From Spirochaetales bacterium (GTDB lineage Bacteria > Spirochaetota > Spirochaetia > DSM-2461): a stretch of 54,207 bases of DNA. Below, piece after piece: positions 1 to 54,207 of the stretch; position 1 is the stretch's first letter, and each line of letters begins with the position of its first letter. A program made the translations under genes and the position numbers. A model generated the notes under the pieces. That model was not told the origin of the DNA. It saw only the letters and a list, made by a program, of their open reading frames with translations, and made no database searches. The DNA is taken from contig JAFGXR010000092.1 of assembly GCA_016936555.1 (NCBI GenBank), positions 1-54,207 of the forward strand, given 5' to 3'.

Positions 1-362
1 CCCTTAGGTGATTGTTGATTTGTGGTTAAATCATTTTACACTAAGGGGTTAATTATAAAAACAAGAATATTTATACGGATTCAGGTTAAACTAAAAAAAT
101 AAATAAGAATCACAAATAAATTAAAATAAGCGCTTATATAAAATTCAGAAAAATATCGACAGTTGTCTGAAAGCGGTGGTAGTATTTATGTAAATCGTAA
201 ATATCAAACTTGTTTTTTAAGGATTTCATTTAAAAAACGATTTAAAACACTGGATTAGTCAATATGAAAAACAGCTTGATGTACGGTTTGGAACAACTTA
301 TAATCACTTGTTAACAATATCATTTTTTCAAGTGGTATTTCAAAAGAAGAAAGGAGAATTGA
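1..362. other. AT-rich upstream region of the opp operon, no gene
   Basis: No convincing coding sequence is seen on either strand. The region is very AT-rich. CCCTTAG at 1-7 is complementary to CTAAGGG at 41-47, which may be the end of a hairpin belonging to the unseen left neighbour. A 12-bp perfect palindrome ATAAGCGCTTAT lies at 126-137 and resembles a LacI-type operator core. The opp promoter (276-304) and a strong Shine-Dalgarno sequence AAGGAG (351-356) occupy the right end. Confidence 0.6.
276..304 (+). promoter_or_regulatory. Sigma-70-type promoter of the opp operon
   Basis: TTGATG (276-281) is followed by a spacer of exactly 17 bp and a perfect TATAAT (299-304). The predicted transcript would start near 311 and carry a leader of about 50 nt before the oppA ATG at 363. 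Confidence 0.7.
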
Positions 363-2156
363 ATGAAGAAATTTGTAAAGGTTTTGATGCTCTCAATCTT
401 TGCCCTGTCTGTAACGGCTGTTCTGTTCACTGGATGTGGCCAGGCTGAGCCTAAAGAGGAAAAAGTCCTCAACAGATACGTCATCGCAAAGCTGAGACCT
501 TTCGATCCCGCCAACATGACAGATCTCTACACGACACAGGTGTACGGAGATATCGCCGAGGCTTTGTTTTCCTACAAGTACCTGGCCGATACCTACCAGC
601 TTCAGCCCGAAATTGCCGAAGCCATGCCTCAAGTTTCAGCAGACGGTCTGACCTACACAATCAAACTGAGGAAAGACGCCTTTTTCTACGATCCCCTCGG
701 TGAAGTCTTCGAAGGAAATAAAGGCAGAGCCGTTAACGCTCATGACTTTGTTTACTCCGTAAAAAGACTGGCTGATCCCGCTAACGAATCAGGCGGATGG
801 TGGCTTTACGAAGGGTTTATCAAGGGACTCGACGAGTGGGCGGCAAACGGAGCGGACTACAGTAAAACCGTTGAGGGTTTCAAGGCTCTCGATGATTATA
901 CTATTCAGCTGACTCTTACAAAGCCTTATCCCCAGATCCTCTACACTTTTACAATGTCTTTCACATATCCCATCGCCAAAGAGGCCATGGATTTCTACGG
1001 TGAAGAGTGGACCAACTATCCCATCGGTACCGGCGCATACTATTATGACCACGAAAACTCTATTCCCGGAACTCAGCACGTTCTGCTGAAAAACCCCGAA
1101 TGGAGAGGGGGAAAATTCCCCGTCGCTTCAGAAGCCGGTCCGAAAAATGCTGCTAAACTGGGAGCCGATGTTCTTAAAGCCTACGAAGGAAAAGATCTTG
1201 CTTTCGCCGACAAAGTTATCTGGTACGTTATCGAGGAAAGCAGTGTTCAGTGGCTCAAGTTCATGAACGGCGAACTCGATTCCAGCACCATTCCCAAAGA
1301 TAACTTCGAAACAGCTGTAGTCAATCAGAAGCTGACTCCCGATATGACGGCTAAAGGTATCACTATGGATATCAACCCGACTCTCGATGTCACCTATAAC
1401 TTCTTTAACATGGAAGATCCTATTCTCGGAACCAACAGGAAACTGAGACAGGCTATGTCTCTCGCTTATACACATGAAGATATCCTCGATATTTTCTACA
1501 ACGGCAGAGCGGAACTGGCCCAGACCCTTCTTCCTCCCGGTCTCGGCGGATACGATCCCAATTATAAGAACCCCTATGCCCATTATGATCTGGAAAAAGC
1601 GAAAGCTCTTCTTGCCGAAGCGGGATATCCCAATGGCGAAGGTCTTCCGGTTCTCAAATACCAGATGTATTCTTCCAGCACAACCAACACACAGATGGTT
1701 GAGCTCTTCATCGACAATATGTCCAAACTGGGAATTAAAGTCGAAGCAGTTGCCGGAGACTGGCCCACATTCATGGAAAGAATCGATGCTCACGAAGTAC
1801 AGCTCGGTGGAATCGCCTGGGGTGCCGACTATCCCGACGCGCAGAACTTTCTCCAGTTGAACTACGGTCCCAACAAAGCTCCCGGCCCCAACTCCGCGAA
1901 CTATGACAACCCCGAGTTCAACGCGCTCTACGAAAAAGCCGCTTTCATGCAGCAGAGTCCCGAAAGAGACAGACTGTACGCTGAAGCAGCTCAGCTCGCA
2001 GCGGAAGATGTTCCCTGGATTATGGGAGTACACAGACTCAGCTATGCTCTCGAGTATCCCTGGCTGAAAACCAGAGTCTTCAGAGACATCGGTGCCGGTT
2101 ATTCCAAGTACTACGATGTCGATCTCGAAATGAGAAAAGAGGCAACAGGTAACTGA
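363..2156 (+). CDS. oppA: Oligopeptide ABC transporter, substrate-binding lipoprotein OppA
   Basis: This is the extracytoplasmic binding component of a peptide importer (SBP family 5). The N-terminus is a lipoprotein signal with lipobox LFTGC, making Cys25 the lipidated residue. Family 5 features follow: an early YVIAKL-RPFDPANM segment, a middle region with LRQAMSLAYTHEDIL around residue 370, and a C-terminal IAWGADYPDAQNFL stretch. At 597 aa it is slightly longer than E. coli OppA. The start is set by AAGGAG 6 nt upstream. A terminator-like hairpin separates it from oppB, a common way to make more binding protein than permease. The substrate is inferred to be peptides; other family 5 ligands cannot be excluded. 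Confidence 0.93.
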   Translation: MKKFVKVLMLSIFALSVTAVLFTGCGQAEPKEEKVLNRYVIAKLRPFDPANMTDLYTTQVYGDIAEALFSYKYLADTYQLQPEIAEAMPQVSADGLTYTIKLRKDAFFYDPLGEVFEGNKGRAVNAHDFVYSVKRLADPANESGGWWLYEGFIKGLDEWAANGADYSKTVEGFKALDDYTIQLTLTKPYPQILYTFTMSFTYPIAKEAMDFYGEEWTNYPIGTGAYYYDHENSIPGTQHVLLKNPEWRGGKFPVASEAGPKNAAKLGADVLKAYEGKDLAFADKVIWYVIEESSVQWLKFMNGELDSSTIPKDNFETAVVNQKLTPDMTAKGITMDINPTLDVTYNFFNMEDPILGTNRKLRQAMSLAYTHEDILDIFYNGRAELAQTLLPPGLGGYDPNYKNPYAHYDLEKAKALLAEAGYPNGEGLPVLKYQMYSSSTTNTQMVELFIDNMSKLGIKVEAVAGDWPTFMERIDAHEVQLGGIAWGADYPDAQNFLQLNYGPNKAPGPNSANYDNPEFNALYEKAAFMQQSPERDRLYAEAAQLAAEDVPWIMGVHRLSYALEYPWLKTRVFRDIGAGYSKYYDVDLEMRKEATGN

Positions 2157-2166
2157 TTACCTTAAG

Positions 2167-2202
2167 AAAAAGTGCTCCTGAATCTTCGGGAGCACTTTTT
2201 TC
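2167..2202 (+). terminator. Terminator/attenuator hairpin between oppA and oppB
   Basis: AGTGCTCC (2171-2178) pairs perfectly with GGAGCACT (2189-2196) around a 10-nt loop. A-rich flanks and a run of T follow directly, giving a stem that extends into A-T pairs. It looks like a full rho-independent terminator inside an operon, so partial termination downstream of oppA is likely. Confidence 0.8.
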
Positions 2203-2242
2203 TGATTATCTTTTCATATTTAAAATCCGGAGATAATTTAAA

Positions 2243-3184
2243 ATGATTAATTATATGATACGCCGGCTGCTCCATCTGGTGCCGATTATTCTCGGTGTAG
2301 CCCTTATTTTCTTTGTTATATTCAACGTGATCGGCGGACAGGAGAAGTTTCTCTACAATGTCCTTCCGAAAAAATCACGTACTGTTGAACAGATTGATAT
2401 GTACCGCCATAAGTACGGACTGGACAGGCCAATGGTTGTTCAGTATCTCGATCTGGTCAGACAGATGGTTACTTTCGATTTCGGGAGATCGGAAGTCAGG
2501 AAGATCCCTGTTAAAACTCTTATCATGAGACATGTACCCAATTCCGCCAAACTTACGTTTCCCGCTTTTTTTCTTGAAATTTCCATATCACTCATCCTGG
2601 CTTCCATATGTGCGTATTTCAGGGGGAGTATATTTGACAGAACCATAACCATTTTCTCTGTTCTGGGGATGTCCATATCCATGCTCGTACTTATTCTCCT
2701 GGGACAACAGATACTTGCCTATCAATGGGGGCTCTTTCCCATTTCCGGCTGGGTCAAAGGTTTCGGCGCCATCCGGTATCTGATTCTGCCATGGATCCTC
2801 TGGGTTCTTGTCTCCGTCGGATACGATATCAGGTTTTTCCGTACGGCACTTCTGGAAGAATCCCATAAGGATTACGTCAGGACAGCCCGGGCGAAAGGGC
2901 TGGATGATAAAACCATCATGTTCCGCCACATCATGCGCAACGCCATGATTCCGATTCTGACCTATGTTGTCATTCAGATCCCCTTTCTTCTGGTCGGATC
3001 CATTCTCCTCGAGAGATTTTTCAGTATTCCCGGAATCGGGGACCTCATGGTCAATGCTGTGTTCAATTACGATCTGCCGGTGCTGAAAGCGACAATCATG
3101 TTTTTCACCCTCTTTTTTGTGGGCTTCACACTTATCACCGATATGCTGTACGCCTTTGTCGATCCCCGGGTCAGGCTGAGTTAG
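2243..3184 (+). CDS. oppB: Oligopeptide ABC transporter permease OppB
   Basis: This is an inner-membrane permease subunit of the peptide importer. The sequence begins MINYMIRRLLHLVPIILGVALIFF, the standard OppB/DppB first helix, and shows about six hydrophobic segments. The EAA loop that docks the ATPase is visible around residues 210-245 (HKDYVRTARAKGLDDKTIMF). At 313 aa it has the usual family length. It lies 10 bp before oppC, so the two subunits are co-translated and should form the heterodimeric channel. Confidence 0.93.
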   Translation: MINYMIRRLLHLVPIILGVALIFFVIFNVIGGQEKFLYNVLPKKSRTVEQIDMYRHKYGLDRPMVVQYLDLVRQMVTFDFGRSEVRKIPVKTLIMRHVPNSAKLTFPAFFLEISISLILASICAYFRGSIFDRTITIFSVLGMSISMLVLILLGQQILAYQWGLFPISGWVKGFGAIRYLILPWILWVLVSVGYDIRFFRTALLEESHKDYVRTARAKGLDDKTIMFRHIMRNAMIPILTYVVIQIPFLLVGSILLERFFSIPGIGDLMVNAVFNYDLPVLKATIMFFTLFFVGFTLITDMLYAFVDPRVRLS

Positions 3185-3193
3185 GAGGCCGAT

Positions 3194-4102
3194 GTGAGTA
3201 AAGAAACAAAAGCACTGGACAGGAATTCCATACTCGAAGGAAAGAGCCCTCTGGCTCTCTCGATCGCCCGGCTCAGAAGAAATAAAATGGCTATGGTCTG
3301 TTTCTGGATCCTCGTCATTTATTCTCTGACCGCCATCCTGGCCGGAACCAATATTTTCGGATTGCAGGATCAGGCCCTCGTCTTTGAGCTTCAGAACCGC
3401 TATCAATCCATGTTCGGCTCTCTCCAGTATCTCTTCGGAACCGATACTTTCGGCCGGAACGTTCTGGCCCGGGCGATAATGGGAACCAGAATCTCTCTCT
3501 TCCTCGGCTTGACATCCGGTCTTATCATGATTCCCATAGCCATTGTTATCGGAGCTGTCGCCGGATATTACGGCCATTTCCTCGATGATCTCGCTGTCTA
3601 TATCATGAGCGTTATCGTCGCCATTCCGGGGATGCTGATTATCATGAGCCTTGTACAGGTCATGGGACGGAGCTTTCTGATTATCGCCTTCGCTTTCGCC
3701 ATCACAGGATGGGTCGGACTCGCCAGGGTCATCCGGGGAGCCTTTTTCCAGGCGAGGGAATTCGAATACGTATTAGCTGCCAGAACACTGGGCGCCAATG
3801 ATTTCAGAATCATTTTCAAACATATACTGCCCAATATCTTTCACTTCGTCATAGTCCGTTTTGTTCTCAATTTTGTAAGCGTTATCAAATCGGAAGTCTT
3901 TCTCGCTTATGTCGGACTATCGGTCATCGGTATTCCCTCCTGGGGGAATATGATTGTTGAATCCAAAAGCGAGCTGATGGCGGGAAACTGGCAGAACATG
4001 ACGGCCGCCACTATTTTTATGTTCGTTTTCCTCGTCAGTCTGAACATTTTCGGAGATGCTCTCCGCGATGCTTTGGATCCGAAGTTAAAAAACGTTTCTT
4101 AA
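3194..4102 (+). CDS. oppC: Oligopeptide ABC transporter permease OppC
   Basis: This is the second permease subunit of the peptide importer. It has the OppC-type N-terminus (LSIARLRRNKMAMVCFWIL) followed by the extracytoplasmic segment with FGTDTFGRNVLARAIMGTR, a hallmark of the OppC/DppC family. The EAA loop EYVLAARTLGANDFRIIF lies near residues 190-210. The start is a GTG at 3194 preceded by AGGAGG (3184-3189). Its length, 302 aa, is typical. It sits between oppB and oppD. Confidence 0.92.
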   Translation: MSKETKALDRNSILEGKSPLALSIARLRRNKMAMVCFWILVIYSLTAILAGTNIFGLQDQALVFELQNRYQSMFGSLQYLFGTDTFGRNVLARAIMGTRISLFLGLTSGLIMIPIAIVIGAVAGYYGHFLDDLAVYIMSVIVAIPGMLIIMSLVQVMGRSFLIIAFAFAITGWVGLARVIRGAFFQAREFEYVLAARTLGANDFRIIFKHILPNIFHFVIVRFVLNFVSVIKSEVFLAYVGLSVIGIPSWGNMIVESKSELMAGNWQNMTAATIFMFVFLVSLNIFGDALRDALDPKLKNVS

Positions 4103-4116
4103 AAGGCAGAAAATAA

Positions 4117-5100
4117 ATGGAAGATAAAAATACAATATTAGAGGTCAAAAACCTTAAAACCTTTTTTCATACGGAAGAGGGTGTGGTCAAAGCCGTCAAC
4201 GATGTTTCCTTCAGTATTCACGACGGAGAAACCCTCGGAATCGTCGGTGAATCGGGATGCGGTAAATCCGTTACATCCTTTTCTATCATGGGACTTGTTC
4301 CCATGCCTCCCGGGAAAATAGAGGGAGGTGAAATCCTCTATAAAGGGAAAGATCTTTTAAAGATCGGAAACAGGGGAATGCAGAAAATCAGGGGAAATGA
4401 AATTTCCATGATTTTCCAGGAACCGATGACCGCGCTTAATCCCGTTATGACAGTCGGCAGGCAGATTACCGAAGTCCTGGAACTCCACACAAAACTCAGT
4501 GCGGAAGAGCAGTGGAAAAAAGCTGTGGATATGATCAGGAAAGTCGGAATTTCCGAACCGGAAAAGAGAGCCAACAGCTATCCCCACGAATTGTCAGGGG
4601 GTATGCGCCAGAGAATTATGATCGCCATGGCCCTTGCCTGCGAACCCTCATTGCTTATCGCAGACGAGCCGACGACAGCCCTGGACGTGACGATTCAGGC
4701 GCAGATCCTCGAACTGATGAAAGAGATGCAGAAGGAATATAATTCCGCTCTCCTGCTGATCACTCACGATCTGGCCGTTGTCGCCGAGACAGTTGACCGC
4801 GTTATCGTCATGTATGCCGGTGAAGTCGTGGAGAACGCCGATGTGGAAACTTTATTCAAAGATGCCAAACATCCCTATACGCAGGGGCTTCTCAAATCGA
4901 TTCCCGTCCTGGGAAATTCCGATAAGGAGCTGAAAGCTATCGAGGGAAGGGTTCCGAGCTTGATTGACCTGCCTACGGGCTGTCCTTTTAACAACCGGTG
5001 TTCCCAGGTATTTGACAGATGCAAATCCGAGGATCCGGAATTATTAGATCTCGGCAATAACCACACGGTCCGGTGCCATCTGTACAGTCAGGAGTCCTAG
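4117..5100 (+). CDS. oppD: Oligopeptide ABC transporter ATP-binding protein OppD
   Basis: This is a cytoplasmic ATPase that powers the peptide importer together with OppF. It shows Walker A (GESGCGKS, about residue 45), the Q-loop IFQEP, the signature LSGGMRQR, Walker B LLIADEP and the H-loop ITHDL. The C-terminal oligopeptide/dipeptide extension is present and Cys-rich (GCPFNNRC), as in family members reported to bind an Fe-S cluster. At 327 aa the length is normal. The next gene starts after one base, indicating tight coupling. Confidence 0.93.
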
Positions 5101-5101
5101 A

Positions 5102-6193
5102 ATGGAAAATATCGCAGAATTATATAATCTGAAAAAACATTTTGAGATAAGAGCCGGAATCTTAAAGAGAGTTGTCGGCCATGTCAAAGCCGTTGACGGA
5201 ATCACTTTCAATATTCCCAAGGGAAAGACCCTTGGTCTTGTCGGTGAATCGGGTTGCGGAAAAACGACAGTCGGAAGGACAATCGTCGGTTTGTATAAAC
5301 CTACTGAAGGGGAGATGTTCTTCGATGTGAGCCGGGAAAATATCGACAGGATGAATGATCTCCAGAACAGGTATAACGGTTTTTCCGATATCAAGAGTCC
5401 TGAAGCCAGAGAGGTTTTTGCTGAGCTGGAAGCCTTGAGAAAAGCGAACGATATTTACAGACTTTCCAAAGGCGATCTGCTGAAGAAGCGGAAAGAGCTT
5501 CAGATGGTATTTCAGGATCCCTATGGCTCTCTCAACCCGAGAATTCCTGTCGGAGATATCATCGGAGAAGGTCTCGATATTCACAAGCTATATAAAACAA
5601 AAGAAGAGAGAAAAGGGATAATTCAGAACCTGATGGATATCACGGGAATCGATCCCGCCTATATCAACCGATATGCCCATGAGTTTTCCGGCGGTCAGAG
5701 ACAGAGAATCGGTATCGCCCGGGCTCTCTCTCTCAATCCGAAACTGATTGTTCTCGACGAGCCGGTTTCCGCGCTGGACGTTTCGATTCAGGTCCAGATT
5801 CTGGAGCTCCTGAATAAGCTCAAATCGGATTTCAATCTGACCTATATGTTCATCGCCCACGACCTCTCGGTTGTCGAGTATTTTGCCGACAACGTTGCGG
5901 TTATGTACCTCGGGAAGATAGTGGAGATCGCCGACAGGGATTCCCTCTATAAGGATAAACTCCATCCCTATACGCAGGCGCTGATTTCCGCGGTTCCTCT
6001 TCCGGTTCCCAATTCGAACAGAAAGAGAATCATGCTCGAGGGCGATGTCCCCTCTCCTATCAATCCTCCTTCGGGCTGCAGTTTCCACCCGCGGTGCAAA
6101 TACAAGATGGATATCTGTACCAGGGAAACTCCGGAACTCAAAGAGGTCAAGCCGGGCCATAAATGCGCCTGTTGGCTTCACGAGAAAGGCTGA
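5102..6193 (+). CDS. oppF: Oligopeptide ABC transporter ATP-binding protein OppF, with an internal insertion
   Basis: This is the partner ATPase of OppD. Walker A (GESGCGKT), Q-loop VFQDPYGSLNPR, signature FSGGQRQR, Walker B LIVLDEP and the C-terminal peptide-transporter domain with GCSFHPRC are all visible. At 363 aa it is roughly 30-40 residues longer than usual. The extra length lies between the first beta region (GEMFFD, about residue 75) and the Q-loop (about residue 135), as a charged, probably helical insert containing EAREVFAELEALRKAND. The insert leaves the catalytic motifs intact. It may be lineage-specific. Confidence 0.92.
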   Translation: MENIAELYNLKKHFEIRAGILKRVVGHVKAVDGITFNIPKGKTLGLVGESGCGKTTVGRTIVGLYKPTEGEMFFDVSRENIDRMNDLQNRYNGFSDIKSPEAREVFAELEALRKANDIYRLSKGDLLKKRKELQMVFQDPYGSLNPRIPVGDIIGEGLDIHKLYKTKEERKGIIQNLMDITGIDPAYINRYAHEFSGGQRQRIGIARALSLNPKLIVLDEPVSALDVSIQVQILELLNKLKSDFNLTYMFIAHDLSVVEYFADNVAVMYLGKIVEIADRDSLYKDKLHPYTQALISAVPLPVPNSNRKRIMLEGDVPSPINPPSGCSFHPRCKYKMDICTRETPELKEVKPGHKCACWLHEKG

Positions 6194-6198
6194 TTTAA

Positions 6199-6726
6199 AT
6201 GTTCTTTACTGTTTCGTTAAGTAAAGACAGAGAGAAACTGAGTTACCATATGAATCCCGCATTACGCGGGATTCTCTGGTTTTTTCTGGCTTCACTTATT
6301 TTAATGTTCATTTTCTCCTTCAGCGGAGAAGATTTTTCAGAAGCTCCGCTTCCGGGCAAAATCAATGTCGTCCTTTTACCCCTGCTTTTTTTTCTCGGAT
6401 CTTTCTATAAATATACTCTCGTTTTTGATAAGTCCTCTGAAACCATATCGGTTTATTCCGGTCTGCTTTTTTTCTACAGAAAAAGGGACTATTCCTTCGG
6501 AGATCTCAATTCGGTGGTAAAAAGATATATCAAAATCAGAAATCCCCGTTCCGGGGGGGACGAGGCGAAATACACGGCTTTCTCAAGAGACAGAATCATC
6601 TTCGGGTTTGTTATTGACGGCAAAATGATTCTCATAGATCGCAATGGACGGCCTAATAGAATGGAAGAACTCTATATGAGTTTTAAGGCTTTTTTTCCCT
6701 ACAGCGTAAAAGAAGAGACAGAATAA
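6199..6726 (+). CDS. Hypothetical membrane protein with two N-terminal membrane helices
   Basis: I do not recognise this 175-aa protein. Two hydrophobic segments (about residues 24-45 and 58-75, WFFLASLILMFIF and VVLLPLLFFLGSFY) are followed by a soluble tail that starts with YTLVFDKSSETISVYSGLLFF. That layout resembles bacterial PH-like membrane proteins, but I cannot assign a family. It begins 5 bp after oppF and directly abuts the next gene, so it is probably expressed from the end of the opp operon. Confidence 0.7.
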   Translation: MFFTVSLSKDREKLSYHMNPALRGILWFFLASLILMFIFSFSGEDFSEAPLPGKINVVLLPLLFFLGSFYKYTLVFDKSSETISVYSGLLFFYRKRDYSFGDLNSVVKRYIKIRNPRSGGDEAKYTAFSRDRIIFGFVIDGKMILIDRNGRPNRMEELYMSFKAFFPYSVKEETE

Positions 6727-7506
6727 TTGAAAAAACGAACAAAAATATTCCTCACTGTGTTTTTAATCCAATTGATCCTGGTACTGGCTATAATCCTCTT
6801 TCCCGAAACGGTACAAGAGAGCCGGTATACAGATTACGAAGAACTTGTCCGTCCGGTTTCAGCTGTGAATGAACCCGGAAGGCAACCCAATGAGATCAGG
6901 CGGAAAATTGCAGAGTTCGGCATCTTCAGCAGAGTGAAAAATACAAGGGGTTTATCTGTTGATACGCCCCGTAAAGCCGTGGTTATCATCGGTAATCCGA
7001 GGCTTGAAGATTCTGTTCATTTTGACAGGCTGATGGTTTATCTTTATGAAAAGGGAATCGGATCCCTATATATTGATCCTGTCGATACTCCTCTGTTCGT
7101 ACCGCTCGGACCGGAAGAGGGTGTATATTACACATCTTCGGAACGGCAGGCTATTTTTTATGAAGAGCTTACCGGTTATTTAAGAGATTTAGGATACGGT
7201 GAAATGAGCCTGTGGATATTCAGTCAGAAACTGGATGAAACGCTGAGCCGATTCGCTGCGGAAAACAATGCATTCGGTTCGCTCGTGCTTTTTGACCCGT
7301 TGGAATATGAAGCTGCCGATAAAGGAAATCTCCCGCCAGTGCTGATCGTCACCGACAGAGGAAGACAAAATCCAGGAGTCGAGGATCAGATATCCTATAG
7401 GCAATTCGAGAACCGTCAAACCCTTTGGAAGTTTCTCTCCAGCTGGCATGGCGAACGTGAATTATATATAAAAGTTCTGGACTGGATGAAGCCGTATTTC
7501 AGTTAA
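6727..7506 (+). CDS. Hypothetical signal-anchored protein
   Basis: This 259-aa protein is not recognised. It begins with TTG immediately after the TAA of the preceding gene, so it probably depends on translational coupling. The N-terminus is one membrane anchor (about residues 5-25, IFLTVFLIQLILVLAIILF). The rest looks like a soluble alpha/beta domain with Rossmann-like strands such as KAVVIIGNP and FGSLVLFDP, reminiscent of an alpha/beta-hydrolase scaffold. I see no clear Ser-His-Asp triad. Its function is unknown. A bidirectional terminator follows. Confidence 0.65.
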   Translation: MKKRTKIFLTVFLIQLILVLAIILFPETVQESRYTDYEELVRPVSAVNEPGRQPNEIRRKIAEFGIFSRVKNTRGLSVDTPRKAVVIIGNPRLEDSVHFDRLMVYLYEKGIGSLYIDPVDTPLFVPLGPEEGVYYTSSERQAIFYEELTGYLRDLGYGEMSLWIFSQKLDETLSRFAAENNAFGSLVLFDPLEYEAADKGNLPPVLIVTDRGRQNPGVEDQISYRQFENRQTLWKFLSSWHGERELYIKVLDWMKPYFS

Positions 7507-7564
7507 ATACCGGACTTCCGGTAACGGCATCAGAGAGATTCGGTTCCTGAAACCCTGATAGAAA

Positions 7565-7612
7565 ACTGACTCTTCTTTCAGCTTCTGCCGAGGGAAGAAG
7601 AGGCAGTCTTTT
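7565..7612. terminator. Bidirectional rho-independent terminator between converging operons
   Basis: A 13-bp stem with one mismatch pairs 7565-7577 (ACTGACTCTTCTT) with 7595-7607 (AAGAAGAGGCAGT). Runs of A before and T after the stem make it usable on both strands. It separates the end of the opp-linked genes (7506) from the end of potD (7665). Confidence 0.7.
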
Positions 7613-7664
7613 CAGAAATGCAGCATAAAGCGCTTCAGGAGCGTTTGCCAGCCAGTTCCGGTAA

Positions 7665-8708
7665 TCAGTTCGATGCTTTTATTTCCGTCCAGGCGTGATC
7701 GACCACTTCGTTGAAATCTTTAAGGTCGACATAAACCTCGCAATTGTCTATAACCGACTGGGGCGGGTAAATGGCTTCGTCGTTTCTGATTTCATCATCC
7801 AGCTGATCTCTTACCGAGGGAATCGGCGTCGCATATCCGATATAATCGGCATTTCTGTAGGCGATATCTTCCCGGCAGAGGAAATTGATAAACTTCTCCG
7901 CCAGCTCTTTGTTTTCCGTCTCTTTGAGAATGACCCAGTTGTCAAACCAGATGTTGGATCCTTCGTCGGGGACGCGGTAGGCCATCTGGGGATTCTCCTC
8001 AATAATCCATCCGTAATCTCCCGAGTAGGCTACAGCCAGATCTATTTCCTGAGATGCAAGCATATCCTTCAGGTTATCTTCGCCATAAGCCAGCACGAGA
8101 GATTTCTGCCGGATCAGGAGCTCCTTGGCCTCTTCTATCTCTTCTTCATTCATGCTGTTAAGCGAATAGCCCAGTTTTTTCAGCGCGACGGCAAAGGAGT
8201 CGCGGCTGCTGTTGTACATGCCAATCCTGCCGGCGTGTTTTTCATCCCAGAGTATATTCCAGCTATTGACGGGACCGCTGACTTTTTCGCTGTTGTACAG
8301 GATGCCCAGAGTACCCCACATATAGGGAATGGAATACCGGTTCCCTCTGTCGAAGGGGAGATCCAGATAGGATTTCCCTATCAGCTTCATATTGGGAATG
8401 TTATCCCTATTCAGCGGACTGATCAAATCCTCATCGATCATTCTCTCGATCATATAATCGGACGGGCAGGCAAGGTCGTAACTGCCTCCTCCCTGTTTGA
8501 TTTTCACATACATCTCTTCATTGGATGCGAAGAGTTCGTAATTGACTTTAACATTGAACTCTTTTTCAAAATCGCCGATCACCGACTCATCGATGTAATC
8601 CCCCCAGTTATAGACATTCAATACCGGTTTATCGGAACCGCAGGAAAGGACAGACAGAAATGCTGCTGTCAGAACCGCGGACTTAATGAAGAAGTATATT
8701 CTCTTCAA
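7665..8708 (-). CDS. potD: Spermidine/putrescine-binding lipoprotein PotD
   Basis: This is the polyamine-binding component of PotABCD. The lipoprotein signal ends in LSVLSC with Cys23 as the lipidated residue. The mature part opens with LNVYNWGDYIDESVI, the strongly conserved start of PotD/PotF proteins. The length of 347 aa is typical. The start is TTG at 8708 inside the end of potC; it is supported by a perfect AAGGAGG (8718-8724 on the plus strand) 9 nt upstream. It is the last gene of the operon. Confidence 0.93.
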   Translation of the reverse strand: MKRIYFFIKSAVLTAAFLSVLSCGSDKPVLNVYNWGDYIDESVIGDFEKEFNVKVNYELFASNEEMYVKIKQGGGSYDLACPSDYMIERMIDEDLISPLNRDNIPNMKLIGKSYLDLPFDRGNRYSIPYMWGTLGILYNSEKVSGPVNSWNILWDEKHAGRIGMYNSSRDSFAVALKKLGYSLNSMNEEEIEEAKELLIRQKSLVLAYGEDNLKDMLASQEIDLAVAYSGDYGWIIEENPQMAYRVPDEGSNIWFDNWVILKETENKELAEKFINFLCREDIAYRNADYIGYATPIPSVRDQLDDEIRNDEAIYPPQSVIDNCEVYVDLKDFNEVVDHAWTEIKASN

Positions 8709-9489
8709 TGGCTAAATCCTCCTTTCGGGTTTTTCTGTTTTTATTTATAATCAGCAGAAGCGCGATGACCACTGCAAACATGAGCGAAGATAAGGCGTTG
8801 ATTTTGGGATTGATACCTCTTCTCGCCATGGAAAACACGGCAATGGAAATGTTGGAGACTCCCGAACCGGTCGTAAAAAAACTGATGACGAAGTCATCAA
8901 CCGACATGGTGAAGGCAATAAGCCAGCCTGAAATAATCGACTGTTTGAGCTGGGGAAGTATGATCTTGAAAAGCCCTACAACCGGTTTGGCGCCCAGGTC
9001 GAGAGCGGCCTCCATCTGATGCCGCGAAATGCGTCTCAGAACAGGTAGAACTGTTATTATGACATAGGGAATGGAAAACATGATGTGGGACAGCAGCAGA
9101 GTCATAAATCCGAATGTCATTTTCAGGAAAATATAAAGAGACATAAGGGAAATGGCCGTCACAAGATCGGGATTGAGAAGGGGCAGATCGTTTATGGACA
9201 AAAGTATTCCGGAAGTCCTTCTTCCCATATATTTAATGCCCCAGGCCGAGATTGTGCCAACGACCGTTGAGACTGTAGAGGCAATGAAAGCTATGAGAAT
9301 TGTGTATCCCATGGCTTTGAGTATATTTCTGTCCCGGAAAAGCTCCGCATACCACTTGAAGGTAAAACCGGTCCATTCGGCTCCGGTCCTGCCTTCATTG
9401 AAAGAGTAGGTAATGAGGACGAGGATCGGCATATAGAGGAAAATAAGCAGAAGAAGAATCAGCCAGTGGGGAAGTTTTCTTTTCTTCAT
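8683..9489 (-). CDS. potC: Spermidine/putrescine ABC transporter permease PotC
   Basis: This is an inner-membrane permease of the polyamine importer, 268 aa with about six hydrophobic segments. The EAA loop LRRISRHQMEAALDLGAKPVVGLF-KIILP typical of PotC lies near residues 150-175. It opens with KLPHWLILLLLIFLYMPI, the characteristic first helix. Its ATG overlaps the potB stop (ATGA), and its 3' end overlaps the potD start by 26 bp, so the three genes are translationally linked. Confidence 0.92.
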   Translation of the reverse strand: MKKRKLPHWLILLLLIFLYMPILVLITYSFNEGRTGAEWTGFTFKWYAELFRDRNILKAMGYTILIAFIASTVSTVVGTISAWGIKYMGRRTSGILLSINDLPLLNPDLVTAISLMSLYIFLKMTFGFMTLLLSHIMFSIPYVIITVLPVLRRISRHQMEAALDLGAKPVVGLFKIILPQLKQSIISGWLIAFTMSVDDFVISFFTTGSGVSNISIAVFSMARRGINPKINALSSLMFAVVIALLLIINKNRKTRKEDLAIEENILLH

Positions 9490-10298
9490 CGCTCACCCCG
9501 CTTTTCTCTGTCGAAGAGGGACAGGATAATCATGGCGCTCAGGATGACAAGCATGAGAATCACGGAAATGGAGCTTCCGAAATTCCAGTTGCCAACTTTC
9601 AGGAACTGTCTTTCTATGAGGTTTCCGATCATCATATCCTGGCCGCCTCCGAGTATGATGGGAATGATGAATGTGCTGACCGAAGGCATGAAAACCAGGG
9701 AAATGCCTGAAATAATTCCGGGCAGAGACAGGGGAAGGACTACTTTGAGAAAAACAGTTCTGTCATCGGCTCCGAGATCATGGGCTGCCTCAATAAGCTT
9801 GTGATCCATTTTATCGAGGACCGAAAGAATAGGCAGAATCATAAAGGGGATGAAATTGTAGACCATGCCCAGAAGCACGGCTCCTTCCGTATAGAGGAAC
9901 TGAACTTTATCCAGGCCGATCATCTCCAGAAAACTGTTCAGTAATCCCGTATTGCCCAGAATCGGTCTCCAGGCATAGGTTTTCAGGAGAAAGTTGATCC
10001 ACATGGGCAGCATGAGCAGGAGCATGAGAGTGCTCTTGCGCGTTCCCTCCTCGCGGCTGATCAGAAGCGCGATGGGGTAACCGACGATAAGACAGATGGC
10101 AGTCGCCTTCAGAGCCAGTTCCAGCGATTTCAGAAGTACTTTGAGATAGAGTGGGGTAAAAAATAATCCGTATCCTTCCAGGGAGAAGCTGCCGTTTTTA
10201 CTGAAGCTGAAAACAAAGATAACAACCAGCGGAAGGACGATTATAACCACAGTCCATAGGGCGTAAGGCCAGGCATAGCGGTTGAATCTATTCTTCAC
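9486..10298 (-). CDS. potB: Spermidine/putrescine ABC transporter permease PotB
   Basis: This is the second permease of the polyamine importer (270 aa). It has about six membrane segments. The EAA loop [22 protein letters not shown], near residues 165-190, is the PotB-type ATPase contact. The start overlaps the end of potA by 11 bp and the end overlaps potC by 4 bp. Both fit a single co-translated potABCD message. Confidence 0.92.
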
Positions 10299-11340
10299 GG
10301 TCTTTCCTCATAATATGAATGGCATCGGGCTCGATTTTCAATCCGATATTGTCACCCGGACTGGCCTGAACCGTATTGTGAAGCAGCCAGGTCGTATGTT
10401 CCGACTCAACGGTCATTTCCCAGTGGACACCCCTGAAAATGGTACTGGTAACGATCCCTCTCAGATCGACGTTGTCCTCCGGTGAGCAGATGATGATATC
10501 CTCGGGACGGATTACCGCATTTATTTCTTCGCTATCTTTGAAACCTCTGTCGACGCAGGCAAAGTCTTTTCCCGCGAGATGAACCTGATAGTCCTTCTTC
10601 ATGATCCCCGGAATAATATTGCTCTCTCCGATGAAATCGGCTACGAAAGTATTTTCCGGTTCATTGTATATATCGACGGGAGTTCCGTACTGCTGAATCC
10701 GTCCGCCGTTCATAACAGCTATATGATCGGACATGGACAGGGCTTCTTCCTGATCGTGAGTGACGTAGATGAAGGTGATTCCGACCTGTTTCTGGATCCG
10801 CTTCAGTTCGTTCTGCATTCCCTGACGAAGCTTCAGGTCCAGGGCTCCGAGCGGTTCGTCGAGGAGAAGCAGTCCCGGTTCGTTGACCAGCGCGCGGGCA
10901 ATGGCTATGCGCTGCTGCTGTCCTCCGCTCAGCGAGGCGATGGAGCGCTTCTCAAAACCGGGCAGATTGACCAGCTCCAGCATTTCACCGATTTTGCTGC
11001 GTATTTTTTTTTCCGGCTGTTTGGAGCACCGCAGCCCGAAGGCTATATTCTCTCCGATGTTGAGATGGGGGAAAAGTGCGTAATTCTGAAAAACCGTATT
11101 TATATTTCTGCGATAAGGGGGGATGGTGTTGATGATTTGATTATCATAAAAAATCTCTCCGGAATCCGGTGTTTCAAATCCGCCTACCATTCTCAAAGTA
11201 GTGGTTTTACCGCAACCGCTCGGGCCGAGCAGCGTCAGAAATTCATTCCTGTCAATCGACAGTGAAATTTGATCGACCACCCGCTGGCCGCCGTAGGACT
11301 TTGTCAGTCCCGCAATACGAAGGATTTCATTCTTTTTCAA
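10288..11340 (-). CDS. potA: Spermidine/putrescine ABC transporter ATPase PotA
   Basis: This is the cytoplasmic ATPase of the polyamine importer. It shows Walker [10 protein letters not shown] (about residue 40), Q-loop [10 protein letters not shown], signature LSGGQQQR, Walker [13 protein letters not shown] and H-loop VTHDQEEA. After about residue 240 there is a TOBE-like C-terminal domain ([11 protein letters not shown]). The length of 350 aa is normal. It starts 28 bp after the 68-aa gene and leads the transporter genes. Confidence 0.93.
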
Positions 11341-11368
11341 CTATCCTATCACCCCCTGAAAACTTCTT

Positions 11369-11575
11369 TCAGTCCTCTATATATCCCTCAGAAGCCGCCA
11401 GATCATACTCGTCTCCGTAATCTTCAAGCTCCTCCAGTCCCAGACCGTACAGTTTGAACTCGCCTGTAGGATCGTCTTCCTTCAGATAGACCAGCTCTTC
11501 CTTAGCCACATCTCTATCATCGAAAACGGCGATGACATCGCTCTCTTCCTTAATAAACCACAACTTCTGAGACAT
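11369..11575 (-). CDS. Small acidic protein heading the pot operon
   Basis: This 68-aa protein is not recognised. It starts MSQKLWFIKEESDVIAVFDD and is rich in Asp and Glu, especially at the C-terminus (GLEELEDYGDEYDLAASEG). It has no signal peptide or membrane segment, so it should be cytosolic. A strong Shine-Dalgarno sequence GGAAAGGAG lies just upstream of its ATG. It is 28 bp from potA on the same strand, so co-transcription is likely. The position suggests a possible role linked to polyamine uptake, which is inference only. Confidence 0.65.
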   Translation of the reverse strand: MSQKLWFIKEESDVIAVFDDRDVAKEELVYLKEDDPTGEFKLYGLGLEELEDYGDEYDLAASEGYIED

Positions 11576-11803
11576 ATAATCTCCTTTCCGACTGAATCAT
11601 AGACTCTATTCAGTCTAACCGGTTATGAGAAGTTTCTCTGGCTTCTTTTTTGTAACTGTTCGGGAATAACATCCCTTTTCTGCTGTATCAAAGCCTGAGA
11701 TGCGTTCTCACTGGTGAACGGCATCGTGCTGCGCAACTCCTATACCAGTCCGGTATATAATAATGAAGATGACAGCAGACTGACCTTAGCATAAAGGGTC
11801 GGT
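11576..11803. other. Divergent intergenic region between pot operon and hisA-like gene
   Basis: No gene is seen. The left side holds the inverted repeat of the pot leader. The right side has a perfect TATAAT at 11756-11761 without a good -35 element. It is overlapped by the inverted repeat TATACC (11741-11746) and GGTATA (11752-11757), a possible operator for the plus-strand gene. Confidence 0.45.
11590..11615. promoter_or_regulatory. Inverted repeat upstream of the pot operon
   Basis: GACTGAAT (11590-11597) and ATTCAGTC (11608-11615) are perfect 8-bp arms with a 10-bp spacer, 15 bp upstream of the 68-aa gene start. No T-run follows in the direction of the pot transcript, so an operator or mRNA leader hairpin is more likely than a terminator. 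Confidence 0.5.
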
Positions 11804-12667
11804 ATGTCTGCGGCTGAAAAGCGAATACATCGGCTGAATCAGTTGTTTTTATATTTAAGGTTTCTTGTGGAATCTGTCAATAATAAATATGATAAAGAGA
11901 TGAAAATCAGACCCTGTATAGATTTGCATAACGGCAAAGTCAAGCAGATCGTCGGCGGTACTCTGACCGACCGCGATAACAGCGCCCGGGAGAATTTCGT
12001 CTCTTCCTACGACGCCTCCTGGTATGCCCGACTTTACCGGGAAGATGAAATGACCGGCGGTCATATTATCAAACTGGGACCCGGTAATGATGATGCCGCA
12101 AAAAAAGCTCTCGAAGAATGGCCGGAAGGCATGCAGATCGGCGGAGGCATTTCCGCAGGGAACTGCCGGGAATGGATAGATTCCGGAGCTTCCCATATCA
12201 TCGTTACTTCCTGGGTCTTCCGCGGGGGAGCCATAGATTTTTCAAGACTTGATGAGCTTGTCGGTCTGATCGGCAGGAAACGTCTCGTTCTGGATCTGAG
12301 CTGCCGGAAGCGGGGAGATGAATATGTTGTCGTGACCGATCGATGGCAGAAATTTACCGATTTTAACATAACTCAGAAGAATATTGCCCTTCTTGAGTCC
12401 TACTGCGACGAATTTCTTATTCATGCGGCCGATGTGGAAGGGCTTCGAGGCGGTATCGAAGCGGATCTTGTCGAGAATCTGGGAAAATGGGTTTCCATTC
12501 CCACAACATATGCCGGAGGTGCCCGAAATCTCGAGGATGCGGAAGTGGTCAAGGGCTTGGGGAAGGGCGCCCTGGACCTGACAATCGGCAGCGCCCTGGA
12601 TATCTTCGGAGGTTCTCTGCCCTACAGAGACGCCGTTCAATGGAATCGGAGAAACAGCGGTGTATAA
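11804..12667 (+). CDS. hisA: HisA-like phosphoribosylformimino-AICAR-ribotide isomerase, eukaryotic type
   Basis: This is a (beta/alpha)8 isomerase of the HisA family, which opens the ProFAR ribose in histidine synthesis. Homology begins at the internal ATG at 11900 with KIRPCIDLHNGKVKQIVGGTL, containing the first catalytic Asp; the second acidic residue is probably in RLVLDLSCRK. The text (KQIVGGTL, SYDASWYARLYREDEMTGGHIIKLGPGND) matches the HIS6 type of fungi and plants rather than standard bacterial HisA. AAAGGG (11793-11798) supports the upstream ATG at 11804, adding 32 unusual residues; the true start could be 11900. No other his gene is nearby. Confidence 0.85.
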   Translation: MSAAEKRIHRLNQLFLYLRFLVESVNNKYDKEMKIRPCIDLHNGKVKQIVGGTLTDRDNSARENFVSSYDASWYARLYREDEMTGGHIIKLGPGNDDAAKKALEEWPEGMQIGGGISAGNCREWIDSGASHIIVTSWVFRGGAIDFSRLDELVGLIGRKRLVLDLSCRKRGDEYVVVTDRWQKFTDFNITQKNIALLESYCDEFLIHAADVEGLRGGIEADLVENLGKWVSIPTTYAGGARNLEDAEVVKGLGKGALDLTIGSALDIFGGSLPYRDAVQWNRRNSGV

Positions 12668-12674
12668 TGTGAGT

Positions 12675-13286
12675 ATGAGAAAAATAATTGTCCCGGTCCT
12701 TTTGGTTCTGCTCTTTTCCTGCGTCCTGACAGGATCGGGAATCCGCACTGTATCGGGAATGCTTGACGGATCTTCCATACCGACTACTATAAAAATCGGG
12801 CTTTTCCCTCCCGGTAATGAATACACCTTTGAATATGATAAAACAGAAGATGATAGTACCGGCAGTGCCGAAAAGGATATGATCTTCAGAAATATCTCAA
12901 GTAATGAAAAGGATGGATCAACTGGCAATTACATATTCGCACCTGTCCCAGGTTTTGTCGTGACTCCTGAAAGTGGGCAATATTCCATCATTTTTCCAGA
13001 AGATCCAACGACAGTGAAGTGTCTGATCGCCTGGGATGATATTAACGGCGACGGTCAATTTGATCTCGGTTCGGAAGATGCTTTTCTTCCGGTAAAAAAA
13101 ATTAACGGAACATTTTATGTCATACATTACTTTTCCTCAATTGAGGTCGTAGAGAATATAACCTATCTAGCCGTATATAGCACAATGGATCGGGAGGACC
13201 CTGACTATGATCTGGATTTTTATGATCCCCATCAGGACAATTTCGACGCTATAGGCGCTGACGGCTTTGATTTCAATATCCGCTGA
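12675..13286 (+). CDS. Hypothetical lipoprotein
   Basis: This 203-aa protein is not recognised. The chosen ATG gives a clean lipoprotein signal with LLFSC and Cys16; a GTG at 12660 would overlap hisA. The mature part is acidic and probably beta-rich. It contains IAWDDINGDGQFDLGSED, which looks like an EF-hand/dockerin-type DxNxDG calcium loop. It follows the hisA-like gene closely on the same strand. Its end overlaps the end of the converging metallophosphoesterase gene by 14 bp. Confidence 0.65.
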   Translation: MRKIIVPVLLVLLFSCVLTGSGIRTVSGMLDGSSIPTTIKIGLFPPGNEYTFEYDKTEDDSTGSAEKDMIFRNISSNEKDGSTGNYIFAPVPGFVVTPESGQYSIIFPEDPTTVKCLIAWDDINGDGQFDLGSEDAFLPVKKINGTFYVIHYFSSIEVVENITYLAVYSTMDREDPDYDLDFYDPHQDNFDAIGADGFDFNIR

Positions 13287-14148
13287 TCATCACTCTCTCC
13301 CATGTCAGATCTGCACCTGTGACGGTAATGCGTACAAAAGAATCCTCGCTGCCCTCTTTTATCAGGGGATCGAGAGTGAGATATTGAACTCCTTTTATTT
13401 TCCGGTCATCCCAGATATGATTATGACCCATCAGGACGAGATCCACCCCGTTTGTTTCGAACAGATGCATAAGAAAATAAATTTCTTCCGTATCCGTGAA
13501 CTGAACGACCGTATTCACCCCTGTTGAAAAGAACTGGCTGTGGGTAAAGATGACCAGATGATCCCACCGGTCTTTCTGTTCAGACAGTAGATCTTTCAGC
13601 CAGTTCAGCTGTTTCATTCCCAGAGTTCCGTTTGCCGAATCCAGGGCGATCAGCAGTGTAGAACCCCGGTTCCCCGGCTCTCCGATTCCCACGGAATAAA
13701 CCGATCGGCCGATCATCGTCCGATAGGACTTCCATCCTTCGAAATAAAGATCGTGGTTACCGATTGCAGCGAACCAGGGGATACCAGCGCGGTCCATAAC
13801 GGTTTTATACGATAGAAACTGATAATCATAACCGCTCTGAGTCGAATCTCCGCAATCGAGAATGGCAATATCATCAGGTGAGAGACAGGAATCGACAAAT
13901 TGTTCGAGATGCCGGGGGGCGTCGTCTTTCACATGGATATCTGAAATAACAGCGATGTTGAAAAAATATCCTTCCGCCGTAAGTGATAAGGCTTCCAGAG
14001 ATGCCATGTCACTGTGATAGGGCAGATCATCCTTTTCTTCAAAGCGGCTGTCGGGAGTCGAATAGCTGGAAAAAAATCCTGCGAAATCGACCCCCAGACT
14101 GCAACCGGCAAGAACGGCAGCGGAGATTAACAGCAGGAAACTTTTCAC
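13273..14148 (-). CDS. Calcineurin-like metallophosphoesterase lipoprotein
   Basis: This is a predicted two-metal phosphohydrolase anchored in the envelope. The GTG start at 14148 has GAGG 8 nt upstream. The signal ends in VLAGC with Cys16. The family motifs appear in order: VISDIHV (D-x-H), LDCGDST (GD), AIGNHDLYF (GNHD), FTHSQFF and MGHNHIW (GHxH). With all metal ligands present it should be active; the substrate is unknown. It overlaps the upstream gene by 4 bp (GTGA), so the two are co-translated. Confidence 0.85.
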   Translation of the reverse strand: MKSFLLLISAAVLAGCSLGVDFAGFFSSYSTPDSRFEEKDDLPYHSDMASLEALSLTAEGYFFNIAVISDIHVKDDAPRHLEQFVDSCLSPDDIAILDCGDSTQSGYDYQFLSYKTVMDRAGIPWFAAIGNHDLYFEGWKSYRTMIGRSVYSVGIGEPGNRGSTLLIALDSANGTLGMKQLNWLKDLLSEQKDRWDHLVIFTHSQFFSTGVNTVVQFTDTEEIYFLMHLFETNGVDLVLMGHNHIWDDRKIKGVQYLTLDPLIKEGSEDSFVRITVTGADLTWERVMISGY

Positions 14149-14825
14149 AGTCTGTACCTCAAGCCCAGTTCCGCGGAAAATGCCGAATAAAAAGAAGCCA
14201 TGGCCACCTGGCCTGTATTGGATATCGCCGCATCGAAGATCAGTTCCACTTTCCCGGAGAAAGAAAAACCGTTTGATATCATGAAAAAGATATCAGTTAC
14301 ATTACCGACATGGAATCTATCAAAATTCGCAATGGAAACAGATAGTTTGTAGACCGGTCTGCGCAGTATGTGAAACTCAAGTCTGTATGCGGGATGAAAT
14401 GAGAGTGTTTCCCGATCGGAGTTCAGAATCCGCATGGCAACCCCCAGTTCCAGCTCCATGATCGTGCCGGCCAGGAGGACAACCGTTGGGTTGACAGTCG
14501 TTTCTCTTATTTCATAATCGGGATATTCCCTTTGAATCAGAGTCATGCCGTAGAGAAGAAAGGAGGGGAGGCCCTCAATCCCGGCGTGAAGATAAAAATT
14601 ATGGGGAAGTACTTTAAAGTCAGAAGAGAAGCCACCCTCCAGAAATATATGAGGATTCAGGTCCAGGGAACTGCTGAAAAAAAGTTCACTGTGGTGTCCC
14701 GTAGTTCTGTTGTAAGTATAACGATAGGAGCTCTCAAGGCTGATTTTTTCCGGTTCGCCGCTGCTGAGCGGTAAGAGAAACAGAAGCAAAAAAGCTGATA
14801 TAACGATGCTTTTTTTTTGTAACAT
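14145..14825 (-). CDS. Probable outer-membrane beta-barrel protein
   Basis: This 226-aa protein has a signal peptide (IVISAFLLLFLLPLSSG). The mature sequence is made of alternating hydrophobic and polar strands, for example ISLESSYRYTYNR, HSELFFSSSLDL and AFSAELGLRYRL at the very end, as expected for a small barrel. I do not recognise a named family. The start is uncertain because no good Shine-Dalgarno sequence precedes the ATG. It is co-translated with the metallophosphoesterase lipoprotein, suggesting a shared envelope role. Confidence 0.6.
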   Translation of the reverse strand: MLQKKSIVISAFLLLFLLPLSSGEPEKISLESSYRYTYNRTTGHHSELFFSSSLDLNPHIFLEGGFSSDFKVLPHNFYLHAGIEGLPSFLLYGMTLIQREYPDYEIRETTVNPTVVLLAGTIMELELGVAMRILNSDRETLSFHPAYRLEFHILRRPVYKLSVSIANFDRFHVGNVTDIFFMISNGFSFSGKVELIFDAAISNTGQVAMASFYSAFSAELGLRYRL

Positions 14826-15317
14826 GGGAAGATGATAATCCTTTAATGATCTTATGTCAAAGTTGGCAAAACCAATGAAGGTTGTGAAGCATGGTGCGAA
14901 AAGCGTATTCAGGGTGGGTATGTATACGAATAAAGCATCTATTCGGTCGATATCTTTCGACGGTTGATCGGTTCCCTAAAGCCCGGGAATATCTATATCC
15001 CCATTATGCTGAAAAAGACACTCTACGCATATCGACAGTTTTCGCAGATACGGGCAGAAATATTCGTTAGCTGTCCGGGGGAATGGCCGGAGAACATCTA
15101 GCGGTTTTATCCTCTAGCGTCTCTGAAGTGCTGTTTGAGCGGCCAGAATAACTACTGAAAATATATATTTTTTTTCAGATATAGCAATTCTACGAAAATA
15201 ACTGTTTATTAGCTTGTTTTTTGCAGATCCCGATTTTAATCATATTTTGAATGCAGATTTCTTTAAAAAAGACTGGTATTCCCGTGCTACGAAATCAACA
15301 CGGAAAAGACAAATACA
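14826..15317. other. Long intergenic region upstream of the liv operon
   Basis: Apart from the doubtful 59-aa frame at 14891-15070, nothing here looks coding. An A/T-rich inverted repeat (CTGAAA at 15155-15160, TTTCAG at 15173-15178) forms a weak hairpin. The right end leads into the liv promoter. Confidence 0.5.
14891..15070 (+). CDS. Possible 59-aa small ORF upstream of livK
   Basis: An uninterrupted ATG-to-TAG frame encodes 59 residues starting MVRKAYSGWVCIRIKHLFG and ending with FADTGRNIR. A weak GAAGG lies 10 nt upstream and an in-frame TGA directly precedes the ATG. The composition is basic and plausible for protein, but I recognise nothing in it. It may be a decayed gene remnant or chance. 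Confidence 0.2.
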   Translation: MVRKAYSGWVCIRIKHLFGRYLSTVDRFPKAREYLYPHYAEKDTLRISTVFADTGRNIR

Positions 15318-15346
15318 TTGACACATCAGTTTATCAATACTATAAG
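15318..15346 (+). promoter_or_regulatory. Near-consensus promoter of the liv operon
   Basis: Perfect TTGACA (15318-15323), a spacer of exactly 17 bp, and TATAAG (15341-15346). The start of transcription would fall near 15353. AAGGAG at 15389-15394 serves the livK ATG at 15401. Confidence 0.85.
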
Positions 15347-15400
15347 AAATAAAGTATTTATTTAGTTTTCTATTTAAAATGAATAAATAAGGAGAGAAAT

Positions 15401-16525
15401 ATGAAAAGAATGGCTAAGTTTTTCTTAGTTGCCCTTGTTTCTGTCGCTGCCATTACGTTTGTGTCATGTGGTAAAAAAGAAGCGGAAACAATCAAAATCG
15501 GTGTAGCGGGACCCCACTCGGGAGACCTGGCTTCCTACGGTATTCCCACAATCAAAGCTGCCGAACTTGTTGCTGAAGAAGTCAACGCCAAAGGCGGTAT
15601 TGATGGAAGAATGATTGAACTTGTTATTGAAGATGATGTTTGTAAACCTGAAGTCGCTGCCAACACAGCGGCCAAACTTGTCGGAGATGGTGTTGTCGCC
15701 GTTATCGGCCACATCTGCTCCGGAGCCACAAAATCCGCTATGGGAACATATCTCGATTCCGAGCTTCTCGCAATCTCTCCCTCTGCAACAAACCCCCCTC
15801 TGACACAGAGCGGAGACTACCCCAACTTTTTCAGAACAATTGCTCCCGACGACGCTCAGGCCGCAGTGGAAGTTGCCTTTGCCTATGCTCAGGGATACAA
15901 GAAAATTGCAGTTCTTCACGACAAGGGTGACTATGGAAAGGGATTCGCCGAGTTCTGCAAAGCCATCCTTGAAGCAGATAAAAAAGCTGAAATCGTTCTT
16001 TACGAAGGAATCACTCCCGGTGCTGTAGATTACACAGCCATTATCAACAAAATCGCATCTTCCGGTGCAGACGCTGTTATATTCGGCGGATATCACCCCG
16101 AAGCTTCCAAGCTGATTACTCAGATGAAGAAAAAAGATATGAATATCGCTTTCCTCTCCGACGACGGTGTTAAAGATGATACATTCATTAAAGTTGCCGG
16201 CGAATACGCTGAAGGCGTTTACGCGACAGGACCTATCGATACATCGAGCAATCCCCTTGCCATCAAAGCTGTTAAAGCTCATCAGGACAAATACGGAGAA
16301 GATCCCGGAGCATTCTTCATTAACGCTTATGCCGCTATGCTGGCTCTTGTAAACGCTATCGACGTTGCCAACTCTACTGAGTACGCCGATCTTACAAATG
16401 CTTTGAGAAGCAATTATGTCGATACCCCCCTCGGAAAAATCAGTTTTGACGAGAAAGGTGATGCTATCGGTGTAGGTTTCGCTGTATACCAGGTTCAGAA
16501 CGGTCAGTACGTAGAGCTCAAATAA
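15401..16525 (+). CDS. livK: Branched-chain amino acid-binding lipoprotein LivK/LivJ
   Basis: This is the extracytoplasmic binding protein of a LIV-type importer (periplasmic binding protein family 6). The lipoprotein signal ends in TFVSC with Cys23. The mature protein begins TIKIGVAGPHSGDLASYGIP, the usual LivK opening, and later has IGHICSGATKSA and ISPSATNPPLT, which form the ligand pocket in this family. The length of 374 aa is typical. It is the first gene of livKHMGF. The ligand (Leu/Ile/Val or another amino acid) cannot be told from sequence alone. Confidence 0.93.
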   Translation: MKRMAKFFLVALVSVAAITFVSCGKKEAETIKIGVAGPHSGDLASYGIPTIKAAELVAEEVNAKGGIDGRMIELVIEDDVCKPEVAANTAAKLVGDGVVAVIGHICSGATKSAMGTYLDSELLAISPSATNPPLTQSGDYPNFFRTIAPDDAQAAVEVAFAYAQGYKKIAVLHDKGDYGKGFAEFCKAILEADKKAEIVLYEGITPGAVDYTAIINKIASSGADAVIFGGYHPEASKLITQMKKKDMNIAFLSDDGVKDDTFIKVAGEYAEGVYATGPIDTSSNPLAIKAVKAHQDKYGEDPGAFFINAYAAMLALVNAIDVANSTEYADLTNALRSNYVDTPLGKISFDEKGDAIGVGFAVYQVQNGQYVELK

Positions 16526-16551
16526 AACACATTTTCTTTCATCAGGAAACA

Positions 16552-16577
16552 GGATTGCCCCGTATCAGGGGCAATCC
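16552..16577 (+). terminator. Hairpin between livK and livH
   Basis: GGATTGCCCC (16552-16561) pairs perfectly with GGGGCAATCC (16568-16577) around a 6-nt loop. Only a weak pyrimidine run follows, so it is more likely to stabilise the livK message or cause partial termination than to end the transcript. Confidence 0.6.
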
Positions 16578-16615
16578 CTTTCAATTTACAGAGGTAAAAA
16601 GGTAATTAGAAAAAT

Positions 16616-17524
16616 ATGAAGTTAGATTTTTTCTTCCAATTGCTTATGAGCGGGCTCACCCGCGGTAGTATCTACGCACTTATTGCACTCGGTTACACAA
16701 TGGTTTACGGTATCGTAAAACTCATTAATTTCGCCCACGGTGAAATATATATGATCGGTGCCTTTACAGCACTAATAGTAAGCGGCGTTCTTTCCATGTA
16801 CGGAATGAATCCCGTTTTTATCTTCCTGATCGCCATCACAGCTGCCATTATCTATTCAGCCGCTTACGGAGTCACTCTGGAAAAGATCGCATATGCACCG
16901 TTGAGAAAAGCTCCCAGACTTTCAGCTCTGATCAGTGCCATAGGTATGTCGATGTTTCTGCAGAATTATGTTCTCCTGGCCCAGACATCGGATTTTCTCC
17001 CCTTTCCCGAACTGTTACCGGAATTCGGATTTCTCGATCCTGTAAAATTCATTATCAGTACCAATCAGTTCCTGATTCTGGTGACGACTACAGTTGTCAT
17101 GGTGCTGCTGACATTCTTTATAAAATTTTCTCGAACCGGTAAAGCCATGCGAGCCACTTCCCAGGACCGGGATATGGCACAGCTTGTCGGTATCAATATC
17201 AATAAAGTCATTTCCATCACTTTTGTCATCGGTTCGGCGCTTGCCGCTATCGGCGGGGTTCTTATCAGTTCCCATATCGGGCAGATCAATTTCTATATCG
17301 GGTTTATCGCCGGAATCAAAGCCTTCGTCGCTGCCGTTCTCGGCGGTATCGGAAGTATCCCCGGCGCGGTTCTGGGAAGCTTTGTCCTCGGGATTACAGA
17401 AAGTTTCGGAACCGGTTATATTTCCAGTGATTACGAAGATGCCTTTGCCTTTGTAATCCTCATAGTTATTCTTATTTTCAAACCCTCCGGTCTTCTGGGG
17501 CGTAAAGTTTCGGAAAAAGTTTAA
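16616..17524 (+). CDS. livH: Branched-chain amino acid ABC transporter permease LivH
   Basis: This is an inner-membrane permease of the LIV importer (302 aa). It carries the LivH hallmark near the N-terminus (GSIYALIALGYTMVYGIVKLINFAHGEIYMIGA) and the EAA-like segment GKAMRATSQDRDMAQLVGINI around residue 180. The C-terminal GGIGSIPGAVLGSFVLG is also typical. It is followed by a strong Shine-Dalgarno sequence for livM. Confidence 0.93.
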   Translation: MKLDFFFQLLMSGLTRGSIYALIALGYTMVYGIVKLINFAHGEIYMIGAFTALIVSGVLSMYGMNPVFIFLIAITAAIIYSAAYGVTLEKIAYAPLRKAPRLSALISAIGMSMFLQNYVLLAQTSDFLPFPELLPEFGFLDPVKFIISTNQFLILVTTTVVMVLLTFFIKFSRTGKAMRATSQDRDMAQLVGININKVISITFVIGSALAAIGGVLISSHIGQINFYIGFIAGIKAFVAAVLGGIGSIPGAVLGSFVLGITESFGTGYISSDYEDAFAFVILIVILIFKPSGLLGRKVSEKV

Positions 17525-17539
17525 GGAGGAAAATTGAAT

Positions 17540-18748
17540 ATGTTCAACTTGAAAGAATTAAGAAAATCCTTTCTAACCTCTTTATGGTTCATGTTTCTGA
17601 CATTCCCCATAATGGTTATAAAAGTCAATACAATAACAGATACAGTCGAATGGAGATGGAGAAATCTCGCTTTCGTCGGAGTCAGCGCTTTTATTCTCTC
17701 CTTTGTCTGGCGATGGGCACTTGATCGCAGAGCCAAAGGGGGAAAAGCCAAAAAGGACGGTATCGGATTCAAGGCAACAGTCCTTGCCAAAACAAACCAG
17801 TATAAGCTTCCCGGGCTCATCGGAATCGGTCTTCTTGTCGCCATACTTCCCTTTTTCGCCAGCATGTACACAACCAGCGTTTTAACAACGGCACTTATGT
17901 ATGTTATTCTCGGTCTGGGATTGAATGTCGTCGTCGGTCTCGGCGGGCTGCTCCATCTCGGATACGCCGCTTTCTATGCCGTCGGAGCTTATACGTATGC
18001 CCTTCTGCATTACCATTTCGGTATCAGTTTCTGGGTGGCATTACCTCTCGGAGCTCTGTTCAGTGCTGTTCTCGGTCTTCTGATCGGTTTTCCCGTTCTG
18101 AGACTGAGAGGAGACTATCTGGCCATCGTAACGCTGGCTTTCGGAGAAATTACAAGGCTGGTTCTGGAAAACTGGAATGATTTTTCATTCGGTCCGAGCG
18201 GTATCGCCAATATCGCCAGACCGGGTATCGCCGGAATAAAGATGAAGCTGCCCCAGGCGACCATTTTTATTTACTTCATTGCCATAGCCATGGTCATTCT
18301 GACTATATTCCTGGTCAACAGACTTGAAAATTCCCGTGTGGGAAGAGCCTGGGAAGCCATGAGGGAAGATGAAATCGCTTCTCAAGCCATGGGTATCGAT
18401 CTGACCAAGACGAAACTCCTCGCTTTCTCTATCGGTGCTGTATGGGCCGGTTTTGTCGGAGTTCTCTTTGCGGCCAAGACGACTTTTATCAATCCCGCCA
18501 GCTTTACGGTATGGGAATCGATTGTCGTTCTCTGTGTCGTCGTCATCGGCGGTATGGGATCCATTCCCGGTGTTGTCGTCGGAGCTCTTGTTTTTACTCT
18601 TCTGCCCGAACTTCTCCGCTCGGTATCGGAATACAGAATGCTCGTATTCGGTATCACTCTTGTCATTATGATGATTTTCCGTCCCGGCGGATTAATTCAG
18701 AAAACAAGAAAATCCTACAAATTTAAAAAAGAGGGAGATGGAGAATAA
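17540..18748 (+). CDS. livM: Branched-chain amino acid ABC transporter permease LivM
   Basis: This is the second permease of the LIV importer. The ATG at 17540 lies 9 nt after AAGGAGGA (17523-17530); a TTG at 17534 is too close to it. The first 95 residues form a family-variable N-terminal extension with extra hydrophobic segments. The conserved core follows, with GLGLNVVVGLGGLLHLGYAAFYAVGAY and the EAA-like WEAMREDEIASQAMGIDL. It ends in GGLIQKTRKSYKFKKEG. The TAATG junction couples it to livG. Confidence 0.93.
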   Translation: MFNLKELRKSFLTSLWFMFLTFPIMVIKVNTITDTVEWRWRNLAFVGVSAFILSFVWRWALDRRAKGGKAKKDGIGFKATVLAKTNQYKLPGLIGIGLLVAILPFFASMYTTSVLTTALMYVILGLGLNVVVGLGGLLHLGYAAFYAVGAYTYALLHYHFGISFWVALPLGALFSAVLGLLIGFPVLRLRGDYLAIVTLAFGEITRLVLENWNDFSFGPSGIANIARPGIAGIKMKLPQATIFIYFIAIAMVILTIFLVNRLENSRVGRAWEAMREDEIASQAMGIDLTKTKLLAFSIGAVWAGFVGVLFAAKTTFINPASFTVWESIVVLCVVVIGGMGSIPGVVVGALVFTLLPELLRSVSEYRMLVFGITLVIMMIFRPGGLIQKTRKSYKFKKEGDGE

Positions 18749-19539
18749 TGGCGCCCATACTAGAAGTAGATAACCTGTCCATGGTCTTCGGCGGCCTCCG
18801 CGCCGTCGATTCTCTGAGCATGAAAATAAATGAAGGGGAAATCGTTGCCCTTATCGGACCGAACGGAGCCGGTAAAACAACATTTTTCAACTGCGTCACC
18901 GGAGTATACGTACCCACTGAGGGGGATGTGTACATTCAGGCACCCGGAGCAACGGAGCGGAGAAGCATCAAAGGTCTGAAACCGCATAAAATTACCGAAG
19001 GCGGTCTGGCCAGGACTTTTCAGAATATCCGGCTCTTCAGCAATATGTCGGTCCTTGAAAACGTCATGATCGGGCACCATCACAGACTCAATTCTGAAGT
19101 CTTCGGCGCGGTATTCCGCGATAAAAAAACCAGGGAAGAGGAAGAGAAAGTTGTTCATGATTCCTACGAAATCCTGAAAAAAATCGGATTGGAAAACCAT
19201 GTCAATGATCTGGCCAAAAACCTTCCCTACGGTGCCCAGAGACGTCTGGAGATCGCCAGAGCGATTGGAACCGATCCCTTTCTCCTTCTTCTCGATGAGC
19301 CGGCGGCCGGCATGAACCCCCAGGAGACGAAGGATCTGGTCGACCTTATCCTGAGAATCCGCGATAACGAGAAAATTTCCGTTCTCCTCATCGAACACGA
19401 TATGAGCCTTGTTATGAATCTTTCGGAGAGAATCTATGTCGTCGACTACGGTAAGCTTATCGCCACGGGAACTCCGCAGGAGATCAAAACGAACAAAGAA
19501 GTTATCAAGGCTTATCTGGGAGAAGAAGTAGATGCTTAA
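18748..19539 (+). CDS. livG: Branched-chain amino acid ABC transporter ATPase LivG
   Basis: This is a cytoplasmic ATPase of the LIV importer (263 aa). Walker A GPNGAGKTT, the LivG-specific ARTFQNIRLFSNMSVLENVMIGHH, the modified signature LPYGAQRR, Walker B LLLLDEPAAGMNP and H-loop IEHDMSLV are all present. The last residues EVIKAYLGEE are typical for the family. It overlaps livF by 8 bp. Confidence 0.94.
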   Translation: MAPILEVDNLSMVFGGLRAVDSLSMKINEGEIVALIGPNGAGKTTFFNCVTGVYVPTEGDVYIQAPGATERRSIKGLKPHKITEGGLARTFQNIRLFSNMSVLENVMIGHHHRLNSEVFGAVFRDKKTREEEEKVVHDSYEILKKIGLENHVNDLAKNLPYGAQRRLEIARAIGTDPFLLLLDEPAAGMNPQETKDLVDLILRIRDNEKISVLLIEHDMSLVMNLSERIYVVDYGKLIATGTPQEIKTNKEVIKAYLGEEVDA

Positions 19540-20239
19540 AATTAAAAATATTGAAACTTTTTACGGCAATATTCAGGCCCTTAAAGATATATCCATCGAG
19601 GTAAAGGAAGGGGAGATCATCACACTGATCGGGGCCAACGGTGCCGGTAAATCGACTACGCTCATGTCCCTTTCAGGCGTTGTTCCCGTCAGATCCGGTT
19701 CAATCGAGTTTCTGGGAAAAGATATTACCAATAAAAATCCCGACGAGATCGTGGCCATGGGTGTTTCCCAGGTTCCCGAGGGAAGACGGATTTTCCCGCT
19801 TCTGACTGTACAGGAGAATCTCGATATGGGTTCTTTTCTGAGAAAGGATAAAGGGGAGATCAAAAAAGACCTGGAATACATGTTCGAGCTCTTTCCCAGA
19901 CTGGCTGAGAGAAGAACCCAGCAGGGGGGAACGCTCAGCGGCGGCGAGCAGCAGATGCTGGCAATTTCCCGGGCGCTGATGGCCCGGCCCAAGCTTCTGC
20001 TACTCGATGAACCTTCTCTGGGTCTCGCCCCGATTTTCGTTCAGCAGATTTTCGATATCATTAAAAGGGTCAATAAAGAGAATAATACGACTGTTTTCCT
20101 GGTTGAGCAGAATGCCTATATGGCCCTTAAAATCGCTCATCGCGGCTATGTTCTCGAAAACGGCAGAATTACCATGACCAATGACGCTTCTGTTCTTCTC
20201 AACGATGAAAATGTAAAAAAAGCCTATCTCGGTATATAA
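19532..20239 (+). CDS. livF: Branched-chain amino acid ABC transporter ATPase LivF
   Basis: This is the second ATPase of the LIV importer (235 aa). It has Walker A GANGAGKST, the LivF-type SQVPEGRRIFPLLTVQENL, signature LSGGEQQM, Walker B LLLLDEPSLGLAP and the H-loop-region VEQNA. The C-terminus ends VKKAYLGI as in most LivF proteins. It is the last gene of the operon and is followed by two terminator-like hairpins. Confidence 0.94.
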   Translation: MLKIKNIETFYGNIQALKDISIEVKEGEIITLIGANGAGKSTTLMSLSGVVPVRSGSIEFLGKDITNKNPDEIVAMGVSQVPEGRRIFPLLTVQENLDMGSFLRKDKGEIKKDLEYMFELFPRLAERRTQQGGTLSGGEQQMLAISRALMARPKLLLLDEPSLGLAPIFVQQIFDIIKRVNKENNTTVFLVEQNAYMALKIAHRGYVLENGRITMTNDASVLLNDENVKKAYLGI

Positions 20240-20240
20240 A

Positions 20241-20300
20241 GCAGCGGGCATTCAGCCCTTTGCTTTTTTGTCGCCGCGGAGTTCTCCTCCGCGGCTTTTT
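20241..20300. terminator. Tandem terminator hairpins after livF
   Basis: The first hairpin is imperfect: GCAGCGGGC (20241-20249) against GCCCTTTGC, followed by TTTTTT. The second has a perfect 9-bp stem, GCCGCGGAG (20273-20281) with CTCCGCGGC (20287-20295), followed by TTTTT. They lie between the converging livF and adenylate cyclase genes. Confidence 0.75.
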
Positions 20301-22096
20301 CAGCTAAGCAGACTGTAGAGGGTGAGCGGTTGGGTTTTGCCGCGAATTTCCGCATTGGCTATGGCTTTCATATTGACCTGCTTTCTCATCTGCGGGGAAA
20401 GTTTTTCGTATGTAGTCCCGCTCAGGATGAGAGGTGAATTATAGCGCTTCGTCAGGTTTTCAATGCGCGACGCCACATTGACCGTGTCGCCTATGACTGT
20501 ATATTCCAGTTTATTGCTGTTTCCCAGGTTCCCTCCGATAACCGGGCCCGAGTGCACGCCTATTCCGATTTTGATGGGGAAAAGCCCCTGACCGGTTCTT
20601 TCCCTGTTCAGTTCTTCCAGTTTTTCATTCATGGCCAGAGCGGCTTTTATCCCGCTTTCCGCGTGATCGTCCGATGAAACAGGGACGCCGAATACGGCCA
20701 GGATCCCGTCGCCCATGAATTTGTCAATGATCCCGTTATTGGCGATGATTACATCGATCATTCCCGAAAGATAGGAATTGAGAAAATCAACGACTTCCTT
20801 AGGGGTCATTTTTTCAGATATGGATGTGAAGTTCCTTATATCGGCGAAGAGAATGGTCGCATCGTATAAATCTCCGCCCAGATTGACATGACCATTGAGG
20901 ATTTCATCGGAAATCTCTCTTGTCAGATACTGGCCGAACAGGGATTTTATTTTCTCCCGCTCCCTCAGGCCGTCGACCATGAGATTGAATCCTTCGCCCA
21001 GCTTCCCTATTTCGTCTTTCGTCCGGACAACGGCATAGCGCGAGGGTTTGCCCTTTGTCATGTTTTTCATCTGGCTGACGATTTCATTGATGGGCCTGGT
21101 AATCGTGGCATTGGTCCAGCGGAGATAAAAGGAGATATAGATCATGGAAACGATGAAACCGTTTACAAACCCCAGCGCCATTCTCAGAAACCCGGAAACA
21201 TCGATATAGAAAAGACTGAGGTTTGTGACATCACTGCCGGAACCGAGCCATTCTGTGAATCCATCCCGGAAAATGAAAATATCCATGACCTGAAGGAACT
21301 CGCCGAGAAGCAGTGTGGAATTCACGTCGTTCACCGATTTTATTCCGATCGTGCTGATATTGAGAAATATATAGAAGACCAGGACGAGCAGGGGCAGAAA
21401 AGTCGTCATCATCGATGAGAGCAGGAGTTTGATCTGTACATTCTCAAATGTGAGGCGTCCGGTTCTTCTTCTCAGAGAGGAAGCCGGAAAGAAATGCTCC
21501 TTGTATATCATCTGAACTCTGTACTTTTGCCAGGAATGGAGAAATAGCGCTGTTAGTACCGATGATACCATGGAGAGTATAAAAAGCTGGCGGAACATGG
21601 ATGCCAGGACTGCGTTTTCCACCAGTGAGGGGTTAAAGTATTTTATCTGGTTCATCTGGGTCAGAACCAGTCCCCCCAGATAGAGGAGCGAGTTGATCAG
21701 CGGTGTGTGGTTAATCAGCGAGCGGCTGTATTTTTCCAGTCCCGGTTTAATTTTCTTTCTCCCTTTCTTTTTCTTGAGGTAGGAGCGGAAGGGAAGATTA
21801 AAGCCGAAAAACAGGATGGTGATGCTCAGTTGCACCCAGACAAAAAACGCTGTGGCATCGTCAACTGATTTTGTTTCCCTGTCGAATGCATGCTCGAGGT
21901 TCTGCTCGATTTCACTGTCATGCATCTCCATGATGGACTTGACGAATTCGACCGGTATCGTCCCGTTTTCAATCAGTTCCAGAAGATTGCTGGTGAAAAG
22001 ATTCAGCAGAACTGGAAGAATCAGCATCGTATATATGATCAGAGGCAAAAGAATCATTCTGAGGATATAGTAGGAAGGCACGCGTCTTTTTTTCAT
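20300..22096 (-). CDS. Membrane class III adenylate/guanylate cyclase with HAMP domain
   Basis: This is a predicted cyclic-nucleotide synthase. The ATG at 22096 has GGAGAG just upstream and gives 598 aa. The N-terminal half holds about six hydrophobic segments. A HAMP domain (RPINEIVSQMKNMTKGK, KDEIGKLGEGFNLM) follows, then the class III catalytic domain with ILFADIRNFTSISE (first metal Asp), DKFMGDGILAVFG (second metal Asp) and YTVIGDTVNVASRIENLT. The metal residues are intact, so activity is expected. Its signal is unknown. Confidence 0.9.
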   Translation of the reverse strand: MKKRRVPSYYILRMILLPLIIYTMLILPVLLNLFTSNLLELIENGTIPVEFVKSIMEMHDSEIEQNLEHAFDRETKSVDDATAFFVWVQLSITILFFGFNLPFRSYLKKKKGRKKIKPGLEKYSRSLINHTPLINSLLYLGGLVLTQMNQIKYFNPSLVENAVLASMFRQLFILSMVSSVLTALFLHSWQKYRVQMIYKEHFFPASSLRRRTGRLTFENVQIKLLLSSMMTTFLPLLVLVFYIFLNISTIGIKSVNDVNSTLLLGEFLQVMDIFIFRDGFTEWLGSGSDVTNLSLFYIDVSGFLRMALGFVNGFIVSMIYISFYLRWTNATITRPINEIVSQMKNMTKGKPSRYAVVRTKDEIGKLGEGFNLMVDGLREREKIKSLFGQYLTREISDEILNGHVNLGGDLYDATILFADIRNFTSISEKMTPKEVVDFLNSYLSGMIDVIIANNGIIDKFMGDGILAVFGVPVSSDDHAESGIKAALAMNEKLEELNRERTGQGLFPIKIGIGVHSGPVIGGNLGNSNKLEYTVIGDTVNVASRIENLTKRYNSPLILSGTTYEKLSPQMRKQVNMKAIANAEIRGKTQPLTLYSLLS

Positions 22097-22219
22097 TATC
22101 TCTCCGCTTAACTGTCTTTTTCCATTATCGAAAAAATTTAAAATAAGGTTTGCATATTTTTTCAAATACTGCAATAATGTTTCTACTAATAGTAACATTT
22201 AAATACATTGAGGTTTATT

Positions 22220-23209
22220 ATGAAGAAAATTATAACAATTGCTTTGACTTTTGCTGTTCTTGTTCTGCCGGTTTTTACGGGAGGACAGTCCGATGATGAA
22301 AAAACGATAAAGATCGGAATTTCCAAAATCGTAGAGCATCCCGCTCTCAATGCCATTGAGCAGGGCGTACAGGATGAACTTGCCGAAATGGGTTACGGCG
22401 ATGCGGAGTATATTCTCCAGAACGCCGCCGGCGATATGAATACGGCTTCACAGATCGCCGCCATGTTCAAAATGGAAAAAGTCGATGTGGCCGTAGGAAT
22501 CGCCACTCCGACCGCTATAGCCCTGGCGACGGGGATCAAGGATCAGCCCGTCGTTTTTTCAGCCGTAACCGATCCGGTCGGAGCGGGGCTCGTCGATAAT
22601 CTGGAAGAAGGAAAAAACAATGTGACCGGTATTTCCGATATGACGCCCGTTCGGATGCAGATCGGTATAATTGCCGATCTGGGGGATATAAAATCAATCG
22701 GTCATATTTATTCCGCCGGTGAGCCCAATGCGGTTAAACTGGCTGAGTTTGCTGAAGAGGGGTGCCGGGACCTGGGAATAGATTTTGTAGCCGCCACCAT
22801 TGCGAACTCCAGTGAAGTTATGCAGGCCGCCGCTTCTATAGCGGGAAAAGTCGACGCCATCTATCTCAGTACCGACAATACAGTTTTCTCGGCTCTGGGA
22901 TCAGTTGTTGAAGTGGCGACTAAAGCCGGTATCCCCGTCTTCACGGCTGATACGACATCGGCTGCTGATTCCGGTGTGCTGGGAGCTTATGGATTCGATT
23001 ATTACAAACTGGGACGGGCGACCGGAAAGCTGGTAGCCCGGATTCTCGAAGGGGAAGACCCCGCATCGATTCCAACCCAGTTTATGACAGAAGCGTCTGA
23101 CCTCGATCTGGTTCTCAACCTCGATGTGGCCGATGCGCTGGGATTGTCCATTCCCGCCGATCTGATTGAAAAGGCTACCACTGTTGTAAAAGACGGAAAG
23201 GTACAATGA
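22220..23209 (+). CDS. ABC transporter substrate-binding protein, TrpX-like (ABC_sub_bind family)
   Basis: This is a binding protein of the family often annotated as tryptophan/tyrosine-binding (PF04392 type), recognised from IAMATPTAIALA-like text (VGIATPTAIALATGIKDQPVVFSAVTDPVGAGLV) and GVLGAYGFDYYKLGRATG. The ATG at 22220 has GAGG 6 nt upstream; 329 aa. The signal peptide ends FTGGQ where a lipobox would have Cys, so it should be a secreted or differently anchored protein. Only one base before the stop separates it from permease translation (4-bp overlap). The ligand is uncertain. Confidence 0.88.
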   Translation: MKKIITIALTFAVLVLPVFTGGQSDDEKTIKIGISKIVEHPALNAIEQGVQDELAEMGYGDAEYILQNAAGDMNTASQIAAMFKMEKVDVAVGIATPTAIALATGIKDQPVVFSAVTDPVGAGLVDNLEEGKNNVTGISDMTPVRMQIGIIADLGDIKSIGHIYSAGEPNAVKLAEFAEEGCRDLGIDFVAATIANSSEVMQAAASIAGKVDAIYLSTDNTVFSALGSVVEVATKAGIPVFTADTTSAADSGVLGAYGFDYYKLGRATGKLVARILEGEDPASIPTQFMTEASDLDLVLNLDVADALGLSIPADLIEKATTVVKDGKVQ

Positions 23210-24102
23210 CAGAGATCTTCGGCATTATTCTCATTGAGGGCCTGATTTACGGAATCATGGCTCTCGGAGTTTTCATAAGTTTCAGGATTCTGGACTTCCC
23301 GGACCTGACGGTTGACGGATCATTTCCTCTGGGAGCGGCGGTTATGGCTGCCTGCCTCCTGGCGGGAATTCCTTTTATTCCGGCTTTTATGCTCACTTTT
23401 GCGGCGGGTTCTCTGGCCGGAGTGGCTACGGCGCTCTTCCACAACAAGCTGAAGATTCCCGGACTGCTGGCCGGTATTCTCACGATGACCATTCTCTATT
23501 CCATTAATCTGAGAATACAGAAGTTTTCGCCCAATATCAGTTTTTTAAGGGTGGAGACTCTCTTCGATAAAATTCACAGCATCATGAAGGGGATGATGGG
23601 CTCGACCTGGTCTGTTCTTATTCTGCTGGTACTGGTGACCTTTGTCATAAAAACCCTTCTTGACCTTTTCTTTCATACCGATATGGGACTGACGCTCGGC
23701 GCTATGGGAGACAACGAACAGATGGTTATCGCCCAGGGTGTCAATCCCCATATCATGAAAATGATCGGGATTGGCGTTTCCAACGGACTTGTCGCTTTGT
23801 CCGGTGCTTTCGCCGCACAATATCAGGGGCAGGCCGATGTGAACCTGGGACGGGGAGTCGTCATTATGGGATTGGCTTCGGTTATGATCGGCGAGTTCCT
23901 GATCAGATCCAACAGAATTTCCCTGCTGACTCTCCGGGTCCTGCTCGGATCCGTTGCTTTCCGGGGTATCATGTTTCTGGCGAGAAACCTCACGTTCCTC
24001 AGTCTCAGGCCAAGCGATCTGCAGCTGATATACGGGCTGTCGATCGTGCTGCTCCTTCTGCTCACAGGCAGAAAACAGAAAAAGAACAAGAGGTCTGTAT
24101 AA
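23206..24102 (+). CDS. ABC transporter permease, TrpY-like
   Basis: This is an inner-membrane permease (298 aa) of the LivH-related family that pairs with ABC_sub_bind proteins. Recognisable parts are the N-terminal EGLIYGIMALGVFISFRILDFPDLTVDGSFPLGAAV and the middle GDNEQMVIAQGVNPHIMKMIGIGVSNGLVALSGA. About eight hydrophobic segments are seen. It overlaps the upstream gene by 4 bp and abuts the downstream ATPase gene, giving a compact three-gene operon. Confidence 0.88.
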   Translation: MTEIFGIILIEGLIYGIMALGVFISFRILDFPDLTVDGSFPLGAAVMAACLLAGIPFIPAFMLTFAAGSLAGVATALFHNKLKIPGLLAGILTMTILYSINLRIQKFSPNISFLRVETLFDKIHSIMKGMMGSTWSVLILLVLVTFVIKTLLDLFFHTDMGLTLGAMGDNEQMVIAQGVNPHIMKMIGIGVSNGLVALSGAFAAQYQGQADVNLGRGVVIMGLASVMIGEFLIRSNRISLLTLRVLLGSVAFRGIMFLARNLTFLSLRPSDLQLIYGLSIVLLLLLTGRKQKKNKRSV

Positions 24103-24897
24103 ATGCTGGAACTGAAGAATCTGGGGAAGGTTTTCAATGAGGGAACTGTCAATGAAAACCGGGCCATCAACAATATCAATATCAAAGTGGAACAAGGTGA
24201 ATTCATTACGATAATCGGCAGCAACGGCGCCGGGAAATCCACCTTATTCAACCTCATTTCGGGAAGTTACGGTCCCTCTGAAGGAACCGTTTTCCTTCGC
24301 GGGGACGATGTGACGAATCAGCCCGAGCATATCAGGGCCAGACATATCGGACGAATTTACCAGAATACGATGCTTGGAACGGCATCGAATATGACTCTGG
24401 AAGACAATATGATGATCTGCAGCCGTAAGGGGTTTAAGGGATTGAAAATCAGTCTCAACAGAAGCCGGAGGGAATTCTTCCGGGAAAAACTGAAAGAACT
24501 GGATATGGGGCTTGAGAACCGGCTGAAAGATAATGTCGGGCTTTTTTCAGGCGGTCAGAGACAGGCGCTGACGCTGCTGATGATGGTTCTTTCCGAGCCG
24601 GATCTGGTCCTCCTCGACGAGCATACGGCAGCGCTAGATCCGAAAAACGCCGATCTTGTCCTCGGTCTTACTGTCAAATTCATTAAGGATTTCAATCTGA
24701 CTTCCATGATGATCACCCACAATATGGATCATGCCATAAAGTACGGCAGCCGTCTGCTTATGATGGACCGCGGAGAAGTCATTCTCGATGTGAAGGGAGA
24801 GGAGAAGAAAAACCTCACGATCCCGGAACTGGTCGAGAGGTTTCATATAATCCGCAAACGGGATTTTGCCAACGATGAAGCGCTGCTTTCTGACTAG
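24103..24897 (+). CDS. ABC transporter ATPase, TrpZ-like
   Basis: This is the ATPase of the TrpXYZ-like importer (264 aa). It has Walker A GSNGAGKST, Q-loop IYQNTMLGTASNMTLEDN, signature FSGGQRQA, Walker B LVLLDEHTAALDP (His in place of the usual Pro after the catalytic Glu, which is typical for this subfamily) and H-loop ITHNMDHA. It starts on the base after the permease stop. It completes the transporter, so no extra gene is required. Confidence 0.9.
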   Translation: MLELKNLGKVFNEGTVNENRAINNINIKVEQGEFITIIGSNGAGKSTLFNLISGSYGPSEGTVFLRGDDVTNQPEHIRARHIGRIYQNTMLGTASNMTLEDNMMICSRKGFKGLKISLNRSRREFFREKLKELDMGLENRLKDNVGLFSGGQRQALTLLMMVLSEPDLVLLDEHTAALDPKNADLVLGLTVKFIKDFNLTSMMITHNMDHAIKYGSRLLMMDRGEVILDVKGEEKKNLTIPELVERFHIIRKRDFANDEALLSD

Positions 24898-25067
24898 ATC
24901 TCCCTTTCCTCCGCCTCCGCCTTTCGTGGCGGGGTAGGGGTGCAGCGCCTTTCCCGGAAGGTCCGCTGTTCCTCCGGATCTGAAAGACCTCTCTTTCCCA
25001 TATTGATTTCGATAAATGATTTTATGGCTTGGAAAATATTCGAAATATGTAATTCCCCAAGTTTATT
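24898..25067. other. Intergenic region before glutamine synthetase
   Basis: No gene is seen. A GC-rich hairpin (CCGCC at 24917-24921 with GGCGG at 24928-24932) may end the TrpXYZ-like transcript, though no T-run follows on the plus strand. Confidence 0.4.
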
Positions 25068-25096
25068 TTGACAGTTTCCCTTTTCGGTTCTATCAT
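25068..25096 (+). promoter_or_regulatory. Sigma-70-type promoter of glutamine synthetase
   Basis: Perfect TTGACA (25068-25073), exactly 17 bp, and TATCAT (25091-25096, five of six consensus bases). The leader to the ATG at 25132 would be about 30 nt. Confidence 0.8.
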
Positions 25097-25131
25097 GCAG
25101 ATAGAATTGATATTTAAAAAAGGCGGACTTT

Positions 25132-26598
25132 ATGATCAAGCATAAAATTTCAAAATATCTTGGAAAACCGGCTGCGGAGTTTACGAAAGCAGATATTATT
25201 AAATACATGTCGGAAAACAGCATAGAGATGCTGAATTTCCGCTATGTCGGCGGGGACGGAAAGCTTAAAACACTCAATTTCGTTGTCAACGATCACGACT
25301 ATCTCGAGGAAATACTCACTACGGGGGAAAGGGTCGACGGGTCCAGTCTGTTTACCCATATCGATGCGGAATCGAGCGACCTCTACGTCGTGCCCCGATA
25401 CAGAACGGCTTTCGTCAATCCTTTCGCGGCTGAACCGACCGTGGATATCCTCTGTTCCTTTTATACGGCCGAGGGAAAACCCCTGCCGGGAGCGCCTGAA
25501 GAACTGGTCAGAAAAGGTCAGGAAGCGCTGAGAAAGGAAACGGGCATGACTCTCGAAGCCCTGGGAGAGCTGGAATTCTATCTCTTTTCCGAAGTGGACA
25601 GCATTTACGGTATTACGCCCCAGAAGGGATATCACGAATCACACCCTTTTTCCAAATGGGAAGTTATCCGTCTTGAGTGCATGAATATCATCAGCAGCAT
25701 TGGCGGGCGGATAAAGTACGGTCATGCCGAGGTGGGGAATATCATCGAAGGCAATATGGAAATGGTCCAGCACGAAATCGAATTTCTGCCGGTGCCCATC
25801 GAAGAAGCGGCCGATCAGATCGTTATTGCCAAATGGGTCATCCGGGAGGTGGCCTACCGTTACGGGCTCCATGTGAGTTTCGCTCCGAAAATCGTCGTCG
25901 GCGCGGCGGGCAGCGGCATGCATATTCATATGCGGCTTGTAAAAGAGGGAAAGAACATGATGGTCGGAGAGGGAGGTCTGAGCGAAACGGCAAAGAGAAT
26001 GATCGGCGGCCTGCTGAAAAATGCCCGGTCGCTCAGCGCTTTCGGAAATACGGTTCCCACTTCTTTCCTGAGGCTTGTCCCCCATCAGGAGGCTCCCACA
26101 AGTATCTGCTGGGGGGACCGGAACAGAGCGACACTGGTCAGAGTGCCCCTGGGCTGGCAGGGAGTCGATAACATGCTCAAGGATGCCAATCCCCTGGAAT
26201 CGGACGATAAAAACAAGTGGATTAATAAGCAGACCGTGGAACTCCGGAGTCCCGACGGTTCCGCCCATATCTACAACCTTCTGGCCGGTGTGTCTGCCGC
26301 CGTCCTTCATGGGCTCAAATGGGAAGGCAGTCTTGAATACGCGGAAAAACTCTATCTTCAGGCAGGGAGCCGTGACCGGGAGCGCTTTCCCCAGCTTCCC
26401 GAATCCTGTTTCGATTGCGCACAGGCCCTGCTGGATGAAAGATCCGTTTACGAGGAGCGGGGAGTCTTCTCTCAGAATGTTATTGAGGGAATTGCTGAAG
26501 ATCTGAAAGCTTTTGGGGATGAAAACTTAAGCGAAAGACTTTTCGGCGATGGAGAACAGCTTAAGAAACTCGTCGAGGATTATCTGCACTGCGGCTGA
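25132..26598 (+). CDS. glnA: Glutamine synthetase family protein
   Basis: This enzyme is predicted to make glutamine from glutamate, ammonia and ATP. The beta-grasp domain contains DGSSLFTHIDAESSDLYVVP. The catalytic domain shows LGELEFYLF (metal Glu), GSGMHIHM (family GSGMHxH), TSICWGDRNRATLVRVP and VELRSPDGSAHIYNLL. The adenylylation loop of proteobacterial GlnA (NLYDLP) is absent. At 488 aa it is somewhat longer than typical type I enzymes and its sequence is divergent, so a gamma-glutamyl ligase with another amine acceptor is possible. It has its own promoter and appears to be monocistronic. Confidence 0.85.
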   Translation: MIKHKISKYLGKPAAEFTKADIIKYMSENSIEMLNFRYVGGDGKLKTLNFVVNDHDYLEEILTTGERVDGSSLFTHIDAESSDLYVVPRYRTAFVNPFAAEPTVDILCSFYTAEGKPLPGAPEELVRKGQEALRKETGMTLEALGELEFYLFSEVDSIYGITPQKGYHESHPFSKWEVIRLECMNIISSIGGRIKYGHAEVGNIIEGNMEMVQHEIEFLPVPIEEAADQIVIAKWVIREVAYRYGLHVSFAPKIVVGAAGSGMHIHMRLVKEGKNMMVGEGGLSETAKRMIGGLLKNARSLSAFGNTVPTSFLRLVPHQEAPTSICWGDRNRATLVRVPLGWQGVDNMLKDANPLESDDKNKWINKQTVELRSPDGSAHIYNLLAGVSAAVLHGLKWEGSLEYAEKLYLQAGSRDRERFPQLPESCFDCAQALLDERSVYEERGVFSQNVIEGIAEDLKAFGDENLSERLFGDGEQLKKLVEDYLHCG

Positions 26599-26646
26599 TT
26601 TTAGCGGGCTGTGCATAATGGACTATTGCAACAGCCCCTTTTATTT

Positions 26647-27048
26647 TTATGCGAATTCAACTTTGGACGTTATATTGACGATATCTTTCAGGGTGTTGTG
26701 CATGGAGCAGTATTTCGCAGCCAGATCCTGCGATTTGATAAACTTCTTCACTGTTTTTTCATCTTCTTTGTCAGCACCGAAAATCTTGAACTCTATATCG
26801 ATCTTTTCGATGGACGAGGGGATCTCATCTTTTTTCCTGCTGTCTACCGTGAGGGCCACTTTCTCGTAATCCAGTTTCTTTTTGTTAATTACATCCAGGA
26901 ATGTCGAGTACATGCAGGAGGCAAGAGCTGTATGGAACATTTCGTAGGGCCTCCAGTCATCAATTCCGACTTTCAGTGTCTTTCCGTTCGAATTGACGCT
27001 GAGTCCCTGGAAACCATCCCGGAATTCGATCGTAATTTTATTATCCAT
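26647..27048 (-). CDS. OsmC/Ohr family protein
   Basis: This small protein of the OsmC family usually reduces organic or fatty-acid peroxides through two cysteines. The ATG at 27048 (MDNKITIEF) has AGGAG 10 nt upstream and gives 133 aa. The first family Cys is in TALASCMYSTFLDVI and the second in AAKYCSMHNTL, so both redox residues are present. The gene is transcribed away from hpt, with 96 bp between the two starts. Confidence 0.85.
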   Translation of the reverse strand: MDNKITIEFRDGFQGLSVNSNGKTLKVGIDDWRPYEMFHTALASCMYSTFLDVINKKKLDYEKVALTVDSRKKDEIPSSIEKIDIEFKIFGADKEDEKTVKKFIKSQDLAAKYCSMHNTLKDIVNITSKVEFA

Positions 27049-27144
27049 ATATAGTAAACTCCTTATGTTTGTCGGTCTTGTTGACAATATAATCATAGAT
27101 GATGAGAATGGTGAAGGGTAAAGCGCCCGTAGAAGGAGAAATAG

Positions 27145-27672
27145 ATGAATTATCGCATTGAAGAATTGATACAAGCGTCAACACTGGCTGAAAAGGTGAA
27201 AGAACTGGGGACTCAAATTGAAAAAGACTATAAGGACAATGATGAAATTATTCTGGTGGGGTTACTGCGGGGCTCGACTGTTTTTCTGGCGGACCTGGCA
27301 AGAGTGATCGATCTGGATGCCAAAATCGACTTTATGGTCGTATCGAGTTACGGCAATTCGATGAACTCATCGCGTGAGGTGAAAATCAAAAAGGATCTGG
27401 AAGAAGACATCAAGGACAAGCATGTGATAATCGTCGAGGATATCATCGATACCGGCTATACCCTGGAGAAAGTGCGGGAATACCTCCTTCTGAGAGAACC
27501 GGCCTCCCTGAAAATCTGTACTCTTCTGGACAAGCCGGAGAGACGGGAAGTGGAAGTTCCCGTCGATTATATCGGCTTTTCCATTCCCGATGTCTTCGTT
27601 ATCGGTTACGGGATCGACTATGCCCAGAGACACCGTAATCTGCCCTATGTGGGAAAAGTCATTATGGAGTAG
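27145..27672 (+). CDS. hpt: Hypoxanthine phosphoribosyltransferase
   Basis: This purine-salvage enzyme transfers PRPP ribose-phosphate to hypoxanthine/guanine. At 175 aa it is the usual size. The PRPP-binding motif is clear ([17 protein letters not shown]), as are the early [17 protein letters not shown] loop and the C-terminal [30 protein letters not shown] precedes the ATG at good spacing. TTGACA at 27081-27086 may be part of its promoter, but the -10 element is poor. Confidence 0.95.
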
Positions 27673-27683
27673 AAACCGGACCT

Positions 27684-30107
27684 CTATTCCCCGATTACTG
27701 CTTCTACAGTTATATTCCCATCATTCCCGACCAGAGATTCGGGAATGATGTAACCTTCGATTTTCCGGCCGTTGACTATCAGACTCCTGATTCCTTTGCT
27801 CAGACGGCGTGGGTTCCTCACCTCGATTCTGTAGGTTTTGCCTCTGAATATCCGGACGGCACTGAATCCCTCCCATTCCGAAGGGATACAGGGATTGATC
27901 GATAGGCCGTCAAGTTCCGGCTTAATTCCCAGTATGTATTTGGTCCCGGCCTGATACATCCAGGAGGCGGTGCCGGAGAGCCAGCTGTTTCTTCCCAGAC
28001 CGAACTGGGGATGCTCATCGCCGAGGATGTTCTGAGCGTAGCAGTAGGGCTCGATTTCATACTCTTCCATAATATCGTTTTTAGCTGCCGGATTGATCTG
28101 ACTGTAGTATTCGAAAGCCCTGTCCCCGTTCCCGTTTATGGTTTCGGCTATTATGACCCATGGGTTGGAATGGAGAAAAATCCCGCCGTTTTCCTTGGCT
28201 CCGGGCCGATAGGTCGTTACGCCGCCCACTTCGGGGTCGTATTTCGCATATCCCGGTGTGCTCAGTTTTATCCCTTTCGAAGTGTTCAGGTGGCTGTAAA
28301 CCGACTCGAGGGCGGCATCTCTCTTTGCTCCTTCGGCAAAGCCGCTGATGACCGGCCAGGACTGCCCGTTTGTAAAGATTTTCCCGCTTTCATTGGATGA
28401 GGAGCCCAGCGGGTTCCCTTTGTGGTCGTAATAACGCCTGTACCATTCACCGTCCCAGCCTTCCTTATCGACGATTTTCTTCATCGCCTCATAGCGGTCC
28501 CGATATTTTCCGGCATCGGAATCGCCTGTAGCTTCGCAAACCGGGATCATTTCTTTCAGAGCTGTTCCGTACTGATTGGCGATAAAAAGACTCTCAGCGC
28601 CGATTGGCAGATTAACCGTGTCGTTCCAATCGGCGAATCCCAGCAGGGGAAGTCCGTGGGATCCTCTGTTCTCCCAGGTGAAATCCAGTCCCCTTTTCAG
28701 GTGCGCGAGGACCGTTGCCGATTCCACGGGCTCTTCATTCTCATTTTTGTCATAGAAGCGAACGTCCTTCTGAAGAAAGGCCAGATTCCCCGTTTCCTTC
28801 AGATATTCGCAGACCGCCAGAATGATCCAGAGATGGTCATCGCCGTAATAATCGGCTCTGTCCTCCTCCTCGCGGGAATCCCCTGCATTGGCTTCCATTG
28901 TCAAAGGAAAGAACTGATGCATAGCCGAGCCGTTTCTCTTCTGCGTAGACAGGAGTTTCACCATCAGTTCGGCTGCTTCTTCGGGAATCTGGGAAACAAC
29001 GCCCATCACATCCTGGGAGCTGTCGCGAAACCCCAGCCCCCGGGCGCCCAGTCCCAGCTGGTATAGAGAGAGATAGCGCGACCAGTTTTTCGTCATATAG
29101 CACTGGCGGGGGTTATGGATATTAATCATGGAGTTGAATGCGGGGGAAGGCGTTTCAATCTGCAGAACCGAAAGGAACTTCTCCCAGTGCTTTCCGAGCT
29201 CCTGAAAAGCGGCATCGACGTTTTCCGGTACCCGGTAATATTCGATTTCCTTCAGCTCTTCCCCGATATTTCCCGTTTGTCCCAGCTGGGTAATTAATCT
29301 GACAGACTCTCCCGGAGAGAGTGGTCCCATGTGGTGAAGAAGTGCGCCGATATTATCGCCCCGAAGGGCACAGTACGAGGACAATTCCTCATTTTTCAGA
29401 GAGCCGGGATTCTGCCAGCTTCCATATCCACTGTCTCCGAGAAAAAGACTTCTGTCGGTTTCGAAAGAAGAGACGGGCTTATTGCTGGTCAGGTAGTTGA
29501 CTGCGGTCTCTTTCATCATATAGGCGGCCTGCCCCAGAACGAGCCTGTCATTGCTCCGGTCGAGAATCATACTTTCCATTGTCTGGGGGACCCAGTCGGC
29601 GTTGGTAAACTGCTTGAGAGCGTCAAAATGTGTGTATTCGACGACGGGAATAATATCGATTTCGCGGATATCTTTTCCCTTATTCGTAATTCTGATATCC
29701 CGGATGACTCTTTTTTTTCCGGGAGGCGAGAAGACGATAATTTCTGCTTCAAATCCTTTATAGCCCGTTCTCCACCGGTTATACCCCAGGCCTACGGCAC
29801 AGCTGAAAGACTCGGGCTCCTTGAGAACCGGAGTGAAGAAAGGACTGAAAATTTCATATTCACCGGCTTCGTTTCTGAAGCGGAGATAGAGCGTCTCCCC
29901 ATTCATCTGGGAGAGCGGCTTCTGCGGAATATATTTGGTTATGCGGTTCAGAGCCGGGTCTCCGGCGCAGATGACACCGCCCCCCGTCTGATCGACAAAT
30001 CCTCCGAACGCGAGGGTCCCTATATAATTGATCCACTTCGCGGGAGTTTTGGGAGTCGTAATAATGTATTCTTTTTTTTCATCGAGGAAATAACCGCAGT
30101 TCATCAT
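27684..30107 (-). CDS. GH94 disaccharide phosphorylase (cellobiose/chitobiose phosphorylase type)
   Basis: This cytoplasmic enzyme of glycoside hydrolase family 94 cleaves a beta-linked disaccharide with phosphate. It opens CGYFLDEKKEYIITTPKTPAKW, the standard N-terminus of the family. Central motifs are GARGLGFRDSSQDVMGV and LLGFADWNDTVN, which carries the general-acid Asp. The C-terminal NSWLSGTASWMYQA is also conserved. At 807 aa it matches cellobiose and chitobiose phosphorylases. Specificity cannot be decided, and no sugar transporter is adjacent. AGGAGATC precedes the ATG. Confidence 0.9.
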   Translation of the reverse strand: MMNCGYFLDEKKEYIITTPKTPAKWINYIGTLAFGGFVDQTGGGVICAGDPALNRITKYIPQKPLSQMNGETLYLRFRNEAGEYEIFSPFFTPVLKEPESFSCAVGLGYNRWRTGYKGFEAEIIVFSPPGKKRVIRDIRITNKGKDIREIDIIPVVEYTHFDALKQFTNADWVPQTMESMILDRSNDRLVLGQAAYMMKETAVNYLTSNKPVSSFETDRSLFLGDSGYGSWQNPGSLKNEELSSYCALRGDNIGALLHHMGPLSPGESVRLITQLGQTGNIGEELKEIEYYRVPENVDAAFQELGKHWEKFLSVLQIETPSPAFNSMINIHNPRQCYMTKNWSRYLSLYQLGLGARGLGFRDSSQDVMGVVSQIPEEAAELMVKLLSTQKRNGSAMHQFFPLTMEANAGDSREEEDRADYYGDDHLWIILAVCEYLKETGNLAFLQKDVRFYDKNENEEPVESATVLAHLKRGLDFTWENRGSHGLPLLGFADWNDTVNLPIGAESLFIANQYGTALKEMIPVCEATGDSDAGKYRDRYEAMKKIVDKEGWDGEWYRRYYDHKGNPLGSSSNESGKIFTNGQSWPVISGFAEGAKRDAALESVYSHLNTSKGIKLSTPGYAKYDPEVGGVTTYRPGAKENGGIFLHSNPWVIIAETINGNGDRAFEYYSQINPAAKNDIMEEYEIEPYCYAQNILGDEHPQFGLGRNSWLSGTASWMYQAGTKYILGIKPELDGLSINPCIPSEWEGFSAVRIFRGKTYRIEVRNPRRLSKGIRSLIVNGRKIEGYIIPESLVGNDGNITVEAVIGE

Positions 30108-30183
30108 GATCTCCTATGGCTTGGTTGAGGGATTCAACTAACCTAAAATATCACGGGAAACCTCTATCTGTCAAAGAAGAAAA

Positions 30184-32427
30184 TCAGTTCATTTCATTTA
30201 CGCAGGAATTGAGGATATCGACATTCCTCAGGTTCTCTTCAACCACTTCCTGTATGAGAGCCATAAAGTGATAGAGTTCCATGGACTGGTCTTTCTGTCC
30301 GGAGAGAATCTCTGTGATATTGAGGAAGAGGCTGCGGATATCCTCCATGGTGCGGGCGACGGCGGAATCGGCTTTCCGGCTCTCCTCGGAGAGATGCTGG
30401 ATGATGCGCGTATCGTTCAGAAGGCTCTGGACCGATTGGAATATGGCCGCCGATTCCCTTTTCTGTTCATTCAGCCTGTCTGTCATGGATTTTATCTTTT
30501 CTGTCGACTCTCTGGTGTTCTCGATAATGCTGGATAGTGTTCCCGATACTTTATCGGAAAGATCCCGGCTGTTGGATATGGAGATCTTCATATCCTCGAT
30601 TTTCTGAAAGCTGCTGTCCAGCCTTTCTTTCGAAGCGGAAGAGAGGGTCCGGATTTCTCCGGCGACAACGGAAAAACCCGAACCGGCCGATCCGGCTCTG
30701 GCGGCTTCAATGGCCGCATTGATGGACAGGAGAGACGTTTTTTCCGTAATATCTTGAATAGCCCCCAGAACATCGCTGATGAAAGTGCTGTATTCCGAAA
30801 CTTCGACAATAGATTTATTGGATTCGCTTATAACCCTGGTGCTGCTTCCCGCCATATGGGAGAGATCCTCGGCGCTCTGTCTGGTCTCTTCGGCGAACTG
30901 CAGAATCTCGGTCAGATGCTCATTGAGGCTGTTGATGGTCGATGAGACTTTTCTGACAGCGTCCGACTGATTGTTGATTGATGCGGGAATTTTTTCCGCG
31001 GAGGTTCTTGCCCTTTCCTCCATTTCGACAATAACCTGTTTCAGTTCCGATACCCGGTTGAAAACTTCCGCGGAAATCTGCTCGTTCTGATCGGCGCTCT
31101 CTTCGATTTTTTCGCTCGTGGTGGATACTTTCTTCTCAATCTGACGACTCGATTCGATCAGGGTTTGAGACACCCCTTTAATTTTATCGATCATCTTCTG
31201 CTGCTGCCTGTTCTTGATATCAAGCTGGGCGGCGTTATTTCTCGCGGCGATGGATTCCCTGGCCTGACGTATAGCCAGTGTAAAAAAGATGAATATGACA
31301 AGGCCCATAAAGCCGTAGGCCGTAAGATAGGCATAGGGGAGCCTGCTCTGGAGAATGAAGAGTATGTCATGGCCGGATGCTCCGATGATACCGGCAAATG
31401 CGACCAGAAGAGGAATAGCGCTTTTGTTTTTTTTCACAAAAACAGATATGATGAGAATCGTGACATTTATAATTATCGCAGGAAGAAACACCAGCTGCAT
31501 CACAGGACCGTAAACCTTATCAATAGCTTCTTTGGAACCTGTTATGATGAATGTCACCGTCAGCAGGATTCCTACAGCCGCCGGAAGAAACTTTCTGATC
31601 CTGCTTTTCTTCAGGATCCCCGTATATTCGGTCACGAAATACAGGGAGATCAGCGCCAGCCAGGTAAAACCGATTTTTGAAAAAGACTTCAGCAACACTT
31701 CCGGGGCTGAATCATGGCTGAGGGTGATTTCGAAGTAGGATAGAGTGAAGCTGAGGCACATCAGGGCGAAATAGATATAATTCATGTCCCTGAACCCGCC
31801 CAGAAATCCATAGAGAATAAAAAAGAAAAACAGAAAGAAAGCCAGGAAAGAAGCCCCTTCAATAAGATAAACACCGGCAAGGTTGCGGTTGAAAGTCAGT
31901 TTTGACCCTTCGGCGAAGGTTGTTATCGCCAGGGGTGACATCGCCGCCGATTCGAAAAGAGGAAATGTCTGTATCATTATCGTATTGGCGCTGCCGCTCT
32001 GCTCTAGAAGATCCCGGGGGAGAAGGATATTGAAGGACGAGTAGGCGTTGGAGTTGTATTCCTCTACGGAATGGGTCCCGTTTCTGAAAATTTCGTGTCC
32101 GTTCAGATAGATATAATAGGGGTAATCTATGGGACCCAGCATAAGGGACAGATCCCGGTTTTCCTCGGACGATGAGAGGCTGAACCGGGCCGCGAAAGTC
32201 ATCATTTTTCTTCCGCTCTTTCCATCGTGGGACAGGGTTTCTCCCCGGTAAGGGGAAAATGTACCGTCGATGGCTGCCGGGACACTTCCGGGCCTGTAGT
32301 TCTCTGTCTTGATAAAGACTTTTTCCAGAACGACCGGACCGTTTTCCGGGTTAATGGAACTCTGGGCAGCCAAAGCGAATGATATGGAGAGTAAAGTAAA
32401 CAGTGTTAAAGTAAATCGGCGGAACAT
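30184..32427 (-). CDS. Methyl-accepting chemotaxis protein with 7TMR-DISM-type sensor
   Basis: This is a chemoreceptor. The second ATG (MFRRFTLTLF) is preferred because GAGG lies 6 nt upstream and it gives a clean signal peptide; 747 aa. The periplasmic part (residues about 25-180) is a beta-rich domain resembling the jelly-roll of 7TMR-DISM receptors (LSLMLGPIDYPYYIYLNGHEIF). Seven hydrophobic segments follow (about 190-390), then the signalling coiled coil with the conserved hairpin tip ITEKTSLLSINAAIEAARAG and SVVAGEIRTLS. It should feed the CheA/CheW pathway. The ligand is unknown; carbohydrates are often proposed for the sensor family. Confidence 0.87.
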   Translation of the reverse strand: MFRRFTLTLFTLLSISFALAAQSSINPENGPVVLEKVFIKTENYRPGSVPAAIDGTFSPYRGETLSHDGKSGRKMMTFAARFSLSSSEENRDLSLMLGPIDYPYYIYLNGHEIFRNGTHSVEEYNSNAYSSFNILLPRDLLEQSGSANTIMIQTFPLFESAAMSPLAITTFAEGSKLTFNRNLAGVYLIEGASFLAFFLFFFFILYGFLGGFRDMNYIYFALMCLSFTLSYFEITLSHDSAPEVLLKSFSKIGFTWLALISLYFVTEYTGILKKSRIRKFLPAAVGILLTVTFIITGSKEAIDKVYGPVMQLVFLPAIIINVTILIISVFVKKNKSAIPLLVAFAGIIGASGHDILFILQSRLPYAYLTAYGFMGLVIFIFFTLAIRQARESIAARNNAAQLDIKNRQQQKMIDKIKGVSQTLIESSRQIEKKVSTTSEKIEESADQNEQISAEVFNRVSELKQVIVEMEERARTSAEKIPASINNQSDAVRKVSSTINSLNEHLTEILQFAEETRQSAEDLSHMAGSSTRVISESNKSIVEVSEYSTFISDVLGAIQDITEKTSLLSINAAIEAARAGSAGSGFSVVAGEIRTLSSASKERLDSSFQKIEDMKISISNSRDLSDKVSGTLSSIIENTRESTEKIKSMTDRLNEQKRESAAIFQSVQSLLNDTRIIQHLSEESRKADSAVARTMEDIRSLFLNITEILSGQKDQSMELYHFMALIQEVVEENLRNVDILNSCVNEMN

Positions 32428-32501
32428 CAAAGACCTCAATCTCATGAATTATGGAATCTCCATAATAATTTTATTATCCAGTTAAAACAAGTCTGTAAAT
32501 A

Positions 32502-33449
32502 TTATAGATAACCGGTAAGCGGCCCTTTGTCCCCGCTGTCGAACCATTCTGTAATGAGCTTTCTCGAAATGGAAAAGGATGAAGGCATTTTATAGGTGCC
32601 ATTTTGCAGCCCTTCGATGATGTCGTCCCGGCTGAACCACCTTGCATCCTCCAGTTCCTGCTTGTCGACAACAATATCCCCTTCCTCAGCTTCAGCAAAA
32701 TATCCGAGCATAAGGGTATAGGGGAAAGGCCAGGGCTGGGAGGAGTGGTAACGGGTCGTTCTGACGTGTATGCCCGTCTCTTCGAAAACCTCTCTGACCA
32801 CGGCATCCTCAAGGGATTCCCCGTGATCCACATAGCCGGCGACAATGGAGTACATGCCCTCGGGCCACCCCTCTTTCCGGGCCAGAAGGCATTTATCCTC
32901 TCTGGTTACGGCGACGATTACAGCCGGATCGGTCCGCGGGTAGTGGGGTATGGCGCACTGCCCGTTGGTACAGTACCGGGCCTGGCCCATTTCGGCCGCA
33001 AGGGTTTCCGATCCGCACTTCCCGCAGAAGACGTGATTTCTGTGCCAGAGCACCAGGGCCCCCGCGTAAGCCAGCAGGGCTCCGGTCCAGTCTTTGACGT
33101 CGATGCGGCTCTTCCGCAGATGGCTGAAGGCCGTATCGCCGGGAAGTTCTATCTCTCCGCAGTAAAGGTCGAGATCCAGGACAAAATAGACGAGCTTATC
33201 TTTCGAGCCCAGAAGATAACAGAAGGCCTGATCGATCGCCTGCAAACCTGTTTCTGCAAATGTAAGAAGAACCGGTGAAAGAGCATCGTTTCCCTTCAGG
33301 AGATACTCGTCTCCTTTTATCGGGAGAAAACGCGCCTCGGGAGATTCGGCCAGACTTCTGAACCGGTTTATGTCCTGCCGGACGCCGGGCATTCTGTCGA
33401 GACCGGAAGAGGTGAGAAAATTGGAAGATGATTGTAAAAGATGATCCAT
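32502..33449 (-). CDS. nudC: NADH pyrophosphatase NudC (NAD-capped RNA/NADH Nudix hydrolase)
   Basis: This Nudix hydrolase cleaves NADH and may decap NAD-RNA. The N-terminal domain is followed by a zinc ribbon (CGKCGSETLAAEMGQARYC then C, four Cys). The Nudix box GYVDHGESLEDAVVREVFEE-TGI is complete. The NADH-specific SQPWPFPYTLMLGYFAEA follows. At 315 aa it is a little longer than E. coli NudC. A perfect palindrome (33454-33469) covers the place where its ribosome-binding site would be. Confidence 0.93.
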   Translation of the reverse strand: MDHLLQSSSNFLTSSGLDRMPGVRQDINRFRSLAESPEARFLPIKGDEYLLKGNDALSPVLLTFAETGLQAIDQAFCYLLGSKDKLVYFVLDLDLYCGEIELPGDTAFSHLRKSRIDVKDWTGALLAYAGALVLWHRNHVFCGKCGSETLAAEMGQARYCTNGQCAIPHYPRTDPAVIVAVTREDKCLLARKEGWPEGMYSIVAGYVDHGESLEDAVVREVFEETGIHVRTTRYHSSQPWPFPYTLMLGYFAEAEEGDIVVDKQELEDARWFSRDDIIEGLQNGTYKMPSSFSISRKLITEWFDSGDKGPLTGYL

Positions 33450-33453
33450 GGGA

Positions 33454-33469
33454 GACAGTATATACTGTC
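33454..33469. promoter_or_regulatory. 16-bp perfect palindrome between nudC and parvulin gene
   Basis: GACAGTATATACTGTC is perfectly self-complementary and lies 4 bp upstream of the nudC ATG in the divergent intergenic region. TTGACT (33471-33476), a possible -35 element for the plus-strand gene, starts right after it. It is probably an operator; the protein that binds is unknown. Confidence 0.5.
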
Positions 33470-33536
33470 ATTGACTGTTGTAATAGAATAGATAGAGAAA
33501 ATAGGGCTGATTACAGACCTTCTGGAGGTTGATTTT

Positions 33537-33815
33537 ATGGAATGGAGAGCCAGTCATATTCTGGTGGCGGAAAAAGAGAAAGCGAAAGATATTCTCGGAC
33601 AATTGGAAAGCGGAGCCGACTTCGCCGAGCTTGCCATGGAACATTCAACCTGCTCCAGCGCCTTTAAAGGCGGCGATCTGGGGTGGTTCGGTCCCGGGAA
33701 GATGGTTCTGCAGTTCGAGCTGGCAACCAAAAGACTCAAAGAGGTCGGAGATCTGAGTAAGGTCGTCCAGACCCAGTTCGGCTTTCATATTATCAAGCTG
33801 ACGGGGAAGCGATAA
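33537..33815 (+). CDS. Stand-alone parvulin-type peptidyl-prolyl isomerase
   Basis: This 92-aa protein is a single PpiC/rotamase domain without signal peptide, so it should be cytosolic like E. coli PpiC. The domain motifs are ASHILV at the start, FAELAMEHSTCSSAFKGGDLGWFGPGKMV in the middle and VVQTQFGFHIIKLTGKR at the end, including the catalytic-site His residues. GGAGG lies upstream of the ATG. It is transcribed away from nudC. Confidence 0.93.
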   Translation: MEWRASHILVAEKEKAKDILGQLESGADFAELAMEHSTCSSAFKGGDLGWFGPGKMVLQFELATKRLKEVGDLSKVVQTQFGFHIIKLTGKR

Positions 33816-33820
33816 TTCGG

Positions 33821-34741
33821 CTACAGAGCTTTAATACAGTTCCTTCCGCCGTTTTTTGCATTATAGAGAGCCAGATCAATCCTTTTCAGAAACTCTGATG
33901 CCGTTTCTTCTCCTGTGAACCGGCTGACACCGAAACTGGCTGTTACGGAGGCAGGATAGAAACCGCTGTCCGATTGTATTTTTTTTCTGACTCTCTCGGC
34001 GGCTTCCAGGGCCGTGTTCAGTTCTGTATGGGGCAGAAGAACGATAAACTCTTCACCGCCGTATCTGACCAGATAATCTTCTCTCCGGAAGGATTCCATT
34101 AAAATCGCCGCGAATCGCATGAGCACTTTATCGCCGGTTTCATGTCCGAAAGTGTCATTGATTTTTTTAAAGTGATCGATGTCGCACATGATGGCGGACA
34201 GAGACAAAGAATGGCGCTTCGAGGTGTGTATCAGCTCGTCAATCTTGTCTATGAAATGATGCCGGTTATTTAATCCCGTCAACGGGTCGGTGTGAACCAG
34301 TTCTTCGATTCTGTTGTTTGCATTTTTCAATTCCCTGTTTTTATGGCGGATCTCTCTGTTCAGGTTGGCGATTTCGTTAAACTCCATTGCCATGGACGAC
34401 AGCATATCGACCCCTTCCGTCTCTATGAGATGGCCGATAAGAATAAGATGGTCTCTATAGGGGATGAGGTGAATGTTGTAGAGCCTGAGATCCGGCTTTA
34501 TTTTCAGAATCATGATTTCCGGTGAGATGCATCTGTTTTCCCTGCTGATATCTGTTCCGGATAGATCGAAAAAGTGATCGAGGCCTTTTCCGGAATCTTC
34601 GTCCCTCAGATGCACCGCCCGCGAAAACAGTTGATTGCAGTAGTAAAGCATGTCATTTTCGTCAAACAGGCCCAGAAGAGCGTTTTCCAGATTGGATGCC
34701 ATCAGCCGGATCAGTTCCAGTTCATTTTCCGAAAGCGGCAT
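33821..34741 (-). CDS. Diguanylate cyclase (GGEEF) coupled to a B12-binding sensor gene
   Basis: This is a predicted c-di-GMP synthase of 306 aa. The N-terminal 130 residues resemble a PAS-like domain (LENALLGLFDENDMLYYCNQLF) followed by a short coiled coil. The GGDEF domain begins at LVHTDPLTGLNNRHHF and has the active loop RYGGEEF. RRED sits exactly five residues before GGEEF, matching the inhibitory RxxD I-site, so product feedback is expected. Its ATG overlaps the stop of the upstream B12-binding gene (TAATG), implying coupled translation and a shared pathway. Confidence 0.92.
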   Translation of the reverse strand: MPLSENELELIRLMASNLENALLGLFDENDMLYYCNQLFSRAVHLRDEDSGKGLDHFFDLSGTDISRENRCISPEIMILKIKPDLRLYNIHLIPYRDHLILIGHLIETEGVDMLSSMAMEFNEIANLNREIRHKNRELKNANNRIEELVHTDPLTGLNNRHHFIDKIDELIHTSKRHSLSLSAIMCDIDHFKKINDTFGHETGDKVLMRFAAILMESFRREDYLVRYGGEEFIVLLPHTELNTALEAAERVRKKIQSDSGFYPASVTASFGVSRFTGEETASEFLKRIDLALYNAKNGGRNCIKAL

Positions 34742-35910
34742 TATATCTTCCCGTTTTCAATAAGAGATTCAGCATAGGCCAGCGCATCTTCAAAACCTCC
34801 GGCAATATAATCCGCGCCAGTATAATCCACAAGCTCCGGATAATTGATAAACAGATTGCCGCCAAGCATGATTTTGATATCTTGAGTCTCTTCGTTTGCT
34901 CTGATTCTCTGTATCAGCTCCAGTGCTTTGTCGAGGTTAAAAGCCATTGTCACAGATAAACCGAGAAGGGCGGGTTTGAATTTGCCCAGGAGAGTTTCCA
35001 CATCCTTGACCGGCGTATTGGCGCCGAGATAATTCACGTCCCAACCCTGCTCCTCGAAGAGGTTGGCTATCATCCAGGCTCCTATCTCGTGATATTCGTT
35101 TGTGGAGGCGCAAACCAGAATTTTCGGTGCGTTGGGCTGAAGGTCCGGGAGCTCGACTCTGCTGTAATGGGTAGCCAGAATCCGTGTTGCGATGGATGAA
35201 GCGAGATGCTCCTCCGCTACGGATATTCTCCCGTTTTCCCAGAGAACACCGATCTGATACATGGCGGGGGTCAGCATATCTCTGTAAAATCCGATCAGGT
35301 CACCGCCCTCGTTGAAGTAGCTGTCGGTTTTTGTAAACAAAGCCCGTTGAGACCCCGCTATCAGCAGTTCCGTGAACTCATTCTGGTCCTCTGTCAGTTC
35401 GCTATTGGAGCCCATGGATTCATAATCCGCCGATAGTGACCTGTTCCGTTCATCCTGATCGATCATTCTGTCATAGAGTGCCTTAAGTGAATCCAAGGGC
35501 CTTTTCTTTTCCGAAGCGATCTCTTCAATTGTCTCTTTCCAGTAGAGCAGGGCCGTTAAAAAATAATCGAGGGAAAAGCCCTGGTTCCTGTAGGAGTGGT
35601 AAATCCAGGGAAGAGTTTGATCCAGAAGATTCAGATTTCCGGTTTTCATAATTATGGATATGAAAGCAATATGGTTACGGTGATTGTCCAGCATTATCTG
35701 TATATTCTTCCTGCCGCCGATCAGATCCACCATGCGGTTGTCTTCAAATATCTTTTTGTTGACGCTTTCGAGAATAGCATATTTCATTTCATCGTAGAGC
35801 TTTATACTTTCCCGATCAAACTGAATTTTTTCAAGCAAACCGCTTCCCCCCGATGGGATATCGATCCCAAAATCTCTTAAAATAGTAGTATGGAAGGGTT
35901 CAGATTTCAA
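34741..35910 (-). CDS. Cobalamin-binding sensor protein with CarH-like photoreceptor motifs
   Basis: This 389-aa soluble protein has three parts: an all-helical N-terminal domain (about 1-165) that I do not recognise, a four-helix cap (about 175-255), and a B12-binding Rossmann domain (about 260-385). The Rossmann domain has NEYHEIG, matching E/D-x-H-x-x-G, and LGANTP plus MLGGNLF. In the cap, VLWENGRISVAEEHLAS contains W, nine residues, then EH, the W-x9-EH motif that lines the adenosyl group in CarH light sensors. No MerR DNA-binding domain is present. The start is a TTG with no clear Shine-Dalgarno sequence, so the N-terminus is uncertain. Output is probably the adjacent diguanylate cyclase. 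Confidence 0.85.
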   Translation of the reverse strand: MKSEPFHTTILRDFGIDIPSGGSGLLEKIQFDRESIKLYDEMKYAILESVNKKIFEDNRMVDLIGGRKNIQIMLDNHRNHIAFISIIMKTGNLNLLDQTLPWIYHSYRNQGFSLDYFLTALLYWKETIEEIASEKKRPLDSLKALYDRMIDQDERNRSLSADYESMGSNSELTEDQNEFTELLIAGSQRALFTKTDSYFNEGGDLIGFYRDMLTPAMYQIGVLWENGRISVAEEHLASSIATRILATHYSRVELPDLQPNAPKILVCASTNEYHEIGAWMIANLFEEQGWDVNYLGANTPVKDVETLLGKFKPALLGLSVTMAFNLDKALELIQRIRANEETQDIKIMLGGNLFINYPELVDYTGADYIAGGFEDALAYAESLIENGKI

Positions 35911-36309
35911 TATACTTACTTGACTTTGAATAAGATTTCCTTGAGGGAGGGTTCTCTATTCTACATCAGGTATTATGATGAAAAAAATCACAGTTGGGGC
36001 CGGAAGTAGAATGTGGTCTTCCCGTTCCCCGGGAGTCCATGAGACTGGTCGGCGAAGTCAACAATCCCCTCCTGTTCACAGCCCGGTATCCCGATTGATT
36101 CTTTCCGGAAACAGAGCGCTGACAGCAAATACTAAAGGAGAAATCCCCTAACTGTTAAAGGATTGATAAACCCCGGACACTGTCCGTTTCAGCAGTTTTA
36201 AGTTGTTCAGCTTTAAGACAAGGGAGATGAATGCAATTTGTAAGACCTCAAGGGACGAAACTCCACTCAAATATTGTAAGTTTCACCGGCGGGATTTACA
36301 CTTATAAAA
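35911..36309. other. Intergenic region containing a gene remnant
   Basis: Besides the decayed DUF523 copy at 35978-36098, nothing coding is recognised. The stretch 36099-36309 is AT-rich with stop codons in all frames. It leads into the GTG start of the CIA30-like gene. Confidence 0.5.
35978..36098 (+). pseudogene. Remnant of a DUF523 (TudS-like) gene, paralogous to the gene at 36882
   Basis: An ATG at 35978 reads MKKITVG, like MKKIKVG of the intact gene. From 36000, in another frame, the DNA reads PEVECGLPVPRESMRLVGEV then NNP, nearly identical to residues 44-70 of the intact protein. Thus about 36 codons are missing and the frame has shifted. The second segment runs into TGA at 36096-36098. 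The DNA match is obvious over about 75 bp. It is a broken duplicate, 0.9 kb upstream of the good copy. Confidence 0.85.
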
Positions 36310-36885
36310 GTGAATAAAACTTTTTTTTGCCTTGCGGTGCTTATGTCGTTCAATTCGATATTTGCCGAAGATCCGTATTTTCTCATAGATGACTTTTCCG
36401 GAGACAGATCCCGATTGAACCGGGCCTGGGAAGGATTCACCGATCAGGTTATGGGTGGTATATCAGAAATCTCCATTTCCCGGATATCAAGGGAAAATGA
36501 GCCCTTTGTCAGGATGTCCGGTAAAGTCTCCCTTGAAAATAACGGAGGATTTATTCAGATCAGGCAAATGCTATCCGGACCTTTCAAGCCCTTTGACGGA
36601 TCGGATTATCAAGGGGTCCGTCTGAAAGTGAGGGGGCGGGGCGAAGGTTACTATATTTTTCTGCGCACAACCGCGACGATTTTTCCCTGGAAGTTCTATA
36701 AGGCCGTTTTTCAGGTTCAGGAAAACTGGACAACTGTGGATCTGCCCTGGAGTTCCTTTTCCGAAGGGGATTATGGAACATTAAGACCTTTCAGACCGGA
36801 TAAACTGAAAAGTCTGGCCATAGTGGCTTACGGAAGAGAATTTCAAGCTCAAATCGATATTTCAGAAATAGGGTTTTACAGATGA
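36310..36885 (+). CDS. CIA30-family secreted protein
   Basis: This 191-aa protein belongs to the CIA30 (complex I intermediate-associated protein 30) family, a galactose-binding-like beta fold. Evidence is FLIDDFSGDRSRLNRAWEGFTDQVMGGIS near the start and GVRLKVRGRGEGYYIFLRT and FRPDKLKSLAIVAYGRE later. In contrast to many homologues it has a signal peptide (NKTFFCLAVLMSFNSIFAED). The start is GTG with a weak ribosome-binding site. It overlaps the next gene by 4 bp (ATGA). Its function in bacteria is not established. Confidence 0.82.
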   Translation: MNKTFFCLAVLMSFNSIFAEDPYFLIDDFSGDRSRLNRAWEGFTDQVMGGISEISISRISRENEPFVRMSGKVSLENNGGFIQIRQMLSGPFKPFDGSDYQGVRLKVRGRGEGYYIFLRTTATIFPWKFYKAVFQVQENWTTVDLPWSSFSEGDYGTLRPFRPDKLKSLAIVAYGREFQAQIDISEIGFYR

Positions 36886-37829
36886 AGAAAATTAAAGTAG
36901 GGGTCAGCAGCTGTCTTCTGGGCAACAATGTCCGCTATAACGGACAGCATCAATTGGACCATTTTATCAGAGACACGCTCGGCCAGTGGTGCGATTTTAT
37001 ACCGGTCTGCCCCGAAGTGGAATGCGGCCTGCCCGTTCCCCGGGAATCCATGAGGCTGGTCGGCGATGTGAACAATCCCCGCCTGATGACGGGAAAAACG
37101 GGAATCGATCACACTGAGAAAATGAAAAACTGGATTGACCGGAAACTCCCGGAACTGAAAGAGGAGGATCTGGTCGCCTTTATTTTCAAGACGAAAAGTC
37201 CTTCCAGCGGCATGAGAAAAATTAAAATCTATAACGATCAGGGAGAGAGGATCAGTTTCAATGGTATAGGAATCTTCGCAAGGACTTTTATGGAGCGGTT
37301 TCCCGATATTCCCGTTGAAGATGAGGGCCGGCTTTGCGATCCCCGATTGCGTGAGCAGTTTATCGAGACTATTTTTGTTCTTCAGCGGTGGCGGGAAGCC
37401 GTAAAAGACGGTTCTGTTAAGGCTGTTGTGGATTTTCATTCCCGCCATAAATACACCTTTATGGCCCATAGTCCGGAAAAACTGAAGGAGTTGGGAAAGC
37501 TGACCGCACAGGGGGGCGCTTTGGACCCCGGTGAACTGATAAAACAATACCGGACAGTGCTTCACGAATTATTGAAAGTTCAAAAAGACAGAAAAAAAAA
37601 CTACAACGTGATACTTCATATAATGGGATATTTCAAAAAAGACCTGAGGCCGGACGAGAAAGAAGAGCTTTTAAGAGAAGCACAGCTCTATTACGACGGG
37701 ATTTCTCCGGTTATTGTTCCTCTTACCTTATTGAAGCATTATACGCTGAAATACAATGAACCTTATCTGAAGGAGCAATATTACCTCAATCCCCATCCCG
37801 CGGAACTCGGGCTGCTCAACCACGTATAA
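36882..37829 (+). CDS. DUF523 (TudS-like) plus DUF1722 (YbgA) fusion protein
   Basis: Residues 1-150 form a DUF523 domain, the family of thiouracil desulfurase TudS, which binds a [4Fe-4S] cluster through three Cys. Cys11 (VGVSSCLLG) and Cys43 (VCPEVECGLP) are present. The third motif, usually SPSCG, reads KSPSSGM, with Ser (codon AGC) in place of Cys. Residues about 190-310 are the DUF1722 domain (FHSRHKYTFMAHSPEKLKELGKL). The fusion is a common architecture. It overlaps the CIA30 gene by 4 bp. Activity is uncertain given the Ser. Confidence 0.88.
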   Translation: MKKIKVGVSSCLLGNNVRYNGQHQLDHFIRDTLGQWCDFIPVCPEVECGLPVPRESMRLVGDVNNPRLMTGKTGIDHTEKMKNWIDRKLPELKEEDLVAFIFKTKSPSSGMRKIKIYNDQGERISFNGIGIFARTFMERFPDIPVEDEGRLCDPRLREQFIETIFVLQRWREAVKDGSVKAVVDFHSRHKYTFMAHSPEKLKELGKLTAQGGALDPGELIKQYRTVLHELLKVQKDRKKNYNVILHIMGYFKKDLRPDEKEELLREAQLYYDGISPVIVPLTLLKHYTLKYNEPYLKEQYYLNPHPAELGLLNHV

Positions 37830-37831
37830 AA

Positions 37832-37854
37832 AAACCTCCTGCATGAGGAGGTTT
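37832..37854 (-). terminator. Terminator of rpsU, between converging genes
   Basis: AAACCTCCT (37832-37840) and AGGAGGTTT (37846-37854) form a perfect 9-bp stem with a 5-nt loop. The A-run at 37828-37834 becomes a T-run on the minus strand, so it should end the rpsU transcript efficiently. It is weaker for the plus-strand gene. Confidence 0.75.
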
Positions 37855-37867
37855 GGTTGAATAGAAT

Positions 37868-38077
37868 TTAATAGAGTTTTCTTCTTTCGAGCTTTCTCTG
37901 TTTTTTCAATTCTTTTCTTATGCGTGCTTTTTTCTGCTCGTGTTTCTTTGCAGAGGGTTTTTCGAAGTATTGTCTCCGCTTGAATTCTCTGATAATACCC
38001 TCTTTTTCAACCTTCCTCTTAAAGCGTTTAATTGCTTTCTCGAGGTTTTCATCATCATATACTTCAATATTAGCCAT
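37868..38077 (-). CDS. rpsU: Ribosomal protein S21
   Basis: This is a small basic 30S subunit protein of 69 aa. The ATG at 38077 gives MANIEVYDDENLEKAIKRFK, then RREYFEKPSxKK-like text (KRRQYFEKPSAKKHEQKKA) and a Lys/Arg-rich tail, all diagnostic of S21. No Shine-Dalgarno sequence lies upstream; the promoter-like elements are so close that the message may be leaderless. It ends just before a strong terminator. Confidence 0.93.
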   Translation of the reverse strand: MANIEVYDDENLEKAIKRFKRKVEKEGIIREFKRRQYFEKPSAKKHEQKKARIRKELKKQRKLERRKLY

Positions 38078-38083
38078 GGTTAT

Positions 38084-38113
38084 AAAATACATAGTATTGA
38101 AAATATTTGTCAA
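38084..38113 (-). promoter_or_regulatory. Candidate rpsU promoter close to the start codon
   Basis: On the minus strand TTGACA (38113 to 38108) is followed after 18 bp by TATTTT (38089 to 38084). Transcription would then begin at or very near the ATG at 38077, which fits the lack of a Shine-Dalgarno sequence. Confidence 0.45.
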
Positions 38114-38259
38114 CCGCCACAGGGGAATATATAGGGAACAAGTTGAGACGTTTCAGTCCAGAATAAAATATAGCTGCTTTTTAATAGATATTTTATGTTA
38201 TTCTTTGAGAAAACGAATTGCAGAAAATTCTTTCTATTCAATGCAGTTGTAGAGGGGAA

Positions 38260-38796
38260 TCAATGAGAGTCGCAGGTTTCCTCATCGAGATACCTGTTAA
38301 CTTCCAGGGGCGATGCGGAAAGCGGCCCGCTTGCCAGTATGGGCTGCGATTCGATGTTTGATGCGTCCATCATGGAGGCCAGACGCTGCAGGGAAGCCAG
38401 AAGCATGTTCTTTTCCCAATCCTTCAGTTTGCTGAACTGCTCTGTGAAATCTTCCTGGAGAAGGGAGGGGTTCCTGTTCAGGATCTCTTTCGCTTTCGCG
38501 GTCAGGACGATGCTCACTTTCCGCTTGTCCTCATCGCTCCTCTGTCTGATTGTAAAACCCTGCTGACCCAGTCTGTCCAGTATGCTTGTGACGGTCGCCT
38601 GGGACAGGCTGACATTTTTGGCTATTTCGGAAATCGGTTTGCTGGGAGATTTGTTTATTTCTTTGAGGACAATGAGCTGAGGGCCGGTCAGTCCGTACTT
38701 TTTGGTGAGCTTTTTTGATTGAAGATCAATTGCCCGGATTATCTGCCGCAGCGTCGAAACTACGGAATCGGAGAGTTCCTGCGATTTCTGGTCCAT
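38260..38796 (-). CDS. MarR-family transcriptional regulator
   Basis: This is a 178-aa winged-helix regulator. The DNA-binding core is KYGLTGPQLIVLKEINKSPSKPISEIAKNVSLSQATVTSILDRLGQQGF followed by the wing RQRSDEDKRKVSIVLTAKA, as in MarR proteins. A C-terminal tail of about 35 residues beyond the usual fold contains little structure. It is divergent from the glycine betaine operon proXVW. MarR-type regulators (for example EctR) control osmolyte genes elsewhere, so control of proXVW is a reasonable inference. Confidence 0.9.
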   Translation of the reverse strand: MDQKSQELSDSVVSTLRQIIRAIDLQSKKLTKKYGLTGPQLIVLKEINKSPSKPISEIAKNVSLSQATVTSILDRLGQQGFTIRQRSDEDKRKVSIVLTAKAKEILNRNPSLLQEDFTEQFSKLKDWEKNMLLASLQRLASMMDASNIESQPILASGPLSASPLEVNRYLDEETCDSH

Positions 38797-39141
38797 TTTT
38801 TTCGTCCTTTCTCTATTTTCGGCAATTCTAAATTGTTCTCAACTTTTTGTCTGCCTGTTCTGTCTCACTATTCCCCGCAGATCCTGTGTGGGAAAATCTT
38901 TGTTCCTGAACGTATGACAGTACTTTTAGAGATCAAGCAAATGATAATATGATTATCATAATAATAATTATAGCAATAAGTAAATATATAGCAAAAAATG
39001 GCTTATAAGTCATTATATATTACTAAAGGTTGATTAAATTCAATTATAATGATTACAATACTAATTATAATATGATTTTAAGGCAATTAAAATAGCTTTA
39101 TATGATTAGAATACAATAAATATTGAGTAAGAGGTATGTTC
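38797..39141. other. AT-rich MarR/proX divergent regulatory region
   Basis: No gene is present in these 345 bp. The middle and right parts are extremely AT-rich and hold several repeats: the perfect inverted repeat at 38941-38959 and the direct repeat AATTATAAT at 39042-39050 and 39063-39071, exactly 21 bp apart (two helical turns). Several TATAAT-like hexamers are present, so I do not name one promoter. AAGAGG (39129-39134) is the ribosome-binding site of proX. Confidence 0.55.
38941..38959. promoter_or_regulatory. Candidate MarR operator
   Basis: ATGATAAT and ATTATCAT are perfect 8-bp inverted arms around the 3-bp spacer ATG. MarR dimers typically bind such AT-rich palindromes of 16-20 bp. 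It lies 145 bp upstream of the MarR start and 182 bp upstream of proX. Confidence 0.5.
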
Positions 39142-40083
39142 ATGAAAAAGAAACTGATACTGGCTGTTGGTATAATGGCTGTTATTTTTAATTTAGGTTC
39201 CTGTACGGAAAAAGAAGCCGGAGAGAAAACAATCGTTTTCGGAGATGTGTCCTGGGACAGCGTACAGGTTCACAACAGAATCGTCGCATTTATTATTGAG
39301 AACGGATTGGAAGGATATAAAGCGGATTATATGCCGGGAGACACGCTTCCGATTATAAACGGGATTATTCAGGGAGACATCGATGTGGATATGGAATCCT
39401 GGCATTCGAACTTTCCAGAAGTATACAAGAAGGGAATCGATGCGGGAGATCTTGTGGATCTTGGAAAAAATATGCCCGATGCTCCTCAGGGCTGGTGGAT
39501 TCCCCGGTACCTGGTTGAAGGGCCTGATGCGGTCGCACCCGATCTGAAAAGCGTTGCGGATCTTCCCGGATACGCCGGACTTTTTACCGATCCCGAAGAC
39601 AGGGACAAAGGTCTGGTTTACGGAGGCGTTGCCGGATGGTCCCAGATGGCGATCTCAGAAGAAATCTTCAACAGTTTCGGTCTTGAAGAAACTTTCAATC
39701 TCGGCATTGCAGGCTCCGGTTCGGCTCTTGCGGGTACCATGGTAGGAGCATATGAGAAAGGTGAAGCCTGGTGCGGCTATTACTGGGCGCCTACGGCTGT
39801 TCTCGGCAAACTCGATATGGTCCGACTGGAGGGGAGTGAATACGCTCCCGCCGACGTGAATATTCTCGTAAACAGCTCCATGCTGGAAAAAGCTCCCGAT
39901 GTAGTGGAAATCCTGAAGCGTTATTCGACTACAGTTGACGATAACAACGAATTTCTTGCGAAGATGGATGAAAAGGGATGGACAACCGATGAAACAGCCA
40001 GATGGTTTCTCAAAAATAAAGAAGAGGTCTGGACAAAATGGGTAAGCGCTGAAGTTGCCGAAAAGGTTAAATCCGCCCTTTAA
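39142..40083 (+). CDS. proX: Glycine betaine/proline-betaine-binding lipoprotein ProX/OpuAC
   Basis: This is the binding component of an osmoprotectant importer (OpuAC family). The ATG at 39142 is preferred over 39136 because AAGAGG is then 7 nt away; 313 aa. The lipoprotein signal ends FNLGSC with Cys21. The mature protein begins IVFGDVSWDSVQVHNRIVAFI and later has DVDMESWHSNFPE and GEAWCGYYWAPTAV, with Trp residues suited to the aromatic box that holds quaternary ammonium groups. It is the first gene of proX-proV-proW. Confidence 0.92.
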   Translation: MKKKLILAVGIMAVIFNLGSCTEKEAGEKTIVFGDVSWDSVQVHNRIVAFIIENGLEGYKADYMPGDTLPIINGIIQGDIDVDMESWHSNFPEVYKKGIDAGDLVDLGKNMPDAPQGWWIPRYLVEGPDAVAPDLKSVADLPGYAGLFTDPEDRDKGLVYGGVAGWSQMAISEEIFNSFGLEETFNLGIAGSGSALAGTMVGAYEKGEAWCGYYWAPTAVLGKLDMVRLEGSEYAPADVNILVNSSMLEKAPDVVEILKRYSTTVDDNNEFLAKMDEKGWTTDETARWFLKNKEEVWTKWVSAEVAEKVKSAL

Positions 40084-40093
40084 GGAATGGCCC

Positions 40094-41329
40094 ATGTCTG
40101 ATAATGCAAAAGAAAAGCCGGCTGAAACCGTACAGGTTGAAATAAGGAATCTGTGGAAGGTTTTCGGCCGCGATCCAAAAAAAATCGTTAACGGTCCTCT
40201 GAAGGATAAGAGCAAAGAGGAAATAAAGAAAAAAACCGGTTGCGTCGTCGCAATGAGGAATATCAATCTGGATATCAGAAAAGGGGAATTCTATATCCTG
40301 ATGGGCTTATCGGGAAGCGGAAAGTCCACTCTGATCCGGAATCTGATCCGGCTGGTTAATCCGACCTCAGGTTCGGTTACCATAAACGGCGAAAACGTGA
40401 CGAAGATGAGCAGCGAAGATCTGCTGCAGTTCAGGAGAAAAACATTCGGAATGGTTTTTCAGCACTACGGTCTTCTGCCCCATATGACTGTTCTGGATAA
40501 TGCGGCCTACGGTCTCAAGGTCAGAGGTCTTCCCAAGGGAGAGCGTTTCGCCAAAGCCATGCGCTCTCTGGAAACTGTCGGACTGAAAGGGTGGGAGGAT
40601 TCCTATCCCGGAGCTCTCAGCGGCGGTATGCAGCAGCGCGTGGGGCTGGCGAGAGCCCTGGCAAACGATCCGGAAATCCTATTAATGGATGAACCTTTCA
40701 GCGGTCTGGATCCGCTTATCCGGCGGCAGATGCAGGATGAGCTGGTCGAACTGCAGGACAGGCTGCAGAAAACAATAATTTTCGTGACCCACGATCTCCA
40801 TGAAGCACTGAAACTCGGGGACAGGATTGCCATTATGCGGAACGGAGAAGTGGTTCAGGTCGGCAGCCCCGAAGAAATTGTAACGCAGCCTGCCGATGAG
40901 TATGTTGAAGAATTTGTCAAAGATGCTTCTCCGGCCAAGGTGCTGACGGCGGGCAGCATTATGGAAGACGCCAAAGTTCTTCTCTATAACTGGGAAGGTC
41001 CCAAAACGGCTCTGACGCTGCTCCGCTCCCATAAGCGGAAAGCGGCTTTCGTCGTGGACAAGGGGCATAAGCTTCTCGGAGTCATCAAGGAAAGCACTTT
41101 GGAAAAGCTTATTGAAGCCGATGAGAAACCGTCAATTCTGCCTTCTGATTCTATCAGAAAAGTCTCTACGGTCAATGAAGACACGATCCTGGAAGATCTG
41201 TTTTCCATCGTCAATGAAAACCCCTATCCCATTCCGGTTCTCAGGGGAGACGGCCGGCTTGCGGGAGTCGTCACAACCGACCAGATATTCGAATCCATTT
41301 CACCGGCGGAAGGAGAAAACCATGATTGA
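40094..41329 (+). CDS. proV: Glycine betaine ABC transporter ATPase ProV/OpuAA with CBS domains
   Basis: This is the ATPase of the betaine importer. The ATG at 40094 follows AAGGAA; 411 aa. It has the ProV-type N-terminus (VEIRNLWKVFGRDPKKI), Walker A GLSGSGKST, Q-loop VFQHYGLLPHMTV, signature LSGGMQQR, Walker B ILLMDEPFSGLDP and H-loop VTHDLHEA. After about residue 280 there are two CBS motifs (AFVVDKGHKLLGVIKESTL and PIPVLRGDGRLAGVVTTDQI), which sense ionic strength in OpuA. It ends 4 bp inside proW. Confidence 0.93.
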   Translation: MSDNAKEKPAETVQVEIRNLWKVFGRDPKKIVNGPLKDKSKEEIKKKTGCVVAMRNINLDIRKGEFYILMGLSGSGKSTLIRNLIRLVNPTSGSVTINGENVTKMSSEDLLQFRRKTFGMVFQHYGLLPHMTVLDNAAYGLKVRGLPKGERFAKAMRSLETVGLKGWEDSYPGALSGGMQQRVGLARALANDPEILLMDEPFSGLDPLIRRQMQDELVELQDRLQKTIIFVTHDLHEALKLGDRIAIMRNGEVVQVGSPEEIVTQPADEYVEEFVKDASPAKVLTAGSIMEDAKVLLYNWEGPKTALTLLRSHKRKAAFVVDKGHKLLGVIKESTLEKLIEADEKPSILPSDSIRKVSTVNEDTILEDLFSIVNENPYPIPVLRGDGRLAGVVTTDQIFESISPAEGENHD

Positions 41330-42176
41330 ATTTCCCGATATCGTAAATATACCTTTAGCCGCCTGGATCGATTCGGCTATGAGCTGGCTGCTGAAGCATA
41401 TGGACGGCTTTTTCGACGTGATCGGCTTAATTATCCTTCAGGTCGTGATGGCTTTCGAAGCCGTCTTCCTGTTCATTCCCTGGTTTATTGTCATACCTCT
41501 GATCGGCCTGGCGGGCTGGAAGCTTGTCAAAAGCTGGAAAATGGCTCTGGTGTTCATAGTCATGCTGCTTATGATCGGTTCTTTCGGGTACTGGGATCTG
41601 GCAATGCGGACGCTCAGTCTGGTAATCGCCTCTGTGTTTTTCTCCCTGCTGATAGGAATCCCCCTGGGGATCACCATGGCCGGGAGCGATAGAGCCGAAG
41701 GTATTTTAAAGCCGCTCCTGGACGGGATGCAGACCATGCCCAGCTTTGTTTACCTTATACCGGCTCTGATGTTCTTCGGGATGGGGAAAGTTCCGGCCAT
41801 GGTCGCCACGATCATTTATGCCGTTCCGCCTGTTATAAGGCTTACAAATGTCGGAATCCGGACCGTAGACAGAGAGGCCGTTGAAGCGTCGAAAGCTTTC
41901 GGTGCGACACCGCGGCAGGTTCTTTTTGATGTCCAGCTCCCGCTGGCGAAACCCTCTATCATGGTGGGGATCAATCAGACGACGATGATGGCTCTGGCCA
42001 TGGTCGTCATCGGTTCCATGATCGGTGCCAAGGGGCTGGGAATGGAAGTCCTCCTGGCGATTAACAGGATTGAAGTCGGACGCGGTTTTGAAGCCGGTAT
42101 ATCCATTGTCTTTCTGGCTATTATAATCGACCGCATAACCTTTTCCTTTTCGGAAAAGAACGAAAAAAGGAAATGA
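41322..42176 (+). CDS. proW: Glycine betaine ABC transporter permease ProW/OpuAB
   Basis: This is the permease of the betaine importer. The ATG at 41322 overlaps the proV stop and gives 284 aa, starting MIEFPDIVNIPLAAWIDSAM; the longer upstream frame is only a shadow of proV. About six to seven membrane segments are present. PLLDGMQTMPSFVYLIPALMFFGMGK and the EAA loop VDREAVEASKAFGATPRQVLFDVQLP are diagnostic of ProW. It completes the transporter. Confidence 0.93.
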   Translation: MIEFPDIVNIPLAAWIDSAMSWLLKHMDGFFDVIGLIILQVVMAFEAVFLFIPWFIVIPLIGLAGWKLVKSWKMALVFIVMLLMIGSFGYWDLAMRTLSLVIASVFFSLLIGIPLGITMAGSDRAEGILKPLLDGMQTMPSFVYLIPALMFFGMGKVPAMVATIIYAVPPVIRLTNVGIRTVDREAVEASKAFGATPRQVLFDVQLPLAKPSIMVGINQTTMMALAMVVIGSMIGAKGLGMEVLLAINRIEVGRGFEAGISIVFLAIIIDRITFSFSEKNEKRK

Positions 42177-42191
42177 TGCTATTATAAAAGG

Positions 42192-42227
42192 GACCGGCTT
42201 CGCCGGTCTCCAGTCCTCCCATGGAGG
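42192..42227 (+). terminator. Hairpins after proW
   Basis: GACCGGC (42192-42198) and GCCGGTC (42202-42208) form a 7-bp stem with a TTC loop. CCTCC/GGAGG at about 42215-42227 forms a second small hairpin. There is no T-run, so the termination strength is unclear. Confidence 0.4.
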
Positions 42228-42334
42228 CGAACCGGCGCTTTCCGGCGCTCTGTCAACTCACGTCTGAACCATTTTCCATATTGACAACTTAAAGGTTTAC
42301 GCATATAAAAGAATATAAGGGAATATGGTGGTAA

Positions 42335-43039
42335 ATGGGGGTTGATATGGATACGGTTATGACTTTGTCTGAAGTGGCATCCTACCTGAAACTTTCGGAA
42401 AAAACTCTTCTTAAAATGGTCAGGAACGGAGAAATCCCCTGTGCCAAGATTGCCAATCAGTGGAGATTTTCCCGGGCCATGGTCGATGACTGGCTGAGGG
42501 GAAAAATGGAAGTTGTTCCCAAAAACGATCTCTCCAGACTCATTGAAAAAGAATTCGATTACATGCCCCTTTCCCGCCTGATCGATGAGGATTCCATTGT
42601 TCTGGAGCTGAAGTCAAAGGACCGGGCCGGTGTTTTGGATGAACTGGCTGAAGTGGCATTCCGCAATAAGCTGATTCTCGACAAAGAGACTCTTATGCGA
42701 AAGCTCAATGAACGGGAAGACCTCATATCCACGGCCATTGGCAACGGCATCGCCATTCCACATCTCCGCAAACCATCGGCGGCTATTATTTCAGAGCCGA
42801 AAATTGTCATCGGAGTTTCGCCGTCAGGCGTGGATTTCAAATCGCCCGACGGAAAACCGACAAGACTTTTTTTTCTCATTCTTTCAGACAGCGAAGTGGT
42901 TCATCTCCGCATTCTTTCCCGTCTGGCATCTATTCTCAGAAACAACGAACATCTTGAGCGAATTAATTCCTTCACCAGTAAAGAGGACTTTCTCAAATTC
43001 TTTATAAATGATGACCGGGAGAATTTACCAAAAACTTGA
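42335..43039 (+). CDS. Excisionase-type HTH fused to a PTS EIIA (PtsN-like) domain
   Basis: This 234-aa protein joins two domains. Residues about 7-55 are a MerR/excisionase-type helix-turn-helix (MTLSEVASYLKLSEKTLLKM, GEIPCAKIANQWRFSRAMVDDWL). Residues about 75-230 are a PTS EIIA domain of the fructose/nitrogen type, with the phospho-acceptor His in GNGIAIPHLR. It is probably a regulator that senses PTS phosphorylation. No PTS permease is nearby. An alternative ATG at 42347 would remove four residues. Confidence 0.88.
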   Translation: MGVDMDTVMTLSEVASYLKLSEKTLLKMVRNGEIPCAKIANQWRFSRAMVDDWLRGKMEVVPKNDLSRLIEKEFDYMPLSRLIDEDSIVLELKSKDRAGVLDELAEVAFRNKLILDKETLMRKLNEREDLISTAIGNGIAIPHLRKPSAAIISEPKIVIGVSPSGVDFKSPDGKPTRLFFLILSDSEVVHLRILSRLASILRNNEHLERINSFTSKEDFLKFFINDDRENLPKT

Positions 43040-43072
43040 CTATATATTAAAATGCTAATATATTCGCAGGGT

Positions 43073-43660
43073 ATGGTACGTATCAATAAGAAATCCTATC
43101 CTTTTTTTATAATAACAGCTCTCTATTTTGTTCTGGGCCTTGTCAATATCGTCTTTGCCTACCTGGCTCTGGCCTGTATGCTTGTTCCCTTCGTCATGGT
43201 TGCCCGGACGGGAAAAAAGCCCTGGTGCAGCACCTATTGCCCGCGAGCGGATTTTCTTTCGCTTTTCCGTGTTTTCGAGAGCAGCAGAAAAGCTCCCGCG
43301 TGGCTCAATACGGACAATACGAGAAAAATGGTTTTTCAGTTTTTCTGCATAAACCTCTTTTTCATAGTCATGTCCACTTTTATGGTCAGCCGGGGGCAGA
43401 TGGCTTCTATCGAATATGTGCGCTTTCTCATCGCCTTTACCATTCCGCTTGAATTGCCCCAGTTCTGGGCCGGACCGGCTCTTCCCGATTGGGCAATCCA
43501 TCTGGCGTACCGCTTTTATTCTATTATGTTTACCTCTACAATTCTGGGTGTCATTCTGGCATCTCTGTATAAGCCGAGAACCTGGTGTTCCGTCTGTCCC
43601 GTTAATACGCTCAGTTCGGCGATGGTCCGCCGGATCCGGCAGAGCGCAGAGGAATCCTGA
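43073..43660 (+). CDS. Membrane protein with two NapH-like Cys motifs
   Basis: This 195-aa protein has about four membrane segments. It carries GKKPWCSTYCPRADFL (C-x3-C-P) after the second helix and RTWCSVCPVNTLSSAM (C-x2-C-P) at the C-terminus. The pattern recalls the cytoplasmic Cys motifs of NapH/CcoG-type membrane ferredoxins but is much shorter and lacks 4Fe-4S ferredoxin repeats. The ATG at 43073 is preferred (CAGGGT upstream). It follows the HTH-EIIA gene by about 30 bp and may be co-transcribed. Its role is unknown; electron transfer is a guess. Confidence 0.7.
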   Translation: MVRINKKSYPFFIITALYFVLGLVNIVFAYLALACMLVPFVMVARTGKKPWCSTYCPRADFLSLFRVFESSRKAPAWLNTDNTRKMVFQFFCINLFFIVMSTFMVSRGQMASIEYVRFLIAFTIPLELPQFWAGPALPDWAIHLAYRFYSIMFTSTILGVILASLYKPRTWCSVCPVNTLSSAMVRRIRQSAEES

Positions 43661-43670
43661 GGAGTAGCCC

Positions 43671-44942
43671 TCATTTCTGATTTCCCACCATATCTTCTCT
43701 GGCTCTCGGTATGTCGACCGGACAGACCATTTTCCCGATTAAGGGATAAGCTGCCAGGCATAGGATTCCCAGAACGGTAAATATGGCCTGGAATGGGAGG
43801 GAATTCAGCAGGATACCGATCAAAAGGGGAGCCAGAGCGCTTGTCAGATTGATGGCCCCGTAAATTCCTGAATAGAGGGCCCTTTTCTCTTTATCGCTGA
43901 TCTGTACCAGAACCGCTTCGCCGCTCATTTTATGTGCCGAGGATAGAGCGCCCAGCAGGGGGAATATGAGATATATCAGCCACTTCCCCGCGCCGGCTGT
44001 TAATGCTGTCACCATGAGCAGTGGTATGACAAACCCGCTGACGCTTTCGATTTTCAGTATTCCTTTGAATCCCAGCGGACCGACTATTTTCGGCCAGATG
44101 AGATTGGAGAGGAGCATGCCGCCCATCTGCAGCAGGACAATGGTTCCGATTGAAGATGAGGAAATACCGTACCATCTGACCAGAGAAGGCAGATAAAAGG
44201 GAATGAGAACGATAGCGGACGTGAGGATGTTGGCCGTCAGACAGTAGTTCCGGAAGGTGTGGTCCTCTCTGAGAATGCTTTTCATGGAGTGGATGATTTC
44301 GTTAAGGCCGGGGCGTTCGGTAGAGCTTTCTTCCTGTTCCCGGATCATCCAGAAGCCGATTGAAGCCAGGGCCAGCATCAGCGAGGCCAGGGAAAACAGG
44401 AAGGCATAGCGGACCGAACCGCTGAACCCCGTGATGATGTATCTGGTCAGAATGCCAGAGAGGAGAACGCCGATACTCCAGAAGACCTGCTTCCGGAGAA
44501 AAAATCTGTGCCTCAATTCATCGGGAATCGTCGTACCGATAAGGGATACGTAACTGATTCCGGCGAAAGCTCCGGAAAGGGAGAAGAGAATCAGGCCGCT
44601 GTAGATAGATGTCAGAACCAGGGCCGGGGTCAGACCGTCGGCGCCGAGCAGCAGCATTCCTATCCCGAAAAGGGCAGCCATCCGGACATAGATTGCTCCG
44701 ATCATATAGGCTTTCTTTTTCCTTCTGGACTGGATAAACGGGGCAAACAGCAGCTGGGAAACAAGCGGAAGCCCGACCATGATCGCTGTTATGATCCCGA
44801 TATGTATCTCCGAGCCTCCGACCTGCAGAACCAGAGCTGGCAGAACGGAATTGATTTCCGTGAAGGTCACAGTCAATGCGAGAAAAATGCCGTGAACGAG
44901 AAAGCCCCTGTAACTGGACTTTTGATCTTTTGTGATTTCCAT
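43671..44942 (-). CDS. Major facilitator superfamily transporter
   Basis: This 423-aa integral membrane protein has about 12 hydrophobic segments in the MFS pattern. The ATG at 44942 (MEITKDQKSSYRGFLVHGIF) is chosen because the longer frame overlaps nth. Helix 1 (FLALTVTFTEINSVLPALVLQVGG), the loop after helix 2 (FAPFIQSRRKKKAYMIG) and an inter-domain loop around EQEESSTERPGLNEIIHSM support the call. The substrate is unknown. It lies 22 bp downstream of nth on the same strand. Confidence 0.85.
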   Translation of the reverse strand: MEITKDQKSSYRGFLVHGIFLALTVTFTEINSVLPALVLQVGGSEIHIGIITAIMVGLPLVSQLLFAPFIQSRRKKKAYMIGAIYVRMAALFGIGMLLLGADGLTPALVLTSIYSGLILFSLSGAFAGISYVSLIGTTIPDELRHRFFLRKQVFWSIGVLLSGILTRYIITGFSGSVRYAFLFSLASLMLALASIGFWMIREQEESSTERPGLNEIIHSMKSILREDHTFRNYCLTANILTSAIVLIPFYLPSLVRWYGISSSSIGTIVLLQMGGMLLSNLIWPKIVGPLGFKGILKIESVSGFVIPLLMVTALTAGAGKWLIYLIFPLLGALSSAHKMSGEAVLVQISDKEKRALYSGIYGAINLTSALAPLLIGILLNSLPFQAIFTVLGILCLAAYPLIGKMVCPVDIPRAREDMVGNQK

Positions 44943-44964
44943 AATGAAATTATAGGACAAATAA

Positions 44965-45579
44965 TCAGAGTTGGGAACAGATTGGACAGCTGAGGGGATC
45001 GTGACCCCGCGCAGGACAGTACTCCCGGCCGAAATAGATAATCTGAAGATGGAGGCGGTTCCAGCTCTCAACGGGAAAGATTTTCTTCGCATCCTTTTCA
45101 GTCTGAACGACATTTTTTCCGCTGGTGAGTCCCCAGCGCGTCATAAGTCTGTGAATATGAGTGTCAATGGGAAAGGCGTTCTGTCCGAAGGCCTGGCTGA
45201 CGACGACCGAAGCCGTTTTATGCCCCACGCCTGGCAGTTTTTCCAATTCTTCCATGACCGGAGGAACTTCTCCGCCGTATTTCTCCGCCAGTATTTTCGA
45301 GAGATTGCTGATGGCTTTGGATTTGTTGCTGGAAAGGCCGCAGGGCCTGATGATTTCTCTGATCGTCTCGACGGGAATTTTTGCCATTTCCTCCGGTGTT
45401 CCGGCCAGTTCGAAAAGAGCCGGCGTCACTGTGTTGACTCTTGCATCGGTGCACTGGGCCGACAGGACGACGGCCACCAGGAGCGTGTAGGCATCGGAGT
45501 GTTCCAGGGGAATGGGCACATCGGGATAGAGCCTGTTCAGAACATCCATAATCAAAGCGGCTTTTTCTTTTTTTCTCAT
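44965..45579 (-). CDS. nth: Endonuclease III, with a variant C-terminal Cys cluster
   Basis: This DNA glycosylase/AP lyase of base-excision repair has 204 aa. It has the HhH motif LEKLPGVGHKTASVVVSQAFG with the catalytic Lys, and FPIDTHIHRLMTRWGL with the catalytic Asp region. The C-terminus reads YCPARGHDPLSCPICSQL and then stops. Only three Cys are present (C-x9-C-x2-C) instead of the C-x6-C-x2-C-x5-C that holds a [4Fe-4S] cluster in E. coli. This may be a lineage variant of the cluster. It is transcribed together with the MFS gene. Confidence 0.92.
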   Translation of the reverse strand: MRKKEKAALIMDVLNRLYPDVPIPLEHSDAYTLLVAVVLSAQCTDARVNTVTPALFELAGTPEEMAKIPVETIREIIRPCGLSSNKSKAISNLSKILAEKYGGEVPPVMEELEKLPGVGHKTASVVVSQAFGQNAFPIDTHIHRLMTRWGLTSGKNVVQTEKDAKKIFPVESWNRLHLQIIYFGREYCPARGHDPLSCPICSQL

Positions 45580-45610
45580 GAACCCCGTGTCCCTTCCATC
45601 GACTTTCCGA

Positions 45611-46435
45611 TTAAACGTTAAATCTGAGTTTCGCTTTGGAGTAGGTGAAGGCTGCCAGAAAAAAAGCCGTCAGAACAAGGACTATGGTAGCGCCCGAAGG
45701 AGCGTCGAAATAGTAGGAGGTATAAAAACCGGCTATGATGGAAACCAGAGCGAAAAACGTTGATAGCATGATAATTTTCCAGAGCTCCTTGGTCAGGAGA
45801 GAGGCTGTCGCGGCAGGGGTGACCAGAAGAGCCAGAACCATTACAACGCCGACAGTCTGCGTGGCGATGACCGTAGTCGAGGCCACGAGAATGAGGAATC
45901 CGTAGTGAATGGCCAGCGGAGAGAGTCCAATGGCCAGAGCGTGGGTCCTGTCGAAACTTGTCACCAGCAGTTCCTTGAAGAAAAGGAGCACCAGAAAAAT
46001 CACGAGAAAAGCCACGATGGCAATGAGTATGAGATCGAAGGATGAGACGCCCAGTATGTTGCCGAAGAGGATATGGGAGAGATCCTGAAAGGTCCCGACT
46101 CTGTTCATGAGAAGAATTCCCAGAGCAAAAGCACCGGCGAAAATAACGCCGATGGACGTGTCTTCCTTGAAGCGGCGGTGACTTGTGAGGGTTCCGATCG
46201 CCAGAACGGAGATGATAGCAGCCGCCAGGGCGCCGATGAGCATATGGATGCCCAGCATCAGGGCAATGACGATGCCCGGAAGTATGGCATGGGCCAGTGC
46301 GTCACCGATAAAGGCCATACCTCTCCAGACGATAAAGCCGCTGAGAACGCCGCAGGCCGCTGCGACGAGCAGCCCTGCGCCCAGTCCCTTGAGAAAAAAA
46401 ACGTATTGAAGCGGTTCCGTTATCCATTGAGCCAT
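45611..46435 (-). CDS. Metal ABC transporter permease (ZnuB/MntB/TroC type)
   Basis: This is an inner-membrane permease of the ABC-3 family for Zn or Mn uptake. It has 274 aa and about eight hydrophobic segments. Recognisable parts are GLGAGLLVAAACGVLSGFIVWRGMAFIGDALAHAILPG near the start and ASTTVIATQTVGVVMVLALLVTPAATA. It overlaps the ATPase gene by 16 bp. The metal cannot be told from sequence. No binding-protein gene lies next to it in the window. Confidence 0.9.
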   Translation of the reverse strand: MAQWITEPLQYVFFLKGLGAGLLVAAACGVLSGFIVWRGMAFIGDALAHAILPGIVIALMLGIHMLIGALAAAIISVLAIGTLTSHRRFKEDTSIGVIFAGAFALGILLMNRVGTFQDLSHILFGNILGVSSFDLILIAIVAFLVIFLVLLFFKELLVTSFDRTHALAIGLSPLAIHYGFLILVASTTVIATQTVGVVMVLALLVTPAATASLLTKELWKIIMLSTFFALVSIIAGFYTSYYFDAPSGATIVLVLTAFFLAAFTYSKAKLRFNV

Positions 46436-47271
46436 GATTCGTGTTCCATTCCTTTGTGAAATTCAAAGCCGTAGGCTCTGGCGATATTCTGGGGTGTCAG
46501 CACGTCCTTGACGGGGCCGTCTCCTATAATGGTTTTGTCCAGAAAAAGGACCCGGCTGAAGTGTACGGTCAGGATTCCCAGGTCATGGGTACTCACGAGA
46601 ACGCTTTTGCCCATTCTGCAGACCTTCTCTATGGTGTGGAACATCAGTTCCTGCGTGGCGATATCCACATGGTTGAGAGGTTCGTCGAGTAGCATAAGAT
46701 CGGCGTTGTGGGCCAGAGTCCTGGCCAGCATGACACGCTGCTGCTGGCCTCCTGACAGCTCTCCGACCTGTTTGTCGGCTATATGGGAGATTTCCATGGT
46801 TTCCATAGCCTGGTCCACAGCTTCCCTGTCTTTTTTTCCGGGATTCCTGAACCAGCCAAGGTGGACATAACGCCCCATGGTGACAACCTGTCTGACCGAG
46901 ACGGGAAATGACCAGTCCACTGTGCTTTTCTGCGGAACCATGGCGACCCTGTGGCGGCAGGCATTGGCATGATGTCCGTAGATGGATATTTGGCCTTTCT
47001 GAATTTTCTCCAGACCGAGGATCAGCTTCATCAGCGTCGACTTGCCGGCCCCGTTGGGACCGACCAGCGCCACTTTTTCTCCGGGATTGATACGGAGATT
47101 GATATCCTGCAGAACAGGTTCCGAGGTTCCCCCGTAGGTGAACCCAACATCCTTCACCTCAAGGGCGGCGCTTTCGGCTTTGGGCGGGTGGTCGCAGTTT
47201 TTCCCATAGCATAATAGTGGTACGTTCAGCATCGTTTTCCTGTATGTATCGATTTTTTTATCTTCAGTCAT
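46420..47271 (-). CDS. Metal ABC transporter ATPase (ZnuC/MntA/TroB type)
   Basis: This is the ATPase partner of the ABC-3 permease (283 aa). Walker A GPNGAGKST, Q-loop MVPQKSTVDWSFPVSVRQVV, signature LSGGQQQR, Walker B LMLLDEPLNHVD and H-loop STHDL are clear; the Q-loop text is typical of metal ATPases. An ATG at 47232 (MLNVPLLCYGKNC) has a better ribosome-binding site (AGGA, 5 nt) and may be the true start. The N-terminal tail CYGKNCDHPPK looks metal-binding. A regulated promoter lies at 47323-47351. Confidence 0.9.
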   Translation of the reverse strand: MTEDKKIDTYRKTMLNVPLLCYGKNCDHPPKAESAALEVKDVGFTYGGTSEPVLQDINLRINPGEKVALVGPNGAGKSTLMKLILGLEKIQKGQISIYGHHANACRHRVAMVPQKSTVDWSFPVSVRQVVTMGRYVHLGWFRNPGKKDREAVDQAMETMEISHIADKQVGELSGGQQQRVMLARTLAHNADLMLLDEPLNHVDIATQELMFHTIEKVCRMGKSVLVSTHDLGILTVHFSRVLFLDKTIIGDGPVKDVLTPQNIARAYGFEFHKGMEHESWLNG

Positions 47272-47322
47272 TGTCGGTCTTTTCTTCCGGTTTGTCGAGA
47301 CGGCCTTTTAGACACAAAAGAG

Positions 47323-47351
47323 AATTTAATTAGGAATAACTAAGAAGTCAA
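47323..47351 (-). promoter_or_regulatory. Promoter with TTAG-N6-CTAA box for the metal ABC genes
   Basis: On the minus strand TTGACT (47351 to 47346) and TAAATT (47328 to 47323) are spaced by exactly 17 bp. The inverted repeat TTAG-GAATAA-CTAA (47330-47343) fills the spacer. The repeat resembles DtxR/TroR-type metalloregulator sites, so metal-dependent repression is a reasonable inference. Confidence 0.55.
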
Positions 47352-47406
47352 CAAGCCGGAGTTTAAAAAATTTGTTTCTCAGTTCCTGCGGCCTTACACT
47401 TATAGG

Positions 47407-49092
47407 GTGGACGACCGGGACAGGACCTATGAATACATAGTCAACACTTCATCGGACTTTATAACACTCATTAATAAAAAATACGAATATGAAGTCGTTA
47501 ACGATTCCTACTGCCGGGTGCTGGGAAAAAAGCGGGAGGAGATCCTCGGGCATCATGTGGCCCGGATCTGGGGGAACTCCCGCTTCGAGGATAAAATCAG
47601 GCTCCATCTGGACAAGTGTTTCTCCGGCAGAGACATTCATTATATAGAGGAATTCGATTTCGGGCCGGAACACAAGTATATGCATGTCTCCTATTATCCC
47701 TACCGGATAGGAGGTGAGATAACCCATGCGCTTGTCTTTTCCCATGATATTTCCAGGATGGGGCAGATGGAGTCTCAGCTCCATAATTTCGAGTTCCGCG
47801 ATTCTGTTACAGGCCTCTTCAATCGTAAATCCCTCGATATCATCCTCGATATGGAGATCGAAAAAGCGAGGCGGAGCCGCGGGGAACCGGATCGGCTGAG
47901 GGCGGTCATTTTCATCTCCATAGCCAATCTCCAGGAGATCAATCTGGCTCACGGCTATGACCGGGGGAATATGCTGCTGGAAAATTCCGGCATCAGAATC
48001 AAGGAATTTCTGCGACAGAGTGATTATGTATTCCGCTATGACGGTCAGGAGCTTGTGGTTCTCCTTTCCAATCTGGCTGGAGAATCGGATTCGGCCAAAG
48101 TCGCGCAGAAACTGTTCGAGAAGATAACCATGCCCTACCGGAGCGATCGCTTTGATATTACGCTCCATTGCCATATGGGCATATCCCTCTATCCGCGGGA
48201 CAGCGCCGACGGTCACGAGCTGATTCAGTCCGCTGCTAAAGCCCTCGGCGAATCAATCGCCACCTCAGTTCCCTTCTGCATATATGACGGGGAGCTGCAC
48301 AACCGGGCCCTCGACAAGCTTCATATGGAAAGTGATTTGTACCGCGCCTTCGAGCATAATCAATTCGAACTCTATTACCAGCCCATAACCACTCCCGAAG
48401 GAAGAATAAAGGGCTGCGAGACTCTGATCCGATGGAATCATCCCGAAAAGGGGTTTATTCGCCCCGATCAATTCATACCCGTAGCCGAAGCCAACGGTCT
48501 GATTACAGCCATCGGAAAATGGATTATCTACCGGACAGTGGAAAAAATCCGCAAATGGAGTGTACCTTATGGCATATACATCTCCATAAATCTATCGGTC
48601 CGCGAGTTTGAGAATGAGGATCTCTTTGATATCCTGGTCCATGCTATGGGGAAAGGGGGGGAGCTTCCCCGGTAATATCTCAAACTGGAAATTACCGAAT
48701 CGGGGGGAATGGAAAAACCGAAACAAACCATAGCCCGTATGAAAAAGCTTAAGGAAGCCGGATTTTCCATTTTCCTCGATGATTTCGGAACAGGGCAATC
48801 CAGCCTGGCTTATCTGAAGGATATTCCCGCCTCGACTCTGAAAATAGATAAATCCTATGTCGATCCAATCGTCGATGATGAAGACAGCCGGTCCTATTTG
48901 AAACTCATTCTCTATCTTGCGGAAAACAGAGGCAAGGAAACGGTTGTGGAAGGTGTCGAGACGGCGGAGCAGCTGGCCATCCTCAAGGAAGCGGGCTGCC
49001 GGGCCATCCAGGGATATTATTTTTCCCGGCCGATCCCGGCCGAGCAGTTCGAGAATCTCCTGATTCATAACACGATTCTTCCCCTTGGCTGA
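47407..49092 (+). pseudogene. PAS-GGDEF-EAL protein gene interrupted by an in-frame TAA
   Basis: The frame from the GTG at 47407 continues in the same phase to 49092, but TAA at 48673-48675 splits it after residue 422, inside the EAL domain. The text across it reads GGELPR, stop, YLKLEITESGG, an otherwise normal EAL segment. Domains in order: PAS (about 1-115), a GGDEF with degenerate loop RYDGQELV (no cyclase activity expected), and EAL with CETLIRW (ETL variant), FLDDFGTGQSSLAYL and ETVVEGVET. The downstream ATG at 48709 has no proper ribosome-binding site. A recent nonsense mutation, readthrough or sequencing error are all possible. Confidence 0.8.
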
Positions 49093-49107
49093 TTTTTCAT
49101 CTTTTCA

Positions 49108-49135
49108 TTGACAAACAGAAGAAGGAGATTAAAAA
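49108..49135 (+). promoter_or_regulatory. Candidate promoter of the SCP2/transketolase operon
   Basis: Perfect TTGACA (49108-49113) and TAAAAA (49130-49135) are separated by 16 bp. The -10 element is weak. The first palindrome (49144-49159) would overlap the transcription start, a classic repressor position. Confidence 0.5.
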
Positions 49136-49143
49136 TAAGAAAA

Positions 49144-49159
49144 GAGTGAGCAGTCGCTC
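49144..49159. promoter_or_regulatory. Operator-like palindrome 1 of the SCP2/transketolase operon
   Basis: GAGTGA-GCAG-TCGCTC is a palindrome with one mismatch. With its flanks it is an inverted copy of the second site at 49213-49228. Confidence 0.6.
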
Positions 49160-49212
49160 GATTTTTCGATGTGTGTTTTATGTCTTTCTTCTGTTCTTCT
49201 GTCTGTTGCATC

Positions 49213-49228
49213 GAGCGAGTAATCGCTC
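49213..49228. promoter_or_regulatory. Operator-like palindrome 2 of the SCP2/transketolase operon
   Basis: GAGCGA-GTAA-TCGCTC has perfect 6-bp arms. Its flanks (ATC on the left, TT on the right) match the complement of site 1, so the two sites share 17 of 21 positions. The centres are 69 bp apart. The size and symmetry suit a TetR-family dimer. Confidence 0.65.
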
Positions 49229-49284
49229 TTAATTATATCTGTATATTATTCATTCATTTATTGGTTCATGAAAGGAGGATATTC

Positions 49285-50040
49285 ATGAGTAGAGAGACAG
49301 TTATGTCCTACATCAATGTTTTCGCCGTATTGAAGAATATGGAGGAACTCGTCCGTGTCGATTCTGTTTCGGAACAGCTGATCAAAAGCAGAAATATTGC
49401 CATTCAGTTCACCGTACACAAAGGGCCGAAGGCGGTGCTGGCCTTCCGCAACGGAGAAGTCATGCTGACAAGAGGAGGAGGGAAAGCCGACATCAAGCTC
49501 TATTTTTTCTCTCCCGAACACTTTAACAGAATGATGGACGGCAAAGCTAATCCCGTACCCTATAAGGGGCTGACGAAAATCTCATTCCTCACCGGTACTT
49601 TCATGAAGCTGGCGGAAAGGCTCGAATATTACCTGAGGCCCGATGAAGAGAAACTGAAGGACCGGGATTATTTCAGGGCCAATACGGAAATGACCGCCTA
49701 TGCGGCTTTTTTCGCTCTTTCGGAAATAGGAAACCACGATGAGAAGGCTCTTCACAGCAGCCATGCCATTCCAGACGGAACGATTCTGGTAAAAGTGGTA
49801 AACGGTCCGGCCGTAACAGTCATCAAGGAGAAGGGGAGCCTCCGTACGGTAAAAGGGGAACCCGATTCGCCCCGCTGCATTCTCTCTTTCAGTTCACTTG
49901 AGTCTGCCCATCTTGTTCTCAATGGAAAGCTCGATACCTATACGGCTCTGGCGACGGGCCGGATGGCCATGCGGGGATTCATCCCCATGATAGAAAACAT
50001 GAACCCCATTCTCGATCAGGTAGCGGAATACCTGCAATAG
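49285..50040 (+). CDS. SCP2-like protein, first gene of the unassigned operon
   Basis: This 251-aa soluble protein seems to contain two sterol-carrier-protein-2-like halves. The first has VHKGPKAVLAFRNGEVMLTRGGGKADIKLYFFSPEHFNRMMDGKA. The second has DSPRCILSFSSLESAHLVLNGKLDTYTALATGRMAMRG. The ATG at 49285 has an excellent AAAGGAGGA. SCP2 folds bind acyl or other hydrophobic ligands, and that is the basis for the name; similarity is at the pattern level only. The gene is 11 bp before the aminotransferase and 1.5 kb of cluster genes separate it from a second protein of similar build. Confidence 0.6.
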   Translation: MSRETVMSYINVFAVLKNMEELVRVDSVSEQLIKSRNIAIQFTVHKGPKAVLAFRNGEVMLTRGGGKADIKLYFFSPEHFNRMMDGKANPVPYKGLTKISFLTGTFMKLAERLEYYLRPDEEKLKDRDYFRANTEMTAYAAFFALSEIGNHDEKALHSSHAIPDGTILVKVVNGPAVTVIKEKGSLRTVKGEPDSPRCILSFSSLESAHLVLNGKLDTYTALATGRMAMRGFIPMIENMNPILDQVAEYLQ

Positions 50041-50051
50041 GAAGGATAAAG

Positions 50052-51332
50052 ATGATTGAAGCAAAAGAAGATACGAAACTCAATACCTATAAAAAGTCAC
50101 AGGAACTTTTTCAGAGAGCGGTAAAAGTTATTCCCACGGGCATTCCCGGCCATCTGGGGCCGGTGCAATCCCAGTTCATACCCACTTCGGACTTTCCCTT
50201 TTACGCCGAAAAGGCCGAAGGATCCTATTTCTGGGATCTCGATGGTAACAAATTCATCGATTACATGTGCGCCTACGGTCCCAATGTTCTGGGGTATAAC
50301 AACCCCGTTGTGGATGAGGCGGCTTTCGCCCAGTTCAAGAAGGGAAACTGCATGGCCCTTCCCGGCAAGGTTCAGGTGGAATTCGCAGAGCTGCTTGTCG
50401 ATACGATCGACGGGGCCGACTGGGCCATGTTTATGAAGAACGGGGGAGATGCCACAAGTTTCGCCGTTATGGCCGCCCGTGCGGCGACGGGCCGGAAAAA
50501 GCTGGTCCGCATAAAAGGGGGATATCACGGCGTGGCGCCCTGGACCCAGGTCGACGGGCATGCGGGGGTCGTGAAGGAGGATGTATCCAATAATCTCTTT
50601 ATGGAGTGGAACGATGCGGAAGCCTTCGAAAGACTGATCCGCGAGTTTCCCGGACAGATCGCCGGTCTTATTGCCACTCCCTACGATCACAGGATCTTCA
50701 CGGATAACGCTCTTCCCAAACCGGGGTACTGGCAGAAAATCCGTCAGCTCTGCACGGACAACGGAATCGTTCTGATAATAGATGACGTCCGATGCGGATT
50801 CCGTCTCGATATGGGCGGATCGGCGAAATACTTCGGCTTCGAACCGGATCTGGCCTGTTACTGCAAGGCTCTTGCCAACGGCTATAATATTTCCTCGGTG
50901 GTGGGAAAGGAATCGCTCCGCGACGCGGCTTCCAAGGTTTTCTATACGGGAAGCTACTGGTCTTCCGCCGTTCCCATGGCGGCGGGGATAGCCTGTATCA
51001 ATGAGCTGAAGAGGATCGACGGTCCCCGTCTGATGATAGAGAAAGGGGAGAAGCTTACAGAGGGTTTGAAAAAAGCGGCTGAAGCCAACGGGATCGATCT
51101 CGTCATCTCCGGCGTCCCGTCCATGTTTTACATGCGCATTGCCAATGACAATTCGCTGATGATGCATCAGGAATTCTGTGCCGAGTGCGCCAAACGGGGC
51201 GTTTTCTTCGTCTCCCATCACAATCATTTTATCAACTGTTCTCTCTCTGATGAGGACATAGCGAAAACTCTGGAAGTGGCGGAGGAAGCTTTCCGGATAG
51301 TGAAGAAAAATAATCCGGACAAGTGCAATTAA
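50052..51332 (+). CDS. Class III PLP aminotransferase (glutamate-1-semialdehyde aminomutase-like)
   Basis: This fold-type I PLP enzyme of 426 aa resembles glutamate-1-semialdehyde aminomutase and related aminotransferases. The start region FQRAVKVIPTGIPGHLG and YFWDLDGNKFIDYMCAYGPNVLG are typical. PLP contacts are visible in MKNGGDATSFAVMAARAATG, LIIDDVRCGFR and YCKALANGYNISSVVG, where Lys forms the Schiff base. The true substrate is unlikely to be heme precursor because the gene sits between an SCP2-like protein and a split transketolase. GAAGGAT lies upstream of the ATG. Confidence 0.87.
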   Translation: MIEAKEDTKLNTYKKSQELFQRAVKVIPTGIPGHLGPVQSQFIPTSDFPFYAEKAEGSYFWDLDGNKFIDYMCAYGPNVLGYNNPVVDEAAFAQFKKGNCMALPGKVQVEFAELLVDTIDGADWAMFMKNGGDATSFAVMAARAATGRKKLVRIKGGYHGVAPWTQVDGHAGVVKEDVSNNLFMEWNDAEAFERLIREFPGQIAGLIATPYDHRIFTDNALPKPGYWQKIRQLCTDNGIVLIIDDVRCGFRLDMGGSAKYFGFEPDLACYCKALANGYNISSVVGKESLRDAASKVFYTGSYWSSAVPMAAGIACINELKRIDGPRLMIEKGEKLTEGLKKAAEANGIDLVISGVPSMFYMRIANDNSLMMHQEFCAECAKRGVFFVSHHNHFINCSLSDEDIAKTLEVAEEAFRIVKKNNPDKCN

Positions 51333-51342
51333 GGAGGAACTT

Positions 51343-52200
51343 ATGAGCTTGAGCGAAAAAGAATTTCTGGAACTCGATGAAAAAGCGAAAGAGATGAGGC
51401 ATCTGATCCTCGATACGGTTCAGTGGGCCGGGGGGGCTCATGTAGGGGGATCGCTCAGCGCAGCCGATATACTCACGCTGCTCTACTACAAATATCTGAA
51501 TATCGACAGCGACAATCCCGGCTGGGAGGACAGGGACAGATTTGTCCTGAGCAAGGGCCATATCGGCGTCGGCCTGGCGCCCTTTCTGGCGGACAGGGGA
51601 TTTATCGACAGAGAACTCCTCAAAACCTATAACCATACGGGATCCTCCCTGGGGATGCATCTCGATAAAAATAAAGTTCCGGGACTCGACGCCTCGACAG
51701 GATCGCTGGGCCACGGTCTGCCCATCAGCCTGGGGATGGCGCTGGCGGCCAGGCAGAGGGGGAAAGGCTATAAGACCTGGTGCCTTCTCGGAGACGGGGA
51801 ATGCAATGAGGGCTCGGTCTGGGAGGCGGCCATGGCGGCTTCCCATCACAAAGCGGGCAATCTCATCGCCATGGTGGACCGGAACCGCTGCATGATGGAC
51901 GGATCCACCGAAGATGTCATGGCCCTCGAACCCTTCGCCGATAAATGGCGGGCCTTCGGATTCAAAGTGCTGGAAGTGGACGGACACGACCTGAGGGATC
52001 TGGCCGAAGCCATGGAAACAGCCATGGAGGAAGGAGATAAGCCGACGGTCATCATCTGCCATACCGTCAAGGGATGCGGAGTCGAGTCCATTTCCGGAGA
52101 CTACAGGTATCACTACGCCTCCTTCGATCCCGAAAAGACCAGGCTTTTTAAAGAAGAGATCAGCTCTTATCATCAGAAGCGTAGAGAGGAGAACAAATAA
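51343..52200 (+). CDS. Transketolase-like protein, N-terminal (TPP-binding) subunit
   Basis: This 285-aa protein corresponds to the first third of transketolase. It has GGAHVGGSLSAADILTLLYYKYL, LSKGHIGVGLAPFLADRG, GSLGHGLPISLGMALAARQRG and the TPP/Mg motif LLGDGECNEGSVWEAAMAA-SHH with the downstream VDRNR. GGAGGA precedes the ATG. It ends in a one-base overlap (TAATG) with the C-terminal subunit gene, so the two should form one enzyme. Such split transketolases occur in sugar and specialised metabolism; the substrate here is unknown. Confidence 0.9.
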   Translation: MSLSEKEFLELDEKAKEMRHLILDTVQWAGGAHVGGSLSAADILTLLYYKYLNIDSDNPGWEDRDRFVLSKGHIGVGLAPFLADRGFIDRELLKTYNHTGSSLGMHLDKNKVPGLDASTGSLGHGLPISLGMALAARQRGKGYKTWCLLGDGECNEGSVWEAAMAASHHKAGNLIAMVDRNRCMMDGSTEDVMALEPFADKWRAFGFKVLEVDGHDLRDLAEAMETAMEEGDKPTVIICHTVKGCGVESISGDYRYHYASFDPEKTRLFKEEISSYHQKRREENK

Positions 52201-53207
52201 TGGCCGGATTAACCTATACCATTCTGGATGCAACCAATATGTCAACCGCCGAAGTGTACGGAAAAGCCCTGGAACACCTGGCGGATAACCACGACAACGT
52301 CGTGGGGCTAACGGCCGACCTGGCCAAATCCACGAAAATCGGCGTCCTGGCGGAAAAGCACCCGGACCGTCTCTACAATATGGGCATCGCCGAGCAGAAT
52401 CTCTTCGGGGTGGCCGCGGGAATGGCTTCGGCGGGGCTGGTTCCCTACGTCTCGACTTTCGCCATCTTCACATCCATGCGGGCCCTCGATCAGGTGCACA
52501 CCGATATCTGCTATCAGAACCTCAATGTGAAAATGATCGCCACACACGGGGGCCTGAGTTTCGGCCAGGCCGGCTCGACCCACCACTGCACCGAGGATAT
52601 CGGCATCATGCGCACCATGGCCAATCTGACCGTCGTCGTTCCCGCCGACGGGATATCCGCCGCCGAGGCCGTCACGGCCGCCTACAGCAAGGAGGGCCCC
52701 GTCTATATCCGCCTTAACAGAGGGTATGATCAGCCCGTATACGACACATCGGAATGCCGGTTTGAAATCGGAAAATCCATCGAGCTTGCGGAGGGGTCCG
52801 ATCTGACCATCATCGCCTGCGGCGTAGCGGTTTACCGGGCCAGGGAAGCGGCGGCGTTCCTGAGGAACAGCGAGGGCATTCACGCCCGCGTTCTCGATAT
52901 GCATACGATTAAGCCGATCGACCGCGACGCCATTCTGAAGGCGGTTCACGATACGCGGAGAATCATTACCGTAGAGGATCACAATATCATTGGCGGTCTG
53001 GGAAGCGCTGTCGCGGAAGTCATGGCCGAAAGCGGCAAAGCCTGCGCTTTTAAACGGCTGGGCGTGCCCGATACCTTTTCCATTATCGGCTTGCATGAGG
53101 ATCTGATGGCCCATTACGGTTACGATGTAAACGGTATCGCCGCGGCGGTCCGTGAACTGATGAAGATGGATTTCGAAGAAGATGACGACTGGGATGACGA
53201 ACTATGA
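52200..53207 (+). CDS. Transketolase-like protein, C-terminal subunit
   Basis: This 335-aa protein carries the pyrimidine-binding and C-terminal domains of transketolase. GIAEQNLFGVAAGMASAGLVPYVSTFAIF contains the catalytic Glu that activates TPP. THGGLSFGQAGSTHHCTEDIGIMRT and PADGISAAEAV follow, and DMHTIKPIDRDAI plus VEDHNIIGGLGSAVAEVM mark the last domain. The C-terminus is very acidic (MDFEEDDDWDDEL), which is unusual. It overlaps the next gene by 4 bp. Confidence 0.9.
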   Translation: MAGLTYTILDATNMSTAEVYGKALEHLADNHDNVVGLTADLAKSTKIGVLAEKHPDRLYNMGIAEQNLFGVAAGMASAGLVPYVSTFAIFTSMRALDQVHTDICYQNLNVKMIATHGGLSFGQAGSTHHCTEDIGIMRTMANLTVVVPADGISAAEAVTAAYSKEGPVYIRLNRGYDQPVYDTSECRFEIGKSIELAEGSDLTIIACGVAVYRAREAAAFLRNSEGIHARVLDMHTIKPIDRDAILKAVHDTRRIITVEDHNIIGGLGSAVAEVMAESGKACAFKRLGVPDTFSIIGLHEDLMAHYGYDVNGIAAAVRELMKMDFEEDDDWDDEL

Positions 53208-53998
53208 GCGAGCTCACCAATGATGAAATCTATGCCAACAGAATTTTTCTCAATTCTGTTCTGCCTCTGTTAAAAGTCATTGTGGAGGATAGGCCGGTCT
53301 TCGGGAGGCTCTGGGAAGGTGTCAATTCCGTCTGCCAGGTTTCGGCACTGGGACCGGAAGGAAAAGTGGGGACACACTTTCTCATAGAGGAGGGAAAATG
53401 GACCGTAAAGCGGGGGATTTATGAGGGAAAGCCCCATGTCGAACTGGAGTTCCCCTCTGTCAGAGCCCTGAATCTCTTCTTTCAGGGCAAGAGCAAAAAG
53501 CTGCCGAAGATGAAGGGGTGGTTCCGGCTCGGCCTCTTTCTGAAGTTTATGAGGACCTTGCTGAAGATGGCGGCTCTTCTGGGAATGGAGGAACCTCCGG
53601 AAGATGAGGATGATCAAGCGCTGCTTGTAAAGATGTACTTCTACCTTCTCTCGGCGGGCATCAGCCAGCTCAATAAAGCGGGACACCCTGAAATATCATC
53701 TTGGATCAAAATGAGCCCCGATCGGGTTTACGCCTGGGAAGTGGAGACCCATCCCGGCTGTTCCGCTTATATGAGAGTGAAAGCCGGAAAATCGAAAGCC
53801 TGCCGCGGTGTGTACAAACGGTCCAAACCCTTCTTTACCATGCGCTTCGCCAATCTTGACAGCGCGCTGGGAATCCTTATGTCCATTGACGATATGATCG
53901 AAGCGACGGTGAAGGGGAGGATCAAAATGGTCGGAAGCCCCGAATACGGCGCCCGTATCGGCGACTATATGCTTATCGTAGGAGATTATGCGAAATGA
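53204..53998 (+). CDS. Second SCP2-like protein of the unassigned operon
   Basis: This 264-aa soluble protein has the same general layout as the product of 49285: a first half with GKVGTHFLIEEGKWTVKRGIYEGKPHVELEFPSVRALNLFFQGK, a hydrophobic middle (GWFRLGLFLKFMRTLLKMAALLG), and a second half ending DSALGILMSIDDMIEATVKGRIKMVGSPEYGARIGDYMLI. The sequences are distant but the order of features agrees. Its ATG overlaps the transketolase stop, and its stop overlaps the VOC gene start by 4 bp, so it is firmly part of the operon. Function unknown. Confidence 0.6.
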   Translation: MSELTNDEIYANRIFLNSVLPLLKVIVEDRPVFGRLWEGVNSVCQVSALGPEGKVGTHFLIEEGKWTVKRGIYEGKPHVELEFPSVRALNLFFQGKSKKLPKMKGWFRLGLFLKFMRTLLKMAALLGMEEPPEDEDDQALLVKMYFYLLSAGISQLNKAGHPEISSWIKMSPDRVYAWEVETHPGCSAYMRVKAGKSKACRGVYKRSKPFFTMRFANLDSALGILMSIDDMIEATVKGRIKMVGSPEYGARIGDYMLIVGDYAK

Positions 53999-54207
53999 AA
54001 GTTAAATCACTAAGTCATGTGGGCCTGACCGTCTCGGATTTCGCATCGGCGGTCCGCTGGTATCACGATAAATTCGGCTGCCGCCTGATAGACGACAACA
54101 CTCTGCCTCCGGCTCAGGTTACGGCGCTTAAAGACTTGTACGGCCTTGAGAATTCTTCCATAAAACTGGGATTTCTCAGAGTTCCCGGAGGCGGCGTTGT
54201 GGAAATC
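53995..54207 (+). CDS. VOC-family (glyoxalase-like) protein, cut by the window edge
   Basis: The first 71 residues of a vicinal-oxygen-chelate protein are visible: KVKSLSHVGLTVSDFASAVRWYHDKFGCRLIDD, with a metal-binding His in SHVGLTV, and later SSIKLGFLRVPGGGVVEI, where the Glu of VVEI is the second metal ligand position. The ATG overlaps the stop of the preceding gene (ATGA). VOC enzymes include epimerases, lyases and dioxygenases; the class cannot be set from this fragment. The operon clearly continues beyond the window. Confidence 0.85.
   Translation, partial: MKVKSLSHVGLTVSDFASAVRWYHDKFGCRLIDDNTLPPAQVTALKDLYGLENSSIKLGFLRVPGGGVVEI

Follow-up and report, generated by a model that had tools for sequence, protein, structure and literature searches.

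Organization of the sensor–cyclase gene pair

The window, the whole 54,207-nucleotide stretch of Spirochaetales DNA analysed here, carries on its minus strand a pair of overlapping genes for a cobalamin-binding protein (the sensor) and a diguanylate cyclase (DGC). The features of the pair are as follows.

34741..35910 (−): photocobilin-like sensor with a photoglobin-type globin at the N-terminus and a cobalamin-binding domain at the C-terminus; translation likely begins at TTG 35838
35398..35826 (−): globin domain, photoglobin/phycobiliprotein-like, with an invariant Trp (W101) and with Asn (N75) in place of the bilin Asp (388-residue numbering, used for all alignment positions)
35173..35382 (−): four-helix cap (B12-binding_2) with W-x9-EH; Pfam residues 177–246, alignment to CarH/CtMerR/SasPcob
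34777..35124 (−): B12-binding domain of Rossmann fold, carrying E-x-H-x-x-G and GxxxP; Pfam residues 263–378, structure–sequence alignment
33821..34741 (−): DGC partner with PAS-like N-terminus, coiled coil and GGDEF domain; GGEEF and RRED I-site
34295..34411 (−): connecting coiled coil in DGC residues 111–149, common to partners of other B12 sensors

The junction reads TAATG, in which the sensor stop codon overlaps the ATG of the DGC gene by one base, and translation of the DGC is probably coupled to the upstream gene. The sensor ORF as listed opens with TTG at 35910, and a second TTG lies 24 codons inside, at 35838. Since a GGGGGGAAG stretch sits just 5′ of the latter and residues 1–24 are disordered in the AlphaFold model, the listed start is probably too early and TTG 35838 is probably the true one. 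The pair is isolated: a convergent plus-strand reading frame, parvulin-like by eye, ends at 33815, and a divergent gene for a CIA30-domain protein starts at 36310 on the sensor side. A promoter and terminator scan around the operon gave nothing above chance. Another GGDEF domain in the window (47797–48252) was ordinary as far as seen.

Pfam identified B12-binding_2 (E 8e-12) and B12-binding (E 3e-21) domains in the sensor and no HTH domain. The cap contains W-x9-EH (GVLW-ENGRISVAE-EH) and the Rossmann domain contains E-x-H-x-x-G (NEYHEIGA). In alignments to solved structures, both motifs and GxxxP align column for column with CarH (5c8a), CtMerR (8jbs), and SasPcob (8j2w). The DGC has a GGDEF domain (Pfam, E 5.8e-46) with GGEEF intact and an intact I-site, RRED (RxxD), five residues upstream; judged by the sequence criteria GG(D/E)EF and RxxD, it is a predicted active diguanylate cyclase. 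Its N-terminus is PAS-like by eye, and some other partners gave weak Pfam PAS matches. An earlier note on this DNA had placed the two motifs in the helical cap and the Rossmann domain of a B12 protein without a DNA-binding domain, whose stop codon overlaps the start of a cyclase with intact GGEEF and I-site. These points, with their coordinates and strand, agree with our results; in its description of the sensor, the B12 motifs stand and an N-terminal globin of ca. 170 residues was overlooked.

Cobalamin-binding domain of the sensor

By sequence, the B12 domain matched CtMerR (8jbs) at E 7e-19, SasPcob (8j2w) at 3e-14, and CarH at 1e-12, compared with 4e-8 for the plain corrinoid protein 1y80. 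The AlphaFold model of the full sensor (pLDDT 91.2, pTM 0.88) matched photocobilins best over residues 170–387 (Z 24.6 and 24.2), followed by methionine synthase and CtMerR (both Z 22), AerR (20.9), and CarH (19). Since methionine synthase ties with CtMerR, the B12 part is inseparable from methionine synthase by structure alone; the sequence motifs distinguish it.

Three of the four motifs of the published light signature are present in the sensor, namely GxxW (GVLW), EH (EEH), and GxxxP (GANTP). The fourth, GxxH, reads NEYH (NxxH). Among 56 full-length sensor sequences (see below), this position is Asn in 28 and Gly in 28, only these two residues having been allowed by the scan pattern. The signature Gly is reported to make its contact through the main chain, and in the same report all four signature proteins responded to light and the one without the signature did not (PMC11796333). 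These features suggest that GxxH may be better widened to [GN]xxH.

CarH/LitR (5c8a–5c8f, 3whp) share W-x9-EH, E-x-H-x-x-G, and GxxxP with the sensor. In contrast to them, the sensor lacks a MerR DNA-binding domain, its N-terminal domain being an additional, globin-like one, and has Glu224 at the position of CarH His132, the second axial histidine of the bis-His light state. The TransRegCarH model scored the sensor at 62 bits against a cut-off of 400. With two defining features missing, the MerR domain and His132, identity as CarH was rejected. CtMerR (8jbs/8jbt), which has the nearest solved B12 domain by sequence, also lacks His132 but has a DNA-binding output and no globin (PMC11796333).

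W-x9-EH occurs in two of the five PF02607 proteins of the genome, the sensor and one HTH_3–B12 protein. The latter (L110:1165–2091, contig C96) is a CarH-like regulator in which a non-MerR DNA-binding domain (HTH_3, XRE-type) is fused to the B12 domain; its gene adjoins one resembling an efflux adaptor. Similar arrangements were seen by eye at L003, L016, L020, and L024.

N-terminal globin domain of the sensor

A single-sequence Pfam search with the first 170 residues gave no match. In the 56-row alignment of the N-terminal part, eight members, the window protein not among them, matched the Pfam Phycobilisome family. Searched against solved structures, the N-terminal profile gave E 1.3e-6 with the globin of SasPcob and 1.9e-5 with allophycocyanin; the unrelated helical protein TIP-99a was also listed (1e-4), which calls for caution over chance matches of helical proteins. 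The AlphaFold2 model of this part alone (pLDDT 94.9) matched smURFP, phycobilisome subunits, and SasPcob (12.1) at Z 12–13 in a stretch of about 120 residues. RsbR and the globin-coupled sensors (Z 11 for the latter) came just behind these bilin globins, and Foldseek E-values were weak (best 0.05). A B12 domain and a photoglobin-type globin, the combination that marks photocobilins, are present in one chain. With this photoglobin-type N-terminus, the sensor has photocobilins rather than CarH as its nearest known relatives; it is a receptor of photocobilin-like type whose globin comes first and whose DGC is in trans.

In SasPcob, Trp296 of the globin forms a hydrogen bond with the corrin (PMC10979010). 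W101 lies at this alignment position and is conserved in 56 of 56 rows, although it was not used in row selection; SasPcob numbering was anchored on its Trp61/Glu71/His72 against the structure alignment (offset 6). Asp270, the biliverdin-binding residue of SasPcob, is replaced by Asn75 in the window protein (Asn in 32 and Asp in 15 of the 56 rows). AbDPcob, counted among the photocobilins, likewise lacks this Asp and has His instead (PMC10979010). Together, W101 and N75 suggest a retained contact between globin and corrin and, as in AbDPcob, a bilin site that has disappeared or become weaker.

Heme oxygenase was found in nine of 50 host genomes of relatives and its presence showed, by eye, no association with Asp at the bilin position. 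A bilin as an obligatory second chromophore is thus unsupported by the distribution of heme oxygenase. Heme-oxygenase-like ORFs of 427–436 aa lie immediately 5′ of a short B12 protein gene at L023 and L025 and two genes 3′ of the sensor gene at L036 (Pfam match for L036 only), which suggests bilin supply by these neighbours at the three loci. At L010, L062, and L085, a photoglobin-type globin is encoded by its own gene near that of a short B12 protein.

Relatives of the sensor and their partner genes

Relatives were collected from GTDB species genomes as the best 80 of 281 loci. The scan pattern, [GN]E[YLH]H[EQ]xG..., fixes G/N270, E271, H273, and G276 by selection, and the further requirement of W-x9-EH with W at 175–275 fixes W223, E233, and H234; G220 was unselected. 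The 56 rows comprise 55 of these 80 loci and the window. The 25 loci left out carry short B12 proteins without globin or incomplete or ambiguous ORFs, or were removed manually (L035, L043, L089, L090, L092, and L099). To call partners, HMMs built for this analysis were applied to a range of −200 to +260 bp, whereas L027, L030, L036, and L055 were assigned from their Pfam matches; gene starts in the loci are mechanical.

The sensor matched at 1e-20 in two of 26 genomes of the family (its own included) and in 23 of 392 of the phylum sample. None of the other three genomes in its genus contained it, and this sparse distribution implies that the sensor is dispensable. The same overlapping gene pair is present in another genus of the family (L002). 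In the tree, the window adjoins L038 with weak support; its host is Thiorhodococcus minor, a purple sulfur bacterium. W-x9-EH, whose absence from close relatives would have spoken against the earlier note, is present in all 56 rows, though these were selected for it; three of 104 loci (L019, L046, and L103) had no ORF passing the pattern.

The survey of relatives, which span many phyla, bore out the gene pair: the next gene encodes a GGDEF protein in 28 of the 56 rows (window included) and a kinase in 20. The other rows have SpoIIE (one), a PAS-Cys protein (two), or no partner under the calling rule above (five). An in-frame partner start lies within 15 nt of the sensor stop in 20/27 GGDEF rows and 17/20 kinase rows, as in the window. 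The 4.7-Mb genome of the window contains 50 GGDEF matches, from which we estimate a chance neighbour rate of ca. 1%; the pairing is not by chance. Partner labels cluster on the tree yet need at least 16 changes, so the partners seem to have been swapped repeatedly in evolution. The earlier note proposed that the cyclase replaces the DNA-binding output of CarH. As a conserved operon partner the cyclase stands, and it is better described as one of several swappable partners.

Some partners had unusual compositions. At L027:6034–6651 and L036:6057–6689, the partners of ca. 205 aa contain PAS, a coil, and a Cys-rich ribbon (CSYCKKIRD) without a Pfam match, and the partner at L030:5399–7756 joins a MEDS domain to GGDEF. 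In Chloroflexales, PAS-coil proteins are encoded on both sides of a short B12 protein in the order PAS-coil-STAS, short B12 protein, PAS-coil (L067, 163–2162; L071, 4071–6127; L072, 4123–6518; L084, 4105–6560). The terminal STAS was found by Pfam in L072 and L084 and by likeness in L067 and L071. In L072 and L084, an ORF of 142–153 aa follows, maybe a split globin, to which the globin profile gave no match.

Coiled coil shared by the partners

Both GGDEF and kinase partners have a coiled coil, about NNELxNxxREL, ahead of the output domain. A model of this coil was trained on 25 of 30 GGDEF partners, with the window DGC excluded; its real tests are therefore the window DGC and the non-GGDEF partners only. 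The window DGC scored 31.0 bits, compared with at most 6.6 bits for 26 other DGC ORFs of the same genome (the 27 ORFs came from 30 loci of the 50 GGDEF matches). Among kinases outside the training set, 28 of 40 reached 15 bits. At this threshold, 72 of 2132 ORFs in the loci were recovered, 58 of which are called partners; the other 14, to the extent traced, adjoin the B12 gene or are fused to it. The strongest part of the case is the comparative evidence for this coil as a putative coupling element common to sensor partners.

Proposed mechanism and alternative explanations

AbDPcob is a published fused B12–DGC light switch, in which AdoCbl binding lowers the cyclase rate and light then raises kcat more than 10-fold; a light-state photocobilin added in trans also activates the isolated cyclase in vitro (PMC10979010). 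The proposal of the earlier note, that light or B12 status controls the cyclase, is thus partly supported by a published case in which a B12 photoreceptor domain switches a DGC by light. SasPcob and AbDPcob resemble the sensor in combining a CarH-type B12 domain with a photoglobin, whose corrin-contacting Trp has its aligned counterpart in W101, and AbDPcob further in controlling a GGDEF domain (PMC10979010). They differ in that their globin is C-terminal (both orders are mentioned in PMC10979010), and the window system has Asn for Asp270 and NxxH for GxxH. The reversed domain order and an unfused DGC, encoded by a separate gene as a conserved partner, set it apart from AbDPcob. In SiaC–SiaD of Pseudomonas aeruginosa, too, the DGC has a distinct partner protein from its own operon: SiaC binds the helical stalk of the DGC SiaD and activates it (PMC8457831). 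SiaD (NF038266) is the top NCBIfam model for the window DGC, from residue 115 on and below the cut-off. Unlike the sensor, SiaC is no B12 protein, and its control is by phosphorylation.

Combining light control as in AbDPcob with stalk binding as in SiaC–SiaD, we infer a two-protein unit in which the AdoCbl state, probably altered by light, would set DGC activity by way of the coil, with a probability of roughly 60%. It draws on the domains, motifs, predicted fold, operon conservation, and common coil obtained here. The soluble sensor, in which a putative adenosylcobalamin-binding domain like those of CarH and photocobilins comes after a photoglobin-type globin, would in the dark be loaded with AdoCbl and keep the stalk of its output protein, the downstream DGC, in one state. 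Green or UV light would remove the adenosyl group, and water or Glu, not a second His, would take the cobalt. Loss of the adenosyl group would rearrange the W/E/H cap and the globin–corrin contact through Trp101. The rearranged sensor would alter its grip on the stalk and thereby shift GGDEF pairing and c-di-GMP output, the light state presumably being the active one, as it is in AbDPcob. It is the signature that points to light, and the set of proteins on which it was tested is small. The main doubt in this best explanation is whether the cell responds to light or to its B12 supply. Against light stand the light-related genes not found in the genome, Asn at both the bilin Asp and the signature Gly, several hosts not known as phototrophs, the sparse distribution of the sensor, and the weak support for its place beside L038.

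The same pair with the same coil coupling might instead respond in the dark to the supply or form of cobalamin (AdoCbl, OH-Cbl, or empty), tying c-di-GMP to B12 status. In AbDPcob, the apo, AdoCbl-dark, and light states are reported to differ in DGC activity (PMC10979010). The genome has two cobalamin riboswitches and a gene for a cobalamin adenosyltransferase, which fit the best explanation as well, and profile searches of it (95% complete) gave no match to any of the three light-related families sought, phytoene/squalene synthase, heme oxygenase, and photolyase. Several sensor-bearing hosts, including Propionispira, Synergistaceae, and Thermotogales, are not known as phototrophs. However, the cap W, E, and H, which are the adenosyl-binding residues of light sensors, are retained, and the four signature proteins cited above all responded to light; we consider a supply signal unlikely, though worth keeping in view.

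That the globin is the main sensor, of bilin, heme, or another ligand, and B12 a structural element or co-signal, is improbable. The globin fold, the frequent His (H79, 48/56 rows), the invariant Trp, and the heme oxygenase genes beside or near L023, L025, and L036 and in nine of 50 hosts are compatible with it. On the other hand, heme oxygenase was not found in the searches of the window genome or of 41 of the 50 hosts, the bilin Asp is replaced by Asn, and by eye no conserved His was seen in the W101 helix, the expected site of a heme ligand. A heme-binding globin is also disfavoured by the profile, which matches photoglobin and phycobiliprotein sequences; heme globins are missing from its list, an absence only.

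We likewise give little credence to co-expression of sensor and DGC without contact, the coil being a mere common dimerization element. Coiled coils are common, and the SiaD match suggests that this coil type may extend beyond B12 partners. Nevertheless, the coil is missing from the 26 other DGC ORFs of the genome, only three of 40 non-partner kinases in the loci reach 15 bits, each beside or fused to a B12 domain, and L094 is a natural fusion of B12 domain, coil, and kinase. Finally, the reading of the B12 protein as an MtaC/MtbC-like corrinoid methyl carrier with the DGC as an unrelated neighbour, suggested by weak matches to NCBIfam corrinoid models (E 2e-11 at best), was rejected as highly improbable, given that all these scores are far under the cut-offs, the corrinoid paralogues of the genome (L106, L107, and L109) lack W-x9-EH, no methyltransferase is among the six neighbouring genes scanned, and signalling partners (GGDEF or kinase) are conserved in 48 of 56 rows.

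Implications for stand-alone photocobilins

We found no description of an unfused sensor/effector pair in the literature searched. The photoglobin paper of Schneider (2022) reportedly contains a gene-neighbourhood survey spanning photoglobin, B12 domains, and varied effectors, and we therefore lay no claim to a first description of the pairing.

The function of stand-alone photocobilins is described as less clear, and protein–protein contacts have been proposed for them (PMC10979010). By recurring across phyla with a common coil and varied outputs, the pair points to concrete natural partners of such proteins and to a putative element that couples the two. More broadly, and with slightly less than even confidence, we propose that free-standing B12-globin photoreceptors may reach their targets through a dedicated, widespread plug-in coiled coil in the product of the next gene. 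Behind this coil, GGDEF, histidine kinase, SpoIIE phosphatase, STAS, and PAS-Cys-ribbon outputs would be exchanged freely. Such systems would be a two-protein counterpart of phytochromes, a large part of which the published signature would have missed through Asn for Gly. If the pair works as proposed, it would tie B12 chemistry to c-di-GMP outside phototrophs and would provide a modular green-light switch.

Follow-up and report, generated by a model that had tools for sequence, protein, structure and literature searches.

Which metabolic pathway would combine a class III aminotransferase, a split transketolase and two SCP2-like proteins in a single operon? The question is raised by six genes at the right-hand end of the window, i.e. 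the whole stretch of 54,207 nucleotides from a Spirochaetales bacterium (contig JAFGXR010000092.1) that was analysed. The ORF coordinates bear out what a sequence-only reading of this DNA had noted, namely six co-directional genes with gaps of 11 bp or less that run off the right edge, where the contig ends at position 54207. The several 4-bp overlaps that it had described reduce to two (ATGA at both TKc/SCPb and SCPb/VOC), the third being only 1 bp long (TAATG, TKn/TKc); the gaps measure 11 bp between SCPa and AT3 and 10 bp between AT3 and TKn. The locus comprises the following features:

49108..49136, plus strand: sigma-70-like promoter TTGACA-17-AAAAAT, matching 10/12 consensus positions (chance alone would give 1.0 in this region)
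49144..49159, unstranded: palindromic operator-like site 1, GAGTGA-GCAG-TCGCTC, 8 bp past the -10 hexamer
49213..49228, unstranded: second palindromic operator-like site, GAGCGA-GTAA-TCGCTC, some 57 bp ahead of SCPa
49285-50040, plus strand: SCPa, tandem SCP2-like protein of 251 aa (PF02036, E 9.5e-7, and family alignment)
50052-51332, plus strand: AT3, 426-aa FumI-type PLP aminotransferase of class III with K272 as PLP lysine (PF00202, E 1e-39)
51343-52200, plus strand: TKn, N-terminal, ThDP-binding half of a split transketolase, 285 aa (PF00456)
52200-53207, plus strand: TKc, C-terminal half of the split transketolase, 335 aa (PF02779 and PF02780)
53204-53998, plus strand: SCPb, diverged tandem SCP2-like protein of 264 aa (hhalign against SCPa)
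53995->54207, plus strand: VOC, metalloenzyme with its 3' end cut off (PF00903 Glyoxalase, E 1.7e-5 on the fragment)

VOC is incomplete in the window because the contig stops at 54207. Full-length versions in relatives have 170-190 aa; downstream of them come a TetR gene, a gene for an FMN/FAD oxidoreductase or unrelated genes. An ORF of 376 aa antisense to AT3 was dismissed as a probable artefact of codon usage.

With SCPb as query, a homologue was detected in 10 of 98 relatives and, across the phylum, in 34 of 393 genomes and 21 of 168 sampled genera. SCPb was not found in 398 sampled Pseudomonadota genomes (a search run without a positive control), nor in the plasmids or viral contigs searched. 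To census the gene order, profiles of all six proteins were run over 41 loci. The full order SCPa-AT3-TKn-TKc-SCPb-VOC occurs at 14 of them and the first five genes alone at another 8. An unconserved order in relatives, which the sequence-only reading had named as an outcome that would speak against it, is therefore not what we see, since the order holds at 22 of the 41 loci. The other loci carry TKn-TKc-SCPb alone (13) or SCPa-AT3 alone (5), and one is cut by a contig end. Where the operon is split, SCPa remains with AT3 and SCPb with the transketolase, SCPb adjoining the transketolase halves at every locus with a complete TKc; neither SCPa with only the transketolase nor SCPb with only AT3 was found among the 41 loci. 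As these pairings never mix, the simplest reading is that there is one SCP2-like protein per enzyme. Purifying selection on the operon genes is strong, with dN/dS values of 0.026-0.076 for the five complete genes relative to the same-genus relative. Since the order recurs across many genomes and dN/dS is as low as 0.03-0.08, the operon is not a chance arrangement.

Several genes recur next to the operon loci, i.e. genes for TetR regulators (16 loci), flavoenzymes resembling OYE/2,4-dienoyl-CoA reductase (7 loci), aldehyde ferredoxin oxidoreductase (AFOR, 4 loci) and aldehyde dehydrogenase (ALDH, 3 loci). A variant lacking AT3 has a Zn-alcohol dehydrogenase as neighbour at four loci (ADH-TKn-TKc-SCPb clusters L071, L073, L074 and L076), three of them also with an extended SDR. 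The recurrent oxidoreductases fit a pathway through aldehydes or ketones.

The two SCP2-like proteins are not equally easy to recognise. SCPa scores 29.5 bits against PF02036, above the curated cut-off of 21.3, while SCPb has no Pfam match and 10 SCPb homologues likewise gave no meaningful score. Because SCPb nevertheless aligns with the SCPa profile across its length (hhalign probability 94%, E 9.6e-8), it is best termed a diverged SCP2-like protein. Structure models from single sequences reached a pLDDT of 32 for SCPa and 34 for SCPb. SCPa is predicted to be the lipid-presenting partner of AT3. In ubiquinone synthesis, the SCP2 proteins UbiJ and UbiT make a lipid available to soluble enzymes. 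The operon is predicted to share this hand-over of a lipid to soluble enzymes; whereas UbiJ/UbiT have one SCP2 domain, the operon encodes two tandem-SCP2-like proteins, one for each enzyme.

The most informative clue to the substrate comes from AT3. Its closest solved structure is FumI, the aminopentol aminotransferase of Sphingopyxis MTA144 (PDB 6hbs, E 8e-93, 315 bits), as compared with E 3.8e-54 and 188 bits for glutamate-1-semialdehyde aminomutase (GSAM), and in the PDB comparison AT3 is nearer to FumI than to the C-6' sugar aminotransferases. The two enzymes share the class III PLP fold, 39% identity and the motifs DYMCAYGPN, KNGxDATS and DDVRxGFR, and 28 residues invariant in the AT3 family are common to FumI and different in GSAM. 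On these sequence features AT3 is assigned to the FumI subfamily of class III aminotransferases, and like FumI it is predicted to act on a C2 amine beside a C3 hydroxyl. FumI differs from AT3 in that its substrate is hydrolysed fumonisin and its context a mycotoxin pathway; the FumI cluster is not known to contain a transketolase or SCP2 proteins. With hydrolysed fumonisin B1 as substrate, FumI moves the amino group at C2 onto pyruvate and leaves a 3-hydroxy-2-ketone (PMC2933618). Fumonisins resemble sphinganine, and FumI-type enzymes belong to class III (PMC9858248). FumI is the sole solved structure in its subclade, and C1 of its substrate HFB1 is a methyl group without a hydroxyl. A contig scan for AT3 returned only relatives from Acetobacteraceae, none with transketolase neighbours; as these closer FumI relatives adjoin a radical-SAM-like gene, the FumI clade need not be tied to sphingoid bases. 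A role in hopanoid side-chain formation, by analogy with HpnO, was weighed and discarded because AT3 is FumI-like.

The transketolase points in a similar direction. TKn and TKc find their best PDB matches in the split transketolase of Carboxydothermus hydrogenoformans (6yak, E 1.8e-71, and 6yaj, E 1.5e-80, respectively), a two-chain enzyme that is the nearest solved relative of both halves and has alike catalytic residues. Residues were compared in the numbering of E. coli TktA, the controls from relatives being 25 single-chain enzymes and up to 28 that are split or related. The ThDP site, the catalytic histidines and the glutamate of a transketolase are present; the family retains H26 (33/34), H66, H100, H261, E411, H461, H473 and R520. 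The acceptor-site residues R91, R358 and D469 of a sugar-phosphate-type transketolase, in contrast, are largely replaced. R91->N, G262->Y, L466->F and D469->A (A124 in TKc) are found in all 33 members scored, one further member having R91 and G262 unread, and R358->A in 29/33. Among the single-chain controls, R91 is present in 24/25 and D469 in 25/25. The Carboxydothermus enzyme keeps R91, R358 and D469, whereas the operon enzyme has N, A and A at these positions, in addition to the new F and Y, and unlike its relative always has a gene for a lipid-binding-like partner next to it. In E. coli transketolase, D469 forms a salt bridge with R91, and the D469T variant gains an activity on aromatic aldehydes that is absent in the wild type (PMC5073344). 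D469A might merely mark another aldehyde, which counts against a sphingoid substrate. Since R520, H461 and mostly S385 are retained, one substrate may still be a sugar phosphate and the other hydrophobic.

A link to sphingolipids emerged from the operator-like motif. Within the window, GAGYGA-N4-TCRCTC occurs only at 49144 and 49213, with 3 sites in the whole genome and 0 for the reversed control. A same-genus relative has an equivalent pair at about 149 and 58 bp, plus one further site; in both genomes, a gene for a POTRA-domain protein of the outer-membrane type follows this third site at a distance of about 27 bp. The motif is present at the operon in several families. From its position, we infer that the neighbouring TetR protein binds it. 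In seven other operon genomes 20 sites were found, two of them at promoters of neutral ceramidases (genomes G229 and G263, both of which carry the operon). In G229 about 28 bp separate the end of the operator from the start codon of the ceramidase gene downstream (Pfam E 6.5e-106; PDB neutral ceramidase E 7e-90); the G263 ceramidase has a Pfam E of 5.4e-64. About 0.0016 sites would be expected at ceramidase promoters by chance, the target having been recognised after the fact. Random sequence of like composition contains about 2 copies of the motif per 5 Mb, so that single extra sites are weak on their own; TetR paralogues in G229 may own some of its motif sites. The sharing of the motif with a ceramidase, as a sphingoid-base catabolic regulon would have it, is thus seen in G229 and G263 and not in the window genome, where a Pfam search found no PF04734 ceramidase. 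The ceramidase loci examined in further operon genomes show no copy of the motif, and most of those operons also lack the exact motif. Ceramidases occur in 12/34 operon genomes vs 29/359 others (Fisher p 3.5e-5, a test that ignores shared ancestry); families f53 and f66 have ceramidases and no operon.

Since AT3 is akin to FumI, the acceptor site of the transketolase is altered and the motif occurs at ceramidase promoters, it is reasonable to propose sphingoid bases as the target. On balance, we favour the view that the operon encodes a TetR-regulated breakdown of sphingoid bases, i.e. long-chain 2-amino-1,3-diols such as sphinganine and sphingosine. The chances are about even that the transketolase has been recruited as a lipid enzyme which, acting on the sphingoid-base ketone, breaks or makes the bond between C2 and C3, with one SCP2-like protein per enzyme. 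We infer all substrates and products, the direction, the match of TetR and operator and the role of VOC. A neutral ceramidase, where present, would free the base, and the outer-membrane POTRA protein may aid its uptake. AT3, fed by SCPa, would then pass the C2 amine to a 2-oxo acid (pyruvate in the case of FumI), giving a 1,3-dihydroxy-2-alkanone, the head of which would match the donor ketose of a transketolase. The transketolase, fed by SCPb, would cleave the C2-C3 bond and release the chain as a fatty aldehyde, while the two-carbon ketol unit would stay on ThDP until an acceptor aldehyde, which is probably a sugar phosphate, takes it up. AFOR or an aldehyde dehydrogenase may oxidise the fatty aldehyde, and where the chain is unsaturated near the carbonyl, the OYE-type flavoenzyme may reduce the double bond. 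Natural sphingoid bases are 3R and transketolase ketoses 3S; as VOC enzymes perform enediolate chemistry, VOC may epimerise C3 of the hydroxyketone. Alternatively, D469A might relax the selectivity at C3. VOC is absent from several clusters.

The proposed arrangement has a counterpart in Pseudomonas aeruginosa, where the SphR regulon comprises cerN, sphA and sphBCD, encoding a ceramidase, a predicted porin, and an oxidase plus an aldolase-like protein (PMC3900636). As SphR does, a single regulator would here govern a neutral ceramidase together with an outer-membrane protein and base-attacking intracellular enzymes. SphR, however, is an AraC-type regulator activated by sphingosine, whereas the operon regulator is predicted to be a TetR protein, and the SphR-controlled enzymes are an oxidase, a cytochrome and a threonine-aldolase-like protein instead of an aminotransferase and a transketolase.

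Both reactions are reversible, and the main rival to breakdown is accordingly synthesis, in which the transketolase would couple a fatty aldehyde with a ketol unit, after which AT3 would aminate the resulting 1,3-dihydroxy-2-ketone, yielding a sphingoid base without serine palmitoyltransferase. The FumI affinity and the residue changes in the transketolase would serve this route equally well, and the combination of a transketolase and a transaminase is an established synthetic cascade to 2-amino-1,3-diols. A search of the window genome gave no serine palmitoyltransferase that exceeds the NCBIfam cut-offs. Two candidates below these cut-offs were rejected, L105 being a glycine C-acetyltransferase and L115 a synthase in a polyketide-like cluster. 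Non-canonical sphingolipid synthesis also has bacterial precedent (PMC12134224). Against it stand the operator motif at ceramidase promoters in two operon genomes, the aldehyde-oxidising genes that recur nearby and the lack of acyltransferase, head-group or acyl-reductase genes in the operon, and we regard synthesis as unlikely. The operon also lacks genes for fatty acid activation or transport, which counts against breakdown. The sequence-only reading had left open whether the compound is processed or made; because of the ceramidase co-regulation and the aldehyde-oxidising neighbours, breakdown is favoured.

The same mechanism could also operate on a different lipid whose head is a 2-amino-3-hydroxy or polyol group, such as 1-deoxy bases, capnine-like sulfonolipids or a lipid polyol that enters via the Zn-ADH. 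The methyl C1 of HFB1 would suit such a substrate, and the AT3-less ADH-TKn-TKc-SCPb clusters suggest that the ketone can also be derived from an alcohol. Ceramidases, however, free N-acylated 2-amino alkanols, and a ceramidase under the same motif narrows the choice, albeit without fixing it; we consider this variant rather improbable. The sequence-only reading had proposed an unusual keto-sugar or amino compound, perhaps lipid-linked. Its small-carbonyl and amino chemistry with a tie to lipid has held up, but the evidence favours a lipid as the substrate itself. That the operon makes or processes an amino or keto sugar, of which the SCP2 proteins would carry a lipid-linked form, appears very unlikely. 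Transketolases and class III aminotransferases are both known from aminosugar pathways, and the sugar-phosphate-binding residues R520, S385 and H461 mostly persist; yet R91, D469 and mostly R358 are replaced, all members scored have gained two aromatic side chains in the acceptor site, AT3 groups with FumI rather than with the C-6' sugar aminotransferases, and no glycosyltransferase or nucleotide-sugar gene was recognised as recurring beside the six-gene operon.

In the literature on split transketolases, on transketolases with sphinganine or fatty aldehydes and on bacterial sphingosine transaminase pathways we found no such route, in agreement with the earlier impression that no described pathway has this gene set. 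The breakdown of long-chain bases is best known via sphingosine-1-phosphate lyase and, in Pseudomonas, via a set of an oxidase and an aldolase-like protein. If our proposal holds true, a transaminase-transketolase route would represent new chemistry for long-chain base breakdown, and breaking or making sphingoid bases would need neither sphingosine-1-phosphate lyase nor serine palmitoyltransferase. A central sugar enzyme would have entered lipid metabolism, the paired SCP2-like proteins would gain a role, and the operon would mark sphingolipid-consuming bacteria within the phylum.

Upstream of the operon, a GGDEF/EAL-type signalling gene occupies positions 47407-49092 of the window. In the same-genus relative (L022 3125-4846) this gene is a single ORF of 573 aa. 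In the window an in-frame stop cuts it into two ORFs, 47407-48675 and 48709-49092, that share one frame; therefore, either the window copy is broken or the sequence is in error there.

The palindromic operator motif GAGYGA-N4-TCRCTC also occurs at other loci in other genomes. Both L196 2232-4623 and L197 2657-5509 of genome G097 carry it: one copy adjoins genes for a TetR paralogue and an FGGY carbohydrate kinase, another a second class III aminotransferase gene that has an aldolase-like gene after it. In G229 (L206 3011-5553) the motif precedes a TetR paralogue that is accompanied by two SDRs, one of them extended and OleD-like; these genes may belong to the same lipid regulon. Downstream of the motif in G302 (L200 1405-2925) lies the gene for a predicted secreted protein of 506 aa, which has a C-type lectin match and, at its N-terminus, a THNT motif that recalls enzymes of the phospholipase C type.

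The window genome has a second split-transketolase operon (L094 4241-11666, contig 27). It includes an aldehyde-dehydrogenase-like gene and a Gfo/Idh-type oxidoreductase look-alike gene, which overlaps the PF02036 match of this genome; the transketolase has S at the acceptor-site position D469 (E. coli numbering). On contig 33 (L115 4024-14712), genes that look by eye HMG-CoA-synthase-like, enoyl-CoA-hydratase-like and ketosynthase-like stand together with an alpha-oxoamine synthase, the nearest PDB relative of which is serine palmitoyltransferase. This is a possible natural-product or unusual sphingolipid cluster.

Four variant clusters (L071, L073, L074 and L076) lack the FumI-type aminotransferase gene and combine both transketolase halves and the SCP2-like SCPb with a Zn-alcohol dehydrogenase. 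Three of the four also carry an extended SDR, and L076 contains an aldehyde dehydrogenase. Perhaps these clusters let a lipid alcohol enter at the ketone that is proposed for the aminotransferase route.
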